64,000 bases of DNA, taken from assembly GCA_005789565.1 (NCBI GenBank), contig SXXL01000004.1, positions 1 to 64,000 of the forward strand. The letters run 5' to 3'. Below are positions 1-64,000 of the stretch, piece after piece (position 1 is the stretch's first letter; each line of letters begins with the position of its first letter). The position numbers and the translations under genes were made by a program. The notes under the pieces are model-generated. The model was not told the DNA's origin. It was given only the letters and a program-made list of their open reading frames with translations, and made no database searches. The stretch is from Bacteroidota bacterium (GTDB lineage Bacteria > Bacteroidota > Bacteroidia > Chitinophagales > Chitinophagaceae).

Positions 1-431
1 AGAACAAACGCAAGCTGGCCGATCGAATGGAAGAAATCATGAAGACCGATCGGGCCAAACACGCCTTCTTGCCGATCTCCAAATTCGGGATCATGCAGAT
101 CACGCGGCAGCGGATGCGTCCGGAGATGAACATCAATACACAGGAAAATTGCCCCACTTGCCAAGGCACCGGTAAGATCGGTTCGGCCTTGCTGATTGAA
201 GACGCCATTGAAAAAAATCTGCTGTACCTGAGTACACATCAGCACAAACAATTGGAACTGGTCGTGCATCCGATCCTGCATGCTTACTTGACCAAGGGCT
301 GGCCTTGGAGCAGTCAGGTTGCTAAATGGAAACGCAAATTCGGACAGCGCATCCGAGTTAAGTCCGACACCTCTTGTCACCTTACCGAATACCGATTCTT
401 CGACAAGAATCAGGAAGAGATCAAGCTTTAA
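1..431 (+). CDS. rng: Ribonuclease E/G family protein, C-terminal part (5' partial)
   Basis: The frame is open from base 3, so the start lies upstream; 142 residues are visible. RNase E/G is an endonuclease that matures 16S rRNA and starts mRNA decay. The visible part has the family's conserved block MKTDRAKH followed by LPISKFGIMQITRQRMRPE, then CPTCQGTGKI, which matches the CPxC zinc-link cysteines that hold the catalytic dimer together. After that comes a short RNase G-like tail with no long RNase E scaffold, so it is more like RNase G in size. Its TAA overlaps the TTA stop complement of the convergent lipoprotein gene by 4 bp. Confidence 0.9.
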   Translation, partial: NKRKLADRMEEIMKTDRAKHAFLPISKFGIMQITRQRMRPEMNINTQENCPTCQGTGKIGSALLIEDAIEKNLLYLSTHQHKQLELVVHPILHAYLTKGWPWSSQVAKWKRKFGQRIRVKSDTSCHLTEYRFFDKNQEEIKL

Positions 432-922
432 TCCTTAAGAGCCGTTACGCGCAGCGGATAATCCGGCGACGTGATCACTTCCACCGGCTCACTTGTTTTA
501 GCGTTGATCCGAAGTTGCCCGGCATAGATCCGGGAAACGTCTACCGTGAACCGCGTGGTATCGACCAAGGCATTCAGGGCTTCCGCCATATTGATCATAC
601 AGGAAAGTGCATTGGCTACGGAGTAAACCGGTCTTCCTCCCGGCGGCTGATCGGCGATGTATCGCTGTGTTGGTAAATAGATCGTGTCTTTACTATTTCG
701 ATGGAAGATGCACAAAGAATCGTGCCAGAATAATTGTCCGTTGATTTGAATGAAATCGCCCTGCTCCAACGATGGATCGCCGCTATACTGAATCAGCACC
801 GAGTGCGCTTCCAGGCGGATCATTTTTTGGGCAGAGTCGGTCGGTCGGCAGGACAACAACCCCAGAAATAAAAACAGGCAGCCGAGAATCGGCTGCCTGT
901 AAGCGATAAGATTATATCGCAT
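428..922 (-). CDS. Hypothetical lipoprotein encoded after a SusD gene
   Basis: This is a 164-residue protein I do not recognise. Starting at the ATG at 922 gives a typical lipoprotein signal: a hydrophobic stretch ending in LFLGLLSC with Cys25 as the lipidation site. A further in-frame ATG at 949 would start inside the upstream SusD gene and lengthen the signal awkwardly, so I prefer 922. The gene begins 8 bp after the SusD stop and is probably the third gene of the susCD operon. A small surface lipoprotein in that position often assists ligand capture, but nothing in the sequence names the ligand. It converges with the RNase G gene with a 4-bp overlap of stops. Confidence 0.7.
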   Translation of the reverse strand: MRYNLIAYRQPILGCLFLFLGLLSCRPTDSAQKMIRLEAHSVLIQYSGDPSLEQGDFIQINGQLFWHDSLCIFHRNSKDTIYLPTQRYIADQPPGGRPVYSVANALSCMINMAEALNALVDTTRFTVDVSRIYAGQLRINAKTSEPVEVITSPDYPLRVTALKD

Positions 923-930
923 GGAATCAA

Positions 931-2478
931 TTATTGAGAGAGCTTCCAACCTACGTTGGCAGCGGTCGTAACCTCATTGAATTTACCTTCTTTGGCTCCG
1001 GCATTGGCCTTACCACCGAAAGTATAAGCATTACCACCAACCACTTTCATTTGCTGCAGGGGAACCGGCAACTCGGTAGCGGTACCACCGATCAGCAGGT
1101 TGTGACGGCGCATGAAGGCGAAGGGAGGCAGCGGGCCACTGGCGGCATCGATACAAACGGCATACTCCCAGTGCAGAGCTTTCTTCAGATCGGCCGCGTT
1201 AGCAGCGACGTTCGGAAGATTACCCAACGCCTTGCGGCTGTAGGAGGGGCTGTTCAGCAATGCAGCGGCAGCGGCAGCATCACCCGCCATCAATTTGGCT
1301 TCGGCCTTCAGGAGCGTAGTCTCCTCGGCTTGCCAGAAGGGAGAGATGGCACCGGGAACGGCGAGGAAGTTATCGGGATTATCCCAGCGATTGCGCTTGT
1401 AGTTGGTGAACAGACCGCGGTTCCGGTCAGCACGCAAGAAACCGAAGTTCGGCGTGTAACCAAAATACACGGAGAAACGAGCATCGTCGGTCTGAACGGG
1501 CGCCAGCACGGTGGGTGCGGCGGGATAATAATTCGGATAGTTTCCGGTACGATCTACCAGGTGCGGTACTTTGATATCGACCGGCAGGTATCCGGCACCA
1601 TCACCCAGCAGGTAGATAGCCCAGTCCAGTGTACCAGGGTACACGCTCTCATTGGCGTAAGAGTAGATCAGGTCTGTAGAGAGACCAGCATTGGCATAAT
1701 CATAAACTTTGTTCCACCAGGAAGCACCCAGCGCTACAGCTTCGGCATTGTCGCGGGGAACGCTGGCCATCATACGAGCGGCCATACCGTTACACCAAGC
1801 AACGAATTGTGTCTTGTTGATGGTGAGTCCGGGGATGAAATTAAAGTTGAACGTTGCGGCGGCATTGGCAGCGGAAATGGCAGAGTCCATGTAGGCTACA
1901 CCATTCTCAACCATTTTCTTATACGAATCCGGATAGTCGCTGAACGTAGGAACATCCGCAGAAGCTCCGTTTACGACAACCCCGCGATCGTACAGTGCGC
2001 CCAGGTAGCCATTGGCAAGACCTTTGGCAAAATAGGCAGCGATCTTGGAATCGGAGGTACGGTCGACCCCGTTGGCGTCCTTGATGGGCTCACCCGCGCG
2101 GATCTGCAGCAGAATGGCGTTCGCATCGAGGTTCGCTTGAGCGAAACCGGCCCAATAGTCTGCGATCGCACCATATCCGCCGTAAGTATCGGCGTTTTTT
2201 ATAGCCAGGCGAGGTTCTTGAGCAAAATCCCAGAACTCGAGGTAACGGTTGGTAGCGGTGATCTGATCGGCCATACACAGAACGTGTACACCCGTGGCTC
2301 CGTTAAGTACGGTGTTCATCACACCAATAACGGCACCCGAACCCACTTTCACGGCAGCACCCGGAAGTTTCAGGTACTCTTCGTAAGTGAGCTTATTGGG
2401 GTCTTCGAACTGAAGATCCCGCTTACACGACGCGAGCATCAGGGTGCTCAGCGCGAGGAAGGTTATGATCTTATTCAT
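931..2478 (-). CDS. SusD/RagB-family nutrient-binding outer-membrane lipoprotein
   Basis: SusD-like proteins are surface lipoproteins that form a lid on the SusC transporter and bind its substrate. The 515-residue product starts with a lipoprotein signal ending LMLASC (Cys18), has the expected family length, and follows the SusC gene in the same direction after 13 bp. The C-terminal part has repeated Ala-rich helices followed by a segment with WEYAVC that resembles the family's usual helical core. The N-terminal sequence diverges from well-known glycan-binding SusD proteins, and no glycoside hydrolase lies next to it. The substrate is therefore open and could be a peptide or other oligomer. 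Confidence 0.88.
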   Translation of the reverse strand: MNKIITFLALSTLMLASCKRDLQFEDPNKLTYEEYLKLPGAAVKVGSGAVIGVMNTVLNGATGVHVLCMADQITATNRYLEFWDFAQEPRLAIKNADTYGGYGAIADYWAGFAQANLDANAILLQIRAGEPIKDANGVDRTSDSKIAAYFAKGLANGYLGALYDRGVVVNGASADVPTFSDYPDSYKKMVENGVAYMDSAISAANAAATFNFNFIPGLTINKTQFVAWCNGMAARMMASVPRDNAEAVALGASWWNKVYDYANAGLSTDLIYSYANESVYPGTLDWAIYLLGDGAGYLPVDIKVPHLVDRTGNYPNYYPAAPTVLAPVQTDDARFSVYFGYTPNFGFLRADRNRGLFTNYKRNRWDNPDNFLAVPGAISPFWQAEETTLLKAEAKLMAGDAAAAAALLNSPSYSRKALGNLPNVAANAADLKKALHWEYAVCIDAASGPLPPFAFMRRHNLLIGGTATELPVPLQQMKVVGGNAYTFGGKANAGAKEGKFNEVTTAANVGWKLSQ

Positions 2479-2491
2479 ATTGCTCTAAATT

Positions 2492-5400
2492 TTAAAGGTT
2501 GATGGTGAGTTTTCCACTGATGGTACGATACACCGGGTAAGGGTAATACTCGAAGTAACCCTCGGGGTTCACACCGCTGTACTTGGTGAAGTAGAACAGG
2601 TTACGACCGATCAGGGCGATGCGGGCGTTTTTGACCACTTTACCAACCGCACCGAGTTTGTTACCGGCAAGGTTGTAGGCGAGCGACAATTCACGGATGG
2701 CTACGAAGGAATTCTTCTCCAACCAGAAGTTGGTGATGTTGTTTCCGTTGTAGATCTGCTGAATGAACTGCAGGGGCAATCCGCTGGAGATATAGTCCTC
2801 GAACAACTGCGTACGGTTATCGAAGGTGAGGTACTGAATGGTAGAGTTATACTTGTAACCACCCTGCTTCCAGTCTACCAGGAAGAACAAGCTCAACTTG
2901 TTGTCCAAGAAACTGAATGTCTGTGGCAAACCGATCTGGAAATCGGGCTCTCCACGCTGCAGGAAGGCGGTGTTACCGGTGGCGGCATCCACGAAGAATA
3001 CCGGACGCTCGTTGGCGGTACCCATCTTAGCTTTCTCTACTACAAAACCTTTGGAGTTGATGGCAAAGTCGGCGGTGGTCAGGTTACCCGGCACGTTGGT
3101 CACGAAACCGGTTGTCTTGTTAACCTGCAACTCATCCAAGCTGCGCAATACTTTGAAGCCCCAGAAAGCGTAGGCGGAAAGTCCTTCTGCTTTGCGGAAC
3201 AAACCATCATAGGTGAACTCAGGAATACCACCGAGGTCGGTGATCTTGCTGCGCACCAGGGTAAAGGTGAATCCGGTATTCCAGCGAACATTCTTGGTGT
3301 TCATGATGTTCGAGTTCAACTCGGCTTCGATGGAGCGGGATTGAACCGCACCGAGGTTACGCCAGATCAGGGCGGTACCGTTTACCTGCTGGATGGGAGG
3401 CGTTTGGATGAAATCCTTCTGGCTGTTGGCGAAGGCATAGGTCAGGTTGAAGTTCAGGCGGTTGAACACCTGTCCGTCAAATCCGATCTCCACCTCGTCG
3501 GTATAAGAACGAGACAATCCGGGGTTGGCCAACTGGATCAAGCTGATGTTGGTACCCGATACGGAAGTCTGGCTGTTCTTGGCGTTGTAGGGCGGAACCG
3601 AACCGGCGCGACCAAAAGCGGCACGGAATTTCAGTTCGTTGAAGGGGCCCAGCTTGAAATCTTCGGTGAGGCGGTAGGCCGCACTCACGCGGGGGAAGAA
3701 AGCAGACTCTGCTTCCAAACCGAAACGGCTGCTCTGGTCAACACGACCCAAGGCATCGATGAACAATTTATTCTTCCATCCCAAACGGGCATTCAAGAAA
3801 TATCCTTTGTTGATGGTCTTGTTCCAATCCGAGTTCATGGAACGGGTGTCGGGATCGGTTACGGCCAGCTCCTTCAGGGGAACGGTCAGGTTATAACCGG
3901 AAGCCGAGAACGACTCTCCGTTGTATTCCTCATAGATGTACTTAACCGAACCACCATATTCGAAATCACCCTTCGAACCGGAATAGTTCAACTGCACGTT
4001 TCCGTTCAAGAATTTGTTGGTAGACGTACCCATGGAGTAGTTACCATTGTTCAAAGACGCGGTCGGCGTGATCGTCTGGTAACCGATAGGATAGTAGCTC
4101 CAGTTATTGCCGGTCTCTGTGTTCATCGACCCGCTGGCAAAGATGTCGAAGCCTTTGGCAAAGCGCCAGCGGATGTCACCGCCCAACAGAGTGTTGGTCG
4201 CCGTACTGCTCACCTCACGCTGATCCCACTCATAAAGCGGATTGTAGAGGTTGGCATTCTGGAACTCGAAGCCGGTGGGCTTGGCTTTATACGTACCATC
4301 GGGATTCTTCTCGGTCAGATCCATGAACGGCTCGTACTGCAGCGTGGCCGCGAAGAGGGTTCCCTGGGTGTTCCGGGAAATGAAGTCAGAGGGACGAGTA
4401 AAGTTGATGTATTGGAATGTAACGTTGGTCTCGATCTTGTTGGAAGGATTGTACCCGACGTTCACTTTCATAGTGTTCCGGACATCGGCATCGACGATGG
4501 ATACGGCACCCCCGCGACGCTGGTTCTGGAAAGAAACGTAGTACTTCAGCGGACCTTTTGCATCCGACATGGAAACCACATAGTTGCTGAAGGGACGATT
4601 GTCCAACAACGCACGCGTGTTGTCGAAATACTTCTGATAACGATTCATCTTGATCGAGAAACCGTTTGCTTGGTAATCGATCGTACGCTGAAACGGAGAA
4701 GCTGGGTTCGTGATCAAGAAAGAATTGTCAGGATTTACCTTGTAGATGTGCTTATCGGTCAAATCCGGAATACGCTGGATGTTATTGATACCAAACTCCG
4801 CATCAGCTACGATGGTAGGCTTACCACCGGTGGCACGACCTTTCTTGGTGATCACTTGGATAACACCTCCCTCGGCACGGGTACCATACAGGGCCGCACC
4901 GGCTCCACCTTTAACGACTTCGATAGACTCGATGTCCTCCGGGTTCAGATCGCTTAAGCTCAAAGAAGTTTGGAATCCGTCTACCACGATCAGCGGGGCG
5001 ATGTTTCCGAACACGGATTTGGCACCACGCAGAAACACAGCGGCTCCGCGGTCACCCTGCGTTTGACTGATCTGGATACCGGCCACACGACCCCGAAGGG
5101 ACTGAGAGGCATCTAGCTGGGGAACGATGTTGATCTCGCTGCCCTTCACGGTGGTGGCCGCAAACGTCAGCTTCTTCTTGGAAGTAGCTTGTGCTACACC
5201 CGTCACCACAACCTCTCCGATCTCAGCGGTCGCTGATTTCAGGGAGATGGATAAGTTGTTTCCGGATGCTGGCACCTCCATAGTGGTCATGCCCACATAG
5301 GAGATCGCTAATGTCTTTACACCGGCCGGTACGCTCAGCGTAAACTGGCCATTGGCATTGGTGGTGGTAGAAGCATTGGCCCCTTTGGCGGCAACTGTAG

Positions 5401-5512
5401 CGCCCACCAACGGGTTCCCATCTTCACCGGTCACACGTCCCGATATGGTCTGCTGGGCAAAAGCCAAACTCACAGACAACACCAGGCCGATCAGAAAAAA
5501 TAATTTTTTCAT
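2492..5512 (-). CDS. SusC/RagA-family TonB-linked outer-membrane transporter
   Basis: SusC proteins are TonB-dependent beta-barrels that import oligomers across the outer membrane. The 1006-residue product has a signal peptide (MKKLFFLIGLVLSVSLAFAQ), a carboxypeptidase-regulatory-like domain at about residues 20-100 beginning QTISGRVTGEDGNPLVGATV, and a TonB plug with the SusC hallmarks LRGRVAGIQI, LIVVDG, SIEVVKGGAGAALYGTRAEGGVI. A long barrel follows, ending SGKLTINL. I start at 5512 because this gives a clean signal peptide and a complete promoter lies just upstream. A longer frame to 5599 would begin before the predicted transcription start. It heads an operon with SusD and a lipoprotein. 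Confidence 0.95.
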   Translation of the reverse strand: MKKLFFLIGLVLSVSLAFAQQTISGRVTGEDGNPLVGATVAAKGANASTTTNANGQFTLSVPAGVKTLAISYVGMTTMEVPASGNNLSISLKSATAEIGEVVVTGVAQATSKKKLTFAATTVKGSEINIVPQLDASQSLRGRVAGIQISQTQGDRGAAVFLRGAKSVFGNIAPLIVVDGFQTSLSLSDLNPEDIESIEVVKGGAGAALYGTRAEGGVIQVITKKGRATGGKPTIVADAEFGINNIQRIPDLTDKHIYKVNPDNSFLITNPASPFQRTIDYQANGFSIKMNRYQKYFDNTRALLDNRPFSNYVVSMSDAKGPLKYYVSFQNQRRGGAVSIVDADVRNTMKVNVGYNPSNKIETNVTFQYINFTRPSDFISRNTQGTLFAATLQYEPFMDLTEKNPDGTYKAKPTGFEFQNANLYNPLYEWDQREVSSTATNTLLGGDIRWRFAKGFDIFASGSMNTETGNNWSYYPIGYQTITPTASLNNGNYSMGTSTNKFLNGNVQLNYSGSKGDFEYGGSVKYIYEEYNGESFSASGYNLTVPLKELAVTDPDTRSMNSDWNKTINKGYFLNARLGWKNKLFIDALGRVDQSSRFGLEAESAFFPRVSAAYRLTEDFKLGPFNELKFRAAFGRAGSVPPYNAKNSQTSVSGTNISLIQLANPGLSRSYTDEVEIGFDGQVFNRLNFNLTYAFANSQKDFIQTPPIQQVNGTALIWRNLGAVQSRSIEAELNSNIMNTKNVRWNTGFTFTLVRSKITDLGGIPEFTYDGLFRKAEGLSAYAFWGFKVLRSLDELQVNKTTGFVTNVPGNLTTADFAINSKGFVVEKAKMGTANERPVFFVDAATGNTAFLQRGEPDFQIGLPQTFSFLDNKLSLFFLVDWKQGGYKYNSTIQYLTFDNRTQLFEDYISSGLPLQFIQQIYNGNNITNFWLEKNSFVAIRELSLAYNLAGNKLGAVGKVVKNARIALIGRNLFYFTKYSGVNPEGYFEYYPYPVYRTISGKLTINL

Positions 5513-5537
5513 TGCTAAGGTTAATTTGGTATAAGGG

Positions 5538-5569
5538 CAAAAATAATAAAATCTTAACATTTTCCCAAA
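5538..5569 (-). promoter_or_regulatory. Bacteroidota-type promoter of the susC operon
   Basis: On the minus strand a TTTG (5566-5569) is followed after exactly 20 nt by TATTTTTG (5538-5545). This matches the published Bacteroidota sigma-70 consensus TTTG-N19-21-TAnnTTTG at both elements. Transcription would start near 5532, giving a leader of about 20 nt before the ATG at 5512. Confidence 0.8.
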
Positions 5570-5605
5570 AATGAAAAGTTTTTTCACGCTGTATATCAAT
5601 CGATT

Positions 5606-5646
5606 AAATAAAAATCGGGTGCCTCATCCGTTAAGAGACACCCGAT
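5606..5646 (-). terminator. Rho-independent terminator after the zinc metallopeptidase gene
   Basis: Read on the minus strand, the arms ATCGGGTG and CACCCGAT (5639-5646 and 5614-5621) form a perfect 8-bp stem. The stem can extend by CTC/GAG across single unpaired bases, and a run of T follows. It separates the metallopeptidase transcript from the susC promoter. Confidence 0.75.
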
Positions 5647-5680
5647 CAAGCGATTTTTAGGTGGTTGCTGTGAACCCGGA

Positions 5681-6376
5681 TCAGCCCCGGTCCCGGCTAT
5701 TCAGATAGATCATGACATACTGGATCAACTGTACCACCGCCGCCAAAGCCGCAACCACGTAGGTGGTCGCTGCCCACTTCAAGGCATCCTTCGCCTTGGG
5801 GTACTCCTGGCTATTGGTGATATTAGTTGTTGATAACCAGCTCAATGCACGGTTACTCGCATCGAACTCGACCGGAAGGGTGACCAACGTGAAGAGTACG
5901 GTCAGCCCCATCGCCAAAATACCGATCAGCAAGATCGTGGGATTCTGGGTCATCGCCAGTGCGATCACCCCGGCCAATAATATCCAGTTCACCCACTGGG
6001 AAGTGACCTGAACCAAGGGGACCATCCTACTGCGAAAAACCAGCGGACCATACGCCGTGGCATGCTGAACCGCATGCCCGCACTCATGAGCAGCAACAGC
6101 GGCAGCCGAAATGCTGTTGCCGTGGTATACTTCGGGACTCAAATTCACCGTCTTGTTCAGCGGATTGTAATGATCCGATAAAAACCCATCCACCGAGATC
6201 ACCTGCACATCATAGATCCCGTTCTCCCGAAGCATCCGCTCCGCCACCTCTTTGCCGGTTAAACCGGTCGATAACGGCAGCTTGCTGTACTTCGTGAACT
6301 TGGACTTCAAAATAGCAGAGACCAAAAAACTGATCCCTAAAAAAAGGAGGGATACTAACATGATATCATTGGACAT
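5681..6376 (-). CDS. Membrane-bound neutral zinc metallopeptidase, YugP family
   Basis: The 231-residue product matches the YugP (DUF/peptidase_M family Zn_peptidase_2) pattern. It has an N-terminal membrane helix (residues 6-24), then a soluble metal site AAHECGHAVQH with HECGH at 97-101 as the HExxH zinc motif, then two or three more membrane helices from about residue 125 on, and a PVEFDAS segment near 190 typical of the family. The family is thought to process membrane proteins; no substrate is established. It is a single gene with its own promoter and terminator, transcribed away from radA. Confidence 0.85.
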   Translation of the reverse strand: MSNDIMLVSLLFLGISFLVSAILKSKFTKYSKLPLSTGLTGKEVAERMLRENGIYDVQVISVDGFLSDHYNPLNKTVNLSPEVYHGNSISAAAVAAHECGHAVQHATAYGPLVFRSRMVPLVQVTSQWVNWILLAGVIALAMTQNPTILLIGILAMGLTVLFTLVTLPVEFDASNRALSWLSTTNITNSQEYPKAKDALKWAATTYVVAALAAVVQLIQYVMIYLNSRDRG

Positions 6377-6403
6377 ATACGACTGATTTTAGGTCTTTAA
6401 CGA

Positions 6404-6435
6404 CAAATTAAAGACCAAACCCATCGGCTTCCAAA
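6404..6435 (-). promoter_or_regulatory. Probable promoter of the YugP-family peptidase gene
   Basis: On the minus strand TTTG (6432-6435) is followed after 20 nt by TTAATTTG (6404-6411), one base off the TAnnTTTG consensus. The leader would be about 20 nt. Confidence 0.6.
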
Positions 6436-6629
6436 TTCCAGCCGTTTTGTCATAACCCGGTACGCTGTCGAAATTGGCAAGTAGCTGAAAATCAAGCCGT
6501 CAGAAAATAGCAAAATTTATTACAAAATACTGAATATCATTGCTTTAAGTATTAAAATATAGATCCCTTATCGGGGTGGGTACCTGCCACATTCCTAACA
6601 AAAAATTTACAGTCCCCCGAAAAATATTA

Positions 6630-6660
6630 TTGCCCGAACCACCCCTAAATTGTACCTTAG
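6630..6660 (+). promoter_or_regulatory. Promoter-like element of a candidate small RNA
   Basis: TTG at 6630-6632 and TACCTTAG at 6653-6660 are 20 nt apart, the spacing of Bacteroidota promoters. The -7 box has one mismatch to TAnnTTTG. The pair lies about 50 nt upstream of an orphan terminator. Confidence 0.45.
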
Positions 6661-6665
6661 CAGTA

Positions 6666-6719
6666 GAATTTAATGGGTTAGTAAGTTGGGCTGGTCGAAA
6701 GACCGGCCCTTCTTTTTTT
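6666..6719 (+). ncRNA. Candidate small RNA or terminated leader upstream of radA
   Basis: A promoter-like element is followed by about 20 unstructured nucleotides, then a 9-bp hairpin with a GAAA loop and a T run. No gene precedes the terminator on this strand. The unstructured part contains ATGGGTTAGTAAGT (6673-6686), which is perfectly complementary to a 14-mer in the second orphan element upstream of yicC. It may be a free small RNA or a prematurely terminated radA leader. The sequence cannot decide which, and I recognise no Rfam family. Confidence 0.4.
6688..6719 (+). terminator. Strong Rho-independent terminator without an upstream gene
   Basis: GGGCTGGTC (6688-6696), loop GAAA, GACCGGCCC (6701-6709) pair over 9 bp with one G-T wobble, followed by TTCTTTTTTT. 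Confidence 0.8.
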
Positions 6720-6816
6720 CCTCCGCTTCTTCCCGATTTTTCTACCAACATTGGGTGCATCCATTGCTGCGATCCTATCCTACATTTACAATTCCCTGCA
6801 TCGAAACGCACGTTCC

Positions 6817-8187
6817 ATGAGCAAATCGAAAACCGCTTATTTCTGTCAACACTGCGGATATGAATCCGTGAAGTGGCTGGGACAATGTCCCAGTTGCCAA
6901 CAATGGAACAGTTTCCTGGAAGAACCGGTACATAAAGATGACAAGAAGAAAAAGAAATGGAGCGACGATGAAAAACGCATCGGACCCAAAACGATCTCGC
7001 TGAGCGACGTGGAATCCAAACCCGAGCATCGCATTCAATCCCCCGACACCGAACTCAACCGCGTACTGGGTGGCGGCATTGTTACGGGTAGTCTCGTACT
7101 GGTGGCCGGAGAACCCGGGATCGGGAAATCGACCTTGTTCCTGCAAGCGGGACTGCAACTCAAAAATATCCGGGTGCTCTATATCAGCGGCGAAGAATCC
7201 GAACAACAGATCAAAATGCGCGCCGATCGGCTGAAGGCACACAACGAAGATTTTTATCTGCTCACCGAAACCTCGACCGATGAGATCTTTCTCGAGATCA
7301 AACGCATTCGTCCCCAATTGGTGATCGTCGATTCGATTCAAACGCTGCAAACCCCACACATCGATTCTTCTCCCGGCAGTGTTTCGCAGATCAGAGAATG
7401 CGCCGCCGAGTTTCAGCGCTTTGCCAAAGAGTCGAATACGCCGGTGTTCCTGATCGGACACATCACGAAAGACGGCAGCATTGCCGGTCCCAAAGTACTT
7501 GAGCACATGGTCGATACCGTCCTTCAATTTGAAGGCGACCGGCATTATGCCTACCGTATCCTGCGCACCTTGAAGAATCGTTTCGGCAGCACCGCCGAAT
7601 TGGGCATCTATGAGATGAGTGATCAAGGCATGCGCGGCGTACTCAACCCCAGCGAGATCCTGATCACCCAAAAAGAAGAAAACCTCAGTGGTATCGCCAT
7701 CGCCGCCACGTTAGAGGGATTACGGCCGCTGCTGATTGAAGTACAGGCACTCGTCACCCAATCCGTATACGGCACGCCGCAACGAACGGTTTCCGGATTC
7801 GACCTGCGGCGTCTGCAATTGCTGTTGGCCGTGCTGGAAAAAAGAGGTGGCTTCCCCTTTGGCAACAAAGATGTATTTCTGAATATCGCCGGGGGATTGA
7901 AGATCGAAGACCCTTCCACCGACTTGGCCGTGCTTTGTGCGTTGCTCTCGTCGCATGAGGACCAACCCCTCCCCACCTCCATCTGTTTTGCCGGAGAGGT
8001 AGGGCTGAGCGGTGAGATCCGCGCGGTGAACCGCATCGAACAGCGCATCGCCGAAGCAGAGAAACTCGGATTTGAAAAGATCGTCGTCTCCAAATACAAT
8101 CAAAAGAGTCTGGCCAAATCCAAATTCGGCATTGAGATCGTGGCGATGAGTCGGGTCGAAGACCTCTATCGCTACTTGTTTCCCTGA
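6817..8187 (+). CDS. radA: DNA repair protein RadA
   Basis: RadA is a RecA-like ATPase that drives branch migration during recombinational repair. The 456-residue protein shows every family landmark in order: a four-cysteine zinc finger (C10, C13, C24, C27), Walker A GEPGIGKST (98-106), the RadA signature KNRFG (253-257), and a Lon-protease-like C-terminal domain. The ATG at 6817 gives the standard N-terminus immediately before the zinc finger; an upstream in-frame start at 6751 would add residues not seen in the family. Its stop overlaps the comF start as TGATG, so the two are translationally coupled. Confidence 0.97.
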   Translation: MSKSKTAYFCQHCGYESVKWLGQCPSCQQWNSFLEEPVHKDDKKKKKWSDDEKRIGPKTISLSDVESKPEHRIQSPDTELNRVLGGGIVTGSLVLVAGEPGIGKSTLFLQAGLQLKNIRVLYISGEESEQQIKMRADRLKAHNEDFYLLTETSTDEIFLEIKRIRPQLVIVDSIQTLQTPHIDSSPGSVSQIRECAAEFQRFAKESNTPVFLIGHITKDGSIAGPKVLEHMVDTVLQFEGDRHYAYRILRTLKNRFGSTAELGIYEMSDQGMRGVLNPSEILITQKEENLSGIAIAATLEGLRPLLIEVQALVTQSVYGTPQRTVSGFDLRRLQLLLAVLEKRGGFPFGNKDVFLNIAGGLKIEDPSTDLAVLCALLSSHEDQPLPTSICFAGEVGLSGEIRAVNRIEQRIAEAEKLGFEKIVVSKYNQKSLAKSKFGIEIVAMSRVEDLYRYLFP

Positions 8188-8888
8188 TGTCCTTCGATAT
8201 TCCCTGGAAAGCTTGGCTCGACTGGCTGCTCCCCTGCTATTGTAGCAGTTGCCAGCAACGTTCGGTTACGCCCGAAAAACCGCTTTGCTTCCAATGTTTG
8301 TCCGAGCTAACCGCCACCCAATACAGCGCTTCCGATCAAGGTCGGTTGGAAAAGATCTTTTGGGGACGCATCCACCTGGAATCTGCCCGGGCCCTGTATC
8401 CGCTGAAACCCCAATCCGTTTTACAACATACACTTCACCAATTGAAATATCAACACCGCCCCCGCATCGGTTACTACCTGGGAGAGATCGCCGGAAGGAG
8501 CCTGATGCGCACGGAACAGCTCCGGGGGATTTCCGCACTGATCCCCCTGCCCTTGCATCCATCCAAAAAAAGAAAAAGAGGATACAACCAGGCCGAGAGG
8601 ATCTGCGCCGGACTCGCCGCCGTCTCCGGGATACCCGTGTGGGAAAACTTGGTCATCCGTACTCAATTCACGGAAACACAAACACGAAAAGACCGGGGCG
8701 AACGCTGGGATAATATGTCGGGTAAGTTCAGCCTGATCGATCCGGAACAAGCGATCGGTCAGCACCTGCTACTGGTCGATGATGTGATCACCACCGGCGC
8801 CACGCTGGAGGCCTGCGGACAAACCCTGTTGCAGATCCCCCAGACCCGGCTCAGCTTTTTTAGTCTCGGCTACACGGAGTCGACATAA
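8187..8888 (+). CDS. comF: ComF-family phosphoribosyltransferase-like protein
   Basis: ComF proteins help single-stranded DNA enter and be processed in competence and recombination; the biochemical role is incompletely known. The 233-residue product has the two N-terminal zinc-binding pairs C19-x2-C22 and C34-x2-C37, the family motif RGYNQAE near residue 130, and a type I phosphoribosyltransferase PRPP loop LLLVDDVITTGAT (194-206). The start codon overlaps the radA stop. Pairing with radA supports a DNA-recombination role. About 80 bp without a clear terminator follow. Confidence 0.92.
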   Translation: MSFDIPWKAWLDWLLPCYCSSCQQRSVTPEKPLCFQCLSELTATQYSASDQGRLEKIFWGRIHLESARALYPLKPQSVLQHTLHQLKYQHRPRIGYYLGEIAGRSLMRTEQLRGISALIPLPLHPSKKRKRGYNQAERICAGLAAVSGIPVWENLVIRTQFTETQTRKDRGERWDNMSGKFSLIDPEQAIGQHLLLVDDVITTGATLEACGQTLLQIPQTRLSFFSLGYTEST

Positions 8889-8966
8889 AATACCCCCGCC
8901 CAACAGGATTCTCCGGGCAGCGGTCAACCATCGGCCACCTGAGTTGTTCTATTCAAAATCAATCGC

Positions 8967-9485
8967 ATGAAACTCCTCGTTATGACCCTTCTATCCACCC
9001 TGCTGCTCAGCGGCTCGATCTATGATTTTGAAGTGTCCGGACTGGATGGAGATCCGATCGCCTTCAAACAATTCAAAGGCAAGAAGATCCTGATCGTAAA
9101 CACTGCCTCTCGTTGCGGCCTGACGCCCCAGTACGAAGGATTGGAAAAACTCTATAAACAATACGGGAACAAGCTGGTAATCGTAGGATTTCCGGCCAAT
9201 AATTTCATGGGGCAAGAACCCGGCAGCAATGCCGAGATCAAGACCTTCTGCCAAAAGAATTATGGTGTAAGCTTTCCGATGGCCGAGAAAATTTCCGTGA
9301 AGGGGAATGACACCCATCCCCTGTACAAATACTTGAAAGACCAAGCCGAGAAAAAAGGAATGGACAACCCCGTTACCTGGAACTTCGGCAAATTCCTGCT
9401 CGATGAAAAAGGCGAACTGATCGCCACCTTCTCGCCTCGTACGGATCCGATGAGCGCCGAAATCACCAAGTGGGTTGAAAGATGA
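8967..9485 (+). CDS. Glutathione peroxidase-family thiol peroxidase, probably exported
   Basis: Members of this family reduce peroxides using thiols; bacterial cysteine versions usually take electrons from thioredoxin. The 172-residue protein has the peroxidatic Cys50 in NTASRCGLTPQYEG, Gln83 in PANNFMGQEPGS, and Trp138-Asn139 in VTWNFGKF, which together make the catalytic tetrad. A short hydrophobic N-terminus (MKLLVMTLLSTLLLSGS) suggests export to the periplasm. The last codons GTT GAA AGA TGA run straight into a heptamer repeat, so the final residues VER and the stop may have been supplied by that repeat. Confidence 0.93.
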   Translation: MKLLVMTLLSTLLLSGSIYDFEVSGLDGDPIAFKQFKGKKILIVNTASRCGLTPQYEGLEKLYKQYGNKLVIVGFPANNFMGQEPGSNAEIKTFCQKNYGVSFPMAEKISVKGNDTHPLYKYLKDQAEKKGMDNPVTWNFGKFLLDEKGELIATFSPRTDPMSAEITKWVER

Positions 9486-9590
9486 AGGATGAAGGATGAA
9501 GGGTGAAGGGAGTTGAAAGTTTAGGGATGAAAGTTGAAGGAGTTTGTATAGAAATGTTCATCCTTCACCCTTCATCCTTCACCCTTCCCC
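9478..9590. repeat. Heptamer repeat forming a long inverted repeat (copy A)
   Basis: The stretch begins in the last codons of the peroxidase gene as units of GAAGGAT/GAAGGGT repeated every 7 bp. A 19-nt arm at 9491-9509 is repeated perfectly in inverted orientation at 9562-9580, leaving a loop of 52 nt. It fills nearly all the space up to holB. The same heptamers recur after ricT at 12176-12249. Confidence 0.85.
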
Positions 9591-9602
9591 CTATATTCGC
9601 GT

Positions 9603-10811
9603 ATGCAATTCGCCCAAGTCATTGGCCAGGCTGCGCTGAAAGAAAAGTTGCGGGGGTTACAGGCACAAAATCGTATCAGTCACGCCCTGATGCTGGTGGC
9701 CAAAGAAGGCACCGGCGGACTACCCTTAGCCCTCTCCTTTGCCCAATACCTGGTCTGCGAAAAGGTTAGTCGGCAATCCCCCGAACCCTCCCTATTCGAC
9801 CCAACTGCTCCAACGCTTCAAACTTCTCAAACTGACTCTTGCGGCGTCTGCCCTCCCTGCAAAAAAGCCGCTGCCTTCGCCCATCCTGATATTCACTACT
9901 CCTTCCCCACGGTCAGCAGCAAGTCGATCGACAAACCTCGCTGCAGCGATTTCATGGTCGAGTGGCGGACCTTCTTGCAAGAGCAACCTTATGGGAATTT
10001 GTTTGATTGGATCGAGCGGATCAAGGAAAAAGAGAACAGTCAAGGGAAGATCACCACGTATGAGTGCGAAGACATCAATAAAAAACTCAGTCGAAAAAGT
10101 TTTGAGAGCCCCTTCAAGATCCTGATTCTCTGGATGCCGGAAATGTTGGAAAAAGAGGGCAACAAATTACTCAAGATCATTGAAGAACCTCCGGCCGATA
10201 CTCTTTTCATGCTCGTAACGGAAAACGAATCACTGGTTTTGCCTACGATCCACAGCCGGTGTCAGGTAATCCGACTGCCGATGCTGTCGGCCGGCGAGAT
10301 CGAAAACAACCTGGTGGAAAGAGAGGGTGCGTCTCCGGCATTGGCCAAACAATTGGCACAGCTGGCGGATGGTAATTTTCGCGAGGCCCAGCAACAACTC
10401 CAGCACACCGAGGAGGGCTGGCAGATCCGATTGCGGGATTGGCTGAACGCTATTTTACGGACGGGTCCGCTGGCGCAGGTAAAATGGGTGGAAGAGATCA
10501 GTAAACTCGGACGGGAGAAACAAAAACAATTCCTTCGATACGTCATTCATGTACTGGAGACGGCCATTCGCATGCAGGCGACGGGACAAATGCCGGCCGT
10601 AGGAGAGGAAGAGGCTGCCGTGGCCATCAAACTGAACCGATTGATCGGAATCGAGCAGCTGGAGGCATTGTCCCGAGAAATGAACAAAGCCACCTACTAC
10701 ATCGAACGGAACGCCCACGCCAAAATGCTGTTCCATGCCCTCACCCTGAGGGTCTATCATGTCATTCAGGACAAAGTCGTACTTTTGATGCCATCCGACA
10801 CCGACGAGTAA
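9603..10811 (+). CDS. holB: DNA polymerase III delta-prime-type subunit
   Basis: This is a clamp-loader subunit of the replicative polymerase. The 402-residue protein starts FAQVIGQAALKEKLRGL and keeps the RISHALML block. As expected for delta-prime, the Walker A is degenerate (KEGTGGLPLA). A zinc module is formed by C52, C80, C83 and C86 (DSCGVCPPC). The downstream EMLEKEGNKLLKIIEEPP and SRCQVIRLP blocks match the AAA+ lid and SRC motif. Residues about 61-78, just before the zinc cysteines, look like an insertion; the DNA there (9817-9833) is identical to a heptamer repeat found downstream of tatC. A TATATTCG box ends 3 nt before the ATG. Confidence 0.93.
   Translation: MQFAQVIGQAALKEKLRGLQAQNRISHALMLVAKEGTGGLPLALSFAQYLVCEKVSRQSPEPSLFDPTAPTLQTSQTDSCGVCPPCKKAAAFAHPDIHYSFPTVSSKSIDKPRCSDFMVEWRTFLQEQPYGNLFDWIERIKEKENSQGKITTYECEDINKKLSRKSFESPFKILILWMPEMLEKEGNKLLKIIEEPPADTLFMLVTENESLVLPTIHSRCQVIRLPMLSAGEIENNLVEREGASPALAKQLAQLADGNFREAQQQLQHTEEGWQIRLRDWLNAILRTGPLAQVKWVEEISKLGREKQKQFLRYVIHVLETAIRMQATGQMPAVGEEEAAVAIKLNRLIGIEQLEALSREMNKATYYIERNAHAKMLFHALTLRVYHVIQDKVVLLMPSDTDE
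9801..9838. repeat. Heptamer-repeat piece inside the holB coding sequence (copy E)
   Basis: TTCAAACTTCTCAAACT at 9817-9833 is the exact reverse complement of 52082-52098, part of the repeat between tatC and rpiB. It encodes residues around 72-77 in frame, in a Ser/Thr/Gln/Pro-rich loop ahead of the zinc module. Confidence 0.65.
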
Positions 10812-10972
10812 GGTGTGTCAGCAAAGCAGGAACGGGATCGGATAGTGTGCAGGACAGAAGCGATTGACAATCAACAGCATCGATTATTCTCTTCATAGGC
10901 CCCCTCGGCCCTTTCTTTTTCGACTACGCCTGTTGCTTTGCCTCGCCTGCTACCTGCCTTAAAAAGGTAAGC

Positions 10973-12178
10973 ATGGGCTGTTCCGGATGCAGTACAAAAA
11001 CAGGCGGTAAACCAAATGGGTGCCGCAGCAACGGCGGATGTAGTTCCGGTGGTTGCAACCGCATGAATGCCTACGACTGGTTGCACAACCTCCCGCTGGC
11101 CGATGATGCCTGTCGCGTCGTGGAGATCAGTTTCAGCCAAGGTACCCGAAAAGACTTTTATCGCAATCCAGCCTTGCAAGCCTTCGAAAAAGGCGACCAA
11201 GTGGCCGTCGAAGGCGTAAACGGATTTGATGTGGGAGAGATCTCCCTCACCGGTGAGATCGTGCGACTACAACTAAAGAAAAGAGGGGTCAAGGAAGATC
11301 AGGCCGATATGAAAAAGATCCTGCGTCGGGCCAGTGAACGCGACCTCGACCTCTGGAGACAAAACAAAGCCCGCGAACCAGAGACCGTCATCCGCAGCCG
11401 CGCCATCGCCAAACAACTGAAACTGAACATGAAGATCAGTCAGGTCGAAATGCAGGCCGACGGTCGAAAAGCAACCTTCTTTTACATCGCCGATAGCCGG
11501 GTCGATTTTCGGGAATTGATCAAGATCTATGCCAGCGAATTCAAAGTGAAAGTGGAAATGCGCCAGATCGGGGCCCGGCAGGAAGCCGGCAAGGTTGGTG
11601 GCATCGGCAGTTGCGGACGGGAACTCTGTTGCAGCACCTGGCTCACCGAATTCAAATCGGTCAACACCAACGCCGCCCGCTACCAGAACCTCTCGATCAA
11701 TCAGACCAAATTAAGCGGACAGTGCGGCCGACTCAAATGCTGCCTGAACTATGAGCTCGATACCTACCTCGATGCCCTGCAGCAGTTCCCCGACCATTGC
11801 GATGTGCTGCAAGTAGCCAAAGGCAATGCCTTTTTAGCCAAAAAGGATATTTTCAAAAACCTCATGTGGTATACACTGCCCGACAGCAACAAACAATATC
11901 CACTGAGCATTGAGCGCGTAAAAAAGATCAAAACCCTGAACCAACAAGGCGTGCGGCCCGAAGAACTCGAACCGGTAGAAGTCGTATCGACCAAACCCAA
12001 AGAAGCCGAACCGGAATTTGTGGAACTGGTGGGACAGATCAGTTTGCGCACCCTCGAAAAAGCCGATCGCAAACGCAAACAAAAGCAGCAACAAAAAAGA
12101 GGCCCTAACACACCCCGACAGAATTCATCCGACAACAACAATCGTCCGGATCAACCCAGAAGGCCGAGGAGCCGGTGA
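10973..12178 (+). CDS. ricT: PSP1-domain protein RicT (YaaT family)
   Basis: RicT is part of an iron-sulfur complex that, in Bacillus, adjusts RNase Y-dependent mRNA decay; in Bacteroidota it is a conserved single gene beside holB or gldH. The 401-residue protein starts with a Cys/Gly-rich stretch (residues 2-28), followed by the PSP1 domain with QIGARQEAGKVGGIGSCGRE and CCSTWL, and then a cysteine cluster LSGQCGRLKCCLNYE. These cysteines match the cluster ligands of the family. The C-terminus is a low-complexity Lys/Gln/Arg/Pro tail. The stop codon lies inside a heptamer repeat, so the tail may have been reshaped by it. Confidence 0.9.
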   Translation: MGCSGCSTKTGGKPNGCRSNGGCSSGGCNRMNAYDWLHNLPLADDACRVVEISFSQGTRKDFYRNPALQAFEKGDQVAVEGVNGFDVGEISLTGEIVRLQLKKRGVKEDQADMKKILRRASERDLDLWRQNKAREPETVIRSRAIAKQLKLNMKISQVEMQADGRKATFFYIADSRVDFRELIKIYASEFKVKVEMRQIGARQEAGKVGGIGSCGRELCCSTWLTEFKSVNTNAARYQNLSINQTKLSGQCGRLKCCLNYELDTYLDALQQFPDHCDVLQVAKGNAFLAKKDIFKNLMWYTLPDSNKQYPLSIERVKKIKTLNQQGVRPEELEPVEVVSTKPKEAEPEFVELVGQISLRTLEKADRKRKQKQQQKRGPNTPRQNSSDNNNRPDQPRRPRSR

Positions 12179-12249
12179 AGGATGAAGGGTGAAGGATGAA
12201 GGATGAAAGTTGAAGGATGAACTAACTCTGTACTCTTCATCGTTCAACT
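12176..12249. repeat. Heptamer repeat between convergent ricT and GH3 genes (copy B)
   Basis: Six or seven units of GAAGGAT/GAAGGGT/GAAAGTT run from the ricT stop to 12221. GTTGAAGGATGAA (12209-12221) pairs with TTCATCGTTCAAC (12236-12248) with one mismatch across a 14-nt loop. The right arm encodes the last residues VER and the stop of the convergent GH3 gene, just as copy A does for the peroxidase gene. Confidence 0.8.
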
Positions 12250-15170
12250 GACTTCAAGATCACATCCTGTATTCTACCTCGGATCGATAAGGAAGATAGT
12301 TTCCCATTATCCCGGGTGGGATGCACGCGATTCGACAGAAAAATATACACCAGCTCCTTTTCAGGGTCTACCCATACACAGGTTCCGGTGAAGCCTGTAT
12401 GTCCGAACGTAGCGGATGAACCCAATAACGATGGATACGGATCTCGACGCGACTTATTATCGCGTTCAGGCTTATCAAATCCCAAGCCCCGCCGACTGCC
12501 GTTGACCTGATAATTCGTAAAGAGCCGGATGGTTTCCGGCTTCAGGTATCGCTTCCCTTGGAAACGTCCGCCTTGCAAGAGCATCTGATATAAGATCGCC
12601 AGGTCGGATGCGTTTGAAAAAAGTCCGGCATGCCCGGCGACCCCACCAAACATGGAAGCGCCCTCATCGTGCACATCACCGCGCAGCGTTTGCTGACGAA
12701 AATGTTTTTCCGTCTCCGTCGGTACCAGGGCATTCACCGCAAAGCGCTCCCGCGGACGAAATCCCGTGGAGTACATGGCCAGGGGACGATAAAAATTCCG
12801 TTGCACGTATTCGTCTAAGGTCAGCCCGGACAATTGCTCCACGATCTTCCCTAAAAAAATAAAATCATTGTCGCTGTAGACATATTTACCCGGCGGACCC
12901 AACGGACTCTTGAGGATCCGTTGCATCAGGGTATCGGTCCAATCATCCCGCATATATAAACCCTCGGCTACCCGAACCGTAAATCCACTGCCCGGCATTC
13001 GCCGATAAATCGTCGGCAACGGTTCCCCGGTGATCGGATCGATGGTTTCTTTGTAAAAAGCGATGAAGGGAACCAAACCGGCCTGATGTAAGAGAATATC
13101 GCGTATCGTCAAGGCCGCCTTATCGGTTCCTTTTACCAGCGGTAAATAATCGGATAAGGGGGTGTTGAGGCGGACCAACCCTTTTTCATAAAGCTTCATG
13201 ATCGCCAGCGTGGTGGCCGAGATCTTAGTCACCGAAGCGAGATCGAAAATACTCTCGGTGGTCGTGGCCTGCGTCTGGCGGGCATCCATAAAACCATAGG
13301 CCTTGTCAAAGATGACTTCTCCACGGTGCACGGCCATTACCACACAACCGGGAAAAGCTCCCTCGCGGATCCCCTCGGCAACAATGGTATCAATTTCTTG
13401 CAAGCGAAAGGCTTTGGCTTCCCAGTCGTTCGGATCTAGGGCCGGATGCAGTCCAGCCCCCACCTCCAGCGCACATACCCGCACGGGCAACTGGCCCTTG
13501 GGACGAACATACCCCCGCAACAGGTTCATCGCCACGCGGCGAAAAGCCGCATCATCCTGATGACAGGCCAGCAATTGATCGGCTTCACAGAAATATGCAT
13601 TGGCCAACACATTTCCGAACGTGAGCGTGATCGTTCGTTTCCCATTCAGTTGCTTCGCCAGTTCGAGCACGGGACGCGACAGACCAAATTGATCCATCGG
13701 CTTGTTGGAGTAGTTGTGGATGCCGAGCAACACGAGATCATACTCGCCCGCAGCCCGGAAACGACGCAACAGGGAATCTACCCGCAGGCTATCCGCCTTC
13801 CCCGAAATATAATAGGTATGGGTCGAGTCGATCCCGATGGTACGCGTCAGTTCATTGGGTCCGCTTACCCCAACACCCACATACGCCACCTTTCCTTTTC
13901 GCAGTGTGCGGCGCATGACCCGGATGCCCCGGGGCGTAAACCATCCACCGCGATCGTTCAGTAAAACTATAGATTGTTCCGCCGCTTCGAGGCAGATGGC
14001 ATCGGTTTGACGGTTCAAGTCATTGACCAAATTAGTCGTGTCGATGATCGTACGCCGGTTCAAACCCAAGTCGTATTTGGCTGCCAACACTTTTCGGACC
14101 CTTCCATCCAGATCCGTTTGTTGAATGCGGCCCGCTTGAATGGCTTGCTGGATCATTTCGATCGACTCTTTCACATCGGCGGGTAAACAGAGCATGTCGT
14201 TTCCGGCCAGGATGGCTTCCACCGAGATCGTTCCGCCGGGAAAATACTTGGCCACCCCTTTCATCTCCAGTGCATCCGTAAAAACTAGTCCCTGATATTG
14301 GAGATCTTGCCGAAGTAATTGAGTGACGTTATTCTTGGAGATGGAGGTGGCAACGTTTTTGCCGGTGTCGATAGCAGGAATGGATAAATGCGCCACCATC
14401 ACGCTTCCGATACCGGCTTTGAACACGGCCCGAAAGGGCACCAGCTCCATCGAATCGAGTTGTGCTCTTGTCTTGAGAATGCGGGGAAGATCGTAATGGG
14501 AGTCGACATCCACGTCGCCATGCCCGGGGAAATGCTTAGCACAAGCCAGGATGCCGGCATCCTGCATGCCCTTCATGTAGGCAATGCCGAAACGGGATAC
14601 TTTTTCTTTGTCCTCGCCGAACGACCGGAAACCGATCACGGGATTATTGGGATTGTTGTTGACATCAACCACCGGGGCATAGTTCACGTGTATTCCAAGC
14701 CGCTTGCATTGTTGTCCCACCGCCAACCCCATCCGATACACCAATCCCTCATCGTTCATCGCCCCGAGCGTTAACTGATACGGGAATTTCTTCACGCTGT
14801 CGAGCCGCATGCCCAATCCCCACTCGCCATCGATGGTTACCATCAACGGGGTTTGGGCCAATTGCTGGTATTGGTTGGTGAGCAGGGCTTGTCGCACCGG
14901 CCCCCCCTGAAAAAAACAAAGTGCCCCCACGTTGTACTGCCGGATCTGCTGCACCACTTGCGCCACGTGATCGGGACCCAGATTGGAATGCGCCCGCACC
15001 ACCATCAATTGAGCGATGCGCTGATCCGGGGTAAGGCTGGAAAAAACGGAGTCGACCCACTGGTCACGATTCAGCCGACTCTGATAGTTGGTTTGTGCCG
15101 CGAGCTGAAAAAAAGATAAAAGACAAGGCAATAATCCGGTCAACAGCCAGCGATAAAAGCGGATAGACAT
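12237..15170 (-). CDS. GH3 beta-N-acetylglucosaminidase fused to a serine hydrolase (beta-lactamase fold)
   Basis: This 977-residue exported protein joins two cell-wall enzymes. After a signal peptide, residues about 35-380 form a NagZ-like glycoside hydrolase 3 domain with KHFPGHGD (212-219), the catalytic-dyad DSH (223-225) and the nucleophile in FTDALEMKG (Asp299). Residues 380-570 resemble the GH3 C-terminal domain. Residues about 590-977 are a class C beta-lactamase/D-Ala-peptidase-like domain with S646-V-T-K649, Y765-S-D-N768 and H924-T-G. The two together suggest trimming of peptidoglycan sugars and stem peptides during recycling. The fusion is known in Bacteroidota. It ends in heptamer repeat B. 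Confidence 0.9.
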   Translation of the reverse strand: MSIRFYRWLLTGLLPCLLSFFQLAAQTNYQSRLNRDQWVDSVFSSLTPDQRIAQLMVVRAHSNLGPDHVAQVVQQIRQYNVGALCFFQGGPVRQALLTNQYQQLAQTPLMVTIDGEWGLGMRLDSVKKFPYQLTLGAMNDEGLVYRMGLAVGQQCKRLGIHVNYAPVVDVNNNPNNPVIGFRSFGEDKEKVSRFGIAYMKGMQDAGILACAKHFPGHGDVDVDSHYDLPRILKTRAQLDSMELVPFRAVFKAGIGSVMVAHLSIPAIDTGKNVATSISKNNVTQLLRQDLQYQGLVFTDALEMKGVAKYFPGGTISVEAILAGNDMLCLPADVKESIEMIQQAIQAGRIQQTDLDGRVRKVLAAKYDLGLNRRTIIDTTNLVNDLNRQTDAICLEAAEQSIVLLNDRGGWFTPRGIRVMRRTLRKGKVAYVGVGVSGPNELTRTIGIDSTHTYYISGKADSLRVDSLLRRFRAAGEYDLVLLGIHNYSNKPMDQFGLSRPVLELAKQLNGKRTITLTFGNVLANAYFCEADQLLACHQDDAAFRRVAMNLLRGYVRPKGQLPVRVCALEVGAGLHPALDPNDWEAKAFRLQEIDTIVAEGIREGAFPGCVVMAVHRGEVIFDKAYGFMDARQTQATTTESIFDLASVTKISATTLAIMKLYEKGLVRLNTPLSDYLPLVKGTDKAALTIRDILLHQAGLVPFIAFYKETIDPITGEPLPTIYRRMPGSGFTVRVAEGLYMRDDWTDTLMQRILKSPLGPPGKYVYSDNDFIFLGKIVEQLSGLTLDEYVQRNFYRPLAMYSTGFRPRERFAVNALVPTETEKHFRQQTLRGDVHDEGASMFGGVAGHAGLFSNASDLAILYQMLLQGGRFQGKRYLKPETIRLFTNYQVNGSRRGLGFDKPERDNKSRRDPYPSLLGSSATFGHTGFTGTCVWVDPEKELVYIFLSNRVHPTRDNGKLSSLSIRGRIQDVILKSVER

Positions 15171-15228
15171 GGAATAAAATTACCGGATTTGCATAGAAAC
15201 CGCTTCTAAAAACGAGCGATAAATAGGT

Positions 15229-15236
15229 TATTTTTG
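15229..15236 (+). promoter_or_regulatory. -7 promoter box of mutL
   Basis: TATTTTTG matches TAnnTTTG exactly and ends 17 nt before the GTG start. No clear TTTG lies 19-21 nt upstream. Confidence 0.55.
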
Positions 15237-15253
15237 AACGCTAAATCCCCGCC

Positions 15254-17059
15254 GTGTCGAACACCATTCACGTTCTTCCCGATCACATCGCCAACCAGAT
15301 CGCAGCCGGCGAAGTGATCCAACGTCCGGCCAGCGCCGTCAAGGAGCTGTTGGAAAATGCCGTGGATGCGGAGGCCACCGAGATCCATCTCATTCTCAAC
15401 GATGCCGGGAAGGCCTTGGTGCAAGTGATCGACAACGGAAAAGGAATGAGTGCCGCCGATGCCCGTCTCTGTTTCGAACGACATGCCACGTCCAAGATCA
15501 ACCAGATCGACGACCTGTTTCAGATCCGGACCATGGGATTTCGCGGGGAAGCATTGGCGTCCATTGCGGCCGTTGCGCAAGTAGAACTCAAGACCCGCCC
15601 GGCCGACACCGAAGTAGGAACCCAACTCGAGGTGGCAAACAGCCGCATTGAAACCGAAGCACCCGTAGCCACCCCCGTGGGCACCAGCCTCGCCATGAAG
15701 AATCTTTTCTTCAATGTACCGGCCCGCCGCAATTTTTTGAAGAGCAATGCCGCCGAGATGCGACATATCCTGGAAGAGTTCACCCGCGTGGCCCTGGCCT
15801 TTCCCGACATTCGGTTTCAACTCACGGCCAACCATCAGCAACTCTATCAACTGGAACCGGGATCCTTGAAACAACGGATCGTGCAACTGCTGGGAAATCC
15901 CTATCAATCCAAACTGGTAGCCGTACAAGAACAAACCGACTACCTGAACATCCGGGGATTCGTCGGCAAACCCGAAACCGCGAAGAAAACCCGGGGCGAT
16001 CAATATTTCTTTGTCAACAACAGATACATCAAAAGCGCTTACCTGCACCATGCGGTCATGAGCGCCTATCAGGCATTGATCGCCAGCGATCAGTTTCCCT
16101 CGTATGTGCTGTTCATCGATCTGGATCCGGCACAGGTGGATGTCAATGTGCATCCGACCAAACAGGAGATCAAATTCGAGGATGAGAAGATCGTTTATGC
16201 ATTCGTGCAGGCCGCCATTCGTCATGCCCTCGCACAATTCAGCATCACGCCCACGCTGGATTTTGAGCTGGATGCCGGGATCCAATCCCTGTCCTCCATC
16301 CAACAACCCTTTACCGAAGAGAAAAAACAAGCTACGGCCGGAAGCCGACTGTTCAGCGGATTCACACAGGCACATCAAGCGCATCGGATCGAACGTTCGG
16401 CCGATAAACCCTGGGCAGGTCTTCCGATCCGGGAAGTCCCCTCCCCGGAAGCCCAACAACCCTCGCTCCTCCCAACATCGATCGATCTCGAGCACACCGT
16501 ACTGACACAATTGTTACAGACATACATCATCCTGCCGCTACCAGACGGTTACCGGCTCCTACACCAGCAACGGGCCCACGAACGGATCCGCTATGAAAAA
16601 CTATTGGCGGCAGATGCCCAAAAACCGATCGCCTCGCAACGAAGCATGTTCCCCGTGACCATTGAGCTAAATGCCTCCGAGGCAACTCTGCTGGACGAAT
16701 TGTTGCCGGAGCTCCAAGAGCTGGGCTATCTAATCGAGCCCTTCGGAAAGCATACCTACGTGGTACAAGGCACCCCGGCCGACCTGGACAGCGGGGAAGA
16801 ACAGCAAACCATCCACTGGTTATTGGAGCAATACAAGTACCTGGCAATAGAATTGAAACTACCCAAGAAAGAGTCTCTCCTTCGAACCCTGGCACGTCAA
16901 CAGGCCATCCGAAGCGGACAAATGCTGACCGAACGCGAAATGCGCGAACTCGTGCAGGAACTCCTTCAATGCAAACAGGGAAATGTGAGTCCAGACGGAC
17001 ACCCCACCTATCTCGAATTCCGGTCAGGACAGCTCAACAAGCTTTTTGGATTTCAGTAA
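15254..17059 (+). CDS. mutL: DNA mismatch repair protein MutL
   Basis: MutL couples mismatch recognition to strand removal. The 601-residue protein has the GHKL ATPase motifs ELLENAVDA (31-39), DNGKGM (60-65), ATSKI (78-82) and GFRGEALASI (95-104), then NVPARRNFLKS, and a C-terminal dimerisation domain. The start is GTG; initiation there gives the conserved IHVLPDHIANQIAAGEV. In endonuclease-type MutL the C-terminus carries DQHA-x2-E-x4-E. Here the matching segment reads HQQRAHERIRYE from residue 437, with His in place of the first Asp, and the usual CPHGRP region reads SPDGHP. Nicking activity is therefore doubtful. It overlaps the convergent dacB by 7 bp. Confidence 0.96.
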   Translation: MSNTIHVLPDHIANQIAAGEVIQRPASAVKELLENAVDAEATEIHLILNDAGKALVQVIDNGKGMSAADARLCFERHATSKINQIDDLFQIRTMGFRGEALASIAAVAQVELKTRPADTEVGTQLEVANSRIETEAPVATPVGTSLAMKNLFFNVPARRNFLKSNAAEMRHILEEFTRVALAFPDIRFQLTANHQQLYQLEPGSLKQRIVQLLGNPYQSKLVAVQEQTDYLNIRGFVGKPETAKKTRGDQYFFVNNRYIKSAYLHHAVMSAYQALIASDQFPSYVLFIDLDPAQVDVNVHPTKQEIKFEDEKIVYAFVQAAIRHALAQFSITPTLDFELDAGIQSLSSIQQPFTEEKKQATAGSRLFSGFTQAHQAHRIERSADKPWAGLPIREVPSPEAQQPSLLPTSIDLEHTVLTQLLQTYIILPLPDGYRLLHQQRAHERIRYEKLLAADAQKPIASQRSMFPVTIELNASEATLLDELLPELQELGYLIEPFGKHTYVVQGTPADLDSGEEQQTIHWLLEQYKYLAIELKLPKKESLLRTLARQQAIRSGQMLTEREMRELVQELLQCKQGNVSPDGHPTYLEFRSGQLNKLFGFQ

Positions 17060-18381
17060 AGGTCCCGCACGCGCAACAGAAATTTCTCGACTCCCTCCCG
17101 AACCGTTTTGGCCGTCGTTCGGTGGTTGTTGACCAAAACAGAAAAGATCAACCACTTACCGGATCGCGCCTGTAAAAATCCACTCAACGCAACCACGCCC
17201 GATAGCGTACCGGTCTTGGCAAAGAGTTGGCCGGGAATGCTGTTGTAATAACTCTTCAGCGTACCCACGCCCCCGGTCGGGAAGATGCCGGCAATACGAC
17301 CCATCCCGAATTCTTTTTTCATGCGGTCCAGGATGAATACGAAGTCATCGGGACTGAATAAATTATACCGACTGAGCCCGGAGCCGTCGGTCCACCTCGG
17401 ATCATGCGGCATACCGGCAAAATCCGTCTTCATGACCTGCTCGATCAACGCACCGTCGTTCATCTTTCCCAAGCGCTGCTGGCTGACCATGAGCAAACTC
17501 TGATCGGCAAGATGGTTGTCGCTCTCCCACATCATCACCCGCAACATCGAATCGGTGGGTTGGGAGTACACCGACCGGTAGCCGCTGAAGTTTCGCTCGG
17601 CTCCCATAAAAAAATTATCGCCACTCCGATTCAAGGTGTCGCGCAGAAAAAGAAAATTGGTAAGCCCGTTGTCCGTCTTGAACGGAACCTGCTGCGCAGA
17701 GAAGGGTGCGTTGCGTTTCTTGAAATAAAATTGGTTTTTATCAAATTGTCGATCGATCTCGACATGGTCTCCCTTCCCCAACAATTGGATCATTGGTTCT
17801 GTGAAGTAAGGAGGACGGCCTGCCATTTTGGGGTGTACCTCCAATCGATTCTCCGACCGTTTGAAATGGACCAGGTTGCCAAAAACCGGCATGGCGGCCC
17901 GTTCGGTCGAGTACGAATCCTGAAATCCGTCCCAAGTCCACCCACTCCCATACGGCGTAAACGCATCTTCCGTTTGATATTGGATCCAGATCTTTTTGGA
18001 AGAGGATTGCAGGTATTGAAAGAAGTGCTGGTCGGGAAACAGCGGATTCAAAAAAGTAGGATCGCCGGCCGGAACCAAAAACAGGCTATCGCCTGACTCC
18101 CGGACGCGAAAACTCAAGAGGCTATCCCCCAAATACTTCATCGCCAAATAACAGGTAGGAATCTTGGTATTGCTGGCGGGGGTAAAGAAGTGATCGGACT
18201 GATATTGATACAAGAAACGATTGCTGTCGGGGTCAAATAGGCTGATGCCGACATGCGACTGCCGGATACCCGGCGCCTGTAACAGAAACTGTTCGGCAGA
18301 TTGTTCGACCGGCTGCGCCAACAAAGTCTGTGCGAAGAGCGTTGACGCAATCATGAAAATCGTTCGGATCGATCGTATCAT
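17053..18381 (-). CDS. dacB: D-alanyl-D-alanine carboxypeptidase/endopeptidase, PBP4 (DacB) family
   Basis: PBP4-type enzymes remove or open D-Ala cross-links in periplasmic peptidoglycan. The 442-residue protein begins with a signal peptide ending LLAQP. It has the penicillin-binding motifs SxxK at S70-N-T-K73 (PASNTKIPT), SxN as SDNHLADQSLL, and KTG as AKTGTLSGVVALSG. The start at 18381 gives the signal peptide at the N-terminus; a longer frame to 18513 would run into the neighbouring gene. The small inserted domains typical of the family lie between the SxxK and SxN motifs. It lies 20 bp downstream of the arginase-fold gene and is probably cotranscribed with it. Confidence 0.93.
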   Translation of the reverse strand: MIRSIRTIFMIASTLFAQTLLAQPVEQSAEQFLLQAPGIRQSHVGISLFDPDSNRFLYQYQSDHFFTPASNTKIPTCYLAMKYLGDSLLSFRVRESGDSLFLVPAGDPTFLNPLFPDQHFFQYLQSSSKKIWIQYQTEDAFTPYGSGWTWDGFQDSYSTERAAMPVFGNLVHFKRSENRLEVHPKMAGRPPYFTEPMIQLLGKGDHVEIDRQFDKNQFYFKKRNAPFSAQQVPFKTDNGLTNFLFLRDTLNRSGDNFFMGAERNFSGYRSVYSQPTDSMLRVMMWESDNHLADQSLLMVSQQRLGKMNDGALIEQVMKTDFAGMPHDPRWTDGSGLSRYNLFSPDDFVFILDRMKKEFGMGRIAGIFPTGGVGTLKSYYNSIPGQLFAKTGTLSGVVALSGFLQARSGKWLIFSVLVNNHRTTAKTVREGVEKFLLRVRDLY

Positions 18382-18401
18382 AGAAAGTGGATGGATTCGT
18401 T

Positions 18402-19538
18402 TCAACTCCGTTCCTGTGCCCGAAGCCAACGCTCGGGGATCTCGTTGCTGCTGGCCAACAAATAATCCTTGTAACTGCAGGCGATGAACTGCTTGTTGGG
18501 CAATTGCATCCACCAGCGCCCGGTCTTCTTGCTTTGCAAGAACATGGTTTCCACTTCCGCAAAGGCCATGATGTACTCGTTGAAGGAATCCCGTTCATCG
18601 AGATCGGCTTCGCGTCTTCCCCGGCTGCGGCCATCCAGCACATACCAGATCATGTGGGCCAATTGCTCGGCACTGACCCCGTTGCGATCGGCTTCCACTT
18701 CGTAGCCGTAGAGTCCGATGGAGCTGATATTGGGACTGAGTCCGGCATACCGCATCAGCACACAGGCCTCTTCCCCGCTGAACCCGTTCGGACTTAAGGT
18801 ACTGGCCGGAGAATACGCCTGGGCCAGCGATTGGATATCGAAAGTGAGCAAGTGACTGTTGCGGAGTACGGGCTCCATCTCATCGATACTCTCTTTTACG
18901 CTGCCCACCCGATAACAATCGAATCGCAACTTGTCGAGCGTTTCCAAAATGCCGGGATGAACATAATAGCTCTGAAAACCGATGTGATTGTAGTGTCGGA
19001 TGAAATTGGGCGTAGCGGTCAGCATCTCCATCAGAAAATGCTCGGCCGGGTGGATCGCGTCGGTGTACAGATCGATCCGGGCATCGATACCACTGGCTTC
19101 GATGATCTTGCCGGCATTTCCATAGGCCCGGTATTGACCTAGGGTCAGGTCTTGTGAGCCCCCCAAAATGATCACGGTCTTTCCGGCCAAAATGAGCTCC
19201 TTGACCACGGTTGACAGTGCCGCATAGGTATCGGAGAGCGAGTGTCCGATCCGGACATTGCCCACATCGGCCAACTGGATATCCGTATGCCAATAGAAAA
19301 GACGGTAGAAATGGCGACGAATGGCATCGGGCGCATCGGTAGCGGTGCGCGACAGGTCCGTTCCGCGCATCTCCCCGCACCCCACCAACACCAGGGATGC
19401 CGCATCCAACTCCGGAAATTCCGTCTCATACGTTTCGATGACATATCCGATCTGCCCATCCATGTACCCCTGGTCTCCACTCAAAAACGCCTTGGATATT
19501 GGCGATAAAAAATCGGCAATGCGCAAACGATCTCCCAT
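18402..19538 (-). CDS. Arginase/formimidoylglutamase-fold protein lacking canonical metal ligands
   Basis: The 378-residue protein has the overall layout of the ureohydrolase family: an N-terminal Rossmann-like half with a glycine-rich strand (VIILGGSQD, 122-130), then conserved blocks around 150-165 and 228-240. True arginases bind two Mn ions through GGDH, DAHxD and DxDxxD. Here these positions read GGSQD, LYTDAIH and FDIQSLAQ, so most ligands are missing. The protein is probably not a Mn hydrolase, or uses different chemistry. Similar sequences occur widely in Bacteroidota. The start at 19538 is fixed by a -7 box 5 nt upstream; the open frame beyond it is antisense to pheS. Confidence 0.75.
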   Translation of the reverse strand: MGDRLRIADFLSPISKAFLSGDQGYMDGQIGYVIETYETEFPELDAASLVLVGCGEMRGTDLSRTATDAPDAIRRHFYRLFYWHTDIQLADVGNVRIGHSLSDTYAALSTVVKELILAGKTVIILGGSQDLTLGQYRAYGNAGKIIEASGIDARIDLYTDAIHPAEHFLMEMLTATPNFIRHYNHIGFQSYYVHPGILETLDKLRFDCYRVGSVKESIDEMEPVLRNSHLLTFDIQSLAQAYSPASTLSPNGFSGEEACVLMRYAGLSPNISSIGLYGYEVEADRNGVSAEQLAHMIWYVLDGRSRGRREADLDERDSFNEYIMAFAEVETMFLQSKKTGRWWMQLPNKQFIACSYKDYLLASSNEIPERWLRAQERS

Positions 19539-19543
19539 GCCGA

Positions 19544-19563
19544 CGAAGATAACGTTATCTTTG
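19544..19563. promoter_or_regulatory. Divergent back-to-back -7 boxes in a 16-bp palindrome
   Basis: TATCTTTG for pheS (plus, 19556-19563) and TATCTTCG for the arginase-fold gene (minus, 19544-19551) face away from each other. They are separated by 4 bp and share the perfect palindrome at 19546-19561 centred on AACGTT. Each box ends 5 nt before its start codon, so both mRNAs should be leaderless. Two polymerases could not occupy the site together. Confidence 0.65.
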
Positions 19564-19568
19564 TGTGC

Positions 19569-20600
19569 ATGGAAGCCCTCCGTCAACAACTGGCACAACT
19601 TCGCCAGGAGATCGATTCGTTCCCGGTGCTGCAACCCGCCGATGCCGAGGCTTTCCGCATCCGTTTTCTGGGCAGCAAGGGGTCGCTGAAGTCCATCATG
19701 GGCGAAATGAAAAACGTACTGCCCGAGCAACGCAAGGAAGCGGGACAACTGCTCAACGAGATCAAGTCCTACGCCGAATCGGTTTATCAGCAACACGTCG
19801 ACCGCACCGCGGCCAAGACCACCGAGACCAACAGCGGCATCGACCGCAGCCGCCCGGGTTCGCCGCAAGCCATTGGCTCTCGCCATCCCGTCACCCGAAT
19901 GAAAAACGAGATCATCGGTATTTTTCAAAAGCTGGGATTTGCCGTGGCGGAAGGACCAGAGATCGAGGACGACTGGCACAATTTCGGAGCCCTGAACCTG
20001 CCGGCCCATCATCCGGCCCGTGACATGCAGGACACCTTCTACGTACAACAAAATCCGGATTGGGTCCTGCGTACCCATACCAGCAGCGTTCAGATCCGAG
20101 AAATGGAAAAAGGCAACCTGCCGATCCGAATGCTGATGCCCGGACGGGTATTTCGCAACGAGACCATCAGCGCCCGGAGTCACTGTTTCTTTCACCAGGT
20201 AGAAGGGTTGTACATCGACGAACAGGTCTCTTTCGCCGACCTCAAACAAACACTCTATTTCTTCGTACAGGAGATGTACGGAAAGGATGTCAAGATCCGT
20301 TTCCGCCCCTCCTATTTCCCCTTCACCGAACCCAGTGCAGAGATGGACATCACTTGCTTCATCTGTGGGGGCGAAGGCTGTCCCGTCTGTAAGAAAAGCG
20401 GCTGGGTCGAGATCCTGGGTTGCGGCATGGTGCACCCCAACGTTTTGCGCAACTGCCAGATCGACCCGGAAAAATATACCGGCTTTGCCTTCGGGATGGG
20501 CGTTGAACGCCCGGCCATGTTGAAATACGGAGTGAACGACCTTCGGTTGTTCAGCGAAAACGACGTCCGCTTTCTCCGACAATTCCCAGCCCTTAGCTGA
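19569..20600 (+). CDS. pheS: Phenylalanine-tRNA ligase alpha subunit
   Basis: PheS is the catalytic subunit that charges tRNA-Phe. The 343-residue protein has the N-terminal coiled coil, the class II motif 2 region with MLMPGRVFRNETIS, the FHQVEGLYID block, RFRPSYFPFTEPS and motif 3 GFAFGMGVERPAML. A four-cysteine knuckle CFICGGEGCPVCKK lies in the expected insertion. An in-frame GTG at 19563 is the last base of the -7 box, so the ATG at 19569 is the likely start. The stop overlaps the next gene (TGATGA), coupling pheS to a hydroxyacyl-CoA dehydrogenase. pheT is not in the window. Confidence 0.97.
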   Translation: MEALRQQLAQLRQEIDSFPVLQPADAEAFRIRFLGSKGSLKSIMGEMKNVLPEQRKEAGQLLNEIKSYAESVYQQHVDRTAAKTTETNSGIDRSRPGSPQAIGSRHPVTRMKNEIIGIFQKLGFAVAEGPEIEDDWHNFGALNLPAHHPARDMQDTFYVQQNPDWVLRTHTSSVQIREMEKGNLPIRMLMPGRVFRNETISARSHCFFHQVEGLYIDEQVSFADLKQTLYFFVQEMYGKDVKIRFRPSYFPFTEPSAEMDITCFICGGEGCPVCKKSGWVEILGCGMVHPNVLRNCQIDPEKYTGFAFGMGVERPAMLKYGVNDLRLFSENDVRFLRQFPALS

Positions 20601-21451
20601 TGAGCCAGGATATCCATCGCGTCTGTGTCTGTGGCGCCGGCACTATGGGCGCCGGGATCGCCCAAACGCTGGCCACGGCCGGATACTCGACCCTGGTGTA
20701 TGATGTACACCCGGCCGGACTCGAACGCGCATCGCAACAGATCCGTCAGCAATTGCAAACAGCGGTCTCCAAAGGCAAACTCCATTCCGATACGGCTGAA
20801 AAGATCCTGCAACGAATCGAATTCACCGACGACCTGCAAGCTTGTTTGGCCGATCTGTTCATCGAAGCCATCGTGGAGCGAATGGAAGACAAGGTGGCGC
20901 TCTTCAATCAACTCGCCGAATTGAATCACAGTGAATCCATTTTCGCCACCAATACTTCTTCGCTGTCCGTCAGCCAACTGGCCGAACAGGTACAAAACCC
21001 GGCGCGGGTGATCGGGTTGCATTTCTTCAACCCGGCTCACCTGATGAAACTCGTGGAGGTGATCACGACCGATCGAACTGATCCAACCGTATTCGATGTT
21101 GCCTGGACGTTGATCGCGTCGATCGGAAAGACACCGGTTCGTTGCCAGGATACACCCGGATTCATCGTCAACCGAGTGGCCCGTCCTTATTACCTGGAAG
21201 CGATGCGACTGGTGGAAGCCGGAGACATTTCGCCCGAGCAAGTGGATCGCATTTTAGAATCGGCCGGATTCAAACTGGGTCCGTTCAAATTGACCGACCT
21301 TATCGGACAGGACATCAACCTGGCCGTCAGCCGATCGGTCTATGAACAACTCGGACGCCCCGAAAGATTGAAACCCTCCCCCCTGCAGGAACAACTGGTC
21401 CGCGACGGTAAACTGGGACGAAAAACCGGCGAAGGATTTTATCGTTATTGA
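20600..21451 (+). CDS. 3-hydroxyacyl-CoA (3-hydroxybutyryl-CoA) dehydrogenase
   Basis: The enzyme oxidises or reduces 3-hydroxyacyl-CoA with NAD(P) in fatty-acid or butyrate/PHB-type metabolism. The 283-residue single-function protein has the nucleotide-binding VCGAGTMGAGIAQTLATAGY at residues 9-28, the TNTSSLSVSQLA block with the catalytic Ser, GLHFFNPAHLMKLVEV with the catalytic His, and a C-terminal helical domain with GFIVNRVARPYYLEAMRL and GPFKLTDLIGQD. The length fits PaaH/Hbd rather than a multifunctional FadB. The gene overlaps pheS by one base and is followed after 6 bp by an epimerase-type gene. Confidence 0.93.
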   Translation: MSQDIHRVCVCGAGTMGAGIAQTLATAGYSTLVYDVHPAGLERASQQIRQQLQTAVSKGKLHSDTAEKILQRIEFTDDLQACLADLFIEAIVERMEDKVALFNQLAELNHSESIFATNTSSLSVSQLAEQVQNPARVIGLHFFNPAHLMKLVEVITTDRTDPTVFDVAWTLIASIGKTPVRCQDTPGFIVNRVARPYYLEAMRLVEAGDISPEQVDRILESAGFKLGPFKLTDLIGQDINLAVSRSVYEQLGRPERLKPSPLQEQLVRDGKLGRKTGEGFYRY

Positions 21452-21457
21452 TCAATC

Positions 21458-22444
21458 GTGTCAAAACCCCTCATACTCCTCACCGGTGCCACCGGATTTC
21501 TGGGCTCTTATATTTTACAAGAGCTGATCGAACAGGGATATGCCGTGCGGGCCTTGCGCCGAACACCAAAAGCCCTTTCCTGGATACCGGAATCGATTCT
21601 TCAGCAGGTAGACTGGAAAGAAGGAGATGTACTGGATGTTGTGTCGCTGGAGGAAGCACTGTCCGGCGTCGATGCGGTCATCCATTCAGCCGCTGTGGTA
21701 TCGTTTCATCCGGCCGAACGAAAACGAATGTACCAGGTGAACGTGGAGGGAACCGCCAACGTCGTCAACATGGCCCTGGAGGCCGGCGTACGCCGCTTCA
21801 TTCAAATCAGTTCCGTCGCGGCCTTGGGTCGGACGCAGCATGAATCCACCGTCAGTGAAGAAAGCAAATGGGAGGACAATCCCATCCAAACACATTATGC
21901 CCGCAGCAAATTCAAAGCGGAATTACACGCCTGGCGGGGAATGGCCGAGGGATTGGAGGGATTGATCCTGAACCCGAGTACGATCCTGGGCTATGGCGAC
22001 TGGAACAGTGGCAGCTGCGGATTGTTCCGACAGACCTACCGGGGATTTCCCTGGTATACCGATGGTGTGAACGGATTTGTGGATGTACGCGACGTGGCCC
22101 GGGCAACGCGGCTTGCCCTGGAATCAAAGCTGACCGAACAACGCTACGTGCTCTGCGCTGAGAACTGGCCGTTTCGAGACCTGCAACAAGCGATGGCAGA
22201 TGCATTCGAAGTAGCTGGTCCCACCCGCCAAGCCACCCCGCTCTTACTCGGACTCGCCTGGCGCATGGCCATGATCAAAGGATGGGTCACCGGAAAACCT
22301 GAATTGCTCAGCAAAGAAAGTGCCCGAGTGGGCATCAGTCGAACTCGTTTCGATAACCAAAAATTTTTAACGGCATTCCCCTCCTTCCAGTACCGCCCCC
22401 TGCGGGAAACCCTCGCGGAAGCCTGTCTACGCTATAAACAATAA
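21458..22444 (+). CDS. NAD-dependent epimerase/dehydratase (extended SDR)
   Basis: The 328-residue protein is an extended short-chain dehydrogenase with the Rossmann motif TGATGFLGSYI (10-20), an acidic residue following strand 2 and the catalytic pair in HYARSKFKAE (Tyr-x3-Lys). The middle block LNPSTILGYGDWNSGS resembles dihydroflavonol-4-reductase/3-beta-HSD-like members. The exact substrate cannot be read from the sequence. The start is GTG, 6 bp after the dehydrogenase stop, so the two probably form an operon with pheS. Confidence 0.85.
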   Translation: MSKPLILLTGATGFLGSYILQELIEQGYAVRALRRTPKALSWIPESILQQVDWKEGDVLDVVSLEEALSGVDAVIHSAAVVSFHPAERKRMYQVNVEGTANVVNMALEAGVRRFIQISSVAALGRTQHESTVSEESKWEDNPIQTHYARSKFKAELHAWRGMAEGLEGLILNPSTILGYGDWNSGSCGLFRQTYRGFPWYTDGVNGFVDVRDVARATRLALESKLTEQRYVLCAENWPFRDLQQAMADAFEVAGPTRQATPLLLGLAWRMAMIKGWVTGKPELLSKESARVGISRTRFDNQKFLTAFPSFQYRPLRETLAEACLRYKQ

Positions 22445-22473
22445 GCACCCGCTCCGAACGTTATAGTTACGCT

Positions 22474-23535
22474 ATGATCAGAACAGTACTCTATGGGGCA
22501 ATGATGGTGTGGGGATTGACCGCCCAGGCACAATACACGATCACGGGAAGAGTCGTCGATTCGGCCACACAGGAACCTCTCGCCCGGGCCTCCATCTTTT
22601 GCCAAGGCACAACGCTGGGTACCACCACCGACGCAGACGGCTATTTTCAATTGTCGCTGCGCAACGGAGGATACGACCTCACGATCAGCTACGCCGGCTA
22701 TCTGCCCCAGGTATTGCGGGTACAGGAATCCATTAATCGCCCGGTTGCCCTCATAAAAAAGGAGAATGCCCTCACCGAAGTCGTGATCAAAAGCAGCAAC
22801 GAGGTGGCTGACGGATGGGAGAAGTACGGCGACTTTTTTCAAAAACATTTCATCGGCGAATCCAACCTGGCCAAAACCTGTACCCTCCGAAATCCCACCG
22901 CCCTCCGATTTTTATTTTATAAGAAAAGCAACCGACTCAAAGTAGTGGCCGATGAACCCCTGCAACTGGTTCATCCCGCCCTGGGCTATGAGATCCGATA
23001 CCAATTGGACTCATTCGTCTATTACTACAACACCCAATACTTCCTCTACCGAGGATATTCATTCTATACCGAATTGGCAGGTGATGATTCCCTGCGGTCG
23101 GTCTGGAAACGCAACCGAAGCTCCGCCTATGCCGGCTCGCGCTTACAGTTCATGCATAATTATTATGATTCCACCTTGGAGGAGAATGGTTGGGTGATTG
23201 ACCTGCTGAACGAAAACAGTGATTCGAAATTCTCCAAGATCGATCCGTACGACACGACCTACTACGTGGTGGTAGACAGCACCGAAGAGATCGAGATCGA
23301 TTTTCCCCGAAAGATCAGCGTCACCTACAAGAAAAAAGTCCCCGAGCCCGAGTACCTGCGTTCCATGAAACTACCCAAAGGGACACCCTACGAAATAAGC
23401 TATATCGACCTGAAATATTCGATCGTGATCCGTCCCAATGGCTATTTCTACAACCAATCCGATTGGGTCCAACAAGGTTATTGGGTATGGAAAAACGTTG
23501 GCGATCAGCTACCAACCGATTACGAACCAGACTGA
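22474..23535 (+). CDS. Exported protein with carboxypeptidase-regulatory-like domain
   Basis: The 353-residue protein has a signal peptide ending GLTAQAQ and a 75-residue regulatory-like beta-sandwich ([20 protein letters not shown] to ISYAGYLPQ). This is the same domain that begins SusC proteins, but no TonB plug or barrel follows. The remaining 230 residues are rich in Tyr and Asp and I do not recognise them; a DUF5686-like secreted protein is one possibility. Its last 16 bp overlap the convergent lpxD. Confidence 0.7.
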
Positions 23536-24473
23536 CCTTTGAGTTTCTCCCAGATCTGCGGAATACGCTTGATCCACACCAGCTCCCGTTTTTTCTGGGA
23601 AGCCTCTTCTGCCGGATAGCCGAAATAAACCTTTCCACCGGCCAACGACGAGGGAACCCCGCTTTGCGCCAACACCACCGCCCCGGCCCCGATGGTGAGT
23701 GTTTTGCTGACACCCACCTGACCCCATAAGGTAACACCATCCTCAATGATCGTTGCCCCGGCAATCCCCACTTGCGCCGCGATCAAGCAATTCTTTCCGA
23801 TCAACGTATCATGACCCAAATGCACCAGGTTGTCGATCTTGGTGCCCGCCCCGATCCGCGTATCATGCGTAACGCCCCGATCAATCGTGCAATTGGCCCC
23901 GATCTCCACCTCGTCCTCAATGATCACCCGCCCGCAACTGAGCATACGCTCGTAGGGAAGCGATCGGTTGGGGCGCTTGTTGTAATAGAAGGCATCGCTG
24001 CCAATGACGGTACCCGCCTGGATCACTACCCGATCGCCGATCTGCGTACCAGCACCGATCACCACATTGGGATGAATGACACAATCATTGCCGATGATGA
24101 CCCGAGGGCCCACACAAACACCTGACATTAACACCGTACCCGCACCCACCACCGCTGAATCGGCGATCGGTTTCGATATCGGCGCAAACGGCTGATAGGT
24201 GCTAACGATGCGCTGATAAGCAATGAAGGGATCGCTGACCACCAACAGTGATTTCCCCTCGGGAACATCCACCTTCGCATTGATAATGATGTACGTGGCC
24301 GCCGAACGGAGACATTTATCATAATATTTCGGATGATCGACAAAGACCAGATCACCCGACTCTACCCGATGGATCTCATTGATGCCCGTCGCAAACGCCT
24401 GAGCATCGCCGATCAGTTCGGCATCAATGAGCGAAGCGATCTCCGCGAGCGAAATAGGATTTTTGAATCGCAT
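23520..24473 (-). CDS. lpxD: UDP-3-O-(3-hydroxyacyl)glucosamine N-acyltransferase
   Basis: LpxD adds the second hydroxy-fatty acid in lipid A synthesis. The 317-residue protein has the LpxD N-terminal domain (residues 1-100) and then a left-handed beta-helix of hexapeptide repeats from about 105 to 260. The repeats include [26 protein letters not shown], where the His of HLGHD is the presumed catalytic base. The start at 24473 lies 10 nt below a predicted transcription start; an in-frame ATG at 24500 lies upstream of that point. It stands apart from lpxA and fabZ, which are not in the window. Confidence 0.93.
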
Positions 24474-24488
24474 ACGATGCTGTTTTGT

Positions 24489-24496
24489 CAAAGGTA
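24489..24496 (-). promoter_or_regulatory. -7 promoter box of lpxD
   Basis: TACCTTTG on the minus strand matches TAnnTTTG exactly. Transcription starting near 24483 favours the ATG at 24473. Confidence 0.6.
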
Positions 24497-24514
24497 TCAA
24501 AGCAAACGCGAGTG

Positions 24515-24528
24515 CATTCGATCGAATG
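24515..24528. promoter_or_regulatory. 14-bp perfect palindrome in the lpxD promoter
   Basis: CATTCGATCGAATG is its own reverse complement. It covers the place where the -33 element of lpxD would lie (about 19-32 nt upstream of the -7 box), as expected for a dimeric repressor or activator site. No regulator is identified. Confidence 0.4.
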
Positions 24529-24649
24529 AATACGATTGCAAATGCCCAATACGATCATGAAACGCAATACTGCGTTTATCCACAAACCACTAAAAAATGT
24601 GAATAAAAGCAGCTTAAAATTTTTTTGGTTTATTTATTTGGTATAATAT

Positions 24650-24730
24650 TGTGGTGGGGAAACACAGTTTCCCTGTACTTACTAACCCATCCATATATTT
24701 CCCTCCGCTTCTGCGGAGGGATTTTTGTTT
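24650..24730 (+). ncRNA. Candidate small structured RNA upstream of yicC
   Basis: After a TATAATATTG promoter-like stretch come a perfect hairpin (GGGAAAC 24657-24663, loop ACA, GTTTCCC 24667-24673), a single-stranded segment with ACTTACTAACCCAT (24677-24690), and a terminator. No coding sequence fits. The single-stranded 14-mer is exactly complementary to one in the orphan element upstream of radA. It could be a free RNA or a terminated yicC leader. Confidence 0.4.
24701..24730 (+). terminator. Strong Rho-independent terminator before yicC
   Basis: CCCTCCGC (24701-24708), loop TTCT, GCGGAGGG (24713-24720), then ATTTTTGTTT. The 8-bp stem is perfect. Confidence 0.8.
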
Positions 24731-24779
24731 CGGCAATATGGCTTCTCGCGAATAAAAAATATATTTAAACATAAAACGG

Positions 24780-25661
24780 ATGACGATGGTACGATCGATG
24801 ACGGGTTTCGGAAGAGCAGAAGGCTCCATTGGGAGAAAGACCTTTTTAATCGATATCAAATCGCTGAATGGAAAACAATTCGACCTGCAGGTACGCCTGC
24901 CGGCCTTGCTGAAACCACAGGAGTTTGAGATCCGTCGGATGCTGAGCGAGGGATTGGTTCGCGGATCCGTGGAATGTATGATCAGCCTCAAAGAGACCGG
25001 GGAGGCCAAGCCCTTCACCATCAACACCGAGCTGGCCAAAGCCTATCATCAACCCTTGGCCGAATTGGCCAGTTCCCTGCAATTGCCGACCGATGACCTC
25101 CTGGGTATATTGGTCAAAATGCCGGAAGTGATCGTGCCCAGCAGCGATACGTTGGGGGGGGCGGACTGGAATGCCTTCCAAGAATTGCTGTCGGAGGCCA
25201 TTCAATCCCTGAATGCACACCGGGAGAACGAAGGCGCGATGCTTCAAGCCGACCTGCTGCAACGCATCGAGCGCATCGAAACCTTGCAACAAGACATCCG
25301 TACCCTGGAGCCTAAGCGCAAACAAAAGATCCGAGAAGGGTTGATCAAGTTACTGGACGAAGAGGTCGGCAAAGAGAAATACGATGCCAACCGAATGGAA
25401 CAGGAACTGATCTATTACATCGAGAAGATTGATATCAGCGAGGAACAGACCCGATTGGCTAACCATTGTCAGTATTTCCGCTCCTTGTTCACGGAAACGG
25501 ATCCCTCCAAGGGTAAAAAGCTCTCGTTTGTACTGCAGGAAATTGGTCGCGAGATTAATACCACGGGGGCCAAGGCCTACGATGCCGAGATCCAACGCTG
25601 TGTGGTGGAAATGAAAGACGAACTGGAAAAGGCCAAGGAACAGATCCTCAACCTGCTCTGA
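24780..25661 (+). CDS. yicC: YicC-family endoribonuclease-like protein
   Basis: YicC proteins are conserved stress-linked RNases; the E. coli member affects decay of the sRNA RyhB. The 293-residue protein begins with the family signature VRSMTGFGRAEG and ends with the DUF1732 block: NRMEQELIYYIEKIDISEEQTRLANH, FRSLFTE, GKKLSFVLQEIGREINTTGAKA. In the family this C-terminal block is the most conserved part. Two starts are possible, at 24780 or 24786; both precede the signature by only a few residues. In many Bacteroidota yicC is next to gmk, but here gmk lies 25 kb away and gldH follows after 19 bp. Confidence 0.93.
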   Translation: MTMVRSMTGFGRAEGSIGRKTFLIDIKSLNGKQFDLQVRLPALLKPQEFEIRRMLSEGLVRGSVECMISLKETGEAKPFTINTELAKAYHQPLAELASSLQLPTDDLLGILVKMPEVIVPSSDTLGGADWNAFQELLSEAIQSLNAHRENEGAMLQADLLQRIERIETLQQDIRTLEPKRKQKIREGLIKLLDEEVGKEKYDANRMEQELIYYIEKIDISEEQTRLANHCQYFRSLFTETDPSKGKKLSFVLQEIGREINTTGAKAYDAEIQRCVVEMKDELEKAKEQILNLL

Positions 25662-25668
25662 GGTATCG

Positions 25669-25676
25669 TAATTTTG
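25669..25676 (+). promoter_or_regulatory. -7 promoter box of gldH
   Basis: TAATTTTG matches the consensus exactly and ends 4 nt before the gldH ATG, so gldH has its own probable leaderless transcript despite following yicC closely. Confidence 0.6.
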
Positions 25677-25680
25677 TCCC

Positions 25681-26151
25681 ATGCGCCTAACAGCTTTCCT
25701 TCTGCTTTTGTTCCTGCTGACCCAGTGTACCCCGATCGATCTGTATGAGCGGACCATCGACATCCCCCAACACCAATGGAAAAGCGATTTCGTACCGAGT
25801 TGTACGTTCCAACTATCCGATTCCACCTCGCTCTACGAAACTTCCCTCATCCTTCGACACACCGATGCGTATCCCTTCAATAACATCTGGCTGAATGTTG
25901 TGGTGGAAACCCCCGACACACTGATCAGCTTTCGAACCGAACAACGGTTGGGCAATAATGAACAAGGTTGGTTGGGCACCGGACTCAACGATGTGTACGA
26001 ACACCGAATCCCCCTGAACAACGAACTGGAAAAAGCCGGCGTGTCTTTTCGAACGACCGGCCCTTATACGTTTCGGTTGACGCAGATCATGCGGGAAGAC
26101 CCTTTGCCGGCTGTACTGCAAGTCGGCATTCGGGTTGAACGTAAAAAATAA
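25681..26151 (+). CDS. gldH: Gliding-motility lipoprotein GldH
   Basis: GldH is an outer-membrane-associated lipoprotein needed for gliding in Flavobacterium, yet it is conserved in many Bacteroidota that do not glide. The 156-residue product has a lipoprotein signal ending LLTQC (Cys16) and the family pattern: YERTIDIPQHQW, LILRHTDAYPFNNIWLNV, and TFRLTQIMREDPLPAVLQVGIRVE at the C-terminus. With GldC elsewhere in the window it shows part of the gliding set is present. It is separated from the convergent SDR gene by 3 bp. Confidence 0.9.
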   Translation: MRLTAFLLLLFLLTQCTPIDLYERTIDIPQHQWKSDFVPSCTFQLSDSTSLYETSLILRHTDAYPFNNIWLNVVVETPDTLISFRTEQRLGNNEQGWLGTGLNDVYEHRIPLNNELEKAGVSFRTTGPYTFRLTQIMREDPLPAVLQVGIRVERKK

Positions 26152-26154
26152 CGA

Positions 26155-26853
26155 TCAGAGATCGCCCAGCCGGGGTCTTACCACGATCTCCTCCACACAA
26201 GCCCCCACCGATAGTTGTGTGGCCTGATACACCAACTGTGCGATATCGGAGACTTCCATGATCCGGTGCTGGGAGTTGTCAAAATCTCCCCAAGAATCCG
26301 TCAACACCGCACCCGGATACACCGTGGTCACCTTCACCCCAGTCGGCTTTAACTCCTCCCGCAGGTTCTGACTGAATCCATTCAACGCATACTTACTGAT
26401 GCTGTACGCCCCGCCGTGGGCGTAGGGACGTTGTCCGGCAATGGAGCAGATATTGATGATGTGCCCTTGACCACGTTTCACCATGGCGGGCGCTATGACC
26501 CGTGTCAGGTGATAGGCGCTGTATAAATTGACGGCCAGTTGCCCTTCCAACAACCCCTCCGGCTGATCCAGCAGCTTGCCTGGCTCAAAGATCCCGGCAT
26601 TGTTGATGAGAATATCCGGCTCACCCTGCTCCAGACACCATTTACCAAAGGCCTGCACCTGATCGGGCAGGGTCACATCGGCCGCCTTTCCTTTACAGGT
26701 GCACCCGGGAAAAGCGGAGGTCAGCGTCTGACATAGGGCATCCAACTTCGATTGGTTGCGGGCCGAGATCAAGACCTCGTGTCCGGCCGCCGCAAATTTT
26801 TCCGCCATCCCCTTACCCATTCCCCTCGAAGCTCCCGTAATGATCACGCGCAT
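26155..26853 (-). CDS. Short-chain dehydrogenase/reductase
   Basis: This is a classical SDR of 232 residues with the cofactor loop TGASRGMGKGMA (6-17), NNAG in ILINNAGIFEPG, the catalytic Ser in NICSIAGQ and YSISKYAL (Tyr-x3-Lys). The C-terminal part VKVTTVYPGAVLTDSWGDFD fits the family, and the length is normal. The substrate cannot be inferred. It is a single gene between convergent gldH and a divergent HAD phosphatase. Confidence 0.88.
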   Translation of the reverse strand: MRVIITGASRGMGKGMAEKFAAAGHEVLISARNQSKLDALCQTLTSAFPGCTCKGKAADVTLPDQVQAFGKWCLEQGEPDILINNAGIFEPGKLLDQPEGLLEGQLAVNLYSAYHLTRVIAPAMVKRGQGHIINICSIAGQRPYAHGGAYSISKYALNGFSQNLREELKPTGVKVTTVYPGAVLTDSWGDFDNSQHRIMEVSDIAQLVYQATQLSVGACVEEIVVRPRLGDL

Positions 26854-26922
26854 AAATCAAATTTGGTCAAAGGTCGAACATTTTCACGGCCCGAATACTA
26901 TCCGACCCCCTTACTTTGCAGG

Positions 26923-27633
26923 ATGGCGTACCGGCATCTCTTCTTCGACCTCGATCATACCCTGTGGGATTTTGACGCCAATTCCCGCCATACCCTGCAA
27001 CACCTGTACGAAACGCTTGAACTCCATACCCGCGGCGTGGATGATTTCGACCGCTTTCACCAACAATACCTGGGTCACAACGAACGACTCTGGGAACGCT
27101 ACCGAAAAGGATTCATCAAACAAGAAGAACTGCGTGTAAAACGCATGTGGCTGAGCCTGCTCGATTTCAAGATTGCTGATGAAAATCTGGCCAAGACCCT
27201 CAGCGTTGCATTCCTGGACCTGCTCCCCACCCGCAACCAACTCTTTCCGCATACCCGAGAGATCCTGGAATATCTCCGAGACAAACAATATCAGCTACAC
27301 CTGATCACCAACGGCTTCGAAGAAGTACAACACCACAAACTGCAGGCCGCCAACCTCACTGCTTTCTTCCAACAAGTGATCACCTCCGAAAAAGCCAATG
27401 CACTCAAACCCCACCGGGCCATCTTTGAATACGCCCTCAGCGCCAGCGGAGCGGAACTGGCTGAAAGCATCATGATCGGCGATTCTCTGGAGGTAGATAT
27501 AAAAGGAGCCTTTGACGCAGGAATGGACCAGATACATGTCAATCACCTCGACGGGAACAAACTTCCCATCGAAGGAAATATCTACCCTACGCACACGGTA
27601 TTTGGATTGGAAGAATTGAAAGCGATCTTTTGA
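26923..27633 (+). CDS. HAD-family nucleotidase, YjjG type
   Basis: YjjG enzymes dephosphorylate pyrimidine nucleotides, including damaged ones. The 236-residue protein has HAD motif I FFDLDHTLWDF (residues 6-16), a helical cap, motif II LITNG, the Lys of motif III in EKANALKPHRAIFEYAL and motif IV MIGDSLEVDIKGAFDAGM. The ATG at 26923 follows a TTACTTTG box by 4 nt and puts motif I at the usual place; an upstream frame start would overlap the SDR gene. It ends 1 bp from the convergent psd gene. Confidence 0.88.
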   Translation: MAYRHLFFDLDHTLWDFDANSRHTLQHLYETLELHTRGVDDFDRFHQQYLGHNERLWERYRKGFIKQEELRVKRMWLSLLDFKIADENLAKTLSVAFLDLLPTRNQLFPHTREILEYLRDKQYQLHLITNGFEEVQHHKLQAANLTAFFQQVITSEKANALKPHRAIFEYALSASGAELAESIMIGDSLEVDIKGAFDAGMDQIHVNHLDGNKLPIEGNIYPTHTVFGLEELKAIF

Positions 27634-27634
27634 T

Positions 27635-28291
27635 CTACCAGGTGGCGATCACCGTTACACCGCCCTGCGGACGATCCCCGATCTTACAATGAATTTTAGC
27701 ATCCAATGGCAATAACAGATCCACCCGGGACCCAAATTTGATAAACCCCATCTCCTCGGTCTGCCGAACAACCTGACCCGGTCGTAAATAATTACAAATG
27801 CGCTTGGCCAAGGCCCCGGCGATCTGCTTGACCAAAATCTCTTTACCGTCTTTCCGATACACCACACTGTGCCGCTCATTTTCGGTGGAGGATTTCGGAT
27901 GCCAGGCTACCAGATATTTACCCGGGTGGTATTGGCTGTAGACCACCTCCCCGCTGATGGGGTTTCGGTTGACGTGTACGTTGAGGGGACTCATAAAAAT
28001 AGAAACCTGGATTCGCTTGTCTGTGAAATACTCATCGGCCTGCACCTCCTCGATCACCACCACCTTGCCATCGGCCGGTGCCACGATCGCATTCTCCTGA
28101 ATGGTGTGCTTTCGGTTCGGCACGCGGAAAAAGGAAAGGATAAATAGCCAGAAACCGGCCAGTATTACCCGAATCGGATCAATCAGAAAGGCGTAACCAT
28201 CACTGACCCAGCAGCGAAGCATCCAGTCGACCGCAACGACAAAAAGGGTAACGATGAAAATAGTAACATATCCTTCCCGGTGAATGCGCAT
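27635..28291 (-). CDS. psd: Phosphatidylserine decarboxylase, short Bacteroidota type
   Basis: The enzyme makes phosphatidylethanolamine from phosphatidylserine and uses a pyruvoyl group formed by self-cleavage. The 218-residue product has two N-terminal membrane segments, the PADGKVV block, MSPLNVHVNR, STENERHSVVYR, and the cleavage region IKFGSRVDLLLP, where cleavage would occur between Gly and Ser. The length is typical for the membrane-anchored short form. The gene has its own -7 box and lies downstream of cdsA in the same direction with 58 bp between them. Confidence 0.93.
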   Translation of the reverse strand: MRIHREGYVTIFIVTLFVVAVDWMLRCWVSDGYAFLIDPIRVILAGFWLFILSFFRVPNRKHTIQENAIVAPADGKVVVIEEVQADEYFTDKRIQVSIFMSPLNVHVNRNPISGEVVYSQYHPGKYLVAWHPKSSTENERHSVVYRKDGKEILVKQIAGALAKRICNYLRPGQVVRQTEEMGFIKFGSRVDLLLPLDAKIHCKIGDRPQGGVTVIATW

Positions 28292-28305
28292 ACGATCGAT
28301 TTCGG

Positions 28306-28313
28306 CAAAAATA
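28306..28313 (-). promoter_or_regulatory. -7 promoter box of psd
   Basis: TATTTTTG on the minus strand is an exact match and ends 14 nt before the psd ATG. Confidence 0.55.
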
Positions 28314-28349
28314 GGGGCATCCGGCCGATCGCTTCCTGATAATATGTGA

Positions 28350-29234
28350 TCAATACTTCAGCGAGAGGGCCCGTAAAAAAAGAAAGACTACCGGCAGGGC
28401 GAATAACAAAGAATCAAATCGGTCGAGTACCCCGCCATGGCCGGGCATCAGCCGACCACTGTCCTTCACCCCTGCCAGGCGTTTCAACTTCGACTCAAAC
28501 AGATCACCCAACGTTCCTGCTACCGCCAACACAAAAACCATTACATATCCGGCCCCCGGTGTCAGGTCAGCATCCTCCATGAAACGATCCAATCCCCACC
28601 CCACCAGCAACGTGGCACTTACAATACCGGAAAGCGTTCCCTCCCAGGTTTTCTTGGGTGAGATCTTCGAAAAAGGCGTTCGTCCGATCATCGAACCCAA
28701 TAAATAAGCCAGTGTGTCGTTGGTCCACATCGTGGCGATCGCCACCACCATCCACCAGGCCGACGAAGAGAAAAACATCTCACCGGCCGGCAGCGGACCA
28801 TAACCATACAGATGCAGGGCCAGGGCCCAAGGCAAGGTGAGATAAAGATTTCCGGCCGCCAACCACCACCAATGTTTTACGACGAGTGGCTTATGGGCAA
28901 AGGTGCCCCCGATCAAGAGGATAAAGCCGGCCAGGTGCAATGGCAAGAGCAGATTGTCGCGCAGTGCGTAGCCACCAACAGAAAAAGAGGCATTGGTCAG
29001 CAAGAGACAAATGGCCAGTCCGTTCAAAATCCATCCCAGCAGCAAGTACGGATGCGTAGTGGATTGACCGATCCGATCGATGAGTTTGGCAAACTCCATC
29101 CAGGAAACGACCAACAAGAATAGAAAAAGTAACAGATAGGAAACCGGAGAAAGAAACAAGCCTAGGCCCATGGCTGCCACAAAGAAAAGGGCCGTCAACG
29201 TGCGGGTCTTGAAGGTGGAAACGGACAAAGCCAT
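28350..29234 (-). CDS. cdsA: Phosphatidate cytidylyltransferase
   Basis: CdsA makes CDP-diacylglycerol, the precursor of all phospholipids. The 294-residue membrane protein has seven or eight hydrophobic helices and ends with the family signature: SKLKRLAGVKDSGRLMPGHG and then GVLDRFDSLLFALPVVF, which contains the acidic metal-binding residues. It precedes psd, a later step of the same pathway, and begins 1 bp after the CPBP protease gene, so the three are likely one transcription unit. Confidence 0.95.
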   Translation of the reverse strand: MALSVSTFKTRTLTALFFVAAMGLGLFLSPVSYLLLFLFLLVVSWMEFAKLIDRIGQSTTHPYLLLGWILNGLAICLLLTNASFSVGGYALRDNLLLPLHLAGFILLIGGTFAHKPLVVKHWWWLAAGNLYLTLPWALALHLYGYGPLPAGEMFFSSSAWWMVVAIATMWTNDTLAYLLGSMIGRTPFSKISPKKTWEGTLSGIVSATLLVGWGLDRFMEDADLTPGAGYVMVFVLAVAGTLGDLFESKLKRLAGVKDSGRLMPGHGGVLDRFDSLLFALPVVFLFLRALSLKY

Positions 29235-29235
29235 A

Positions 29236-30186
29236 TCAGGAAGAGAAAGGATTGTTCGGATCTTCTGGTGCCCAGGAAGGTTCCTGCGGAGGGTTATCCG
29301 CTGAGCGCTCGATCATCTGGCGGATCACCCACACACTCAACAGCAAACTGATCAGTGCCGGGAGAACCATCTGCAACAGGGGTATGATCGATTCCTCTTT
29401 GAGCAGATCGGGGTTGATATAAGCCGCCGTGATCAGCATGGCATCGTAAAAGAAATGGGCCAGCATCGCCACCCATAAACTTCCGCTGTAAGCAAAAAGA
29501 ACACCCAGCACGATCCCCAAGAGAAAACGGGGGACAAAGCCATAGAATTGAAGATGGATGGCTGAGAAAAGAAAGGCAGCGATCAGAATGCCTGCCCAAC
29601 GACCGTATTTGCGGGACAATAAGCGTTGGATCACCCCCCGAAACAACAACTCCTCTCCCACCCCGGCGAGTAAGGCCACGAATATGATATTCAGAAAGAG
29701 ATCTTGTAAGGAATGTGCCGATAAAAGGGCATTGACCGTTTCCTGTGCCGATTGCTCCTGCGCCTGCATCCACTCTTTTAGTCCCCCCGGGAAAACCACC
29801 CGCTGATTCAACTCCCCGACGAACTGAATGAAGGGAAGCAAAATGATCATGATCAAAATGGACCAAAACCAAAAAGGCATCAGGTTGGGGGCTTGGAGTC
29901 CGAGGAAACGATTGGGCTCATAACTAAACAAGCGCGCACCGATCCAAGCCGGAATAAGAAATAGTCCGATGAACTGAACCAACTGCATCCCGCGTAAAAA
30001 AGTCAACATCCCGGGCTGGGAAAGTTGTTTGGCATTCAGGTCGCTGAGTGAATCGACGGAAATGCCGGTGATCCCCTGCAAGATCATCGTGCCCAGCAGG
30101 GCCATGACAAAAAAGGAGAACAAGGAGATCCCAACAAAAACAAGAAGTTGATTCAGCGGCGGACGATGGGCCAGTAATCCTTTCAT
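29236..30186 (-). CDS. CPBP-family intramembrane metalloprotease
   Basis: CPBP (CAAX/Abi-type) proteins are membrane metalloproteases of mostly unknown substrate. The 316-residue protein has about eight membrane helices and the three motifs GVGEELLFRGVIQRLL (EExxxR), FLFSAIHLQFYG (FxxxH) and HFFYDAM (HxxxD-like). The C-terminus is Pro/Glu-rich. I use the ATG at 30186 because the -7 box at 30226-30233 places the transcription start near 30220, downstream of the alternative ATG at 30246. It is cotranscribed with cdsA. Confidence 0.87.
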   Translation of the reverse strand: MKGLLAHRPPLNQLLVFVGISLFSFFVMALLGTMILQGITGISVDSLSDLNAKQLSQPGMLTFLRGMQLVQFIGLFLIPAWIGARLFSYEPNRFLGLQAPNLMPFWFWSILIMIILLPFIQFVGELNQRVVFPGGLKEWMQAQEQSAQETVNALLSAHSLQDLFLNIIFVALLAGVGEELLFRGVIQRLLSRKYGRWAGILIAAFLFSAIHLQFYGFVPRFLLGIVLGVLFAYSGSLWVAMLAHFFYDAMLITAAYINPDLLKEESIIPLLQMVLPALISLLLSVWVIRQMIERSADNPPQEPSWAPEDPNNPFSS

Positions 30187-30225
30187 GAAAATGGGTAATC
30201 CGTGGTAGATTTGCAGCGGATCAAC

Positions 30226-30233
30226 CAAAAATA
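30226..30233 (-). promoter_or_regulatory. -7 promoter box of the CPBP-cdsA unit
   Basis: TATTTTTG on the minus strand is an exact match; it decides between two possible start codons of the protease gene. Confidence 0.55.
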
Positions 30234-30249
30234 GGCAAATCACCACGGA

Positions 30250-31290
30250 ATGGTACGGATCGGCCCCTTACAACTACCTGATTTCCCACTCTTGCTGGCA
30301 CCCATGGAGGATGTCAGTGATCCGCCCTTCCGAGCAGTTTGCAAAGATGGCGGGGCAGACCTGATGTATACCGAGTTCATCTCTTCGGAGGGACTGATCC
30401 GCGACGCCATCAAAAGCCGGAAGAAACTCGACATCTTCGAAGAGGAACGCCCCGTCGGCATTCAGATCTTCGGGGGTGATGAAGAATCGCTGGGACTGGC
30501 CGCCAAGATCGTAGAAGTAACCGGACCCGATCTGCTCGACATCAATTTCGGATGTCCCGTCAAAAAAGTAGCGCTCAAAGGCGCCGGTGCCGGGGTGCTG
30601 CGCGACCTCGACCTGATGGTTCGACTCACCGATTCGGTCGTACGCTCCACCAATTTGCCCGTCACCGTCAAAACGCGCCTGGGTTGGGACGATCAGACCA
30701 AGAACATTGAAGAAGTAGCCGAACGCCTGCAAGATGTCGGCATCCAGGCACTGGCCATTCACGGACGTACCCGAACACAGATGTACAAAGGCGAAGCCGA
30801 TTGGACCCTCATCGGAAAGGTGAAGAACAATCCCCGCATCCGTATCCCCATTTTCGGGAACGGCGACATCGACTCACCCGAAAAAGCATTGGAGTACAAA
30901 AATCGCTACGGGGTGGATGGCATCATGATCGGACGCGCCGCCATCGGTTACCCCTGGATTTTCAATGAGATCAAACATTTCATGCAAACCGGCGAACACC
31001 TGGATCCGCCCGGTCTGGAGGATCGCATCGCCGTTTGCCGCAAACACCTGCGTCGCTCCATTGAATGGAAAAATCCCATCGTGGGCATCAACGAAATGCG
31101 CCGTCACTACAGCAATTATTTAAAGGGATTGCCCAATATCAAGGACTACCGGCTTAAACTCGTGACGATGAAGACAGAGGAAGAGATCAACGAGGTCCTT
31201 GATGAGATCGGTCGCGTGTACGCCGGCTATACGTTTGAAAAGAGTCCGATCCGGTTGGTGAATTACCACGAGAATTGTCCCGTGAACTGA
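30250..31290 (+). CDS. dusB: tRNA-dihydrouridine synthase
   Basis: This flavoenzyme reduces uridines in the D-loop of tRNA. The 346-residue protein has the FMN-binding start LAPMEDVSDPPFR, the MYTEFIS block, the catalytic Cys in DINFGCPVKKVALKGAGAG, the HGRTRTQMYKGEADW motif and MIGRAAIGYPWIF near the phosphate site. The C-terminal helical domain with MRRHYSNYLKGLPN is present. Order and length match the DusB subfamily. It abuts the convergent peroxidase gene with no spacer. Confidence 0.95.
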   Translation: MVRIGPLQLPDFPLLLAPMEDVSDPPFRAVCKDGGADLMYTEFISSEGLIRDAIKSRKKLDIFEEERPVGIQIFGGDEESLGLAAKIVEVTGPDLLDINFGCPVKKVALKGAGAGVLRDLDLMVRLTDSVVRSTNLPVTVKTRLGWDDQTKNIEEVAERLQDVGIQALAIHGRTRTQMYKGEADWTLIGKVKNNPRIRIPIFGNGDIDSPEKALEYKNRYGVDGIMIGRAAIGYPWIFNEIKHFMQTGEHLDPPGLEDRIAVCRKHLRRSIEWKNPIVGINEMRRHYSNYLKGLPNIKDYRLKLVTMKTEEEINEVLDEIGRVYAGYTFEKSPIRLVNYHENCPVN

Positions 31291-31968
31291 TCATTGCCCC
31301 AAGACCATCGTCACATCGTCGCTCAGGGGGGAGACAGTGGGACCAAAATACCGGATCAATCTTCCCTCCCGATCGATCAGGAACTTGGCAAAATTCCACT
31401 GCGGGTTCAAACTGTTCCAGCCGTTTTGCTTGGGATCCGTCAGCCAATCGAATACCGGCTGCTGTCCGGTTTGCCGCAGCACCCCGCCTTTCTCCGCTAC
31501 GGGAAAACGAATGCCATAATTACGCTGACAGAAACCGGCGATCTCGACATTGGTGCCTTTCTCCTGCTCCTTGAAATCATTGCTAGGAAAGGCAATGATC
31601 TGCAAGCGATCGGGGAAGCGATCCTGTAACTGTTGCAGCTCTTCGTATTGTCCGGTATAACCACAATCGCTCGCCGTATTCACCAACAACAGATATCGTC
31701 CCCGGTGATCGGCCAATCGGATCGTATCGCCCGAGATCGACGGAACGGTGAGATCGTAGAGGGACGAAAGCGGTTCGATGCCGCTGCGCATCAGCACAGT
31801 GGTATTCTTTCCCGAAAGCCGGGTGATCCACATCAAGGCGGGATAGAGCGTACGAAGGACCTTTTGACGAAAACTCATTTGACTGTTGCGTTGACTGATA
31901 CCGACATAGGTTAAAAATCCGGCCAGCAGACCGAAAAGGACCAACAAGATATTTCGGGCTTTGTTCAT
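31291..31968 (-). CDS. Glutathione peroxidase-family protein with membrane anchor
   Basis: This second peroxidase of the window has 225 residues: an N-terminal membrane helix (7-24), a 45-residue linker and the peroxidase domain. The domain has Cys102 (NTASDCGYTGQYEE), Gln135 (PSNDFKEQEKGT) and Trp191-Asn192 (PQWNFAKF). The anchor would hold it at the inner membrane facing the periplasm. Its ATG overlaps the aldehyde dehydrogenase stop (ATGA), so the two are translationally coupled. A peroxidase plus an aldehyde dehydrogenase suggests handling of lipid peroxides and their aldehyde products. Confidence 0.92.
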   Translation of the reverse strand: MNKARNILLVLFGLLAGFLTYVGISQRNSQMSFRQKVLRTLYPALMWITRLSGKNTTVLMRSGIEPLSSLYDLTVPSISGDTIRLADHRGRYLLLVNTASDCGYTGQYEELQQLQDRFPDRLQIIAFPSNDFKEQEKGTNVEIAGFCQRNYGIRFPVAEKGGVLRQTGQQPVFDWLTDPKQNGWNSLNPQWNFAKFLIDREGRLIRYFGPTVSPLSDDVTMVLGQ

Positions 31969-33338
31969 CGAACCATTTTTTTGAGCAACCCTAATTTTCC
32001 GGTGAGCGGCGGATACTTGATCGAGGGATCGAACCAGGTGGGCGTCTGCATGACGGACTTACGATGACTGAACACCTCAAAGCCGTGTTTGCCGTGATAG
32101 GCACCGAGGCCGCTCGCACCCCGACCACCAAATGGCAATTCCATGTTGGATAAATGCCAGCTGGCATTGTTGACACAGGCCCCACCGGCCGGAACCGCTT
32201 GCAACCAGCGTTGGGCAAGGGAGTTGTCCTCTGTAAACACATAAAACGCCAAGGGATTCGGATGACGTTCGATGATCTGACGGGCATCCTCAAAGGTTCG
32301 GAAGGAGAGGATGGGCAGGATCGGTCCGAAGATCTCCTCTTGCATGATCGCCGCATCCGGAGAGACCTCTTCCATCAGCGTGGGCTCCAGAAAAAGATCG
32401 TCGCGGTCGTGCCGACCCCCGAGTAAAATTTTTCCACCATTCAAATACCCCACCAGCCGATCAAATTGACGGGCATTGACGATTCGGCCGAAGCTCTGGC
32501 TCTGCTGCGGATCGGAACCATAGAAAGATTGCATGGCCGATCGCATCTCCTCCACGAAACGATCTCGTACGCGCTCCTGTACGAGGATATAGTCGGGAGC
32601 CACGCAGGTCTGACCACAGTTCAGAAATTTCATGGCACAGATGCGTCGGGCTGCCACGCGAAGGTTGGCATCGGATTCGATGACGGTGGGACTCTTCCCT
32701 CCCAACTCCAACGTAACGGGCACCAGTTTGTCGGCTGCCATTTTGTAAATGATACGTCCGATCGTTGTGCTGCCCGTATAAAAAATATGATCGAACGTGA
32801 ACGATTGCATCAATTGAGGAACCAGCGTGGCTCCCTCACCCGAGGCATATAACACCTCCTCTTCCGTAAAGGCCTGCGCCACGATCGATCGCATCACCTC
32901 TTCGGTGGCGGGCGTGAATTCACTGGGTTTGAGCACGGCTAAGTTGCCAGCGGCCAAAGCGGCCACGAGGGGATTGAACAGTAGTTGGAGCGGATAATTC
33001 CAGGGGGCGATGATCAACACCAAGCCCAGAGGCTCGGGTTGGATATAGCTTTTGGATGGCCAATTGAGCAGGTTGGTGGTCACCTTTCGGGGGCGCATCC
33101 ATTTTTTCAGGGATCCGAGTGTTTCATTGAGCTCGGCCAGTACGAATCCGATCTCCGAAGCCCAGACCTCCTCTTTACTTTTCCGAAGATCCTTGTACAA
33201 CGCTTCATATATAGCCGTTTCGTGATCGAGTAAGGCTTTTCGGAGGCGCAGCAGTCGTTCGCGCCGAAACTCGTAGGACTGTGTTTCGCCCCGAAGCACC
33301 CGCTCGCGCATCTTTTGCAACTGATGGATATCCGCCAT
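31965..33338 (-). CDS. Aldehyde dehydrogenase (fatty aldehyde / coniferyl aldehyde dehydrogenase type)
   Basis: The 457-residue protein belongs to the short ALDH3-like branch. It has APWNYPLQL with the cofactor-binding Asn, LKPSE, FYTGSTTIGR, the Glu of VTLELGGKSPTVIE, the catalytic Cys in FLNCGQTCVAPDYIL, and EEIFGPILPIL. A C-terminal extension is rich in Lys and Pro. The ATG at 33338 puts the conserved helix right at the start; an earlier frame to 33374 is less likely. Broad substrates such as long-chain aldehydes are expected for this branch. Confidence 0.93.
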   Translation of the reverse strand: MADIHQLQKMRERVLRGETQSYEFRRERLLRLRKALLDHETAIYEALYKDLRKSKEEVWASEIGFVLAELNETLGSLKKWMRPRKVTTNLLNWPSKSYIQPEPLGLVLIIAPWNYPLQLLFNPLVAALAAGNLAVLKPSEFTPATEEVMRSIVAQAFTEEEVLYASGEGATLVPQLMQSFTFDHIFYTGSTTIGRIIYKMAADKLVPVTLELGGKSPTVIESDANLRVAARRICAMKFLNCGQTCVAPDYILVQERVRDRFVEEMRSAMQSFYGSDPQQSQSFGRIVNARQFDRLVGYLNGGKILLGGRHDRDDLFLEPTLMEEVSPDAAIMQEEIFGPILPILSFRTFEDARQIIERHPNPLAFYVFTEDNSLAQRWLQAVPAGGACVNNASWHLSNMELPFGGRGASGLGAYHGKHGFEVFSHRKSVMQTPTWFDPSIKYPPLTGKLGLLKKMVR

Positions 33339-33376
33339 TCGACTAATTTTAGGCCAAGTTAACCAAATCCCCACCG

Positions 33377-33817
33377 ATGAATCACGAGCACTTCATGCAG
33401 CTGGCCCTCCGGGAAGCCGAGCAGGCCTTTGCCGCCGAGGAGGTACCGATAGGTGCGGTAGTGGTCCTACATGACAGGGTGATCGCCCGCGGGCATAACA
33501 TGACCGAAAAACTCTGCGACCCCACCGCCCATGCGGAGATGATCGCCCTGACGGCTGCCTTCAACGCCCTGGGCAGTAAATACTTGCCCGAGGCCACGTT
33601 GTACGTGACCGTCGAACCCTGTGCCATGTGTGCCGGAGCCTTGTATTGGGGACAGATCGGTCGGGTCGTCTTCGGTGCCAGCGATGATAAGAGTAGCTAC
33701 CGGCGAAACCAGCCCGGCCGCTCACCCTTCCACCCGCGTACCGAACTGATCGGCGGCATTTTGGCCGATGATTGCGCCCAACTCATGAAAGACTTCTTCA
33801 AAACCAAACGAAACTAA
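33377..33817 (+). CDS. tadA: tRNA adenosine(34) deaminase-type nucleoside deaminase
   Basis: TadA converts the wobble adenosine of tRNA-Arg to inosine. The 146-residue protein has the zinc site HAEMIAL (His-Ala-Glu, with Glu as proton shuttle) and PCAMCAGAL (Cys-x2-Cys), an N-terminal helix HEHFMQLALREAEQA, and GRSPFHPRTEL downstream. A guanine deaminase-like cousin is possible, but the length and C-terminus favour TadA. The DNA right after the stop codon is a heptamer repeat. Confidence 0.9.
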   Translation: MNHEHFMQLALREAEQAFAAEEVPIGAVVVLHDRVIARGHNMTEKLCDPTAHAEMIALTAAFNALGSKYLPEATLYVTVEPCAMCAGALYWGQIGRVVFGASDDKSSYRRNQPGRSPFHPRTELIGGILADDCAQLMKDFFKTKRN

Positions 33818-33871
33818 CTATCAACTTCTCTGAATTTTGAACTCTGAACTTTGAACGCTAAACCCTAAACC
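33818..33871. repeat. Heptamer repeat after tadA (copy D)
   Basis: Read on the minus strand this is a run of 7-bp units: GTTTAGG, GTTTAGC, GTTCAAA, GTTCAGA, GTTCAAA, ATTCAGA. It starts right after the tadA TAA and ends about 10 nt before the superoxide dismutase -7 box. Confidence 0.75.
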
Positions 33872-33880
33872 GTTTACACA

Positions 33881-33888
33881 TACCTTTG
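33881..33888 (+). promoter_or_regulatory. -7 promoter box of the superoxide dismutase gene
   Basis: TACCTTTG is an exact match and ends 18 nt before the ATG at 33907. It supports that start over a TTG at 33886, which lies inside the box. Confidence 0.6.
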
Positions 33889-33906
33889 CACTCTAAATCA
33901 CACACG

Positions 33907-34500
33907 ATGTCCTTCACCCTTCCTCCCCTCCCGTATAGCCACGATGCGTTAGAGCCACATTTCGATACGCTCACCATGCAAATTCATCATGGCAAACATC
34001 ATCAAGCCTATGTCGATAACCTGAACAAAGCCATTGCAGGAACCCCGCACGAAGGAAAATCCATCGAAGCGTTGGTGGCCCAGGCCGGTTCAATATCGGT
34101 GGCCGTGCGCAATAATGGCGGCGGACATTGGAATCACACATTTTTCTGGGAAAGCTTAGCGCCGAACGCCGGAGGTGCACCCACTGGTGCCTTGGCCGAT
34201 GCGATCAATACAGCCTTTGGATCTTTTGATGCCTTCCGGGAAAAATTCGCCAACGCGGGCATGACGCGTTTTGGTAGTGGCTGGGCCTGGCTGATCGTAA
34301 AGGATGGAAAATTGGAGATCTGTTCTACGCCGAATCAGGATAATCCACTGATGGATATTGCTGAGGTAAAAGGCAAACCCGTTCTGGGTGTGGATGTATG
34401 GGAACACGCATACTATCTGAAGTATCAGAATCGCCGGGCAGAGTATCTGAATGCATTTTGGAACGTGGTAGATTGGAATAAAGTAGCCGGACGTCTCTGA
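33907..34500 (+). CDS. Superoxide dismutase, Fe/Mn family
   Basis: The enzyme dismutates superoxide in the cytoplasm. The 197-residue protein has the metal ligands His27 ([12 protein letters not shown]), the second His in [12 protein letters not shown], and Asp and His in [19 protein letters not shown]. The N-terminus [18 protein letters not shown] is typical. Fe versus Mn preference cannot be decided with confidence by eye. The gene is monocistronic, with its own promoter box and terminator. Confidence 0.96.
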
Positions 34501-34523
34501 TCCCGGCGCAACAATTGAATCCG

Positions 34524-34553
34524 ATCCCGACACGAGTTGTCGGGATTTTTTTT
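34524..34553 (+). terminator. Terminator of the superoxide dismutase gene
   Basis: ATCCCGACA (34524-34532), loop CGAGT, TGTCGGGAT (34538-34546), then TTTTTTT. The T run reaches the stop codon of the convergent yidD. Confidence 0.85.
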
Positions 34554-34794
34554 AGGGTACTGGATCCCATCCGCTTCCGCCCCAGGGGTGACAACGTGAG
34601 ATCCGACGGATCACCAACCAAAATCCCTGGAAAGGGCCATGTTTCTTCAGCGCCTCCACGGCATAGTGCGAACAAGTAGGTTGGTATCGGCATTTGGGTC
34701 CGAGGTTGGGTGAGATCACCCATTGGTAGATCCGGATCAGCCCGATCAGGGGCCAGCCGATCAAATAAAACAAAAAGATGCGCAGGTGTTTCAT
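34552..34794 (-). CDS. yidD: Membrane protein insertion efficiency factor YidD
   Basis: YidD is a small membrane-associated protein that aids YidC-dependent insertion. The 80-residue product has an amphipathic N-terminus, the signature [27 protein letters not shown], and [19 protein letters not shown]. These contain the conserved Cys and His/Trp/Gly residues. The ATG overlaps the rnpA stop (ATGA), the standard rpmH-rnpA-yidD order. Confidence 0.95.
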
Positions 34795-35162
34795 CCGCCG
34801 AAGATCTTATCGAATAGTTTGTTCAGTCCCGCTTGCGTTGCGGCAAAATCCGGCACTGATTTTCCGTTGTATAAAATGAACAGGTCGAGGCCTGATTGTT
34901 TTTCCGCTAATGCTTGCTTCCACCGGTGTTGATCGAGTCGGTAGGCCTCTCGGATCAATCGCTTGATCCGGTTTCGGTCGACCGCCTTCTTGAAAATTCG
35001 GGAAGGAGCTCCGGCGCCGAGCTGTAGTCCAGGTGTTGGTCGAAAATGATAGTTGGCCCTCCACGCATCTACAGCGATGCGCTTCCCGGATTGGAAAAGG
35101 GCTTCGATCGATTTTCGACTTTTCAATCGGTCTTGTCGGGGAAAGCGAAGAGCGGGTTGCAT
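34791..35162 (-). CDS. rnpA: Ribonuclease P protein component
   Basis: RnpA is the protein subunit that helps the RNase P RNA mature tRNA 5' ends. The 123-residue protein is basic. It has an N-terminal block [21 protein letters not shown] and the RNA-binding RNR motif in [19 protein letters not shown], followed by DLFILYNG. The length is normal. A terminator-like hairpin lies between it and rpmH, so it may be expressed at a lower level. Confidence 0.95.
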
Positions 35163-35165
35163 GGT

Positions 35166-35195
35166 AAATAAAAAAGCTCCGGGTGGACCGGAGCT
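35166..35195 (-). terminator. Terminator-like hairpin between rpmH and rnpA
   Basis: On the minus strand AGCTCCGG, loop TCCAC, CCGGAGCT is followed by six T. The perfect 8-bp stem lies within the operon, so it should reduce read-through into rnpA and yidD rather than end the operon fully. Confidence 0.75.
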
Positions 35196-35223
35196 GTAAA
35201 ATTATTGAATCGGTACCGCCCGA

Positions 35224-35379
35224 TCACTTGAGTTTGCGCTCGTCGGAAACGGTCAGCTTTTTACGGCCTTTGGCACGACGGCTGGCCAATACCTTACGGC
35301 CATTGGCGGTCTGCATCCGTTTGCGGAAACCATGTACGCTCTTGCGGCGTTTGCGGTGCGGTTGGAATGTACGTTTCAT
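35224..35379 (-). CDS. rpmH: 50S ribosomal protein L34
   Basis: The 51-residue protein is read from the minus-strand ATG at 35379: it begins [21 protein letters not shown], then has [21 protein letters not shown] and a short tail. This is the complete, highly basic L34 sequence. It heads the rpmH-rnpA-yidD operon. A -7 box at 35503-35510 predicts a leader of about 117 nt, long for this genome. Confidence 0.97.
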
Positions 35380-35502
35380 TTTTTTCCTGTTCAGTTTTCA
35401 CGTTCGATCCGGCGGATATTCGCGGACCGGCATGGGGCCGGGAGAACGGCTCCGATTGGTTAGCCTGCCGGTCACCACACCTGCAGGTTTGTGAAAGGAG
35501 GG

Positions 35503-35510
35503 CAAAGGTA
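35503..35510 (-). promoter_or_regulatory. -7 promoter box of the rpmH operon
   Basis: TACCTTTG on the minus strand is an exact match. The leader it implies (35380 to about 35497) is GC-rich and could fold. Confidence 0.5.
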
Positions 35511-35568
35511 AGGGTTGTGCGGAAAACTTTAGGCAGTAAACGGGAAAAATCAGCCGAATCTCTGTTTA

Positions 35569-36408
35569 TCAATGAATTAACTCGTCAGGGGGCAGGTGCG
35601 TGGACCGAACCGATCGCTCATAAAAGGCAGCACCCTTTTGATCGAAATCGGCCGGCTCGTCGGTGGTGAAGAAATGGACGGAGCCACCCCGGCCCAGACG
35701 AGATTCCATTTCCGGGTGGCGGTTCAAATAATCGGCCAGGCTATCGACCACGATCGTTCCCTGGGTGAGCACTTTCATACCGGCGGGTAAATAGTGCCGG
35801 AGCTTCTCTTCCAGCAGCGGGTAATGGGTGCATGCCAGCAGAACCAAGTCGGTTTGGGGCGACTGTGCCAGCAAGGCTTGTAGGTCTTTTTGGATAAAAT
35901 AATCGGCACCGGGACCCACGTGTTCCCCCTGCTCGATGAGAGGAACCCAAAGTGGGCAGGCCTGCTGATGAACCGTCACCGCCGGAAAAAATTTCGCCAT
36001 CTCCAGCACATAGGAGTCGGACTGCACGGTACCGGGGGTAGCAAGGACTCCGACGTGGCCGGTTTGGGTATGGTGGCCCATCACTTCGGCGGTGGGACGA
36101 ATCACACCCAGCACACGGTTTTCGGGAGCCAACGAGGGAAGATCCTGTTGTTGTATGGTGCGAAGGGCTTTGGCCGAAGCGGTGTTACAGGCCAGGATCA
36201 CCAGCGGACAACCTTGTTCGAAGAACCATTTCACCGCTTGAAGGGTGTATTGGTGAATGGTGGAGAAAGAGCGGTTGCCATAGGGCGCCCGGGCATTGTC
36301 GCCCAGATACAAATAATCGTATGCAGGCAACCGATCTACCAGTGCGCGCAGCACGGTGAGACCGCCGTAACCGGAATCAAAAACACCGATGGGTCCTGTT
36401 GTCGGCAT
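35569..36408 (-). CDS. murI: Glutamate racemase
   Basis: MurI makes D-glutamate for peptidoglycan. The 279-residue protein has IGVFDSGYGGLTVLRAL at the N-terminus, YLGDNARAPYG, the first catalytic Cys in LACNTASAKAL and the second in LLACTHYPLLEE. The C-terminal 40 residues are a little longer than in many homologues. It closes the bamA-ompH cluster but has its own -7 box 4 nt before the ATG, after the ompH terminator. Confidence 0.95.
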   Translation of the reverse strand: MPTTGPIGVFDSGYGGLTVLRALVDRLPAYDYLYLGDNARAPYGNRSFSTIHQYTLQAVKWFFEQGCPLVILACNTASAKALRTIQQQDLPSLAPENRVLGVIRPTAEVMGHHTQTGHVGVLATPGTVQSDSYVLEMAKFFPAVTVHQQACPLWVPLIEQGEHVGPGADYFIQKDLQALLAQSPQTDLVLLACTHYPLLEEKLRHYLPAGMKVLTQGTIVVDSLADYLNRHPEMESRLGRGGSVHFFTTDEPADFDQKGAAFYERSVRSTHLPPDELIH

Positions 36409-36412
36409 GTTT

Positions 36413-36420
36413 CAAAAATA
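36413..36420 (-). promoter_or_regulatory. -7 promoter box of murI
   Basis: TATTTTTG on the minus strand is exact and ends 4 nt before the murI start codon, implying a leaderless mRNA. Confidence 0.6.
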
Positions 36421-36426
36421 ACGCAA

Positions 36427-36458
36427 TAAAAAAGCCCCCCGTCTGGGAGGCTTCAAAA
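36427..36458 (-). terminator. Terminator after the second ompH gene
   Basis: On the minus strand GCCTCCC, loop AGAC, GGGGGGC is followed by six T; one pair is a G-T wobble. Confidence 0.75.
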
Positions 36459-36471
36459 AGCTTTTCAATTT

Positions 36472-37035
36472 TTAGTTTTTACCGCCGGGCTTGGGTGCAG
36501 GTTGTTGCAACTGAGCCGGGATCTTGATGCCGAGTTCTGTCAATACGGATACCAGCAGATTGTCCTGCTCGGGGGCAACCAAGAGAGAGTCGGGCGTTAC
36601 AACATAGGTATAACCTTTTTTCTTGGCTACGGCGTCGATGGCTTTGCGGGCTTTGGTGACGAACGGGTCCAAGAATTCTTGTTGCTTGGCTTGAAGTACC
36701 TGTTGGATGAAGGACTCGGCTTGGCCCAGTTCTTCCTGATAGGACTGCAACTCCTTCCCGATAATGTCGCGTACGCTTTTCGGCTTGGTAGTATCGGCGT
36801 AGTCCTGCAGTTTTTTCTGATACTCGCTCTGGATGTAGTTCAGGCGGGGCATGATCGAGTCTTTCACGAATTGCTGCCCAACCGTATCCAGGTTCACTTT
36901 ATCTGCTGCCAGTTCGGGCATCAGACCTAATACATCGTTTACGCGCACATATCCGATCTTGATCTGTTGTGCGGTGGCTTGCTGTACACCGGCTCCAAAC
37001 AGAACCAACGACAGGATTAAAAGGGTTTTTTTCAT
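36472..37035 (-). CDS. OmpH/Skp-family periplasmic chaperone (second copy)
   Basis: Skp-like proteins hold unfolded outer-membrane proteins in the periplasm. The 187-residue product has a signal peptide ending ATAQQ, a short beta segment KIGYVRVNDVLGLMPE, and then a long helical arm of about 90 residues (VGQQFVKDSIMPRL to QQEFLDP). It returns to a core strand YTYVVTPDSLL. The C-terminus is Pro/Gln/Lys-rich. It follows the first ompH after 11 bp and probably acts with it and BamA. Confidence 0.9.
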   Translation of the reverse strand: MKKTLLILSLVLFGAGVQQATAQQIKIGYVRVNDVLGLMPELAADKVNLDTVGQQFVKDSIMPRLNYIQSEYQKKLQDYADTTKPKSVRDIIGKELQSYQEELGQAESFIQQVLQAKQQEFLDPFVTKARKAIDAVAKKKGYTYVVTPDSLLVAPEQDNLLVSVLTELGIKIPAQLQQPAPKPGGKN

Positions 37036-37046
37036 GTTTGTTTTAT

Positions 37047-37556
37047 TTAGCGTACACCTAATTCTTTCAGTACGTCCTCGCTCTTGTCGAGTTTGGGGTC
37101 GGCAAATATAATGGTAATTCCCTCACTTTTATCGAAGACCAGCTCATAGCCCCGGGCGACCGAGATCTTCTGAACCGCATTGAAAACCTTGTCCTGTATA
37201 GGCTTGATCAGTTCCTGGCGTTTCTTGAACAGATCCCCCTCAAAACCAAAACGTTTCCGCTGGAGGTCCCGCACTTCTTTCTCCAGGGCAAACAATTGGT
37301 CTTCCCGCTTCTTCCGGAGTTCCTCCGTCAACATCACCTGTTCGGCTTCATAATCGCGGTACATCTTATCGAGTTTATCCTGTTTGCCATCGATCTCTTT
37401 TTGCCATTCGGCCGCGATGCCATCCAGTTGTTGCTGAGCCTCTTTGTAAGAGGGCATTTTATCCAGGATGTAACGCGTATCGATGATGGCGTATTTCTGT
37501 GCCATCAGCCAGCTGCCCCAGCAAAGAGTCAAAAGGAGTAAAAGGGATTTTTTCAT
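37047..37556 (-). CDS. OmpH/Skp-family periplasmic chaperone (first copy)
   Basis: The 169-residue protein has a signal peptide (SLLLLLTLCWGSWLMAQ), KYAIIDTRYILDKMPSY, a charged coiled-coil arm (about residues 35-115) and YELVFDKSEGITIIFADPK at the end. It starts 12 bp after bamA. Tandem ompH genes next to bamA are the standard Bacteroidota arrangement; the two copies differ enough to be separate subunits rather than a recent duplication. Confidence 0.92.
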   Translation of the reverse strand: MKKSLLLLLTLCWGSWLMAQKYAIIDTRYILDKMPSYKEAQQQLDGIAAEWQKEIDGKQDKLDKMYRDYEAEQVMLTEELRKKREDQLFALEKEVRDLQRKRFGFEGDLFKKRQELIKPIQDKVFNAVQKISVARGYELVFDKSEGITIIFADPKLDKSEDVLKELGVR

Positions 37557-37568
37557 GCGAAGGATATT

Positions 37569-40313
37569 TTATTCGGGTTCGAAGCCCAGCATAAAGGTAA
37601 AGCGGGAGGCGGCTTTGAGTCCGGTTTGTCCGGGTTGGATCCGATCCAATCCGATTCCATAATCAAATCCAAGCAAACCAAACATCGGCAGGAAGAAGCG
37701 CATCCCGGCCCCCACGCTTCGACGAAGGCGGAAGGGGTTGTAATCGCGGTAGTTGAACCATCCGTTCGCGGCCTCGAAGAAGGTCATGGCATAGATGGTA
37801 CTGCTGGGGTTGGTGACCAACGGAAAACGCATTTCCAGTTGGTATTTATTGAAGATGGTGAAGAACTGACTGGCACTCTGTTGGTCGGGATTGATCGTGG
37901 GATCGGAGTTTTGATACACCGGATAGCCACGGTGGGCAACGATGTCGAAACCAAGCAGACCAAAGTTGTTGGTCAGTCCCGCGTCACCCACCTGGAAACG
38001 TTCGAAGGGCGAGTAATCCAGTGAGCGGTTGTACCGTCCCATAAAGCCGTACTTGGCCGCCAGCTTCAAAACGAACTGACGATTCTTCTCCGCACCCAGG
38101 GGCTTTCCGATGGGTACGAACCACTCCGCCCCGAAACGCCACTTGTGGTATTCGGGATTTCGGTACTTGTTGTTGTTTGTGGCAATGGACTTATTGAACA
38201 GCGAGTAGGGCGGGGTCAGCTGTACGCTCGTCGTAATGTTGGATCCGCTGGTGGGGAAGATCGGATTGAACACCGAGGAACGTTGCAAGGTGAATTTGAA
38301 GCTCACATTGTTCGATGTACCGTTGGTGAAGTTCTGGTCGAAGATGGGATAGTTCCGCAGTACGTACTGGGTATAGTTGAACGTATAGACGAGACTGAAA
38401 TAGTCATCGGGCCATTTCAATTGCTTACCCAGCGAGACCGAGAAGCCGGTGGTCCTCAGGAAATTGGTATCAGAACGCGCGCGGTCGATCATGCCGGTAA
38501 AGGGATCGAAGGCATTGGAGAATTTACTGTTGTTGAACGAGATGGTGAAGGAATTGCGTTTTTTTCCTCCCAGCCAAGGCTCCGTGAAGGAGGCGTTGTA
38601 GGAACGATACGCGCGACCGTTTGACTGCAACCGCACACTCAGTTTTTGTCCGTCGCCCGTGGGCAATGGATCCCAGGCAGATTTTTTCCAAATGTTTCGG
38701 ATGGAGAAGTTATTGAACGTAACCCCGAGGGTTCCGGTGAGTCCGATTCCCCCACCCCAACCAGCGGAGAGTTCCAATTGATCGGAGCTTTTTTCTTCTA
38801 ATTTCCAGTTGATGTCCACGGTACCATCCTCCGGATTGGGCACCACACCCGGGTTAATGGTTTCCTGATTGAAATATTGCAGGTTGCCCAACTCCCGCTG
38901 GGAGCGGATCAGGTCGGCTCGACTGAAAAGTTCTCCGGGAATGGTGCGGAGTTCGCGACGAACCACATAATCCTTTGTCTTCTCATTGCCCGCGATGGTT
39001 ACGTTCTTGATGCGGGCTTGGGGACCTTCCATGATGCGGATCTCATAATCGATGGTATCGTTGTACACGGCCATCTCTACCGGTTCGGCCCGGAAGAACA
39101 GGTAACCATCATCCATATAATAACTGCTGATGTCACCGCCTTCCTGCGAGGCTTCCTTACCCAGGCGTTTGTTCAACGTGGCGGCATTGTACACATCGCC
39201 CTTGTTAATGCCCAGCAATACATTCAGCAGAGAGTCGCTGAATTTGGAGTTCCCCTTCCAAATGATATTCCCGAAATAGTAGCGACGACCCTCGCCAACC
39301 TTGATGTCGACATTGAGGTTGCCTTTTTCGCTGAGGTATTGTGTGTCGGCCAGGATCTGCGCATCGCGAAAACCCATTTCGTTGTAATAGTTCAGCAAGC
39401 GTTCTTTATCCTCTTCGTATTTCTTATCATCGAACTTGGCGCCGCTGAAAAGTTTAAATCGGAAATACGGGTCGAGCAATTGCTTGGTGCGGGAAGGAGA
39501 GAGAAAACCCCATTCCTTCAGGTATGTGTTGAAAGGCAGCACGGTGGTTACGCCATACGGACTCCCGGTTGTGTCGGGTCGAAGGGTCATCTTCGACATT
39601 TCCTTGGTACCCTTGAGTCGACGCTTCAATTTGAATACGTCCACGCGTTCATTTCCAAAGAGGCGAACCTGATTGATGCGGACTTTGTTGCCCTTGTCGA
39701 CGTAGATGGTTAGCGTATTGGAGTTGACGAAAGTGGGGTCGGGATGCTCCTCCAGCCGCACGGTCACATTGCGGTATCCTTTCTCCATGAAATGCTTGGT
39801 GATCTTCTCCGTTACCTCGCGCCGGGTATTTTCCGAGATGACGGTTTGCTTGGTGAGCACGACCTTGGTGAGAATGTCTTCCTCCTCCGTTTTGCGAATG
39901 CCCACAAATTTGAAACTGCCCAATCGGGGACGCTCCTGGATATAGATCTCAAACCAGACCTTATCGCCTTCGATCCGAGTGGCATACACCCGGATGTTGG
40001 AGAACAAACGTTGACGCCAGAGATTACTGATGGCTTTACCGAAGATCTCGGACCCCGGGTGTATGAATTTATCGCCCGGCTGCAAGTTGGCGATCGAATA
40101 GACGATCGAGGTATCCGAATACTGGATGCCGGTGATCTCGATGCCGCCGATGGTGTATTCTTTCACGATCTTGGCGTTGGACCACTCGATCAATTTAGGG
40201 TCGACAGAGGTGGGCGCGGTGGTATCCCGGATCTCTTGTGCATTCAGCTGAAACACACTCCAGATTCCGACCCAAAGGGCCAAGGTCGATATACGCATCA
40301 TCCGATTCGGCAT
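37569..40313 (-). CDS. bamA: Outer-membrane assembly factor BamA
   Basis: BamA folds and inserts outer-membrane beta-barrels. The 914-residue protein has a signal peptide ending LNAQ, five POTRA domains (about residues 50-480) and a C-terminal 16-strand barrel with the LGVTFNNFSIRN and FNNSKFS segments. A POTRA boundary is visible at VTIAGNEKTKDYVVRREL. The barrel ends FMLGFEPE rather than with the usual terminal aromatic residue. It sits between uppS and the ompH pair. Confidence 0.95.
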   Translation of the reverse strand: MPNRMMRISTLALWVGIWSVFQLNAQEIRDTTAPTSVDPKLIEWSNAKIVKEYTIGGIEITGIQYSDTSIVYSIANLQPGDKFIHPGSEIFGKAISNLWRQRLFSNIRVYATRIEGDKVWFEIYIQERPRLGSFKFVGIRKTEEEDILTKVVLTKQTVISENTRREVTEKITKHFMEKGYRNVTVRLEEHPDPTFVNSNTLTIYVDKGNKVRINQVRLFGNERVDVFKLKRRLKGTKEMSKMTLRPDTTGSPYGVTTVLPFNTYLKEWGFLSPSRTKQLLDPYFRFKLFSGAKFDDKKYEEDKERLLNYYNEMGFRDAQILADTQYLSEKGNLNVDIKVGEGRRYYFGNIIWKGNSKFSDSLLNVLLGINKGDVYNAATLNKRLGKEASQEGGDISSYYMDDGYLFFRAEPVEMAVYNDTIDYEIRIMEGPQARIKNVTIAGNEKTKDYVVRRELRTIPGELFSRADLIRSQRELGNLQYFNQETINPGVVPNPEDGTVDINWKLEEKSSDQLELSAGWGGGIGLTGTLGVTFNNFSIRNIWKKSAWDPLPTGDGQKLSVRLQSNGRAYRSYNASFTEPWLGGKKRNSFTISFNNSKFSNAFDPFTGMIDRARSDTNFLRTTGFSVSLGKQLKWPDDYFSLVYTFNYTQYVLRNYPIFDQNFTNGTSNNVSFKFTLQRSSVFNPIFPTSGSNITTSVQLTPPYSLFNKSIATNNNKYRNPEYHKWRFGAEWFVPIGKPLGAEKNRQFVLKLAAKYGFMGRYNRSLDYSPFERFQVGDAGLTNNFGLLGFDIVAHRGYPVYQNSDPTINPDQQSASQFFTIFNKYQLEMRFPLVTNPSSTIYAMTFFEAANGWFNYRDYNPFRLRRSVGAGMRFFLPMFGLLGFDYGIGLDRIQPGQTGLKAASRFTFMLGFEPE

Positions 40314-40423
40314 GAAAAGCAGGGGAAAAATTGCAAATGGTTATCAGTCAGTTAGTTAGATAGTTCTTCTTGATAGAAGGTGGGCAAATTAACGGATATT
40401 CCTGAAAGTCTTTGTTAAAACGG

Positions 40424-41170
40424 CTAAGTCGTGAGCTGTTCGGAGGTTTTTCCGAACCGCCGTTCGCGTTGCTGGTAGTCGAGCAGCGCCTCAAAGAGGT
40501 GCTGCCGGCGAAAGTCGGGCCAAAGGGTTTCAGTGAAATAGAGTTCGGCATAGGCCAGCTGGTAGAGGAGGAAATTGCTGATCCGGTGCTCGCCGCTGGT
40601 ACGGATCATCAGTTCCGGATCCGGAAAATCGCGGGTGGAGAGGTGGTCGGAGATGGTATCGGCATCGATGGAGTCGGCTCGAACCGCTCCGGTCTGTACT
40701 TTTTGGGCCAGTTGTTGAAAGGCCTGGGTGAGGTCCCAGCGACCGCTATAACTGAGTGCCAGGATCAGGTGGAGCTGATCGTTCTCGGCGGTCAGGTCCA
40801 GGGCTTCGGAAAGTTCTTGGCGCGCCGAAGGGGGCAACATGGAGAAATCGCCGATCACGTGCAAGCGAATACCATTTTTTTTCAGTTGATCGACCTCGCG
40901 GCGAACGGTGTTCACCAGCAGTTCCATCAATCCGGCTACTTCCGCCTGGGGGCGATCCCAATTTTCCGTCGAAAAAGCATAGAGGGTCAAATACCGTATG
41001 CCGATCTCGGCACTGGCCTCCACGATGTCGCGCACACTTTGAACACCGTGAAAATGACCGAAGAGTCGATCCTCTCCTCGCTCTTTGGCCCAACGGCCGT
41101 TCCCGTCCATAATGATGGCTACGTGCTGGGGCAGATGTGCCCGGTCTATTTGTTCGAGTAATGTCTCCAT
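40424..41170 (-). CDS. uppS: Undecaprenyl diphosphate synthase (isoprenyl transferase)
   Basis: UppS makes the C55 lipid carrier for cell-wall sugars. The 248-residue protein has HVAIIMDGNGRWAKERG with the catalytic Asp, the FGHFHGVQSVRDIV block, YAFSTENWDRP, and the C-terminal RTSGEHRISNFLLYQLAYAELYF with the diphosphate-binding Arg residues. Its -7 box TACTTTTG lies 18 nt upstream. About 110 bp separate it from bamA, so bamA may have a promoter of its own. Confidence 0.96.
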   Translation of the reverse strand: METLLEQIDRAHLPQHVAIIMDGNGRWAKERGEDRLFGHFHGVQSVRDIVEASAEIGIRYLTLYAFSTENWDRPQAEVAGLMELLVNTVRREVDQLKKNGIRLHVIGDFSMLPPSARQELSEALDLTAENDQLHLILALSYSGRWDLTQAFQQLAQKVQTGAVRADSIDADTISDHLSTRDFPDPELMIRTSGEHRISNFLLYQLAYAELYFTETLWPDFRRQHLFEALLDYQQRERRFGKTSEQLTT

Positions 41171-41188
41171 TCAAATCCCCTCAGGCCA

Positions 41189-41196
41189 CAAAAGTA
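41189..41196 (-). promoter_or_regulatory. -7 promoter box of uppS
   Basis: TACTTTTG on the minus strand is an exact match and ends 18 nt before the ATG. Confidence 0.5.
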
Positions 41197-41223
41197 CCAA
41201 GGGTTTTCTTATTTCAGCGAAAA

Positions 41224-42084
41224 CTAATGTGTGGGAGGGCAACGATACGATTGCAGGTTGAAACTAACGTGCAGCATCGCGGTCACAAATTGATCCTTCT
41301 GACGGCTGTTGCCTCGTTGACGACCCGGGATTCCTACCCGGGGACCGAGCTCGTAGGACCGATCGCTCATCAAATAGGCAATTGACTGACTTCCATCAGG
41401 ATTCAGCGGAAAAACTGCCGGATCTACATAGGTCTTGCTGACATCGTCCAGGTAATCGGTGTTGGTGAACCGATGTAAGATCTCCAATCCGATATTGACC
41501 CGATCGTTGAGGGAGTATTTGATGCCACCCCCGAACGGGATGCAAAGGGCCGTCGTGCCATAGGTTTTCCGATCGGGATAGAGCGAACTGCCCTGCCCCT
41601 CCGTACCCAGCGGGCGCAGAAAGATCTTCTCGCCCTGCAAATACGCATACGGATCGTAGCTGAAGATACCGGCCCCGAATGTGATATACGGGGTAAAGCT
41701 GTACTCCGGTTTGCCGGGCATGAAACGGAAGAAATTGAAATCCCCTTGCAGAGTCAATTCCCACACCCGGCTGTTGAAGCTCAGGTTCCGGCTGCTCATG
41801 TATTTGTTGTGATCGTTGTAAATGTCGGAGTACCCCAGCTGGGCAAAAGAAACGCCCACCCGACCGGCGATGTAGTTTCCAAAATTCTTACGAAAGAAAG
41901 CAGTGGCCGCCACTTTGGGCCGATTCAGGTTGGCCCGGGTGTTCAGGTCGCCGAAATAATGTCCGGCACCCACCCCAAAACCAAATTCACCTTCCTGCAC
42001 CACGGCATCTTGTGCCGACAAAGAGGTGAATCCCAAGAGAATGGCTACGACGGACTGAAAAACGGTGCGAATCAGAGATTTCAT
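41224..42084 (-). CDS. Outer-membrane beta-barrel protein, DUF6089 family
   Basis: The 286-residue protein has a signal peptide ending LSAQDAVV and an alternating strand pattern typical of a small outer-membrane barrel: GFGVGAGHYFGDLN, FFRKNFGNYIAGRVGVS and YTPYITFGAGIFSYDPYAYLQGEK. The DUF6089 family is found between nadK and uppS in very many Bacteroidota, exactly as here, and its role is unknown. Conserved linkage to bamA and uppS suggests a part in envelope assembly. The C-terminus lists conserved Arg/Tyr-rich strands. Confidence 0.82.
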   Translation of the reverse strand: MKSLIRTVFQSVVAILLGFTSLSAQDAVVQEGEFGFGVGAGHYFGDLNTRANLNRPKVAATAFFRKNFGNYIAGRVGVSFAQLGYSDIYNDHNKYMSSRNLSFNSRVWELTLQGDFNFFRFMPGKPEYSFTPYITFGAGIFSYDPYAYLQGEKIFLRPLGTEGQGSSLYPDRKTYGTTALCIPFGGGIKYSLNDRVNIGLEILHRFTNTDYLDDVSKTYVDPAVFPLNPDGSQSIAYLMSDRSYELGPRVGIPGRQRGNSRQKDQFVTAMLHVSFNLQSYRCPPTH

Positions 42085-42170
42085 GGGATCGATTTACGTT
42101 CCAATGGGTATAGAACGACGAAAATAGACAATTTCTTGTGCCCAGAAGGAAGATAGCCCCCAGACTGGGA

Positions 42171-43052
42171 TTAGTTCCGCTTGTCCAGTCCCCAGGTCAA
42201 TTTGTTCCGTAAGGTCTGCAGGAAATTGTCCTCGCTAAGCCGCAGCAACCCAATATCAAAACTCTCCTTCCGCACGGCCAGTTGAACATTTTTGGAGATG
42301 ATTTCCCGGCGGGCATCGAGCGAACAGATCACCTCCTCAAATCGGCTTTCGATCTCAAAGGAAATGACATTGGTATCGGGCACCACAATGGGGCGGACGT
42401 TCAGGTTATGCGGTGCAATGGGCGTGATCACAAAGCTGCGGGAATCCGGAAACACGATCGGTCCCTGACAACTCAAGGAATAGCCGGTCGAACCCGTGGG
42501 TGTGGCCACGATCAACCCATCGGCCCAATAGGTATTGAGGAATTCTCCATTGAGATACGTGTGGATCTTGATCATGGACCCTTGATCCTTCTTGTGAATG
42601 GTAAACTCATTCAAGGCATATGGCACCTCACCGAAAAGCGATTGACTGGCGTCGAGGTGGATCAAGGTCCGTCGGTCCTCGACATAGGACCGCTGCACCA
42701 TGGCCCGGATCGCACTGGGAATATCCTCCCGGCCAATGCTGGCCAAAAACCCAAGCCGACCGGCATTGACACCCACGATGATGATCTTTTTCTCCCGGAT
42801 CAACGACAAGGTGTCGAGCAGGGTTCCATCCCCGCCAAAACTGATGAGAAATTCAATATCCTCCCCCAGATCCCGGGCGCCCGTAAACTGACCCGACGAT
42901 TCCGGCAAGCGCAAGGCGCCGGATAACTGGTCATAAAAATCCCGGAATATCACGGGGCGAATGCCCTGATGCTCCATCTCATCGAACAGCATTTGCCATT
43001 CGGCTTGCTGTGCCGGATCATAGACCCGGCTGTAAACGGCCGCTTGCATCAT
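42171..43052 (-). CDS. nadK: NAD kinase
   Basis: NadK makes NADP from NAD and ATP. The protein of about 293 residues has the phosphate-binding GGDGTLLDTL, the catalytic Asp in it, the NE pair in YALNEFTIHKK, and the Gly-rich PTGSTGYSLSCQGP. I use the ATG at 43052, which overlaps the upstream stop as TGATG; a second ATG lies at 43049 and a TTG at 43055. It is translationally coupled to the preceding outer-membrane protein gene. Confidence 0.95.
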   Translation of the reverse strand: MMQAAVYSRVYDPAQQAEWQMLFDEMEHQGIRPVIFRDFYDQLSGALRLPESSGQFTGARDLGEDIEFLISFGGDGTLLDTLSLIREKKIIIVGVNAGRLGFLASIGREDIPSAIRAMVQRSYVEDRRTLIHLDASQSLFGEVPYALNEFTIHKKDQGSMIKIHTYLNGEFLNTYWADGLIVATPTGSTGYSLSCQGPIVFPDSRSFVITPIAPHNLNVRPIVVPDTNVISFEIESRFEEVICSLDARREIISKNVQLAVRKESFDIGLLRLSEDNFLQTLRNKLTWGLDKRN

Positions 43053-44506
43053 CAATAGGGATACTTCCGGTGTAAAAATAGACCGTTTTCACCGAACCGG
43101 TTGACCGAATACTCCAGCCGGAACAAAACATCATAAAACAAGAGGAGATCAAGGCCGAGTCCACCAGAATATTGCCACTGATTGGCCAGTTTCCCACCCA
43201 CCGGCACCTCCGGATCGTACACATATCCGGCTTGCATAAACGCCCGAGACATGAAACGGACCGGTATCCGCATCGGCTCCTTTTTCCGGTGATAATGGAT
43301 CCGGATCGTATGATGCACCCACTGTCGGGTGAGCATGACCCGAGTCAGTCCCCCGGAAAGCCCATCCACCACATTGTACTCGTAGCCGGAAAGAAATTGC
43401 GTGCCGTATCCCAAGAAACGCCGGTTCATAAACGGTTGATCCGAGGGAGATTTCCAACCGGCATAAACACCCCAAGCCCAAGACCACTTCGGAGCGATCG
43501 GCCAAAGCATCATCGCTTTGGCATGCACCTCCCACATCGAAATGGCGGAACCGATTCCCGATCGGGCAACCTGCAGCTGGGCGAGTGGCCCCTTCGTTGG
43601 ATAAGGAAGGTAATCGACCCGCTGATAATTGAGCGTATACTGAAGCCGGGGATAGCGTAGACGAGATACCCCCTTGGGGTAATAATCCGGATTGCGGAGT
43701 CGAACCGTATCAGCGACCCGGTCCTGCATCCACTGAACCCCAAAACTATGACGCGTATTGATCCGAGGTCGGTACTGCAACTCACCAAACACTTGCTCAA
43801 AATGACGAATGAACCGATCCGAATCCCGAAGGAATACCTGCTTATCGTTGACCGTTGCCACATTCACCTCCTTGTTTCGTCCCACCGAAAATCCTACCCG
43901 CAGGCCCCATTTCAGCTGCTTGCCCAAATAAGGCAACTCATACGATAAAGCAAGTTGCTCCGTATACCCCTGATACAGGGTGGCGATCGTTCGATCGGCC
44001 CGGCCGGTGGTATTGTTGAGCAAAAGCTGAGCCCCGAAATTGACCCGGTCCAGACTGGCCCGCTGTTCAAACAACCACTGGTTGAGGTTTCGGTCGATCG
44101 GCTCCACAAAAAATACTGGATAGATATTTATCCGCTCCCGTACCCGAACCTTTACTTGTATGCGGTCGACCGGATTCACACCCGGCACTCCCTCCTGGAT
44201 CGGCAAAAACACACGCGCGGCGGTAACAACCACCTCCTGAAACAACATGGTATTCATCAGGGCACGTTTCGATTCCTCGAACCAGCCATTCAATTCAGAA
44301 ACTTGACAGCTATCGCCCTTTTTAAAAGGCAATTCGCGTAAAATGATGTTCGAACGCGTATGCCTGTTGCCTTCGATGCAGATCGTGTCGACATACACGG
44401 GAGCTGCCGGTTGAGCCGTGAGCCGAGCGGCCGAAAAACATAGGATTAGCAACAGCCAGATTCGGTATCTGACGCCTATATGAAATGGACAAAAGACGCT
44501 ACACAT
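43052..44506 (-). CDS. Outer-membrane barrel protein with N-terminal POTRA-like domain
   Basis: The 484-residue protein has a hydrophobic signal (WLLLILCFSAARLTAQ) and then one POTRA-like unit of about 80 residues: VDTICIEGNRHTRSNIILREL, SCQVSELNGWFEESKRALMNTMLFQEVVV. About 350 residues of alternating strands rich in Tyr and Arg follow. This looks like a small Omp85/TamA-type barrel, but I cannot name it. It overlaps the CBS gene by 8 bp and nadK by one base, so it is embedded in the operon rather than an accidental insertion. A role in outer-membrane protein or lipid delivery is inference. Confidence 0.75.
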   Translation of the reverse strand: MCSVFCPFHIGVRYRIWLLLILCFSAARLTAQPAAPVYVDTICIEGNRHTRSNIILRELPFKKGDSCQVSELNGWFEESKRALMNTMLFQEVVVTAARVFLPIQEGVPGVNPVDRIQVKVRVRERINIYPVFFVEPIDRNLNQWLFEQRASLDRVNFGAQLLLNNTTGRADRTIATLYQGYTEQLALSYELPYLGKQLKWGLRVGFSVGRNKEVNVATVNDKQVFLRDSDRFIRHFEQVFGELQYRPRINTRHSFGVQWMQDRVADTVRLRNPDYYPKGVSRLRYPRLQYTLNYQRVDYLPYPTKGPLAQLQVARSGIGSAISMWEVHAKAMMLWPIAPKWSWAWGVYAGWKSPSDQPFMNRRFLGYGTQFLSGYEYNVVDGLSGGLTRVMLTRQWVHHTIRIHYHRKKEPMRIPVRFMSRAFMQAGYVYDPEVPVGGKLANQWQYSGGLGLDLLLFYDVLFRLEYSVNRFGENGLFLHRKYPY

Positions 44507-45161
44507 TCAGGTAGGTCATGAGGTTGTCGTAGTTGCTGCGCAACTGGTTGGTGTATAATTCCTCCCCGAAGAAACAAACCACGTTGTATTCGTATCGCTG
44601 AAACGTAGCCACGATATCGGAGATCTCCGGTTTATTGATCCGGATGGTAACGGCCAGCTGACCAGTGTCGGGTAAGATCCGGGTATTCAATTGGGTGATC
44701 TGTGCATCGTGGGTTTCAACGAGCCGACTCATCTCGCTGAAGGCATATTGCTTGGGCTCCATCTCCAACACCAGTAATCCTCCCGGCTCCTCGAGTCGCA
44801 GAAAACTGGCCAAGGCCCGAATGAGGTCCGAGGGCAACAGTGTTCCGATCAGCTCCCGTTCGTTGGTGACCACCGGAATAACCGTGAGGTGTTGCTCGGC
44901 TGCCAGCTGAACCCCCATCAGCAAATGATCTTCCGCTTTCACGGAAAGTGGCTGCCAGAGACCGGTCCAATCCTGCAAGAGGGTTTGATCGTCCTCCACA
45001 CACTGCAAAGACGATTCACTGATCAATCCCACATAGTCCACCCCTTCCACGATGGGAAGATGGAGTACCTGATGATCGGCCATTACGTTGAGGGCCTGAA
45101 ACACGGTATCGGTTGGCCGCAGGAACGGAAGGGTCTGGGATAGCAATTGACGACAAAGCAT
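44499..45161 (-). CDS. CBS-domain protein
   Basis: The 220-residue protein has two CBS domains (about 1-60 and 75-135), which bind adenosine nucleotides and regulate partners: VFQALNVMADHQVLHLPIVEG and LTVIPVVTNERELIGTLLPSDLI. A C-terminal ACT-like stretch with RILPDTGQLAVTIRINKPEISDIVATFQRY follows. A CBS protein upstream of nadK is the usual Bacteroidota arrangement. There is a -7 box TAATTTTG 17 nt before the ATG. Confidence 0.85.
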   Translation of the reverse strand: MLCRQLLSQTLPFLRPTDTVFQALNVMADHQVLHLPIVEGVDYVGLISESSLQCVEDDQTLLQDWTGLWQPLSVKAEDHLLMGVQLAAEQHLTVIPVVTNERELIGTLLPSDLIRALASFLRLEEPGGLLVLEMEPKQYAFSEMSRLVETHDAQITQLNTRILPDTGQLAVTIRINKPEISDIVATFQRYEYNVVCFFGEELYTNQLRSNYDNLMTYLNV

Positions 45162-45178
45162 GGTGGAAATGACTGACC

Positions 45179-45186
45179 CAAAATTA
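45179..45186 (-). promoter_or_regulatory. -7 promoter box of the CBS-OMP-nadK unit
   Basis: TAATTTTG on the minus strand is an exact match and ends 17 nt before the start codon. Confidence 0.55.
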
Positions 45187-45209
45187 CGGGAGAGCGGTCA
45201 AGCTACGCG

Positions 45210-45986
45210 TTACTGTGAAACAGCCGGGTCCGGAAATTTTTGCAAGAAGCGCTCCAGGATGACATTGAATTCGGCAGGGACCTCCATCATGGGGGCATGT
45301 CCGCATTTATCGATAAAGTAAAGCTCGCTGTTGGGGATGAGGCGATTGAACTCCTTTCCCACGAAGGGCGGCGTAATGGTATCGTTGTTGCCCCAGATCA
45401 GTAAAGTGGGTAATTGGATCTTGGACAGATCCTCCCCCAGGTTGTTGCGGATGGCACTTTTGGCCAGGGCAATGATCTTGATGACCTTGAGGCGGTTGTT
45501 GGTGATGCTGAATACTTCGTCCACCAACTCCTTGGTAGCCGTCGCCGGGTCATAGAACGTCTGCTCCGTCTTTTTTTTGATGTATTCGTAATCTCCTCGC
45601 TTGGGATAACTGTCGCCCATACCATTTTCGAATAAACCCGAGCTCCCGGTCAGGATCAACGAGCGGACGCGGTCGGTATGTTTGAGTACATGCACCAAGG
45701 CTACGTGCCCGCCCAGCGAATTGCCCATCAGGTGCACCTCCCTCAACTCAAGGGTCTCGAGAAATTTATGCAGATACTTGGCCAATCCCCCGACGGAAGT
45801 ATGCAGCAGATCCAAGTCCAACAAAGGCATCTGCGGCACGATCACCCGATGGGTTCGTTTAAAATGTTCAATGACGCCGGAAAAATTGGCGAGGTTCCCG
45901 AATAATCCGTGCAGCAGCACCAAAGGCTGGCCGGCACCTTCATCGATGAAGTGATACTTCTTGATCTCCTGAATCTGGTAAGACAT
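45210..45986 (-). CDS. Alpha/beta hydrolase
   Basis: The 258-residue protein is a classical alpha/beta hydrolase with LLHGLFGNLANFSG (oxyanion hole), the nucleophile elbow LMGNSLGGHVAL, LLIWGNNDTITP for the acid and FIDKCGHAPMMEVP for the catalytic His. There is no signal peptide, so it is cytoplasmic. It resembles meta-cleavage-product hydrolase or esterase types, but the substrate is unknown. A TATTTTAG box lies 25 nt upstream. Confidence 0.85.
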   Translation of the reverse strand: MSYQIQEIKKYHFIDEGAGQPLVLLHGLFGNLANFSGVIEHFKRTHRVIVPQMPLLDLDLLHTSVGGLAKYLHKFLETLELREVHLMGNSLGGHVALVHVLKHTDRVRSLILTGSSGLFENGMGDSYPKRGDYEYIKKKTEQTFYDPATATKELVDEVFSITNNRLKVIKIIALAKSAIRNNLGEDLSKIQLPTLLIWGNNDTITPPFVGKEFNRLIPNSELYFIDKCGHAPMMEVPAEFNVILERFLQKFPDPAVSQ

Positions 45987-46070
45987 ACTAACTGAAGGGT
46001 AAACCCTTATCGCTAAAATAGACTTTTTACCCCAAACGAGACGGAAACATATAATAGGATAAAATGAATT

Positions 46071-46613
46071 CTACCGCAAAGAGGTGATCGTGGGATGTGC
46101 CGAAAAATACTGGTCGAGTGTATCGAATACCTCGCGGCCACCGGGGATCCATTGGTTCAACCGCTCAAATCCTTCTTTAAAGATGGGTTGGATGCGCTGA
46201 ATGTAGATGGATTCCTGACCCTCCGCCGCCGTAACCACGCCAGCCCATTGCAGACCCTGAATGACCGCGGCCGTTACGCTCAGCAACAACAAACTATACA
46301 AAACGGCCCCGGCCATGCGGTTGAAGGTGCCCATTTGAGCCAGCTCCAGCATGCTTTCCAAGGCCTTTGCTCCAAGCCTGATCAACAGGATTACACCTAA
46401 TAGGATCAGTAAAAACGACAGGATCGGCAACCACCGATCGGAGACCGATATCCGTTGTCCCAACCAAGCCGCCACGATAGCGGAAAATTTGAAAGCAAAG
46501 AAAATACCGACCCAAAGTGATAAAAAGGAGAAGACGGCCAGGATCAATCCCCGCTGATACCCGAGGTAAATGGCCGCTAACACCAACAAAACGATCAACA
46601 GGTCAATACCCAT
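46071..46613 (-). CDS. cvpA: CvpA-family membrane protein
   Basis: The 180-residue protein has four membrane helices (residues 3-22, 24-48, 62-85, 100-120) and the CvpA-type beginning DLLIVLLVLAAIYLGYQRGLI. CvpA is linked to colicin V production and bile or envelope stress in other bacteria; the mechanism is unclear. The soluble tail has FDTLDQYFSAHPTI. It starts 15 bp after the yqeY-like gene and is probably cotranscribed. Confidence 0.85.
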   Translation of the reverse strand: MGIDLLIVLLVLAAIYLGYQRGLILAVFSFLSLWVGIFFAFKFSAIVAAWLGQRISVSDRWLPILSFLLILLGVILLIRLGAKALESMLELAQMGTFNRMAGAVLYSLLLLSVTAAVIQGLQWAGVVTAAEGQESIYIQRIQPIFKEGFERLNQWIPGGREVFDTLDQYFSAHPTITSLR

Positions 46614-46628
46614 AGAAAAAGAGAAGGA

Positions 46629-47084
46629 TTATTGTTCGGATAACATTTGCTTGACCAAGGCCGACAAGGTTCTTCCATCCACTTTTCCGGCAAAGGCCTT
46701 GTTCGCGGCACCCATTACCTTGCCCATGTCGGCGGGAGATTGTGCCCCCACCTCCAAAAGGATCTGTTTCAAGCCAGATCGCAATTCATCTTCCGACATC
46801 GGCTTGGGCAAGAACCGTTCGATCACGGCGATCTCCTCCGCTTCTTTGACCGCCAACTCGGGACGATTCTGCTGTTGAAAGATCTCCAACGAATCCTTTC
46901 GCTGTTTCACCAATTTTTGCAAGAGTTTGATCTCCGCCGCTTCCTCCAACTCCTCGGTCGCACCCTCAGCTGTTTTAGCCAACAAGATCGCGGCTTTGAT
47001 GGCACGAAGGCTGCGCAGAGCGGCCTCATCTTTGTTCAGCATGGCTGTCTTCAGAGCAACCATGACGTCTTTTTCCAACGACAT
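46629..47084 (-). CDS. GatB/YqeY-domain protein
   Basis: The 151-residue protein is a complete stand-alone YqeY domain: an N-terminal helix DVMVALKTAMLNKDEAALRSLRAIKAAIL, a central pair of helices, the block FLPKPMSEDELRSGLKQIL and MGKVMGAANKAFAGKVDGRTLSALVKQ at the C-terminus. These resemble the tail of the tRNA-dependent amidotransferase GatB. Its function is not established. It lies 3 bp after gldC. Confidence 0.9.
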   Translation of the reverse strand: MSLEKDVMVALKTAMLNKDEAALRSLRAIKAAILLAKTAEGATEELEEAAEIKLLQKLVKQRKDSLEIFQQQNRPELAVKEAEEIAVIERFLPKPMSEDELRSGLKQILLEVGAQSPADMGKVMGAANKAFAGKVDGRTLSALVKQMLSEQ

Positions 47085-47087
47085 ATA

Positions 47088-47441
47088 CTAAGCTTTATTA
47101 TTGGCTAATTGTTTGGCGCGAAACGTTTCATAGAATGTTTTGGCAAAAGTCTTCAACTGCTCCACCTGATCGGCATACTGCGTCGCTCGTCCGTAGGTAT
47201 CGGCCATGGTCATCAAGGTCTGATAATAAAAATCCGCCATTTCATCCACCATCATCTGCTGTGTCCACAGGTCGATACGCAGCGCCGCCTTGTCGGATCC
47301 ATCCCAAAAAGAGATCATCATGGCTTTCGCTTTTTGGAACTGCCCCTCGCCCGCATCACTGGCGGCCCATTGAATGTCGGTTGGTACTCGCTTTTCGTCC
47401 AGTCCCACCTGAATGGTGATCGTTGATTGTTGCATATACAA
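47088..47441 (-). CDS. gldC: Gliding-motility protein GldC
   Basis: GldC is a small soluble protein of unknown biochemical role conserved across Bacteroidota. The 117-residue product has STITIQVGLDEKRVPTDIQW, KAMMISFWDGSDKAALRIDLWTQQMMVDEMADFYYQTLMTMADTY and a Lys-rich tail. These match GldC along the whole length. Starts at 47441 or 47435 are both possible; the second gives MQQSTIT, close to the family's usual beginning. It begins a four-gene run with yqeY-like, cvpA and possibly the hydrolase. Confidence 0.9.
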   Translation of the reverse strand: MYMQQSTITIQVGLDEKRVPTDIQWAASDAGEGQFQKAKAMMISFWDGSDKAALRIDLWTQQMMVDEMADFYYQTLMTMADTYGRATQYADQVEQLKTFAKTFYETFRAKQLANNKA

Positions 47442-47461
47442 AATTGAATGGCAAAGCTAAC

Positions 47462-48592
47462 TCAATCCCGCTGCGCGGCCGCCAGCAAGGTCGACCAAAG
47501 AAGGGTCGCCGATCTCTTCCAGCTGAATTGGCCAGCCCGCTCCCGGCCCGAAGCAATCAGCCGGCGTCGCAAGGATTCGTCCACATACAGCCGATTCATC
47601 TGCTCGGCCAGGGAGGCGGGGTCCTGCGGATCGGCATACAAGGCCGCGTCGCCGGCGATCTCCTGCATCGAGGTACCGGCACTGGTAATGACGGGCACCG
47701 CCGATTGCATCGCCTCCAACACGGGCACGCCAAATCCCTCATAGAAAGAAGGATAAACCATCGCATAGGCCGAGGCGGTGAGTCCGGTTAACTCCGCCAA
47801 CGGCAGATAGCCCGTTAACACCACGTCGGAGCGGTATTTGTAGGTCATCAACAACTTCTGAAAATCGCCCGAATGCCAGGCCATCCGCCCCGCCAACACC
47901 AACTTATACCCGTTCTGCTGTCTTTTTTTGAACAACGAGAATGCCTTCAGCAAGCCGATCAGATTCTTTCTCGGATGAATGGCACCGGTATACAGAAAAT
48001 ATTCCTTTCCCTCGGTGTAACGGTTTTTGATCGCGGCTTTTTCGCTGTCGGAGGACGGCTGAAAATCCGGTTTGGCAGCATTATAAATGACATCGATCGA
48101 ATCGGGCGAAACACCATAGCGATCGATCAGTTCTTTTTTGGAGGTTTCGGAAACGGTCGCTACCCGCTGGACTTTCTGCAGGAATTTCGGGGTACGGTTA
48201 ACATAAAACCGACGGATGGCGGCGGGAAACCAATTCCGCTGTTGTAAAAAAGCGAGGTCGTGAACGACCAGACACTGCGGGGTATTGGTTCGAAGGGAGG
48301 CGATGCCATCGGGCGATACAAACAGATCGGCCTTTAATTGTTGGAGCAGGATGGGCAGACGCCAATCGTACCACCAGGTCCAGAGCCAAGGATGCCGCGC
48401 GGGGGGACCTATAACCTTCACTTTTACGCCATCCGGTAAGGCTGGCAAACCCACGGGTTGTCGATCGAATAGGAGCCAGAATTCATGCTCGGGATGTGCC
48501 TTTAAGAGGTGGAGAAAGACCTGCTCGGTGAAATACCCATAGCCTTCCAGCCGGTCGGGCATCCAAAAACGGGCATTCACAACGATACGCAT
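47462..48592 (-). CDS. Glycosyltransferase, GT4 family
   Basis: The 376-residue protein has the GT-B fold of family GT4: VVNARFWMPDRLEGYGYF at the N-terminus, the glycine-rich acceptor loop, GAIHPRKNLIGLLKAFSLF, and the donor-binding block YPSFYEGFGVPVLEAMQSAVPVITS with the conserved E-x7-E. It resembles mannosyl-type enzymes, but the sugar cannot be named. The ATG at 48592 is preferred because a -7 box ends 6 nt upstream; the longer frame to 48658 begins before it. Confidence 0.88.
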   Translation of the reverse strand: MRIVVNARFWMPDRLEGYGYFTEQVFLHLLKAHPEHEFWLLFDRQPVGLPALPDGVKVKVIGPPARHPWLWTWWYDWRLPILLQQLKADLFVSPDGIASLRTNTPQCLVVHDLAFLQQRNWFPAAIRRFYVNRTPKFLQKVQRVATVSETSKKELIDRYGVSPDSIDVIYNAAKPDFQPSSDSEKAAIKNRYTEGKEYFLYTGAIHPRKNLIGLLKAFSLFKKRQQNGYKLVLAGRMAWHSGDFQKLLMTYKYRSDVVLTGYLPLAELTGLTASAYAMVYPSFYEGFGVPVLEAMQSAVPVITSAGTSMQEIAGDAALYADPQDPASLAEQMNRLYVDESLRRRLIASGRERAGQFSWKRSATLLWSTLLAAAQRD

Positions 48593-48598
48593 GCGGGG

Positions 48599-48606
48599 CA
48601 AAGGTA
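48599..48606 (-). promoter_or_regulatory. -7 promoter box of the glycosyltransferase gene
   Basis: TACCTTTG on the minus strand is exact and ends 6 nt before the ATG, predicting a nearly leaderless mRNA. Confidence 0.6.
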
Positions 48607-48641
48607 GTCCCCCGCCTGCCCAAACGACCCCGGAGAATCCG

Positions 48642-48649
48642 TATATTTG
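48642..48649 (+). promoter_or_regulatory. -7 promoter box of the DUF4290 gene
   Basis: TATATTTG is exact and ends 17 nt before the ATG. Confidence 0.55.
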
Positions 48650-48666
48650 TCCTTTCACAAGCTTTT

Positions 48667-49323
48667 ATGGAATATAATACCAGTCGCAATCACCTGATGA
48701 TGCGGGAGTACGGTCGTCACATCCAACGAATGGTGGAGCATATCCTGACCATCGAGGAGACGGAGAAGCGGCAAAAAAATGCCCAGGTCATCGTAGAGAC
48801 CATGGGAATACTCAATCCGCAGCTTAAGAACGTAGAGGACTATAAACAGAAGTTCTGGGATCACCTGTTCGAGATCTCCGATTTCACGCTGGAGGTCAAA
48901 TCCCCTTACCCCATACCCACCCGGGAAGAGGCTCAGGCCCGGCCCAAACCCCTGCCCTATCCCAAGCGTCATCCACGCTATACCCACCTGGGTAAGAACC
49001 TGGAACTGGTGATCCAAAAAGCCCTGGAGGCCGAGGACACCGACAAGAAGCAGGGCTTTGCCAATGCGATCGCCTATTATATGAAACTGGCCTATAACAC
49101 GTGGCACAAGGAGCTGGTGGCCGACGACGTGATCCAAAGTGAAATGAATGTGCTGACGGACGGACAACTCACCTTCACCAACACCCCGTACGTCAAGGCC
49201 TACCGGATGCAACCGGAGGGACGAGGCGGCGGTGGATACGGCAAGAGAGGAAAATTTCAGCAGCGTGGCGGAGGCGGTGGCCGTCGCGACATGCGTGGCG
49301 GATTCAAAAAGAAACGCTACTGA
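48667..49323 (+). CDS. DUF4290-family protein
   Basis: The 218-residue protein matches DUF4290, a Bacteroidota-specific family of unknown function. It has MEYNTSRNHLMMREYGRHIQ at the start, a helical body with NPQLKNVEDYKQKFWDHLFEIS and a PYPIP linker. The last 35 residues are Gly/Arg/Lys-rich (GGGGYGKRGKFQQRGGGGG-type), as in RNA-binding RGG tails. It precedes gmk by 31 bp in the same direction, a common arrangement, so a link to nucleotide or RNA metabolism is possible but unproven. Confidence 0.85.
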   Translation: MEYNTSRNHLMMREYGRHIQRMVEHILTIEETEKRQKNAQVIVETMGILNPQLKNVEDYKQKFWDHLFEISDFTLEVKSPYPIPTREEAQARPKPLPYPKRHPRYTHLGKNLELVIQKALEAEDTDKKQGFANAIAYYMKLAYNTWHKELVADDVIQSEMNVLTDGQLTFTNTPYVKAYRMQPEGRGGGGYGKRGKFQQRGGGGGRRDMRGGFKKKRY

Positions 49324-49354
49324 TCCCTGCCCCCCCATCGATCTTTTATCGAAC

Positions 49355-49942
49355 ATGGACCTTCCCCGAAATAAGATCATCATCATAGCCGCTCCCTCCG
49401 GAGCCGGCAAAACCTCGATCGTCCGATACCTGCTCGAAAAAATGCCGGACCAATTGGCCTTCTCCGTGTCCTGCACCACCCGTGCACCCCGCCCTGGCGA
49501 AACAGACGGGAAAGAATACTACTTCATCCCCGTAACGGAATTTGAAAAAAAGATCTCAGAAGGATCCCTGGCCGAATGGGAGATGGTTTACCCCGGAAAA
49601 TATTACGGCACCCCGGTGAGCGAACTGGAGCGCATCTGGCAGATGGGGAAGACCCCATTGCTGGATATTGATGTTAAAGGGGGACTCAACATTCGCAGAC
49701 GATATCCGGCATCCAGCCTGGCCATTTTCATTGAGCCCCCCTCGCTGGAAGAACTCTCCCGCCGCCTGCAGGCCAGGGGCACCGAAAACCCGGAGTCATT
49801 AACCGCCCGAATTGAAAAAGCCGGCTACGAGATGAGTTTCAAAAACGAGTTCGACCAGGTGGTCCTCAATGAAGATCTGCCGACGGCCTGCCGCGAAACG
49901 GAAAAATGGGTTCGTACCTTTCTACAAGCACCTGCCCCATGA
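49355..49942 (+). CDS. gmk: Guanylate kinase
   Basis: Gmk phosphorylates GMP to GDP. The 195-residue protein has the P-loop IIAAPSGAGKTSIVRYL, the GMP-binding SVSCTTRAPRPGETDGKEYYF and the DIDVKGGLNIRRRYP block. The ATG at 49355 puts the P-loop at the usual position; a longer frame overlaps DUF4290 out of frame. Its stop overlaps the next start (ATGA). Confidence 0.96.
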   Translation: MDLPRNKIIIIAAPSGAGKTSIVRYLLEKMPDQLAFSVSCTTRAPRPGETDGKEYYFIPVTEFEKKISEGSLAEWEMVYPGKYYGTPVSELERIWQMGKTPLLDIDVKGGLNIRRRYPASSLAIFIEPPSLEELSRRLQARGTENPESLTARIEKAGYEMSFKNEFDQVVLNEDLPTACRETEKWVRTFLQAPAP

Positions 49943-51180
49943 ACACCTGGCTACTTTTTCTGATAACCCTTTCGGGTTTGGCCTTGCTCGCCGGACTGGA
50001 AATGGCATTCTACAGCGCCAACCGAATGGCCTTGGAAATCAAGAGACGCTCCTTTCCGCAGGCAGTGAAAAGATTGGAGCCATTCTTGCAATCGCCCGCA
50101 CGGCTGCTGGGCACCACCCTGGTGGGCACCCAACTGCTGCTGGTTCTATTAGCCTTGCAGATCAACGATGTCATGCAACCATTGTGGTCGTACGCCCGGG
50201 TTGAATCGAACATGCTGAAATTATTGATCGAGATTCTGCTCACCACACTATTGGTACTCCTCCTGGCCGAGTTCATCCCCCGGGCCTATTTCCGCTCGCG
50301 CGGAGAAAATGCCTTGATCCGGTTCTCGGGATTCCTCCACCGGGCCCATCAACTGCTCTTCCCCATCGCGGCCGCCACCATCGATGCAGCCGAATGGTTG
50401 CTGCGACAGGTATTCGATGTACGGATCCGGGAGAAAAAAGAGCCCCTGAAACGAAGCGACCTCAAACACCTTTTCCAAACGCCCCTTCCGGAAGAGTCGG
50501 ATGAGCTGCAGGCCCAACTCATCGAGAACGCCCAGGAATTACCCAAGATCAAAGTCCGGGAATGTTTGATCCCCCGCAAAGAGATCATCGGCGTACCCCG
50601 CCACACCAGCGTCGAGCAGGTCCGCAAACGTTTCATCGAAACACAGCTCAGCAAACTGATCGTATATGAGAAGGACATCGATCACATCGTCGGGTATGTG
50701 CATCAGTTAGACCTGTTCCAAAACCCGCAACAGCTGGATGCGATCATCCTGCCCATCCCGGCCATTCCCGAGAGCATGAGTGCCACGCGTCTCATCAGTC
50801 AATTCACCCGCGAACGGAAAAGCATCGCCTGGGTCGTGGATGAGTTTGGCGGCACCGCCGGGATCGTTACCATGGAAGATGTACTGGAAGAACTCTTCGG
50901 GGAGATCCGCGATGAGTTCGATACCGAGGACCTGGTCGAAAAACAACTGGGCGAACGGGAGTTTATTTTTTCGGGACGGCTGGAACTCGACTACCTCTCC
51001 GATAAATACGACTTCACCTTCGATCACGAAGAGGCCGAAACCCTCTCGGGTTACATCATCAACCACCACGATACGATCCCCCGACAAAAAGAACGGATCA
51101 TCATCGATGAATATGAATTTGAAGTGCTGCAGGTGACCGACACTCGGATCGAATTGGTCCGCATGAAACGGCTCTCCTAG
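49939..51180 (+). CDS. CNNM/CorC-type membrane protein (hemolysin family, GldE-like)
   Basis: The 413-residue protein has an N-terminal CNNM domain of four helices (about 1-150) with GLEMAFYSANRMALEIKRR, then a CBS pair (about 195-320) with VRECLIPRKEIIGVPRHTSVEQVR and IAWVVDEFGGTAGIVTMEDVLEELFG. A CorC_HlyC C-terminal domain (about 335-410) follows with FSGRLELDYLSDKYDF. The family includes Mg/Co transporters and the gliding protein GldE; which role applies here is open. It is coupled to gmk by a 4-bp overlap. Confidence 0.85.
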   Translation: MNTWLLFLITLSGLALLAGLEMAFYSANRMALEIKRRSFPQAVKRLEPFLQSPARLLGTTLVGTQLLLVLLALQINDVMQPLWSYARVESNMLKLLIEILLTTLLVLLLAEFIPRAYFRSRGENALIRFSGFLHRAHQLLFPIAAATIDAAEWLLRQVFDVRIREKKEPLKRSDLKHLFQTPLPEESDELQAQLIENAQELPKIKVRECLIPRKEIIGVPRHTSVEQVRKRFIETQLSKLIVYEKDIDHIVGYVHQLDLFQNPQQLDAIILPIPAIPESMSATRLISQFTRERKSIAWVVDEFGGTAGIVTMEDVLEELFGEIRDEFDTEDLVEKQLGEREFIFSGRLELDYLSDKYDFTFDHEEAETLSGYIINHHDTIPRQKERIIIDEYEFEVLQVTDTRIELVRMKRLS

Positions 51181-51185
51181 CACTG

Positions 51186-51193
51186 TATCTTTG
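51186..51193 (+). promoter_or_regulatory. -7 promoter box of tatC
   Basis: TATCTTTG is exact and ends 6 nt before the ATG at 51200. The frame's earlier TTG lies within the box, so the ATG is the start. Confidence 0.6.
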
Positions 51194-51199
51194 CCCGCC

Positions 51200-52042
51200 A
51201 TGGCCCTACTGGATTTTTTCAACCGCCGCACGCCCGATCCGCAAACGGAGATGAGCTTCCTGGACCACCTGGAGGAACTTCGCTGGCATATCATCCGGTC
51301 GGTGGTTGCAATGCTGATCTGCGCCATCTTCGTTTTCGCCTATTCCGATTATGTGGTCGACGACGTGCTGTTCGCCCCCACCCGCCCGGACTTCATCTCC
51401 GCACAATGGCTGTGTCGGATCGGACAACAGATCGGTATCGGACAAGTACTCTGCTTCGAACCGGTCAAGACCCAGTTCCTCGAAACGACCATGACCGGAC
51501 AATTCATCGCCTCCTTCACCCTGGCCCTCATCGGCGGATTCATCCTCTCGTTCCCCTACATCTTCTGGGAATTCTGGCGCTTCATTCGACCCGCTCTCTC
51601 CGAACAAGAAAAGAAAAAAACGCGCGGCGTGATCTTCTGGGTTTCACTGCTATTCTTCACCGGGGTGCTCTTCGGATATTTCATCCTCACGCCCTTCATG
51701 GTCAATTTCTACTTCAATTACAAATTGAGCAGTCAGATCGTGATCATGCCCTCCTTCTCCGACTATCTGGAAAACCTGATCTATACCACGGCCGGAGTCG
51801 GTGTGCTGTTTCAAATGCCCCTGCTGGTCATGCTACTGGCCCGCATCGGCATCGTCTCCGCCGCCTTTCTCCGCCACTACCGCCGACACGCGTTCGTGAT
51901 CATCCTGATCGCGGCCGCCATCATCACACCCTCCACCGACCCGTTCAGCCTCACCATCGTGACCATCCCGCTGTACCTGCTGTTCGAAGCAAGTATCATT
52001 CTGGCCGGAAGGGTGAAGCGGGAAGAGGAGGAGTGGAGTTAG
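51200..52042 (+). CDS. tatC: Sec-independent protein translocase TatC
   Basis: TatC is the receptor of the twin-arginine pathway that exports folded proteins. The 280-residue protein has six membrane helices and the signature MSFLDHLEELRWHIIRSVVAML at residues 17-38 with the conserved Glu pair that binds the signal peptide. It also has FILSFPYIFWEFWRFIRPALSEQEKKKTR and AAIITPSTDPFSL. tatA is not in the window. The stop TAG lies at the start of a heptamer repeat. Confidence 0.96.
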   Translation: MALLDFFNRRTPDPQTEMSFLDHLEELRWHIIRSVVAMLICAIFVFAYSDYVVDDVLFAPTRPDFISAQWLCRIGQQIGIGQVLCFEPVKTQFLETTMTGQFIASFTLALIGGFILSFPYIFWEFWRFIRPALSEQEKKKTRGVIFWVSLLFFTGVLFGYFILTPFMVNFYFNYKLSSQIVIMPSFSDYLENLIYTTAGVGVLFQMPLLVMLLARIGIVSAAFLRHYRRHAFVIILIAAAIITPSTDPFSLTIVTIPLYLLFEASIILAGRVKREEEEWS

Positions 52043-52112
52043 TTCGGAGTTCAGCGTTCAGCGTTCAGAGTTAGTTTGAATAGTTTGAGAAGTTTGAATA
52101 GTTAAATAAGTT
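52036..52112. repeat. Heptamer repeat between tatC and rpiB (copy C)
   Basis: Units of about 7 bp (AGTTCAG, CGTTCAG, CGTTCAG, AGTTAGT, TTGAATA, GTTTGAG) fill the whole gap, beginning in the last tatC codons. 52082-52098 is identical to the reverse complement of 9817-9833 in holB. Confidence 0.75.
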
Positions 52113-52114
52113 TT

Positions 52115-52564
52115 ATGCAGTTTGAGTTAAGTAAGCCTATTTCGATCGGAAGTGATCATGCCGGGTATGAGTACAAGCAATTCATTGCTGATTTTCTGCG
52201 GTCGGAGGGATTTGTTGTACACGACAATGGCACACACAGTAAAGACTCCGTCGACTATCCTGATTTCGCCCATCCGGTAGCCAACCAAGTAGAGTGCGGA
52301 GAAGCCGCTTACGGGATTTTGATCTGCGGAAGTGCCAACGGGGTGGCTATGACCGCCAACAAACACGCAGGCATACGTGCCGCCATCTGTTGGAATGAAG
52401 AACTAGCCTCATTGGCAAGAGCTCATAACGACGCAAACATCCTTTGCATTCCCGCCCGATTTGTTTCCCTGGAAACAGCCATAGCAATGGTGAAAACTTT
52501 TCAAACCTCCCCCTTCGAAGGCGGCCGCCACCAAAATCGTGTATCGAAAATCAGCGGCTGCTAA
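52115..52564 (+). CDS. rpiB: Ribose-5-phosphate isomerase B
   Basis: RpiB interconverts ribose-5-phosphate and ribulose-5-phosphate. The 149-residue protein has IGSDHAGYEYKQ, VDYPDFAHPVAN and the catalytic-Cys block GILICGSANGVAMTANKHAGIRAAICWN, then HNDANILCIPARFVS with the conserved Asn. The C-terminus ends RHQNRVSKISGC. It lies between heptamer-repeat DNA on the left and a short similar stretch (52565-52590) on the right. Confidence 0.95.
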   Translation: MQFELSKPISIGSDHAGYEYKQFIADFLRSEGFVVHDNGTHSKDSVDYPDFAHPVANQVECGEAAYGILICGSANGVAMTANKHAGIRAAICWNEELASLARAHNDANILCIPARFVSLETAIAMVKTFQTSPFEGGRHQNRVSKISGC

Positions 52565-52590
52565 TTTTCGATAGTTTAAAAAGTTTGAGC
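52565..52590. repeat. Short repeat-like stretch after rpiB
   Basis: Just after the rpiB stop the sequence has GATAGTTTAAAAAGTTTGAG, which resembles copy C. The stretch is short and the match imperfect. Confidence 0.45.
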
Positions 52591-52593
52591 ATT

Positions 52594-53568
52594 TTACCAG
52601 CGCAGGATCCATCCAAATATCAACGGCGCCACGATCGTGGCATCACTCTCCACAATGTATTTCGGAGTGTTGATATCCAACTTTCCCCAGGTGATCTTCT
52701 CATTGGGCACGGCACCTGAATACGAACCATACGAAGTCGTAGAGTCCGAGATCTGACAGAAATAACTCCAGAATGGAACATCGTGCCACTCCAGATCCTG
52801 GTACATCATTGGCACCACACAGATCGGAAAATCACCGGCAATACCACCCCCGATCTGGAAAAAACCAACACCTTTCCCGGCAGAATTCTCCCGATACCAA
52901 TCGGCTAACCAGGTCATGTACTCAATTCCACTCTTCACCGTGCTGGCTTTCAATTCATTTTTGATCACGTAACTGGCAAAAATGTTTCCGGTGGTGCTAT
53001 CCTCCCAACCCGGCACCACAATGGGAATGTTCTTCTGCGCGGCCGCCACGATCCAACTATCCTTCGGATCGATCTCGTAATACTGCTCCAACTCGCCACT
53101 GAGGACCGTCTTGTATAAAAATTCATGCGGAAAATACCGCTCCCCCTTCGCCTCCGCCTCCTTCCACTGTTTCACCAAATGCTTCTGCAGGCGACGAAAC
53201 GCCTCCTCCTCCGGAATACAGGTATCCGTCACCCGGTTGTAATGATTCTCCAACAGATCCCACTCCTCCTGCGGCGTGAGATCCCGGTAATTCGGAATGC
53301 GCTTGTACTTCGAATGGGCCACCAAGTTCATGACGTCCTCTTCCAGGTTGGCTCCCGTACAACTGATGATCTGCACTTTATCCTGACGGATCATCTCCGC
53401 CAACGAAATACCCAACTCGGCCGTACTCATGGCACCGGCCAAGGTGATCATCATCTTGCCACCCTCGGCCAAATGTTTTTCATAGCCTTTGGCTGCATCC
53501 ACCAACGCCGCAGCATTGAAATGACGATAATGATGTTCAATGAATTGGGAGATAGGTCCACGTGTCAT
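52594..53568 (-). CDS. Deoxyhypusine synthase-family protein
   Basis: In eukaryotes and archaea this family modifies eIF5A with spermidine; bacteria lack eIF5A, and several bacterial members make homospermidine or act on polyamines. The 324-residue protein has MMITLAGAMSTAELGISLAEMI, the NAD-binding SCTGANLEEDVMN, PIVVPGWEDSTTGNIF, and GSYSGAVPNEKITWGKLD. There Lys296 aligns with the catalytic lysine of human DHS (SWGK). The core therefore looks active. The ATG at 53568 is preferred because the -7 box at 53627-53634 places transcription upstream of it but inside the longer alternative frame. Confidence 0.9.
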   Translation of the reverse strand: MTRGPISQFIEHHYRHFNAAALVDAAKGYEKHLAEGGKMMITLAGAMSTAELGISLAEMIRQDKVQIISCTGANLEEDVMNLVAHSKYKRIPNYRDLTPQEEWDLLENHYNRVTDTCIPEEEAFRRLQKHLVKQWKEAEAKGERYFPHEFLYKTVLSGELEQYYEIDPKDSWIVAAAQKNIPIVVPGWEDSTTGNIFASYVIKNELKASTVKSGIEYMTWLADWYRENSAGKGVGFFQIGGGIAGDFPICVVPMMYQDLEWHDVPFWSYFCQISDSTTSYGSYSGAVPNEKITWGKLDINTPKYIVESDATIVAPLIFGWILRW

Positions 53569-53626
53569 GTTGATCGGTTTTAACCGCCTTCCGATCCCGA
53601 ATGGCCGGGAGACTTTGCGGACCCCG

Positions 53627-53634
53627 CAAAAATA
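53627..53634 (-). promoter_or_regulatory. -7 promoter box of the deoxyhypusine-synthase-like gene
   Basis: TATTTTTG on the minus strand is an exact match with a leader of about 55 nt. Confidence 0.5.
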
Positions 53635-53672
53635 CAGTCCCACCCACAATTCAAGTACCTTTACAGCTTTCT

Positions 53673-54620
53673 ATGTATAAATTCTTGCTATCAGTATCGG
53701 TCATGCTGCTGTGTATCCTCGGCCACACGCAGATCAACACCCCTTCCTCCACGACCGTCTCCGTAACCGTTTATGGTGGAAAATTGTATGGTACCCTCCT
53801 GCAACCCGATCCCTCGAAAGATCGACCGGTAGTGCTGATCATCGCAGGATCCGGTCCCACCGACCGAAACGGAAACTCCACCATGCTCCCCGGAAAAAAT
53901 AATTCTCTCCTGCAACTGGCCGATAGCCTCGCCCACTATGGCATCGCCTCGCTTCGATACGACAAAAGAGGCATCGGCGAAAGCGTTCGTGCGCTTACTA
54001 AAGAAGAAAACCTGGTCTTTGAGCAAAACACAGCCGATGCCCGCAGCTGGCTTCTCTACCTATACGAAAATGGCTATCGGAAGATCTATGTAGCCGGACA
54101 CAGCGAGGGTTCACTCGTCGCCCTCCAAGTAGCCCAAACGTTTCCGTTGAGCGGACTCATCAGCCTCGCCGGCGCCGGCCGACCTATCCAGGAAGTGCTT
54201 CGCGAACAATTGTCCACCCTCCCCGAACCACTCCAAGAAAATGCATACCGCTGCCTGGATAGCCTCTCGAACGGCAAACGCGTCCACAACCCACCCCTCG
54301 CCCTGCTCTCCCTGTTCCGCCCCTCCATCCAAGAATACCTGATCAGCTGGATGAAACTCGATCCCGCCAACCTGATCCGCACCACCCACTGTCCGGTGCT
54401 GATCGTACAAGGAGAACAAGACCTACAAGTATCGGTCCAAGATGCTACGCGACTCCACCAGGCCAATCCCGGTGAACCCCTACAACTCATCGCGCCGATG
54501 AATCATGTACTGAAATCCGTCCCCACCGGATCCCGGGCCGCCAACCTCGCCACCTACACCGATCCGAATCAGTATGTAGTGACCGAACTCGTGCAAATCC
54601 TCCGCCGTTTCATTCGCTGA
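53673..54620 (+). CDS. Exported alpha/beta hydrolase
   Basis: The 315-residue protein has a signal peptide (FLLSVSVMLLCILGHTQ) and an alpha/beta hydrolase domain: VVLIIAGSGPTDRNGNS, YDKRGIGES, the nucleophile elbow YVAGHSEGSLVAL, PVLIVQGEQDLQV for the acid and PMNHVLKSVP for the His. This pattern is typical of secreted alpha/beta hydrolases of the S9-like group in Bacteroidota. A periplasmic esterase or peptidase role is likely, but the substrate is unknown. A TACCTTTA box lies 8 nt upstream of the ATG. Confidence 0.85.
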   Translation: MYKFLLSVSVMLLCILGHTQINTPSSTTVSVTVYGGKLYGTLLQPDPSKDRPVVLIIAGSGPTDRNGNSTMLPGKNNSLLQLADSLAHYGIASLRYDKRGIGESVRALTKEENLVFEQNTADARSWLLYLYENGYRKIYVAGHSEGSLVALQVAQTFPLSGLISLAGAGRPIQEVLREQLSTLPEPLQENAYRCLDSLSNGKRVHNPPLALLSLFRPSIQEYLISWMKLDPANLIRTTHCPVLIVQGEQDLQVSVQDATRLHQANPGEPLQLIAPMNHVLKSVPTGSRAANLATYTDPNQYVVTELVQILRRFIR

Positions 54621-54647
54621 AGCATTTTTATTGCGGATATTTACCGC

Positions 54648-56495
54648 ATGTGCGGCCTCGCCGGAATCCTTCAGCCCGATCCACAGCAATACTCGCTGGC
54701 CGACCTGCAACGCATGACCCACGCCCTCGCCCACCGGGGACCCGACGGCGAACATCATTGGCGATCCGACGACGGAACCGTTCTCCTCGGACACCGAAGA
54801 TTGAAAATGCTGGACCTCTCCGACCATGCCAAACAACCTCTGTCCTATTTAAATCGCTACACCCTCATTCACAACGGAGAGATCTACAACTACCTCGAGC
54901 TAAAAGAATCCCTCTCCCAAAAAGGCTACCCCTTTCAAACCACCGGCGATACCGAAGTGATCGCCGCCGCCTACGACCACTGGGGCACCGACTGCCTCTC
55001 CCATTTCGATGGCATGTTCGCCTTCGCGTTGTGGGATAGCAAAGAACGAACCCTCTTCGCCGCCCGAGACCGCTTCGGCGAAAAACCATTCTACTACGCC
55101 CTCCAAAACCATACCCTGCTCTTCGCCTCCGAGATTAAAGCATTCTGGGCCCTTGGACTTCCCAAACAAACGAACCCCCAACTAGCTTTCCATTACCTCA
55201 CACTCGGATATGTAGATGATCCGCTGCAACCCGACCGAACCTTCTTTCAAGAAATACTCAAACTGCCCGCCGCCCATTACCTGAAATATTCTGCCATCTA
55301 CCGAACCGCTACCATCCAACGATATTGGGATATAGACCTGACACGAGATCCGTCCAACCTCACCGAAACAGAAACCCTGCAGCACTTTCAGGAATTACTT
55401 CATACATCCGTACACCGACGCCTGCGTAGCGATGTGCCCATCGGGTGTAGCCTGAGCGGCGGACTCGACAGCAGCGCTCTCGCACACCAGATCCACAAAC
55501 AAACCAACATCCCGCTCCACACCTTCACCGCCATCTTCCCCCAATTCGATCGAAACGAAGAAGCATCCGCGCGTACCCTGGCACAACACATCCAAGCCAA
55601 GGCCCATTTCATCAACCTAACAGAAACCGATTGGCTCACCACCGGCCTGGAATGCCTGCAACAACAAGATGAACCCGTCGGTTCCTCCAGCGTATTTGCC
55701 CAATACGCCGTGTATCGCGCTATTGCCCAAGAAGGGATAAAAGGAGTAATTGAAGGACAAGGCGCCGATGAAACCCTGGCCGGATACGAGCGATACTACC
55801 CCTGGTATTGGCAAGAACTCTACCGAAAACGCCAATGGCATTCCTCCAGAGAAAAAACAGCCACCCAAGAATTGAACGTAGACGTTCCCTTCCACTGGAA
55901 AAACAAACTGGCCGCCTTCTTCCCACAGGCCGCCGCCCGTCAACGCCAGCGCGAATACCAACAACAAGCCAAACGAAATACCGAACTGAATGAATCCTTT
56001 CGCCGGGAACAACTCCAACAGTTTCATCACGCCATGCCCGAACATCCCGGGCTGAACGGAGCCCTCTATTTCAATACCTGTACCCATGGCCTGGAAGAAT
56101 TACTCCGCTATGCCGACCGAAACGCGATGCGATTCGGAGTCGAAACCCGACTGCCTTTCCTCTCACACGAACTGGTCGAATTTATTTTTTCCCTGCCCCC
56201 CCATTTCAAGATCCGACAAGGCTGGCGCAAATGGATCCTGCGCCAATCCATGGATAAACATCTGCCCCACTCCATTTGCTGGAATCCAAACAAGATCGGA
56301 TACGAAACACCACAGGCGCACTGGATGCAACAGCCCGATTTTCAGGAAGCCATATACGAATCCCGAAAAAAACTGATTCGTGAAAAGATCCTGGCTCCCG
56401 CAGTGGCCGATCGTCCCATCCAACCCCAAGCCGCCCATGCCCCGAACCCAAGGGATTGGAGATATTTCTCACTGGCCCACCTGTTGACCGATTAA
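54648..56495 (+). CDS. asnB: Asparagine synthase (glutamine-hydrolysing)
   Basis: AsnB makes asparagine from aspartate, ATP and glutamine. The 615-residue protein begins MCGLAGIL, with Cys2 as the glutaminase nucleophile once Met is removed. HRGPDGEHHW and RDRFGEKPFYYA follow, then the synthetase domain with the pyrophosphate loop SGGLDSSAL near residue 270 and GQGADETLAGYERYY. The length is normal. The sequence is strongly C-rich on this strand. It precedes the metB-type gene by 30 bp. Confidence 0.94.
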   Translation: MCGLAGILQPDPQQYSLADLQRMTHALAHRGPDGEHHWRSDDGTVLLGHRRLKMLDLSDHAKQPLSYLNRYTLIHNGEIYNYLELKESLSQKGYPFQTTGDTEVIAAAYDHWGTDCLSHFDGMFAFALWDSKERTLFAARDRFGEKPFYYALQNHTLLFASEIKAFWALGLPKQTNPQLAFHYLTLGYVDDPLQPDRTFFQEILKLPAAHYLKYSAIYRTATIQRYWDIDLTRDPSNLTETETLQHFQELLHTSVHRRLRSDVPIGCSLSGGLDSSALAHQIHKQTNIPLHTFTAIFPQFDRNEEASARTLAQHIQAKAHFINLTETDWLTTGLECLQQQDEPVGSSSVFAQYAVYRAIAQEGIKGVIEGQGADETLAGYERYYPWYWQELYRKRQWHSSREKTATQELNVDVPFHWKNKLAAFFPQAAARQRQREYQQQAKRNTELNESFRREQLQQFHHAMPEHPGLNGALYFNTCTHGLEELLRYADRNAMRFGVETRLPFLSHELVEFIFSLPPHFKIRQGWRKWILRQSMDKHLPHSICWNPNKIGYETPQAHWMQQPDFQEAIYESRKKLIREKILAPAVADRPIQPQAAHAPNPRDWRYFSLAHLLTD

Positions 56496-56525
56496 TGCTC
56501 ATCTTTGTTCCCATAATACTTCCAA

Positions 56526-57665
56526 ATGAAACCTGCCACCCAATACATCCATGCCGGCGCACATCCCGATCCAACCACCGGAGCGATCATGACACCCATC
56601 TTCCAAACCTCCACTTATGTGCAGGAAGCCCCGGCCACACACAAAGGATATGAATACGCCAGAAGTCAAAACCCCACACGCACCGCACTCGAAGAAGCCC
56701 TGGCCATCATCGAACAAGGCAAATTCGGACTGGCCTTCAGCAGCGGCGTGGCTGCCACCGATGCCGTGATCAAACTATTGAATGTGGGCGATGAAGTGAT
56801 CTGTGGCAACGATATGTATGGTGGAACGTACCGACTCTTCACCAAAATTTTTGAACGTTTCGGCATCGTGTTCCATGCCGTCGATACCACCCATCCCGAG
56901 AATATCGCAGCCGCCATCACCCCCAAAACAAAATTGGTCTGGCTGGAAACCCCCACCAACCCGATGATGAATATCACCGACATCGAAGCGGTGGCTGCCA
57001 TCACCAAAAAACACAATCTCTTGCTCGCAGTCGACAATACATTTGCCTCGCCAGCCTTGCAAAATCCGCTGACCCTTGGCGCCGATATCGTGATGCACTC
57101 GGCTACTAAATACCTGGGCGGACACAGCGACGTGATCCAGGGATCGCTGGTGATGAACAGCCCCGAACTGCGGGAGAAATTATACTTCATCCAGAAAAGC
57201 TGCGGGGCGGTACCCGGACCGATGGACTGCTTCCTCGTTCTCCGTGGCATCAAAACCCTGGGTATTCGCATGAAAGCCCATTGTGAGAACGGCGCCATCA
57301 TCGCACACTGGTTGCGGAATCATCCCAAAGTGGCGAAAGTATACTGGCCCGGATTTGAGGATCAACCAGGTCACGCCGTCGCCAAAAAACAAATGCGTGA
57401 TTTCGGCGGCATGATCGCCTTTGAATTGAAGAACGATAGCGTAGAGGAAGTCAAACGTGTCCTTTCCAAAACCAAACTATTCTCATTGGCAGAAAGTCTG
57501 GGTGGGGTGGAGTCGCTGGTCAACCACCCGGCCAGTATGACTCATGCTTCGATCCCTCGTGAGGAACGAATCAAGAACGGCCTTCGTGATTCCCTGATCC
57601 GCCTCAGCGTGGGCATCGAGGATGCGCAAGACCTGATAGAAGACCTGGCCCAAGCGATCGGATAA
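56526..57665 (+). CDS. Cystathionine gamma-synthase/lyase-type PLP enzyme
   Basis: The 379-residue protein belongs to the Cys/Met metabolism PLP family. It has TPIFQTSTYV, YEYARSQNPTR, SSGVAATDAVIKLL, the WLETPTNPMM block, DNTFASPALQNPL and MHSATKYLGGHSD with the PLP lysine Lys195. It ends LSVGIEDAQDLIEDLAQAI. Gamma-synthase (metB), gamma-lyase and beta-lyase are close relatives and cannot be separated reliably by eye; synthase or lyase is most likely. A CATCTTTG box lies upstream. Confidence 0.92.
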   Translation: MKPATQYIHAGAHPDPTTGAIMTPIFQTSTYVQEAPATHKGYEYARSQNPTRTALEEALAIIEQGKFGLAFSSGVAATDAVIKLLNVGDEVICGNDMYGGTYRLFTKIFERFGIVFHAVDTTHPENIAAAITPKTKLVWLETPTNPMMNITDIEAVAAITKKHNLLLAVDNTFASPALQNPLTLGADIVMHSATKYLGGHSDVIQGSLVMNSPELREKLYFIQKSCGAVPGPMDCFLVLRGIKTLGIRMKAHCENGAIIAHWLRNHPKVAKVYWPGFEDQPGHAVAKKQMRDFGGMIAFELKNDSVEEVKRVLSKTKLFSLAESLGGVESLVNHPASMTHASIPREERIKNGLRDSLIRLSVGIEDAQDLIEDLAQAIG

Positions 57666-57667
57666 GC

Positions 57668-58429
57668 ATGGATGAAAAAACGATCCATCGATTGCTGGAT
57701 AAGAAAGTCCGGCAATACAACCGAACCACGTTCATTGCCCGTGACCCCATCGCGATTCCGCACCGGTTCAGCCAACGGGCCGACATCGAGATCGCCGGAT
57801 TTTTTGCGGCCACATTCGCCTGGGGCAATCGCACCACCATCCTGAACAAATCATTGGAACTGCTGGAACTGTTCCATCACGAGCCTTACAAATTCATCAC
57901 CCAACATCAGGAAAAAGACCTAAAAAAATTATTGGCCTTTAAGCACCGCACGTTTCAGTCCACCGACCTGCTCTATTTCATCCGATTTCTACGGCATCTC
58001 TATTCGCATCATTCTACACTGGAAGTTGCTTTCTGTCGATCCAAGGGAACGATGGAAGACCGACTGAACGCTTTTCACGAGTATTTCTTCTCACTGCCCG
58101 ATGCACCCGTACGAACGCGTAAACACGTGGCCAGTCCGCAGCGCGGCTCTACTTGTAAGCGGCTGAATATGTTTTTGCGGTGGATGGTGCGCCGGGATGA
58201 TAACGGCGTGGACTTTGGCCTTTGGAAAAAGATCAAGCCGGCGGAACTGATCTGTCCCCTCGACGTACACGTATCGCGCGTGTCCCGTAAATTGGGATTG
58301 ATCGAAAGGAAGCAGACCGACTGGCAAACTGCTGTGGAGCTGACCGAGTCACTCAAACGATTAGACCTCACCGATCCGGTTAAGTATGATTTCGCGTTAT
58401 TCAGTCTGGGTGTCAATGAAAAATTCTGA
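57668..58429 (+). CDS. TIGR02757-family protein (DUF2400)
   Basis: The 253-residue protein matches the TIGR02757/DUF2400 family, of unknown function. It has an N-terminal helical part DEKTIHRLLDKKVRQYN, the RDPIAIPHRF and IEIAGFFAATFAWGNRTTI blocks, KRLNMFLRWMVRRDDNGVDFGLWK, and a C-terminal DVHVSRVSRKLGL that resembles helix-hairpin-helix-like DNA-glycosylase folds. It begins 2 bp after the metB-type gene and is followed by an equally uncharacterised small gene. Confidence 0.85.
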   Translation: MDEKTIHRLLDKKVRQYNRTTFIARDPIAIPHRFSQRADIEIAGFFAATFAWGNRTTILNKSLELLELFHHEPYKFITQHQEKDLKKLLAFKHRTFQSTDLLYFIRFLRHLYSHHSTLEVAFCRSKGTMEDRLNAFHEYFFSLPDAPVRTRKHVASPQRGSTCKRLNMFLRWMVRRDDNGVDFGLWKKIKPAELICPLDVHVSRVSRKLGLIERKQTDWQTAVELTESLKRLDLTDPVKYDFALFSLGVNEKF

Positions 58430-58430
58430 T

Positions 58431-58739
58431 ATGAACGATCCGATCCGACAAGAACTGATCACGTCCGTTGGGTTGGATCTGCCCGAGACGAATTGGAAGA
58501 TCCGGCTCCTCGAAGAGATCCGATACCTGCTCGAGCATGATTTTCATAAACTCATCTCCATTTTGTACCGAATGGATGTATCGGAAGGAAAGTTGCGGGG
58601 ACTTTTGCAGAACCAACCCGAGGCGGATGCGGCCGAACTGATCGCGGGACTGATGCTGGAAAGAGTCGCGCAGCGACAACAAACGAAGACAACGTTTAAA
58701 CAGCCGAAAGCGGAGGACGATAACGAGGAAAAATGGTGA
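58431..58739 (+). CDS. Small uncharacterised acidic/helical protein
   Basis: The 102-residue protein starts 1 bp after the previous stop. The pattern is EIRYLLEHDFHKLISILYRMDVSEGKL-like amphipathic helices, then an acidic end (AEDDNEEKW). I do not recognise a family with confidence. An ATG at 58416 would overlap the previous gene by 14 bp. Coupling to the TIGR02757 gene suggests a shared function. The stop abuts the stop of the convergent lipid hydroxylase gene. Confidence 0.7.
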   Translation: MNDPIRQELITSVGLDLPETNWKIRLLEEIRYLLEHDFHKLISILYRMDVSEGKLRGLLQNQPEADAAELIAGLMLERVAQRQQTKTTFKQPKAEDDNEEKW

Positions 58740-59405
58740 TCAGGATCGCTTATCGAACATGAGTTCTTTGGCCTTATTCGGATCCTCTTTCTCTCTGAGA
58801 TCGAACATGGTACCAAAGACATGGTCCCACAGCGTTGAACTCACCCCAAATCCCTGATGTTCGTTTTTGTAGTGATGCAAGTGGTGATTTCGCCACAGGG
58901 GCTTCATCCACTTGAAGGGCGGATTCCAGGCGTGAATGGCATAATGCATCGTACCATACATGAGATAGCCGAAAATGAATCCGGGAAAGAACATGAATAC
59001 CTGCGTACCCAGCGGCAAGTACATCAATCCGAACAGCGTGGAGGAGATGAGTAAGCTCGGGATGGGGGGCATGAAGAGACGCTGCCGGTCGCGCGGATAA
59101 TGATGGTGATTCCCGTGCAACGTGTAAACAAATTGGGTCGAGCGAGGTGTTTTCGGGATCCAATGAAAAAGAAACCGATGGGCGATGTACTCAAAAAAAC
59201 TCCAGAACAGCATGCCGCCGAAGAAAGTTGCCAAGATGCGAAGCGCGGAGTAACCGTGATCCGCCCCGGCCAAGTATAGAAGATAACCCATGATGGGGAT
59301 GTATATTCCCCAGATGACCAGCGGATGTGATTTGGTCAGCATTTCCAAAAAATCGTTCTGGAATAATCGCGCCTGCCCTTTATTGTGGATTTTTTCGAAT
59401 TGCAT
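58740..59405 (-). CDS. Fatty-acid hydroxylase/sterol desaturase-superfamily protein
   Basis: This integral membrane di-iron enzyme of 221 residues carries three His clusters: HRFLFH (about 76), HGNHHHYPRD (about 97) and HHLHHY (about 175), separated by membrane helices. In Bacteroidota related proteins hydroxylate fatty acids of sphingolipids or ornithine lipids; the substrate here is unknown. The -7 box TATCTTTG ends 4 nt before the ATG. Confidence 0.88.
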   Translation of the reverse strand: MQFEKIHNKGQARLFQNDFLEMLTKSHPLVIWGIYIPIMGYLLYLAGADHGYSALRILATFFGGMLFWSFFEYIAHRFLFHWIPKTPRSTQFVYTLHGNHHHYPRDRQRLFMPPIPSLLISSTLFGLMYLPLGTQVFMFFPGFIFGYLMYGTMHYAIHAWNPPFKWMKPLWRNHHLHHYKNEHQGFGVSSTLWDHVFGTMFDLREKEDPNKAKELMFDKRS

Positions 59406-59409
59406 GACG

Positions 59410-59417
59410 CAAAGATA
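59410..59417 (-). promoter_or_regulatory. -7 promoter box of the lipid hydroxylase gene
   Basis: TATCTTTG on the minus strand is exact and ends 4 nt before the start codon. Confidence 0.6.
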
Positions 59418-59477
59418 TCAAAAACACGATTTTTGCGAACGGATACAGCCTGATTCCGGTTACCTTTAAACGGACAT

Positions 59478-60494
59478 ATGAAACTGATCACTTTTCGAAA
59501 CGAATCGCAGGAGCAATTGGGGGTACTGATCGACGGGCAGGTCTTTGCCATGGACCAGCTTCACCCCGACTTACCCAACAGCATGAACCTGTTCTTGAAC
59601 TATTGGGACGATTACCTGCCCATCGCCCAGGTGGCCGAGAGGGCCATTCGGAGTGGTAACCGCCTCACCGGCATGGGGAAGCCGGTTGAGTCAACCGAGC
59701 TGATGGCACCTGTGCCGTTCCCTTCCAGCTGCCGGGACGGATATGCTTTCCGACAACACGTGGCCGCCGCCCGTCGCAACCGGAAAGTGGAGATGATCCC
59801 GGAATTCGATCAATACCCCATTTTCTATTTTACGAACCACCACAGTATTACGGGACCGGGTTCGCTCGCCTTCATGCCCGACCATTTCGAAAAACTGGAT
59901 TTTGAGCTGGAAGCGGCTATCGTGATCAGCCGCCACGGACGCAACATCCGGGCGGAGGAGGCAGATGAGTATATCGGCGGACTCATGATCATGAACGATT
60001 GGAGTGCTCGTCGACTCCAGATGGAAGAAATGTTGCTGAACCTGGGCCCCGCTAAAGGCAAAGACTTTAGCACCACCCTCGGCCCATGGCTCGTCACGCT
60101 CGACGAACTGGAAAGATTCGAGATACCCGCGAAACAGGGACATGTTGGCAAATCCTGGAACCTCACCATGAAATGTCGGGTGAATGGCAAAGAGGTAAGT
60201 GAAGGAAATCTGGGGGATATGGACTGGACCTTCGCCGAGATCATCGAGCGGGCCTCTTATGGAGTTGATCTTTATCCGGGTGATGTGATCGGCAGTGGCA
60301 CCGTAGGTACCGGTTGTTTTTTGGAGCTCAATGGAACCGGAAAGCTCAACGATCCCCAATACACCGAACAATGGATTCAACCCAACGATGTAGTGGAGAT
60401 GGAGATCGATCAGTTGGGCCTGCTGCACAACACCGTGCTCGCTGAAGAAACCGATTGGAGCATCCTCAAAAGAAAAAAAACCGGAAACGCATGA
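59478..60494 (+). CDS. Fumarylacetoacetate hydrolase-family protein
   Basis: The 338-residue protein has the FAH fold: PVPFPSSCRDGYAF, a metal-binding block with FELEAAIVISRHGRNI (Glu ligands), IMNDWSARRLQ, LGPWLVT and GDVIGSGTVGTGCFLEL. In tyrosine breakdown FAH cleaves fumarylacetoacetate, but this family also contains other 2-keto-acid hydrolases and isomerases. Its stop overlaps the next gene (ATGA). Coupling with a flavin reductase suggests an aromatic-compound pathway. A TACCTTTA box lies upstream. Confidence 0.88.
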   Translation: MKLITFRNESQEQLGVLIDGQVFAMDQLHPDLPNSMNLFLNYWDDYLPIAQVAERAIRSGNRLTGMGKPVESTELMAPVPFPSSCRDGYAFRQHVAAARRNRKVEMIPEFDQYPIFYFTNHHSITGPGSLAFMPDHFEKLDFELEAAIVISRHGRNIRAEEADEYIGGLMIMNDWSARRLQMEEMLLNLGPAKGKDFSTTLGPWLVTLDELERFEIPAKQGHVGKSWNLTMKCRVNGKEVSEGNLGDMDWTFAEIIERASYGVDLYPGDVIGSGTVGTGCFLELNGTGKLNDPQYTEQWIQPNDVVEMEIDQLGLLHNTVLAEETDWSILKRKKTGNA

Positions 60495-61372
60495 TCCTCG
60501 AGCTCGCTTCCCTGTCGGCTGCCGAGACACAGAACTGGCTTCAGCACATCGTAGCGCCCCGTCCCATAGCCCTGGCCTCCACCATCGATGCCGAGGGAAA
60601 TGTGAACCTCAGTCCCTTTAGCTTCTTCAACCTGTTCTCCTCCAATCCGCCAATCGTGATCTTCTCGCCGGCTCGACGGGTGCGCGACAACACGACCAAG
60701 CACACCTTGGAAAACGTAGCGGCCGTTCCGGAAGTGGTGATCCACCTCGTTACCAAGGAGATCGTTCAGCAACAATCATTGGCCAGCTGTGAATACGAAA
60801 AAGGAGTCAATGAATTCATCAAAGCCGGTTTCACGGAAGAGAAGGCGACCCGGGTCCGTCCGCCCATGATCCGGGAAGCCCTGGTGAAAATGGAATGTCA
60901 GGTAATAGAAATAAAACCCTTGGGGACGGAAGGCGGCGCCGGCAACCTGGTCATCTGCGAAGTGCTGTGTATCCACGTCGATGATACACTGCTGGATGAG
61001 CGGGGAAAGCCGGACCAGCGAAAGATCCTGCCCGTAGCCCGGATGGGCGGACACTGGTATACCGAAGTAAATGCCCAAAGTCTGTTCGAAGTGGAAAAAC
61101 CCAATAGTCAATTGGGAATGGGATTTGAAGCCCTGCCCGCATCGATTCGAAAAAGTCCCGTGCTCACCGGCAATCAGCTCGCCCGGCTGGCCAATTGCAC
61201 CAAGATACCCGACATCGATCCGGTATTTGATGATGCCCATGTCCGACAGATCATTCAATATTATTCGATCAACCCGGAAGAGATGGAACGCGAATTACAC
61301 AAACACGCCGCCTCCTTGCTGAACGAGGATCGGGTAGAGCATGCCTGGCAAGTACTGCTGGCCGGTGCTTGA
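60491..61372 (+). CDS. Flavin reductase-like flavoprotein
   Basis: The 293-residue protein is a member of the flavin-reductase-like, FMN-binding family: IVAPRPIALASTIDAEGNVNLSPFSFFNLFSSNPP, FSPARRVRDNTTKHTLEN and VRPPMIREALVKMECQV. It resembles the reductase component of two-component monooxygenases and also the DUF-like members found near FAH genes. A C-terminal helical extension is present. The ATG at 60491 overlaps the FAH stop, so translation is coupled. Confidence 0.85.
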   Translation: MILELASLSAAETQNWLQHIVAPRPIALASTIDAEGNVNLSPFSFFNLFSSNPPIVIFSPARRVRDNTTKHTLENVAAVPEVVIHLVTKEIVQQQSLASCEYEKGVNEFIKAGFTEEKATRVRPPMIREALVKMECQVIEIKPLGTEGGAGNLVICEVLCIHVDDTLLDERGKPDQRKILPVARMGGHWYTEVNAQSLFEVEKPNSQLGMGFEALPASIRKSPVLTGNQLARLANCTKIPDIDPVFDDAHVRQIIQYYSINPEEMERELHKHAASLLNEDRVEHAWQVLLAGA

Positions 61373-62059
61373 TCAGTTTCCGCCGAAAACTTTTTTGAGC
61401 ACATCCGTTCCGCGAGCAGCGGGGTTGGACCGAATGTTGGTTTCCTCTTTGGAGATCTGATCGAACAACGCATCCACCGATTTGCCCACTACATAGGAAG
61501 TAAGGTCCGGATTCATCTTTTTGAATGTGGTGGGCAGTTTGTTGTATGCAGTTACCAGGTCAGCATAATGCTTGGTGGCCTGGGTACTGTCGAGCGAACG
61601 CTTGACGGAAGGTGTGAATGCCTCGATGAGGGATTGTTGCGTTTTGTCCCGAAAGAATTGAGTGATCGAATTGTTTCCTCCTTTGATCAACCCCAGCGCA
61701 TCGGTCAGCGTGATGTCCCGAATCGCTTTCCCAAAAATGGGCGCGGCAAAACCAACCGCCTGCTCTGCACCTCGATTGATCGACAGGATGGCCTGGTCGA
61801 CCTGCGCTCCCATCCCGATCTTACGTAAAGTCGTTTCGATCTTTTGGGCATCCGGCGGCAGCAGCACTTTGTAGAGCGAACTGCCAAAAAAACCGTTGGT
61901 CTTATTCAAGTTGCCAACGGCGGTGGTGAGTCCCTTCGACAGGGCCTCCCGAATACCCGAGGCAGCATCGCCCTGGGTGAGTCCACCCAGTACGCCCTGC
62001 CCCGAAACGCTGATACCGCCCATCAGGAACAATGCGAGTAGAAAACGATTTTTGATCAT
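61373..62059 (-). CDS. DUF4197-domain exported protein
   Basis: The 228-residue protein has a signal peptide (RFLLALFLMGGISVSGQ) and the DUF4197 pattern: GIREALSKGLTTAVGNLNKTNGF, LPPDAQKIETTLRKIGMG, AVGFAAPIFGKAIRDITLTDALGLIKGGNNSITQFFRDKT and DLTSYVVGKSVDALF. The function of the family is unknown. Use of the ATG at 62059 gives the signal peptide at the N-terminus. It abuts the convergent flavin reductase gene. Confidence 0.85.
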   Translation of the reverse strand: MIKNRFLLALFLMGGISVSGQGVLGGLTQGDAASGIREALSKGLTTAVGNLNKTNGFFGSSLYKVLLPPDAQKIETTLRKIGMGAQVDQAILSINRGAEQAVGFAAPIFGKAIRDITLTDALGLIKGGNNSITQFFRDKTQQSLIEAFTPSVKRSLDSTQATKHYADLVTAYNKLPTTFKKMNPDLTSYVVGKSVDALFDQISKEETNIRSNPAARGTDVLKKVFGGN

Positions 62060-62298
62060 GGACGTGCAGTTAGACCCACAAATTACAACCTGTTCCGCGA
62101 TAATGTCCATGGAAATCATAGTGTTATGAAAATTTTGGGAATGGAGGCCACCCCCCCGCCCGAACCCATGCAACCCCCAAGAAATCAGGTGTTTCGGGGG
62201 ATAGAAACACACAAAAAACTATATCTTAGCGAAAATTCCGACCCGATGTGGATGGGACGGCGCCCGAACCGAAAAGCGTTACGAGTAGGTGAACCAAA

Positions 62299-62976
62299 AT
62301 GACTGTTATGAAAAGAATGCTCGCGTTGGCAGCCCTGTTGTTCAGCCTGCCTGTTTTCGTTGATGCCCAATCCGCCCAAGTCGGTGTTTCTACCGGCGTA
62401 ACCTCCTCCGATATGTACGGGGAAGTTGGTGGTAATAAAGTGGCCGGCAATAGACGTATGGGATATGCCTTCGGCATGTTCATCAATGTGCCCATCAAGA
62501 AGACCTCCATCAGCTTTCTGCCCAGTATCAATTATGTGCAAAAGGGCAATACCCAAGTGAAGAATAACAACCTCGATCAGTGGACGGCCCTTCGCTACGC
62601 CGAGCTGCATGCGAACTTTGTGTACAACACGAACGGACCCAAAGGGAATAATTTCTTCATCGGCGGTGGCCCGTTCTTCGGCGCTAACCTGCCCTCTGCC
62701 TTTGTATCGAAGGCCATCGTTCGCGATCCGACGAAGTCGGATTACTGGCTCCGCACCGAGTCCAACGTAAACATTGGCAACGAAGCCAATTCACACTACC
62801 GTTTCGGCGATTATGGAATGAATGTGATCATGGGCTACCGCTTGAAATGTGGATGGGGACTTTCCTTCAACTACAGTGCCGGTCTGCGTAACACCAAACC
62901 GATGGCCACCGGAGATGACTACATCAACAACCACGTGATGGGACTGAACCTGAGCTATCTCGTCAAAAACAAATAA
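62299..62976 (+). CDS. Outer-membrane beta-barrel protein (PorT-like)
   Basis: The 225-residue protein has a signal peptide ending FVDAQSAQ, then alternating strands VGVSTGVTSSDMY, MGYAFGMFINVPIKKTSISFLPSINYVQKG and HANFVYNTN. It ends with strand-like GLNLSYLVKNK. This is the common small PorT/outer-membrane-beta-barrel type of Bacteroidota. Starts at 62299 and 62308 are both possible. A TATCTTAG box lies about 70 nt upstream, and a terminator follows the gene. Confidence 0.8.
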   Translation: MTVMKRMLALAALLFSLPVFVDAQSAQVGVSTGVTSSDMYGEVGGNKVAGNRRMGYAFGMFINVPIKKTSISFLPSINYVQKGNTQVKNNNLDQWTALRYAELHANFVYNTNGPKGNNFFIGGGPFFGANLPSAFVSKAIVRDPTKSDYWLRTESNVNIGNEANSHYRFGDYGMNVIMGYRLKCGWGLSFNYSAGLRNTKPMATGDDYINNHVMGLNLSYLVKNK

Positions 62977-63016
62977 TTCTGCCGACCCGATCGAAGCAAA
63001 AAATGTCTTCCGACAG

Positions 63017-63047
63017 AAAAGCCTCCTTCGGGAGGCTTTTCTACTTT
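63017..63047 (+). terminator. Terminator after the beta-barrel gene
   Basis: AAAAGCCTCC (63017-63026), loop TTCG, GGAGGCTTTT (63031-63040): a perfect 10-bp stem with a stable tetraloop and T-rich tail, placed upstream of lysS. Confidence 0.85.
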
Positions 63048-63062
63048 CAATCATCCGCGTAC

Positions 63063-63070
63063 TAACTTTG
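63063..63070 (+). promoter_or_regulatory. -7 promoter box of lysS
   Basis: TAACTTTG is exact and ends 17 nt before the ATG. Confidence 0.6.
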
Positions 63071-63087
63071 CGACTGCTTTTAAAACC

Positions 63088-64000
63088 ATGAACCATCCTC
63101 CTCTATCCGAACAAGAACAACTTCGCCGCGAGAAACTCGCTGAACTGATCATGCTGGGTATCGATCCCTACCCGGCACCCCTGTATCCCGTTAATCGTCA
63201 CTCCGCCGAGATCAAGAATCAATTTTCGGAGGAGACCAAAGAATCCTTCCAAGAGGTTTGTCTCGCCGGACGTATCATGAGCGTTCGAGACATGGGTAAG
63301 GCCAATTTCGCCGTGATCCAAGACGCACAGGGACGGATCCAACTGTACATCAAACGGGATGACATCTGCCCGGGTGAGGACAAGACGCTCTACGACATCG
63401 TCTGGAAAAAACTCATCGACATCGGCGACATCGTCGGCGTGAAAGGATATGTGTTCACCACCAAGACCGGCGAAACCTCCGTGCACGTCCGGGAACTGAC
63501 CCTGCTCTGTAAATCCCTTCGACCCCTACCCATTGTGAAAGAGGCCGAAGGACAAACCTTCGATGCCGTCACCGATCCGGAGTTCAAATACCGCCAACGC
63601 TATGCCGACCTGATCATCGACCCTGCCGTGAAGGAAACCTTCACCAAGCGGACCAAAATGATCAATGCGATCCGGGAATTCCTCAATGAACGCGGGGCCC
63701 TGGAGGTCGATACGCCCGTGTTGCAATCCATCCCCGGTGGCGCCGCAGCCCGTCCCTTCATTACCCATCACAACGCACTGGATATTCCCCTCTACCTGCG
63801 CATCGCCAACGAACTGTACCTGAAACGACTGATCGTAGGCGGATTCGACTGGGTCTATGAATTCAGCCGCAACTTCCGAAACGAGGGCATGGACCGCACC
63901 CACAACCCCGAATTCACCATTCTCGAATTCTATACCGCGTACAAGGATTATTTCTGGATGATGGAAACCACCGAGCAATTGCTCGAGAAAACAGCCTTGG
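63088..64000 (+). CDS. lysS: Lysine-tRNA ligase, class II (3' partial)
   Basis: LysS charges tRNA-Lys. The first 304 codons are visible: an N-terminal OB-fold with [47 protein letters not shown] and [30 protein letters not shown]. Class II motif 1 follows ([22 protein letters not shown]), then [66 protein letters not shown] with motif 2. The C-terminal part continues past the window. It is monocistronic from its own box. Confidence 0.97.

Follow-up and report, generated by a model that had tools for sequence, protein, structure and literature searches.

Two short RNA elements, termed A and B, that carry complementary 14-base stretches have been identified in the window, which is the whole 64-kb stretch of DNA analysed here. 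Across the Chitinophagaceae the two elements are conserved, as are their terminators and the complementary 14-mer. B is probably a trans-acting small RNA that pairs beside the terminators of a set of DNA-repair and stress transcripts, and the terminated leader of radA (element A) would be a target of B as well as a competitor for it. This proposal draws on the conservation, architecture, complementarity and location of the elements and on one compensatory event.

Two terminated elements in the window

The features of the two loci are as follows.

6630..6660, + strand: putative promoter of element A, with TTG at 6630-6632, a 20-base spacer and TACCTTAG at 6653-6660, of the Bacteroidetes -33/-7 type
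6666..6719, + strand: predicted RNA A of about 54 nt, a single-stranded 5' part and an intrinsic terminator, the terminated radA leader, delimited by alignment and covariance model
6673..6686, + strand: predicted B-binding site ATGGGTTAGTAAGT in RNA A, the exact complement of 24677-24690
6688..6719, + strand: intrinsic terminator of A, with the GC-rich stem GGGCTGGTC/GACCGGCCC and then a T-run
6817..8187, + strand: radA (sms), downstream of A (TIGR00416, 583 bits)
23520..24473, - strand: lpxD (TIGR01853), divergent, upstream of B in most genera
24625..24651, + strand: putative promoter of element B, with TTG at 24625-24627 and TAATATTG, invariant in the alignment, at 24644-24651
24657..24729, + strand: predicted RNA B of about 73 nt, a 5' hairpin, a single-stranded stretch and a terminator
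24657..24673, + strand: 5' hairpin of RNA B, GGGAAAC/GTTTCCC
24677..24690, + strand: ACTTACTAACCCAT, the putative pairing stretch of RNA B, which the predicted fold leaves open; CTTACTAACCCAT is kept in 70 of the 81 distinct B sites
24700..24730, + strand: intrinsic terminator of B, a hairpin and then a T-run, with two-sided changes in 8/8 stem pairs
24780..25661, + strand: yicC (YicC/YloC endoribonuclease, TIGR00255), downstream of B in the source genome and replaced in other genera by a pseudouridine synthase

The exact 14-base complementarity of ATGGGTTAGTAAGT at 6673-6686 to 24677-24690, both on the plus strand, had been pointed out in a first-pass annotation of this DNA and is confirmed here. 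When up to two mismatches are allowed these are the only two sites for the 14-mer in the window (0.10 expected), and none of 100 shuffles yielded two such matches. A 14-base match is by itself not significant in 64 kb, and the remaining evidence is comparative. The annotation had described these loci as the only two gaps of more than 300 bp, which is not quite right, since a crude ORF model adds 35163-35568 (406 bases) and one dubious gap. In that model the segment 35163-35568 is a region of about 400 bases with no called ORF of at least 90 aa. Rfam, the look-up of which had been recommended for both elements, gave no match at the gathering threshold within the window; there were weak sub-threshold hits alone, and those to FopS and GcvB lie below the respective cut-offs.

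The claim that both 14-mers lie outside hairpins holds well for B, in which the predicted fold consists of a 5' hairpin, an open stretch and the terminator, with pairing probabilities of at most 0.05 over the 14-mer. It holds in part for A, in which most of the first ten bases are left unpaired and the final few are able to pair with the T-run. In a predicted co-fold of A and B the three hairpins persist and 14 pairs form in addition, at -68.7 kcal/mol against -50.0 for the separate RNAs, a gain of 18.7; the energy of the plain duplex (-29.5) lies about 1.6 s.d. below the mean of shuffled B and is moderately unusual. A divergent lpxD is found upstream of B in most loci. The gene that follows B varies: among the loci with a callable ORF, 36 have yicC and 26 a pseudouridine synthase, whose name rests on its sequence rather than on a family search. 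B therefore fits an independent RNA gene better than the leader of one gene. B-like paralogues with a terminator also occur in three genomes (L412, L306 and L309 in G207, G224 and G134).

Element A had been regarded as an orphan segment with no gene ahead of it, a description that does not stand, since radA begins on the same strand at 6817 and follows A in that orientation in 165 of the 169 distinct sites for which enough downstream sequence is available. Between the core and the ATG of radA the median distance is 157 (range 41 to 567), and 23 A sites have the ATG no more than 30 nt from the T-run. On its other side A usually has a divergent gene, so that transcription of radA should pass the terminator of A in the genomes with such short gaps. 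Judged from this gene order A is a leader of radA that would, if terminated, give an RNA of about 54 nt; with a putative promoter of its own and an intrinsic terminator in the 5' leader of a conserved gene, it has the features of leader-derived small RNAs of the GraL/UpsM type. Second A-type elements away from radA are seen at L346, L348, L414 and L335, and in some of these the terminator differs and a promoter-like TATTTG box is present. The reading of the motif as a mini-ORF (ATG GGT TAG TAA) was discarded, the ATG not being kept in the recA sites described below.

The position of A before radA also admits a mainly cis-acting role, in which GGGUUAG would pair with the 3' arm of the terminator as a radA attenuator, B or some other signal would shift the balance and sites in other genes would be secondary. 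The 3' arm can pair with GGGUUAG at six or more of the seven positions in 187 of 199 A sites and in 10 of 37 other sites, an enrichment that is not independent evidence, since the stems share ancestry and wobble-mediated evolution keeps the purine and pyrimidine classes. That radA begins right after the T-run in several lineages is also consistent with attenuation. The terminator hairpin is, however, the predicted stable fold, and the recA sites are left unexplained, so that we consider a chiefly cis-acting A to be quite improbable and favour B as a regulator acting in trans.

Conservation across the Chitinophagaceae

BLAST queries of 111 bases for A and 141 bases for B detected A in 32 and B in 34 of the 35 genomes of the source genus, and gave no convincing match outside it. 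The 14-mers are among the most conserved stretches of the genus alignments, in which the flanks and the terminator stems vary; GAATTTAATGGGTTAGTAAG in A and GTACTTA.TAACCC in B are invariant. Covariance models extended the search to 35 sampled Chitinophagaceae genomes, of which about 33 contain A and all 35 contain B, and the -7 region TAAYTTAG of A and its TTTTG-type -33 region are conserved in the family. One covariance hit for A, in G218, was judged not to be real. The other families of the order gave weak covariance hits alone, without the core sequence, save for one possible A-like hit, in G110.

Among named genomes TTTAATGGGTTAGTAAGTA was located in Chitinophaga, Niabella, Terrimonas, Sediminibacterium, Segetibacter, Flavihumibacter, Puia and Ferruginibacter, among others, which identifies the family as the Chitinophagaceae. 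The exact 13-mer is present in 71 of 78 genera, each represented by one genome, mostly in 2-3 copies (range mostly 1-4), and the reversed pattern occurs 0-1 times per strand in the same 78 genomes. Loss of the 14-mer from relatives that keep the terminators, which had been named beforehand as evidence against a link between the elements, is thus not the case.

The comparison of both elements by covariance across the family, which had also been called for, shows that the terminator stems change by compensation. For the terminator of A two-sided changes are found in 10/10 stem pairs over 87 sequences, and 98.1% of cells are paired (80.7% in shuffles); the model of B has such changes in 12/15 pairs, with 94.4% of cells paired against 68.9% in shuffles; the alignments were fitted to the models, so that these counts lean towards the model, and slid controls are far lower.

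A chance match between two unrelated terminated leaders was considered, since 14-mer matches do arise by chance in a 64-kb window. The family-wide conservation of both copies, with the 14-mer as their most conserved part, together with its recurrence in the 3'UTRs of recA, makes the probability of this explanation negligible, and we have rejected it on the conservation. The earlier estimate that the match is unlikely to be fortuitous is thus borne out.

A-type sites in 3'UTRs and a compensatory change in recA

The A-type motif is also identified between the stop codon and the terminator of recA, of a bacilliredoxin (YphP/YqiW, TIGR04191) and of a primary-sigma-type factor (rpoD). At least 11 of 13 positions match in the 3' flanks of recA in 25 of 49 genomes; in the same 49, shuffled motifs match this well in 0.27 on average (maximum 8), the reversed motif in 1 and the motif in the opposite orientation in none. 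In most recA sites the terminator stem starts within 10 bases of the motif. About 37% of the recA 3' flanks have no clear site (scores 7-9), and the recA of the genome from which the window derives is cut at a contig end.

The bacilliredoxin and rpoD sites are found in some genomes. Those of bacilliredoxin lie before the terminator at L302, L313, L315-L317, L381, L385, L394 and L403, and some bacilliredoxin sites stand behind a promoter-like TAnnTTAG/TAnnTTTG. The genome of the window itself has an A-type site after the stop codon of a primary-sigma-type factor (L305:339-352, contig C73), as does its sister G013, and at L391 the site overlaps the end of a homologue of that factor. At L413, near 1045 on the minus strand, a 346-aa ORF has at its end a perfect inverted repeat, GTAATGTACG...CGTACATTAC, with the 13-mer in the loop. 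The suggestion that A and B are two interacting small RNAs or leaders agrees with the sequences in that the elements, the terminators and the 14-mer are kept, and fails in so far as it implies a private pair, since the sites recur in 3'UTRs; the distribution of the sites points to a network centred on B.

A change at one position of the 14-mer bears on the partner of B. All six species of the G213 genus have CTTACTAACACAT in B, a change of C to A. The corresponding recA 3'UTRs carry TGTGTTAGTAAAT (G213, G287), AGTGTTAGTAAAT (G288), TGTGTTAGTAAGT (G289) and, with one extra T, GTGTTTAGTAAGT (G290, G291). The recA base opposite the changed position of B is T, in exact register in four of the six species (G213, G287, G288 and G289); the other recA sites examined have G at this position, or A in one, and never T. 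The pair is thereby restored, and this is a compensatory change between B and recA; the changed position is paired in all 19 genomes of a table compiled by hand from the sequences. Read from the sequences, the recA compensation is one evolutionary event.

RNA A behaves differently. In the same six species (L480-L484, L098) it reads ATGAGTTAGTAAGT, which gives an A.A mismatch with B, and no compensatory change between A and B was found on searching, the one genus with changes being that with the mismatch. A, B and recA have thus all departed at the same position, and only B and recA remain matched; RNA A in this genus may have another partner, or the mismatch may be tolerated. Elsewhere most substitutions in B keep a G-U pair (G263, G238, G246, G017, G030, G237), and those that break a pair are in G247 and, at its end, in G231. 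The 14-mer is so nearly invariant that most of its positions offer no test of compensation. B has what is expected of the sequence of a base-pairing small RNA, namely a conserved stretch, predicted to be unpaired, that is complementary to several transcripts, with one event of co-variation, which involves recA and not RNA A.

An invariant motif that adjoins terminators could instead be the binding site of an RNA- or DNA-binding protein, the complement in B being incidental or a decoy, and the joint departure of A, B and recA in the G213 genus could likewise result from a relaxed protein contact. The complement, however, sits on the RNA strand of B itself, so that B would present a different motif to an RNA-binding protein; the motif has one orientation relative to transcription, just 5' of the terminator, which is odd for a DNA operator; and the new base restores a Watson-Crick pair with B, in register, in four of the six recA sites. 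A protein site is for these reasons considered improbable.

A predicted RNA circuit and its relation to known systems

The small RNAs nearest in architecture to RNA A are the FopS RNAs of Bacteroides (RF04319), which consist of a single-stranded 5' seed followed by a Rho-independent terminator and repress the translation of SusC-like transporters (PMC11697453). RNA A shares this layout according to its fold and covariation, and further similarities lie in the Bacteroidota hosts, the housekeeping-type promoter and the presence of multiple copies in some genomes. RNA A scores 18.3 bits (E 0.84) against the FopS model, for which the gathering cut-off is 56 bits. In contrast to FopS, A is the leader of radA, and no target comparable to the SusC-like transporters was found here.

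Two near-identical contigs of the IMG/VR collection, L505 (132 kb) and L506 (66 kb), contain AATTTAATGGGTTAGTAAGTA and, after it, a terminator hairpin (positions 2070-2088 and 3127-3145, respectively). No long ORF runs across this intergenic copy of the A module, which is possibly a phage-borne mimic. The neighbouring ORFs have few PHROG matches, one of them to the ferrochelatase family, and the viral label is plausible and rests on the collection. A shorter pattern has 22 other viral matches, each of them within an ORF or lacking a terminator. Viral copies of the B stretch were discarded, those found being devoid of the B architecture.

The FopS-like open seed and terminator of A could also mean that the roles are reversed, with A as the regulator, the 3'UTR copies releasing further RNAs of the same seed and B acting as an antagonist or sponge that titrates the A family. 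This would accord with the near invariance of GAATTTAATGGGTTAGTAAGTA, the 5' part of A, beyond the stretch that pairs with B, with the larger number of A-type copies than of B and with the copy in the phage contigs. We regard it as unlikely, since the recA sites track the changes in B and not those in A, and, beyond B itself and a few of its paralogues, no conserved target with a B-type stretch was found.

With B as the regulator, the model predicts transcription of both elements, pairing in the cell, a direction of regulation and an outcome. The 5' hairpin and the terminator of B would hold the 14-nt single-stranded stretch open, and this stretch would pair in trans with the site ATGGGTTAGTAAGT, which an intrinsic terminator hairpin follows after a few bases. 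The usual product of the A promoter would be the terminated RNA, read-through giving the radA mRNA, and B bound to the radA leader could shift the ratio of the two. On the recA, bacilliredoxin and rpoD mRNAs B could alter the stability of the 3' end. By acting on termination efficiency or stability at terminators or 3' ends, B would in this manner regulate DNA-repair and stress transcripts together, and the short RNA A would compete with the mRNAs for B. A fuller version, in which a family-wide small RNA guides terminator efficiency, or RNA stability there, through a common 5' site and so coordinates radA, recA and other stress genes, with the radA leader as a built-in competitor and phages carrying a mimic of that leader, is put forward as a tentative and still doubtful proposal.

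Among known systems, GraL, a small RNA from the greA leader (PMC6829880), and UpsM, from the dcw leader (PMC5089854), are similar in that a terminator in a 5' leader gives a short RNA, read-through gives the mRNA and the short RNA can act in trans. RNA A differs from them in having a dedicated and conserved complementary RNA, B, and in the recurrence of the same site in the 3'UTRs of other genes. Small-RNA sponges, for example that of Vibrio cholerae (PMC9732341), are likewise based on the pairing of a small RNA with a short RNA or transcript fragment, whereas the A/B pairing site lies directly before the intrinsic terminators of DNA-repair and stress genes throughout the family, and no RNA chaperone partner was identified here. 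In the literature searched we found no paper that describes the A/B pair or the control of recA or radA by small RNAs in the Bacteroidota, and no dedicated small RNA that controls recA and radA post-transcriptionally.

Little is known of the small RNAs of non-gut Bacteroidota, and the A/B pair seems to form a so far undescribed RNA circuit with a link to DNA repair. The location of the pairing site beside terminators suggests a mode of action other than the start-codon blocking that is usual. Within the family, including the cultured Chitinophaga, Niabella, Terrimonas and Sediminibacterium, the pair hardly varies and is therefore directly testable in these organisms.
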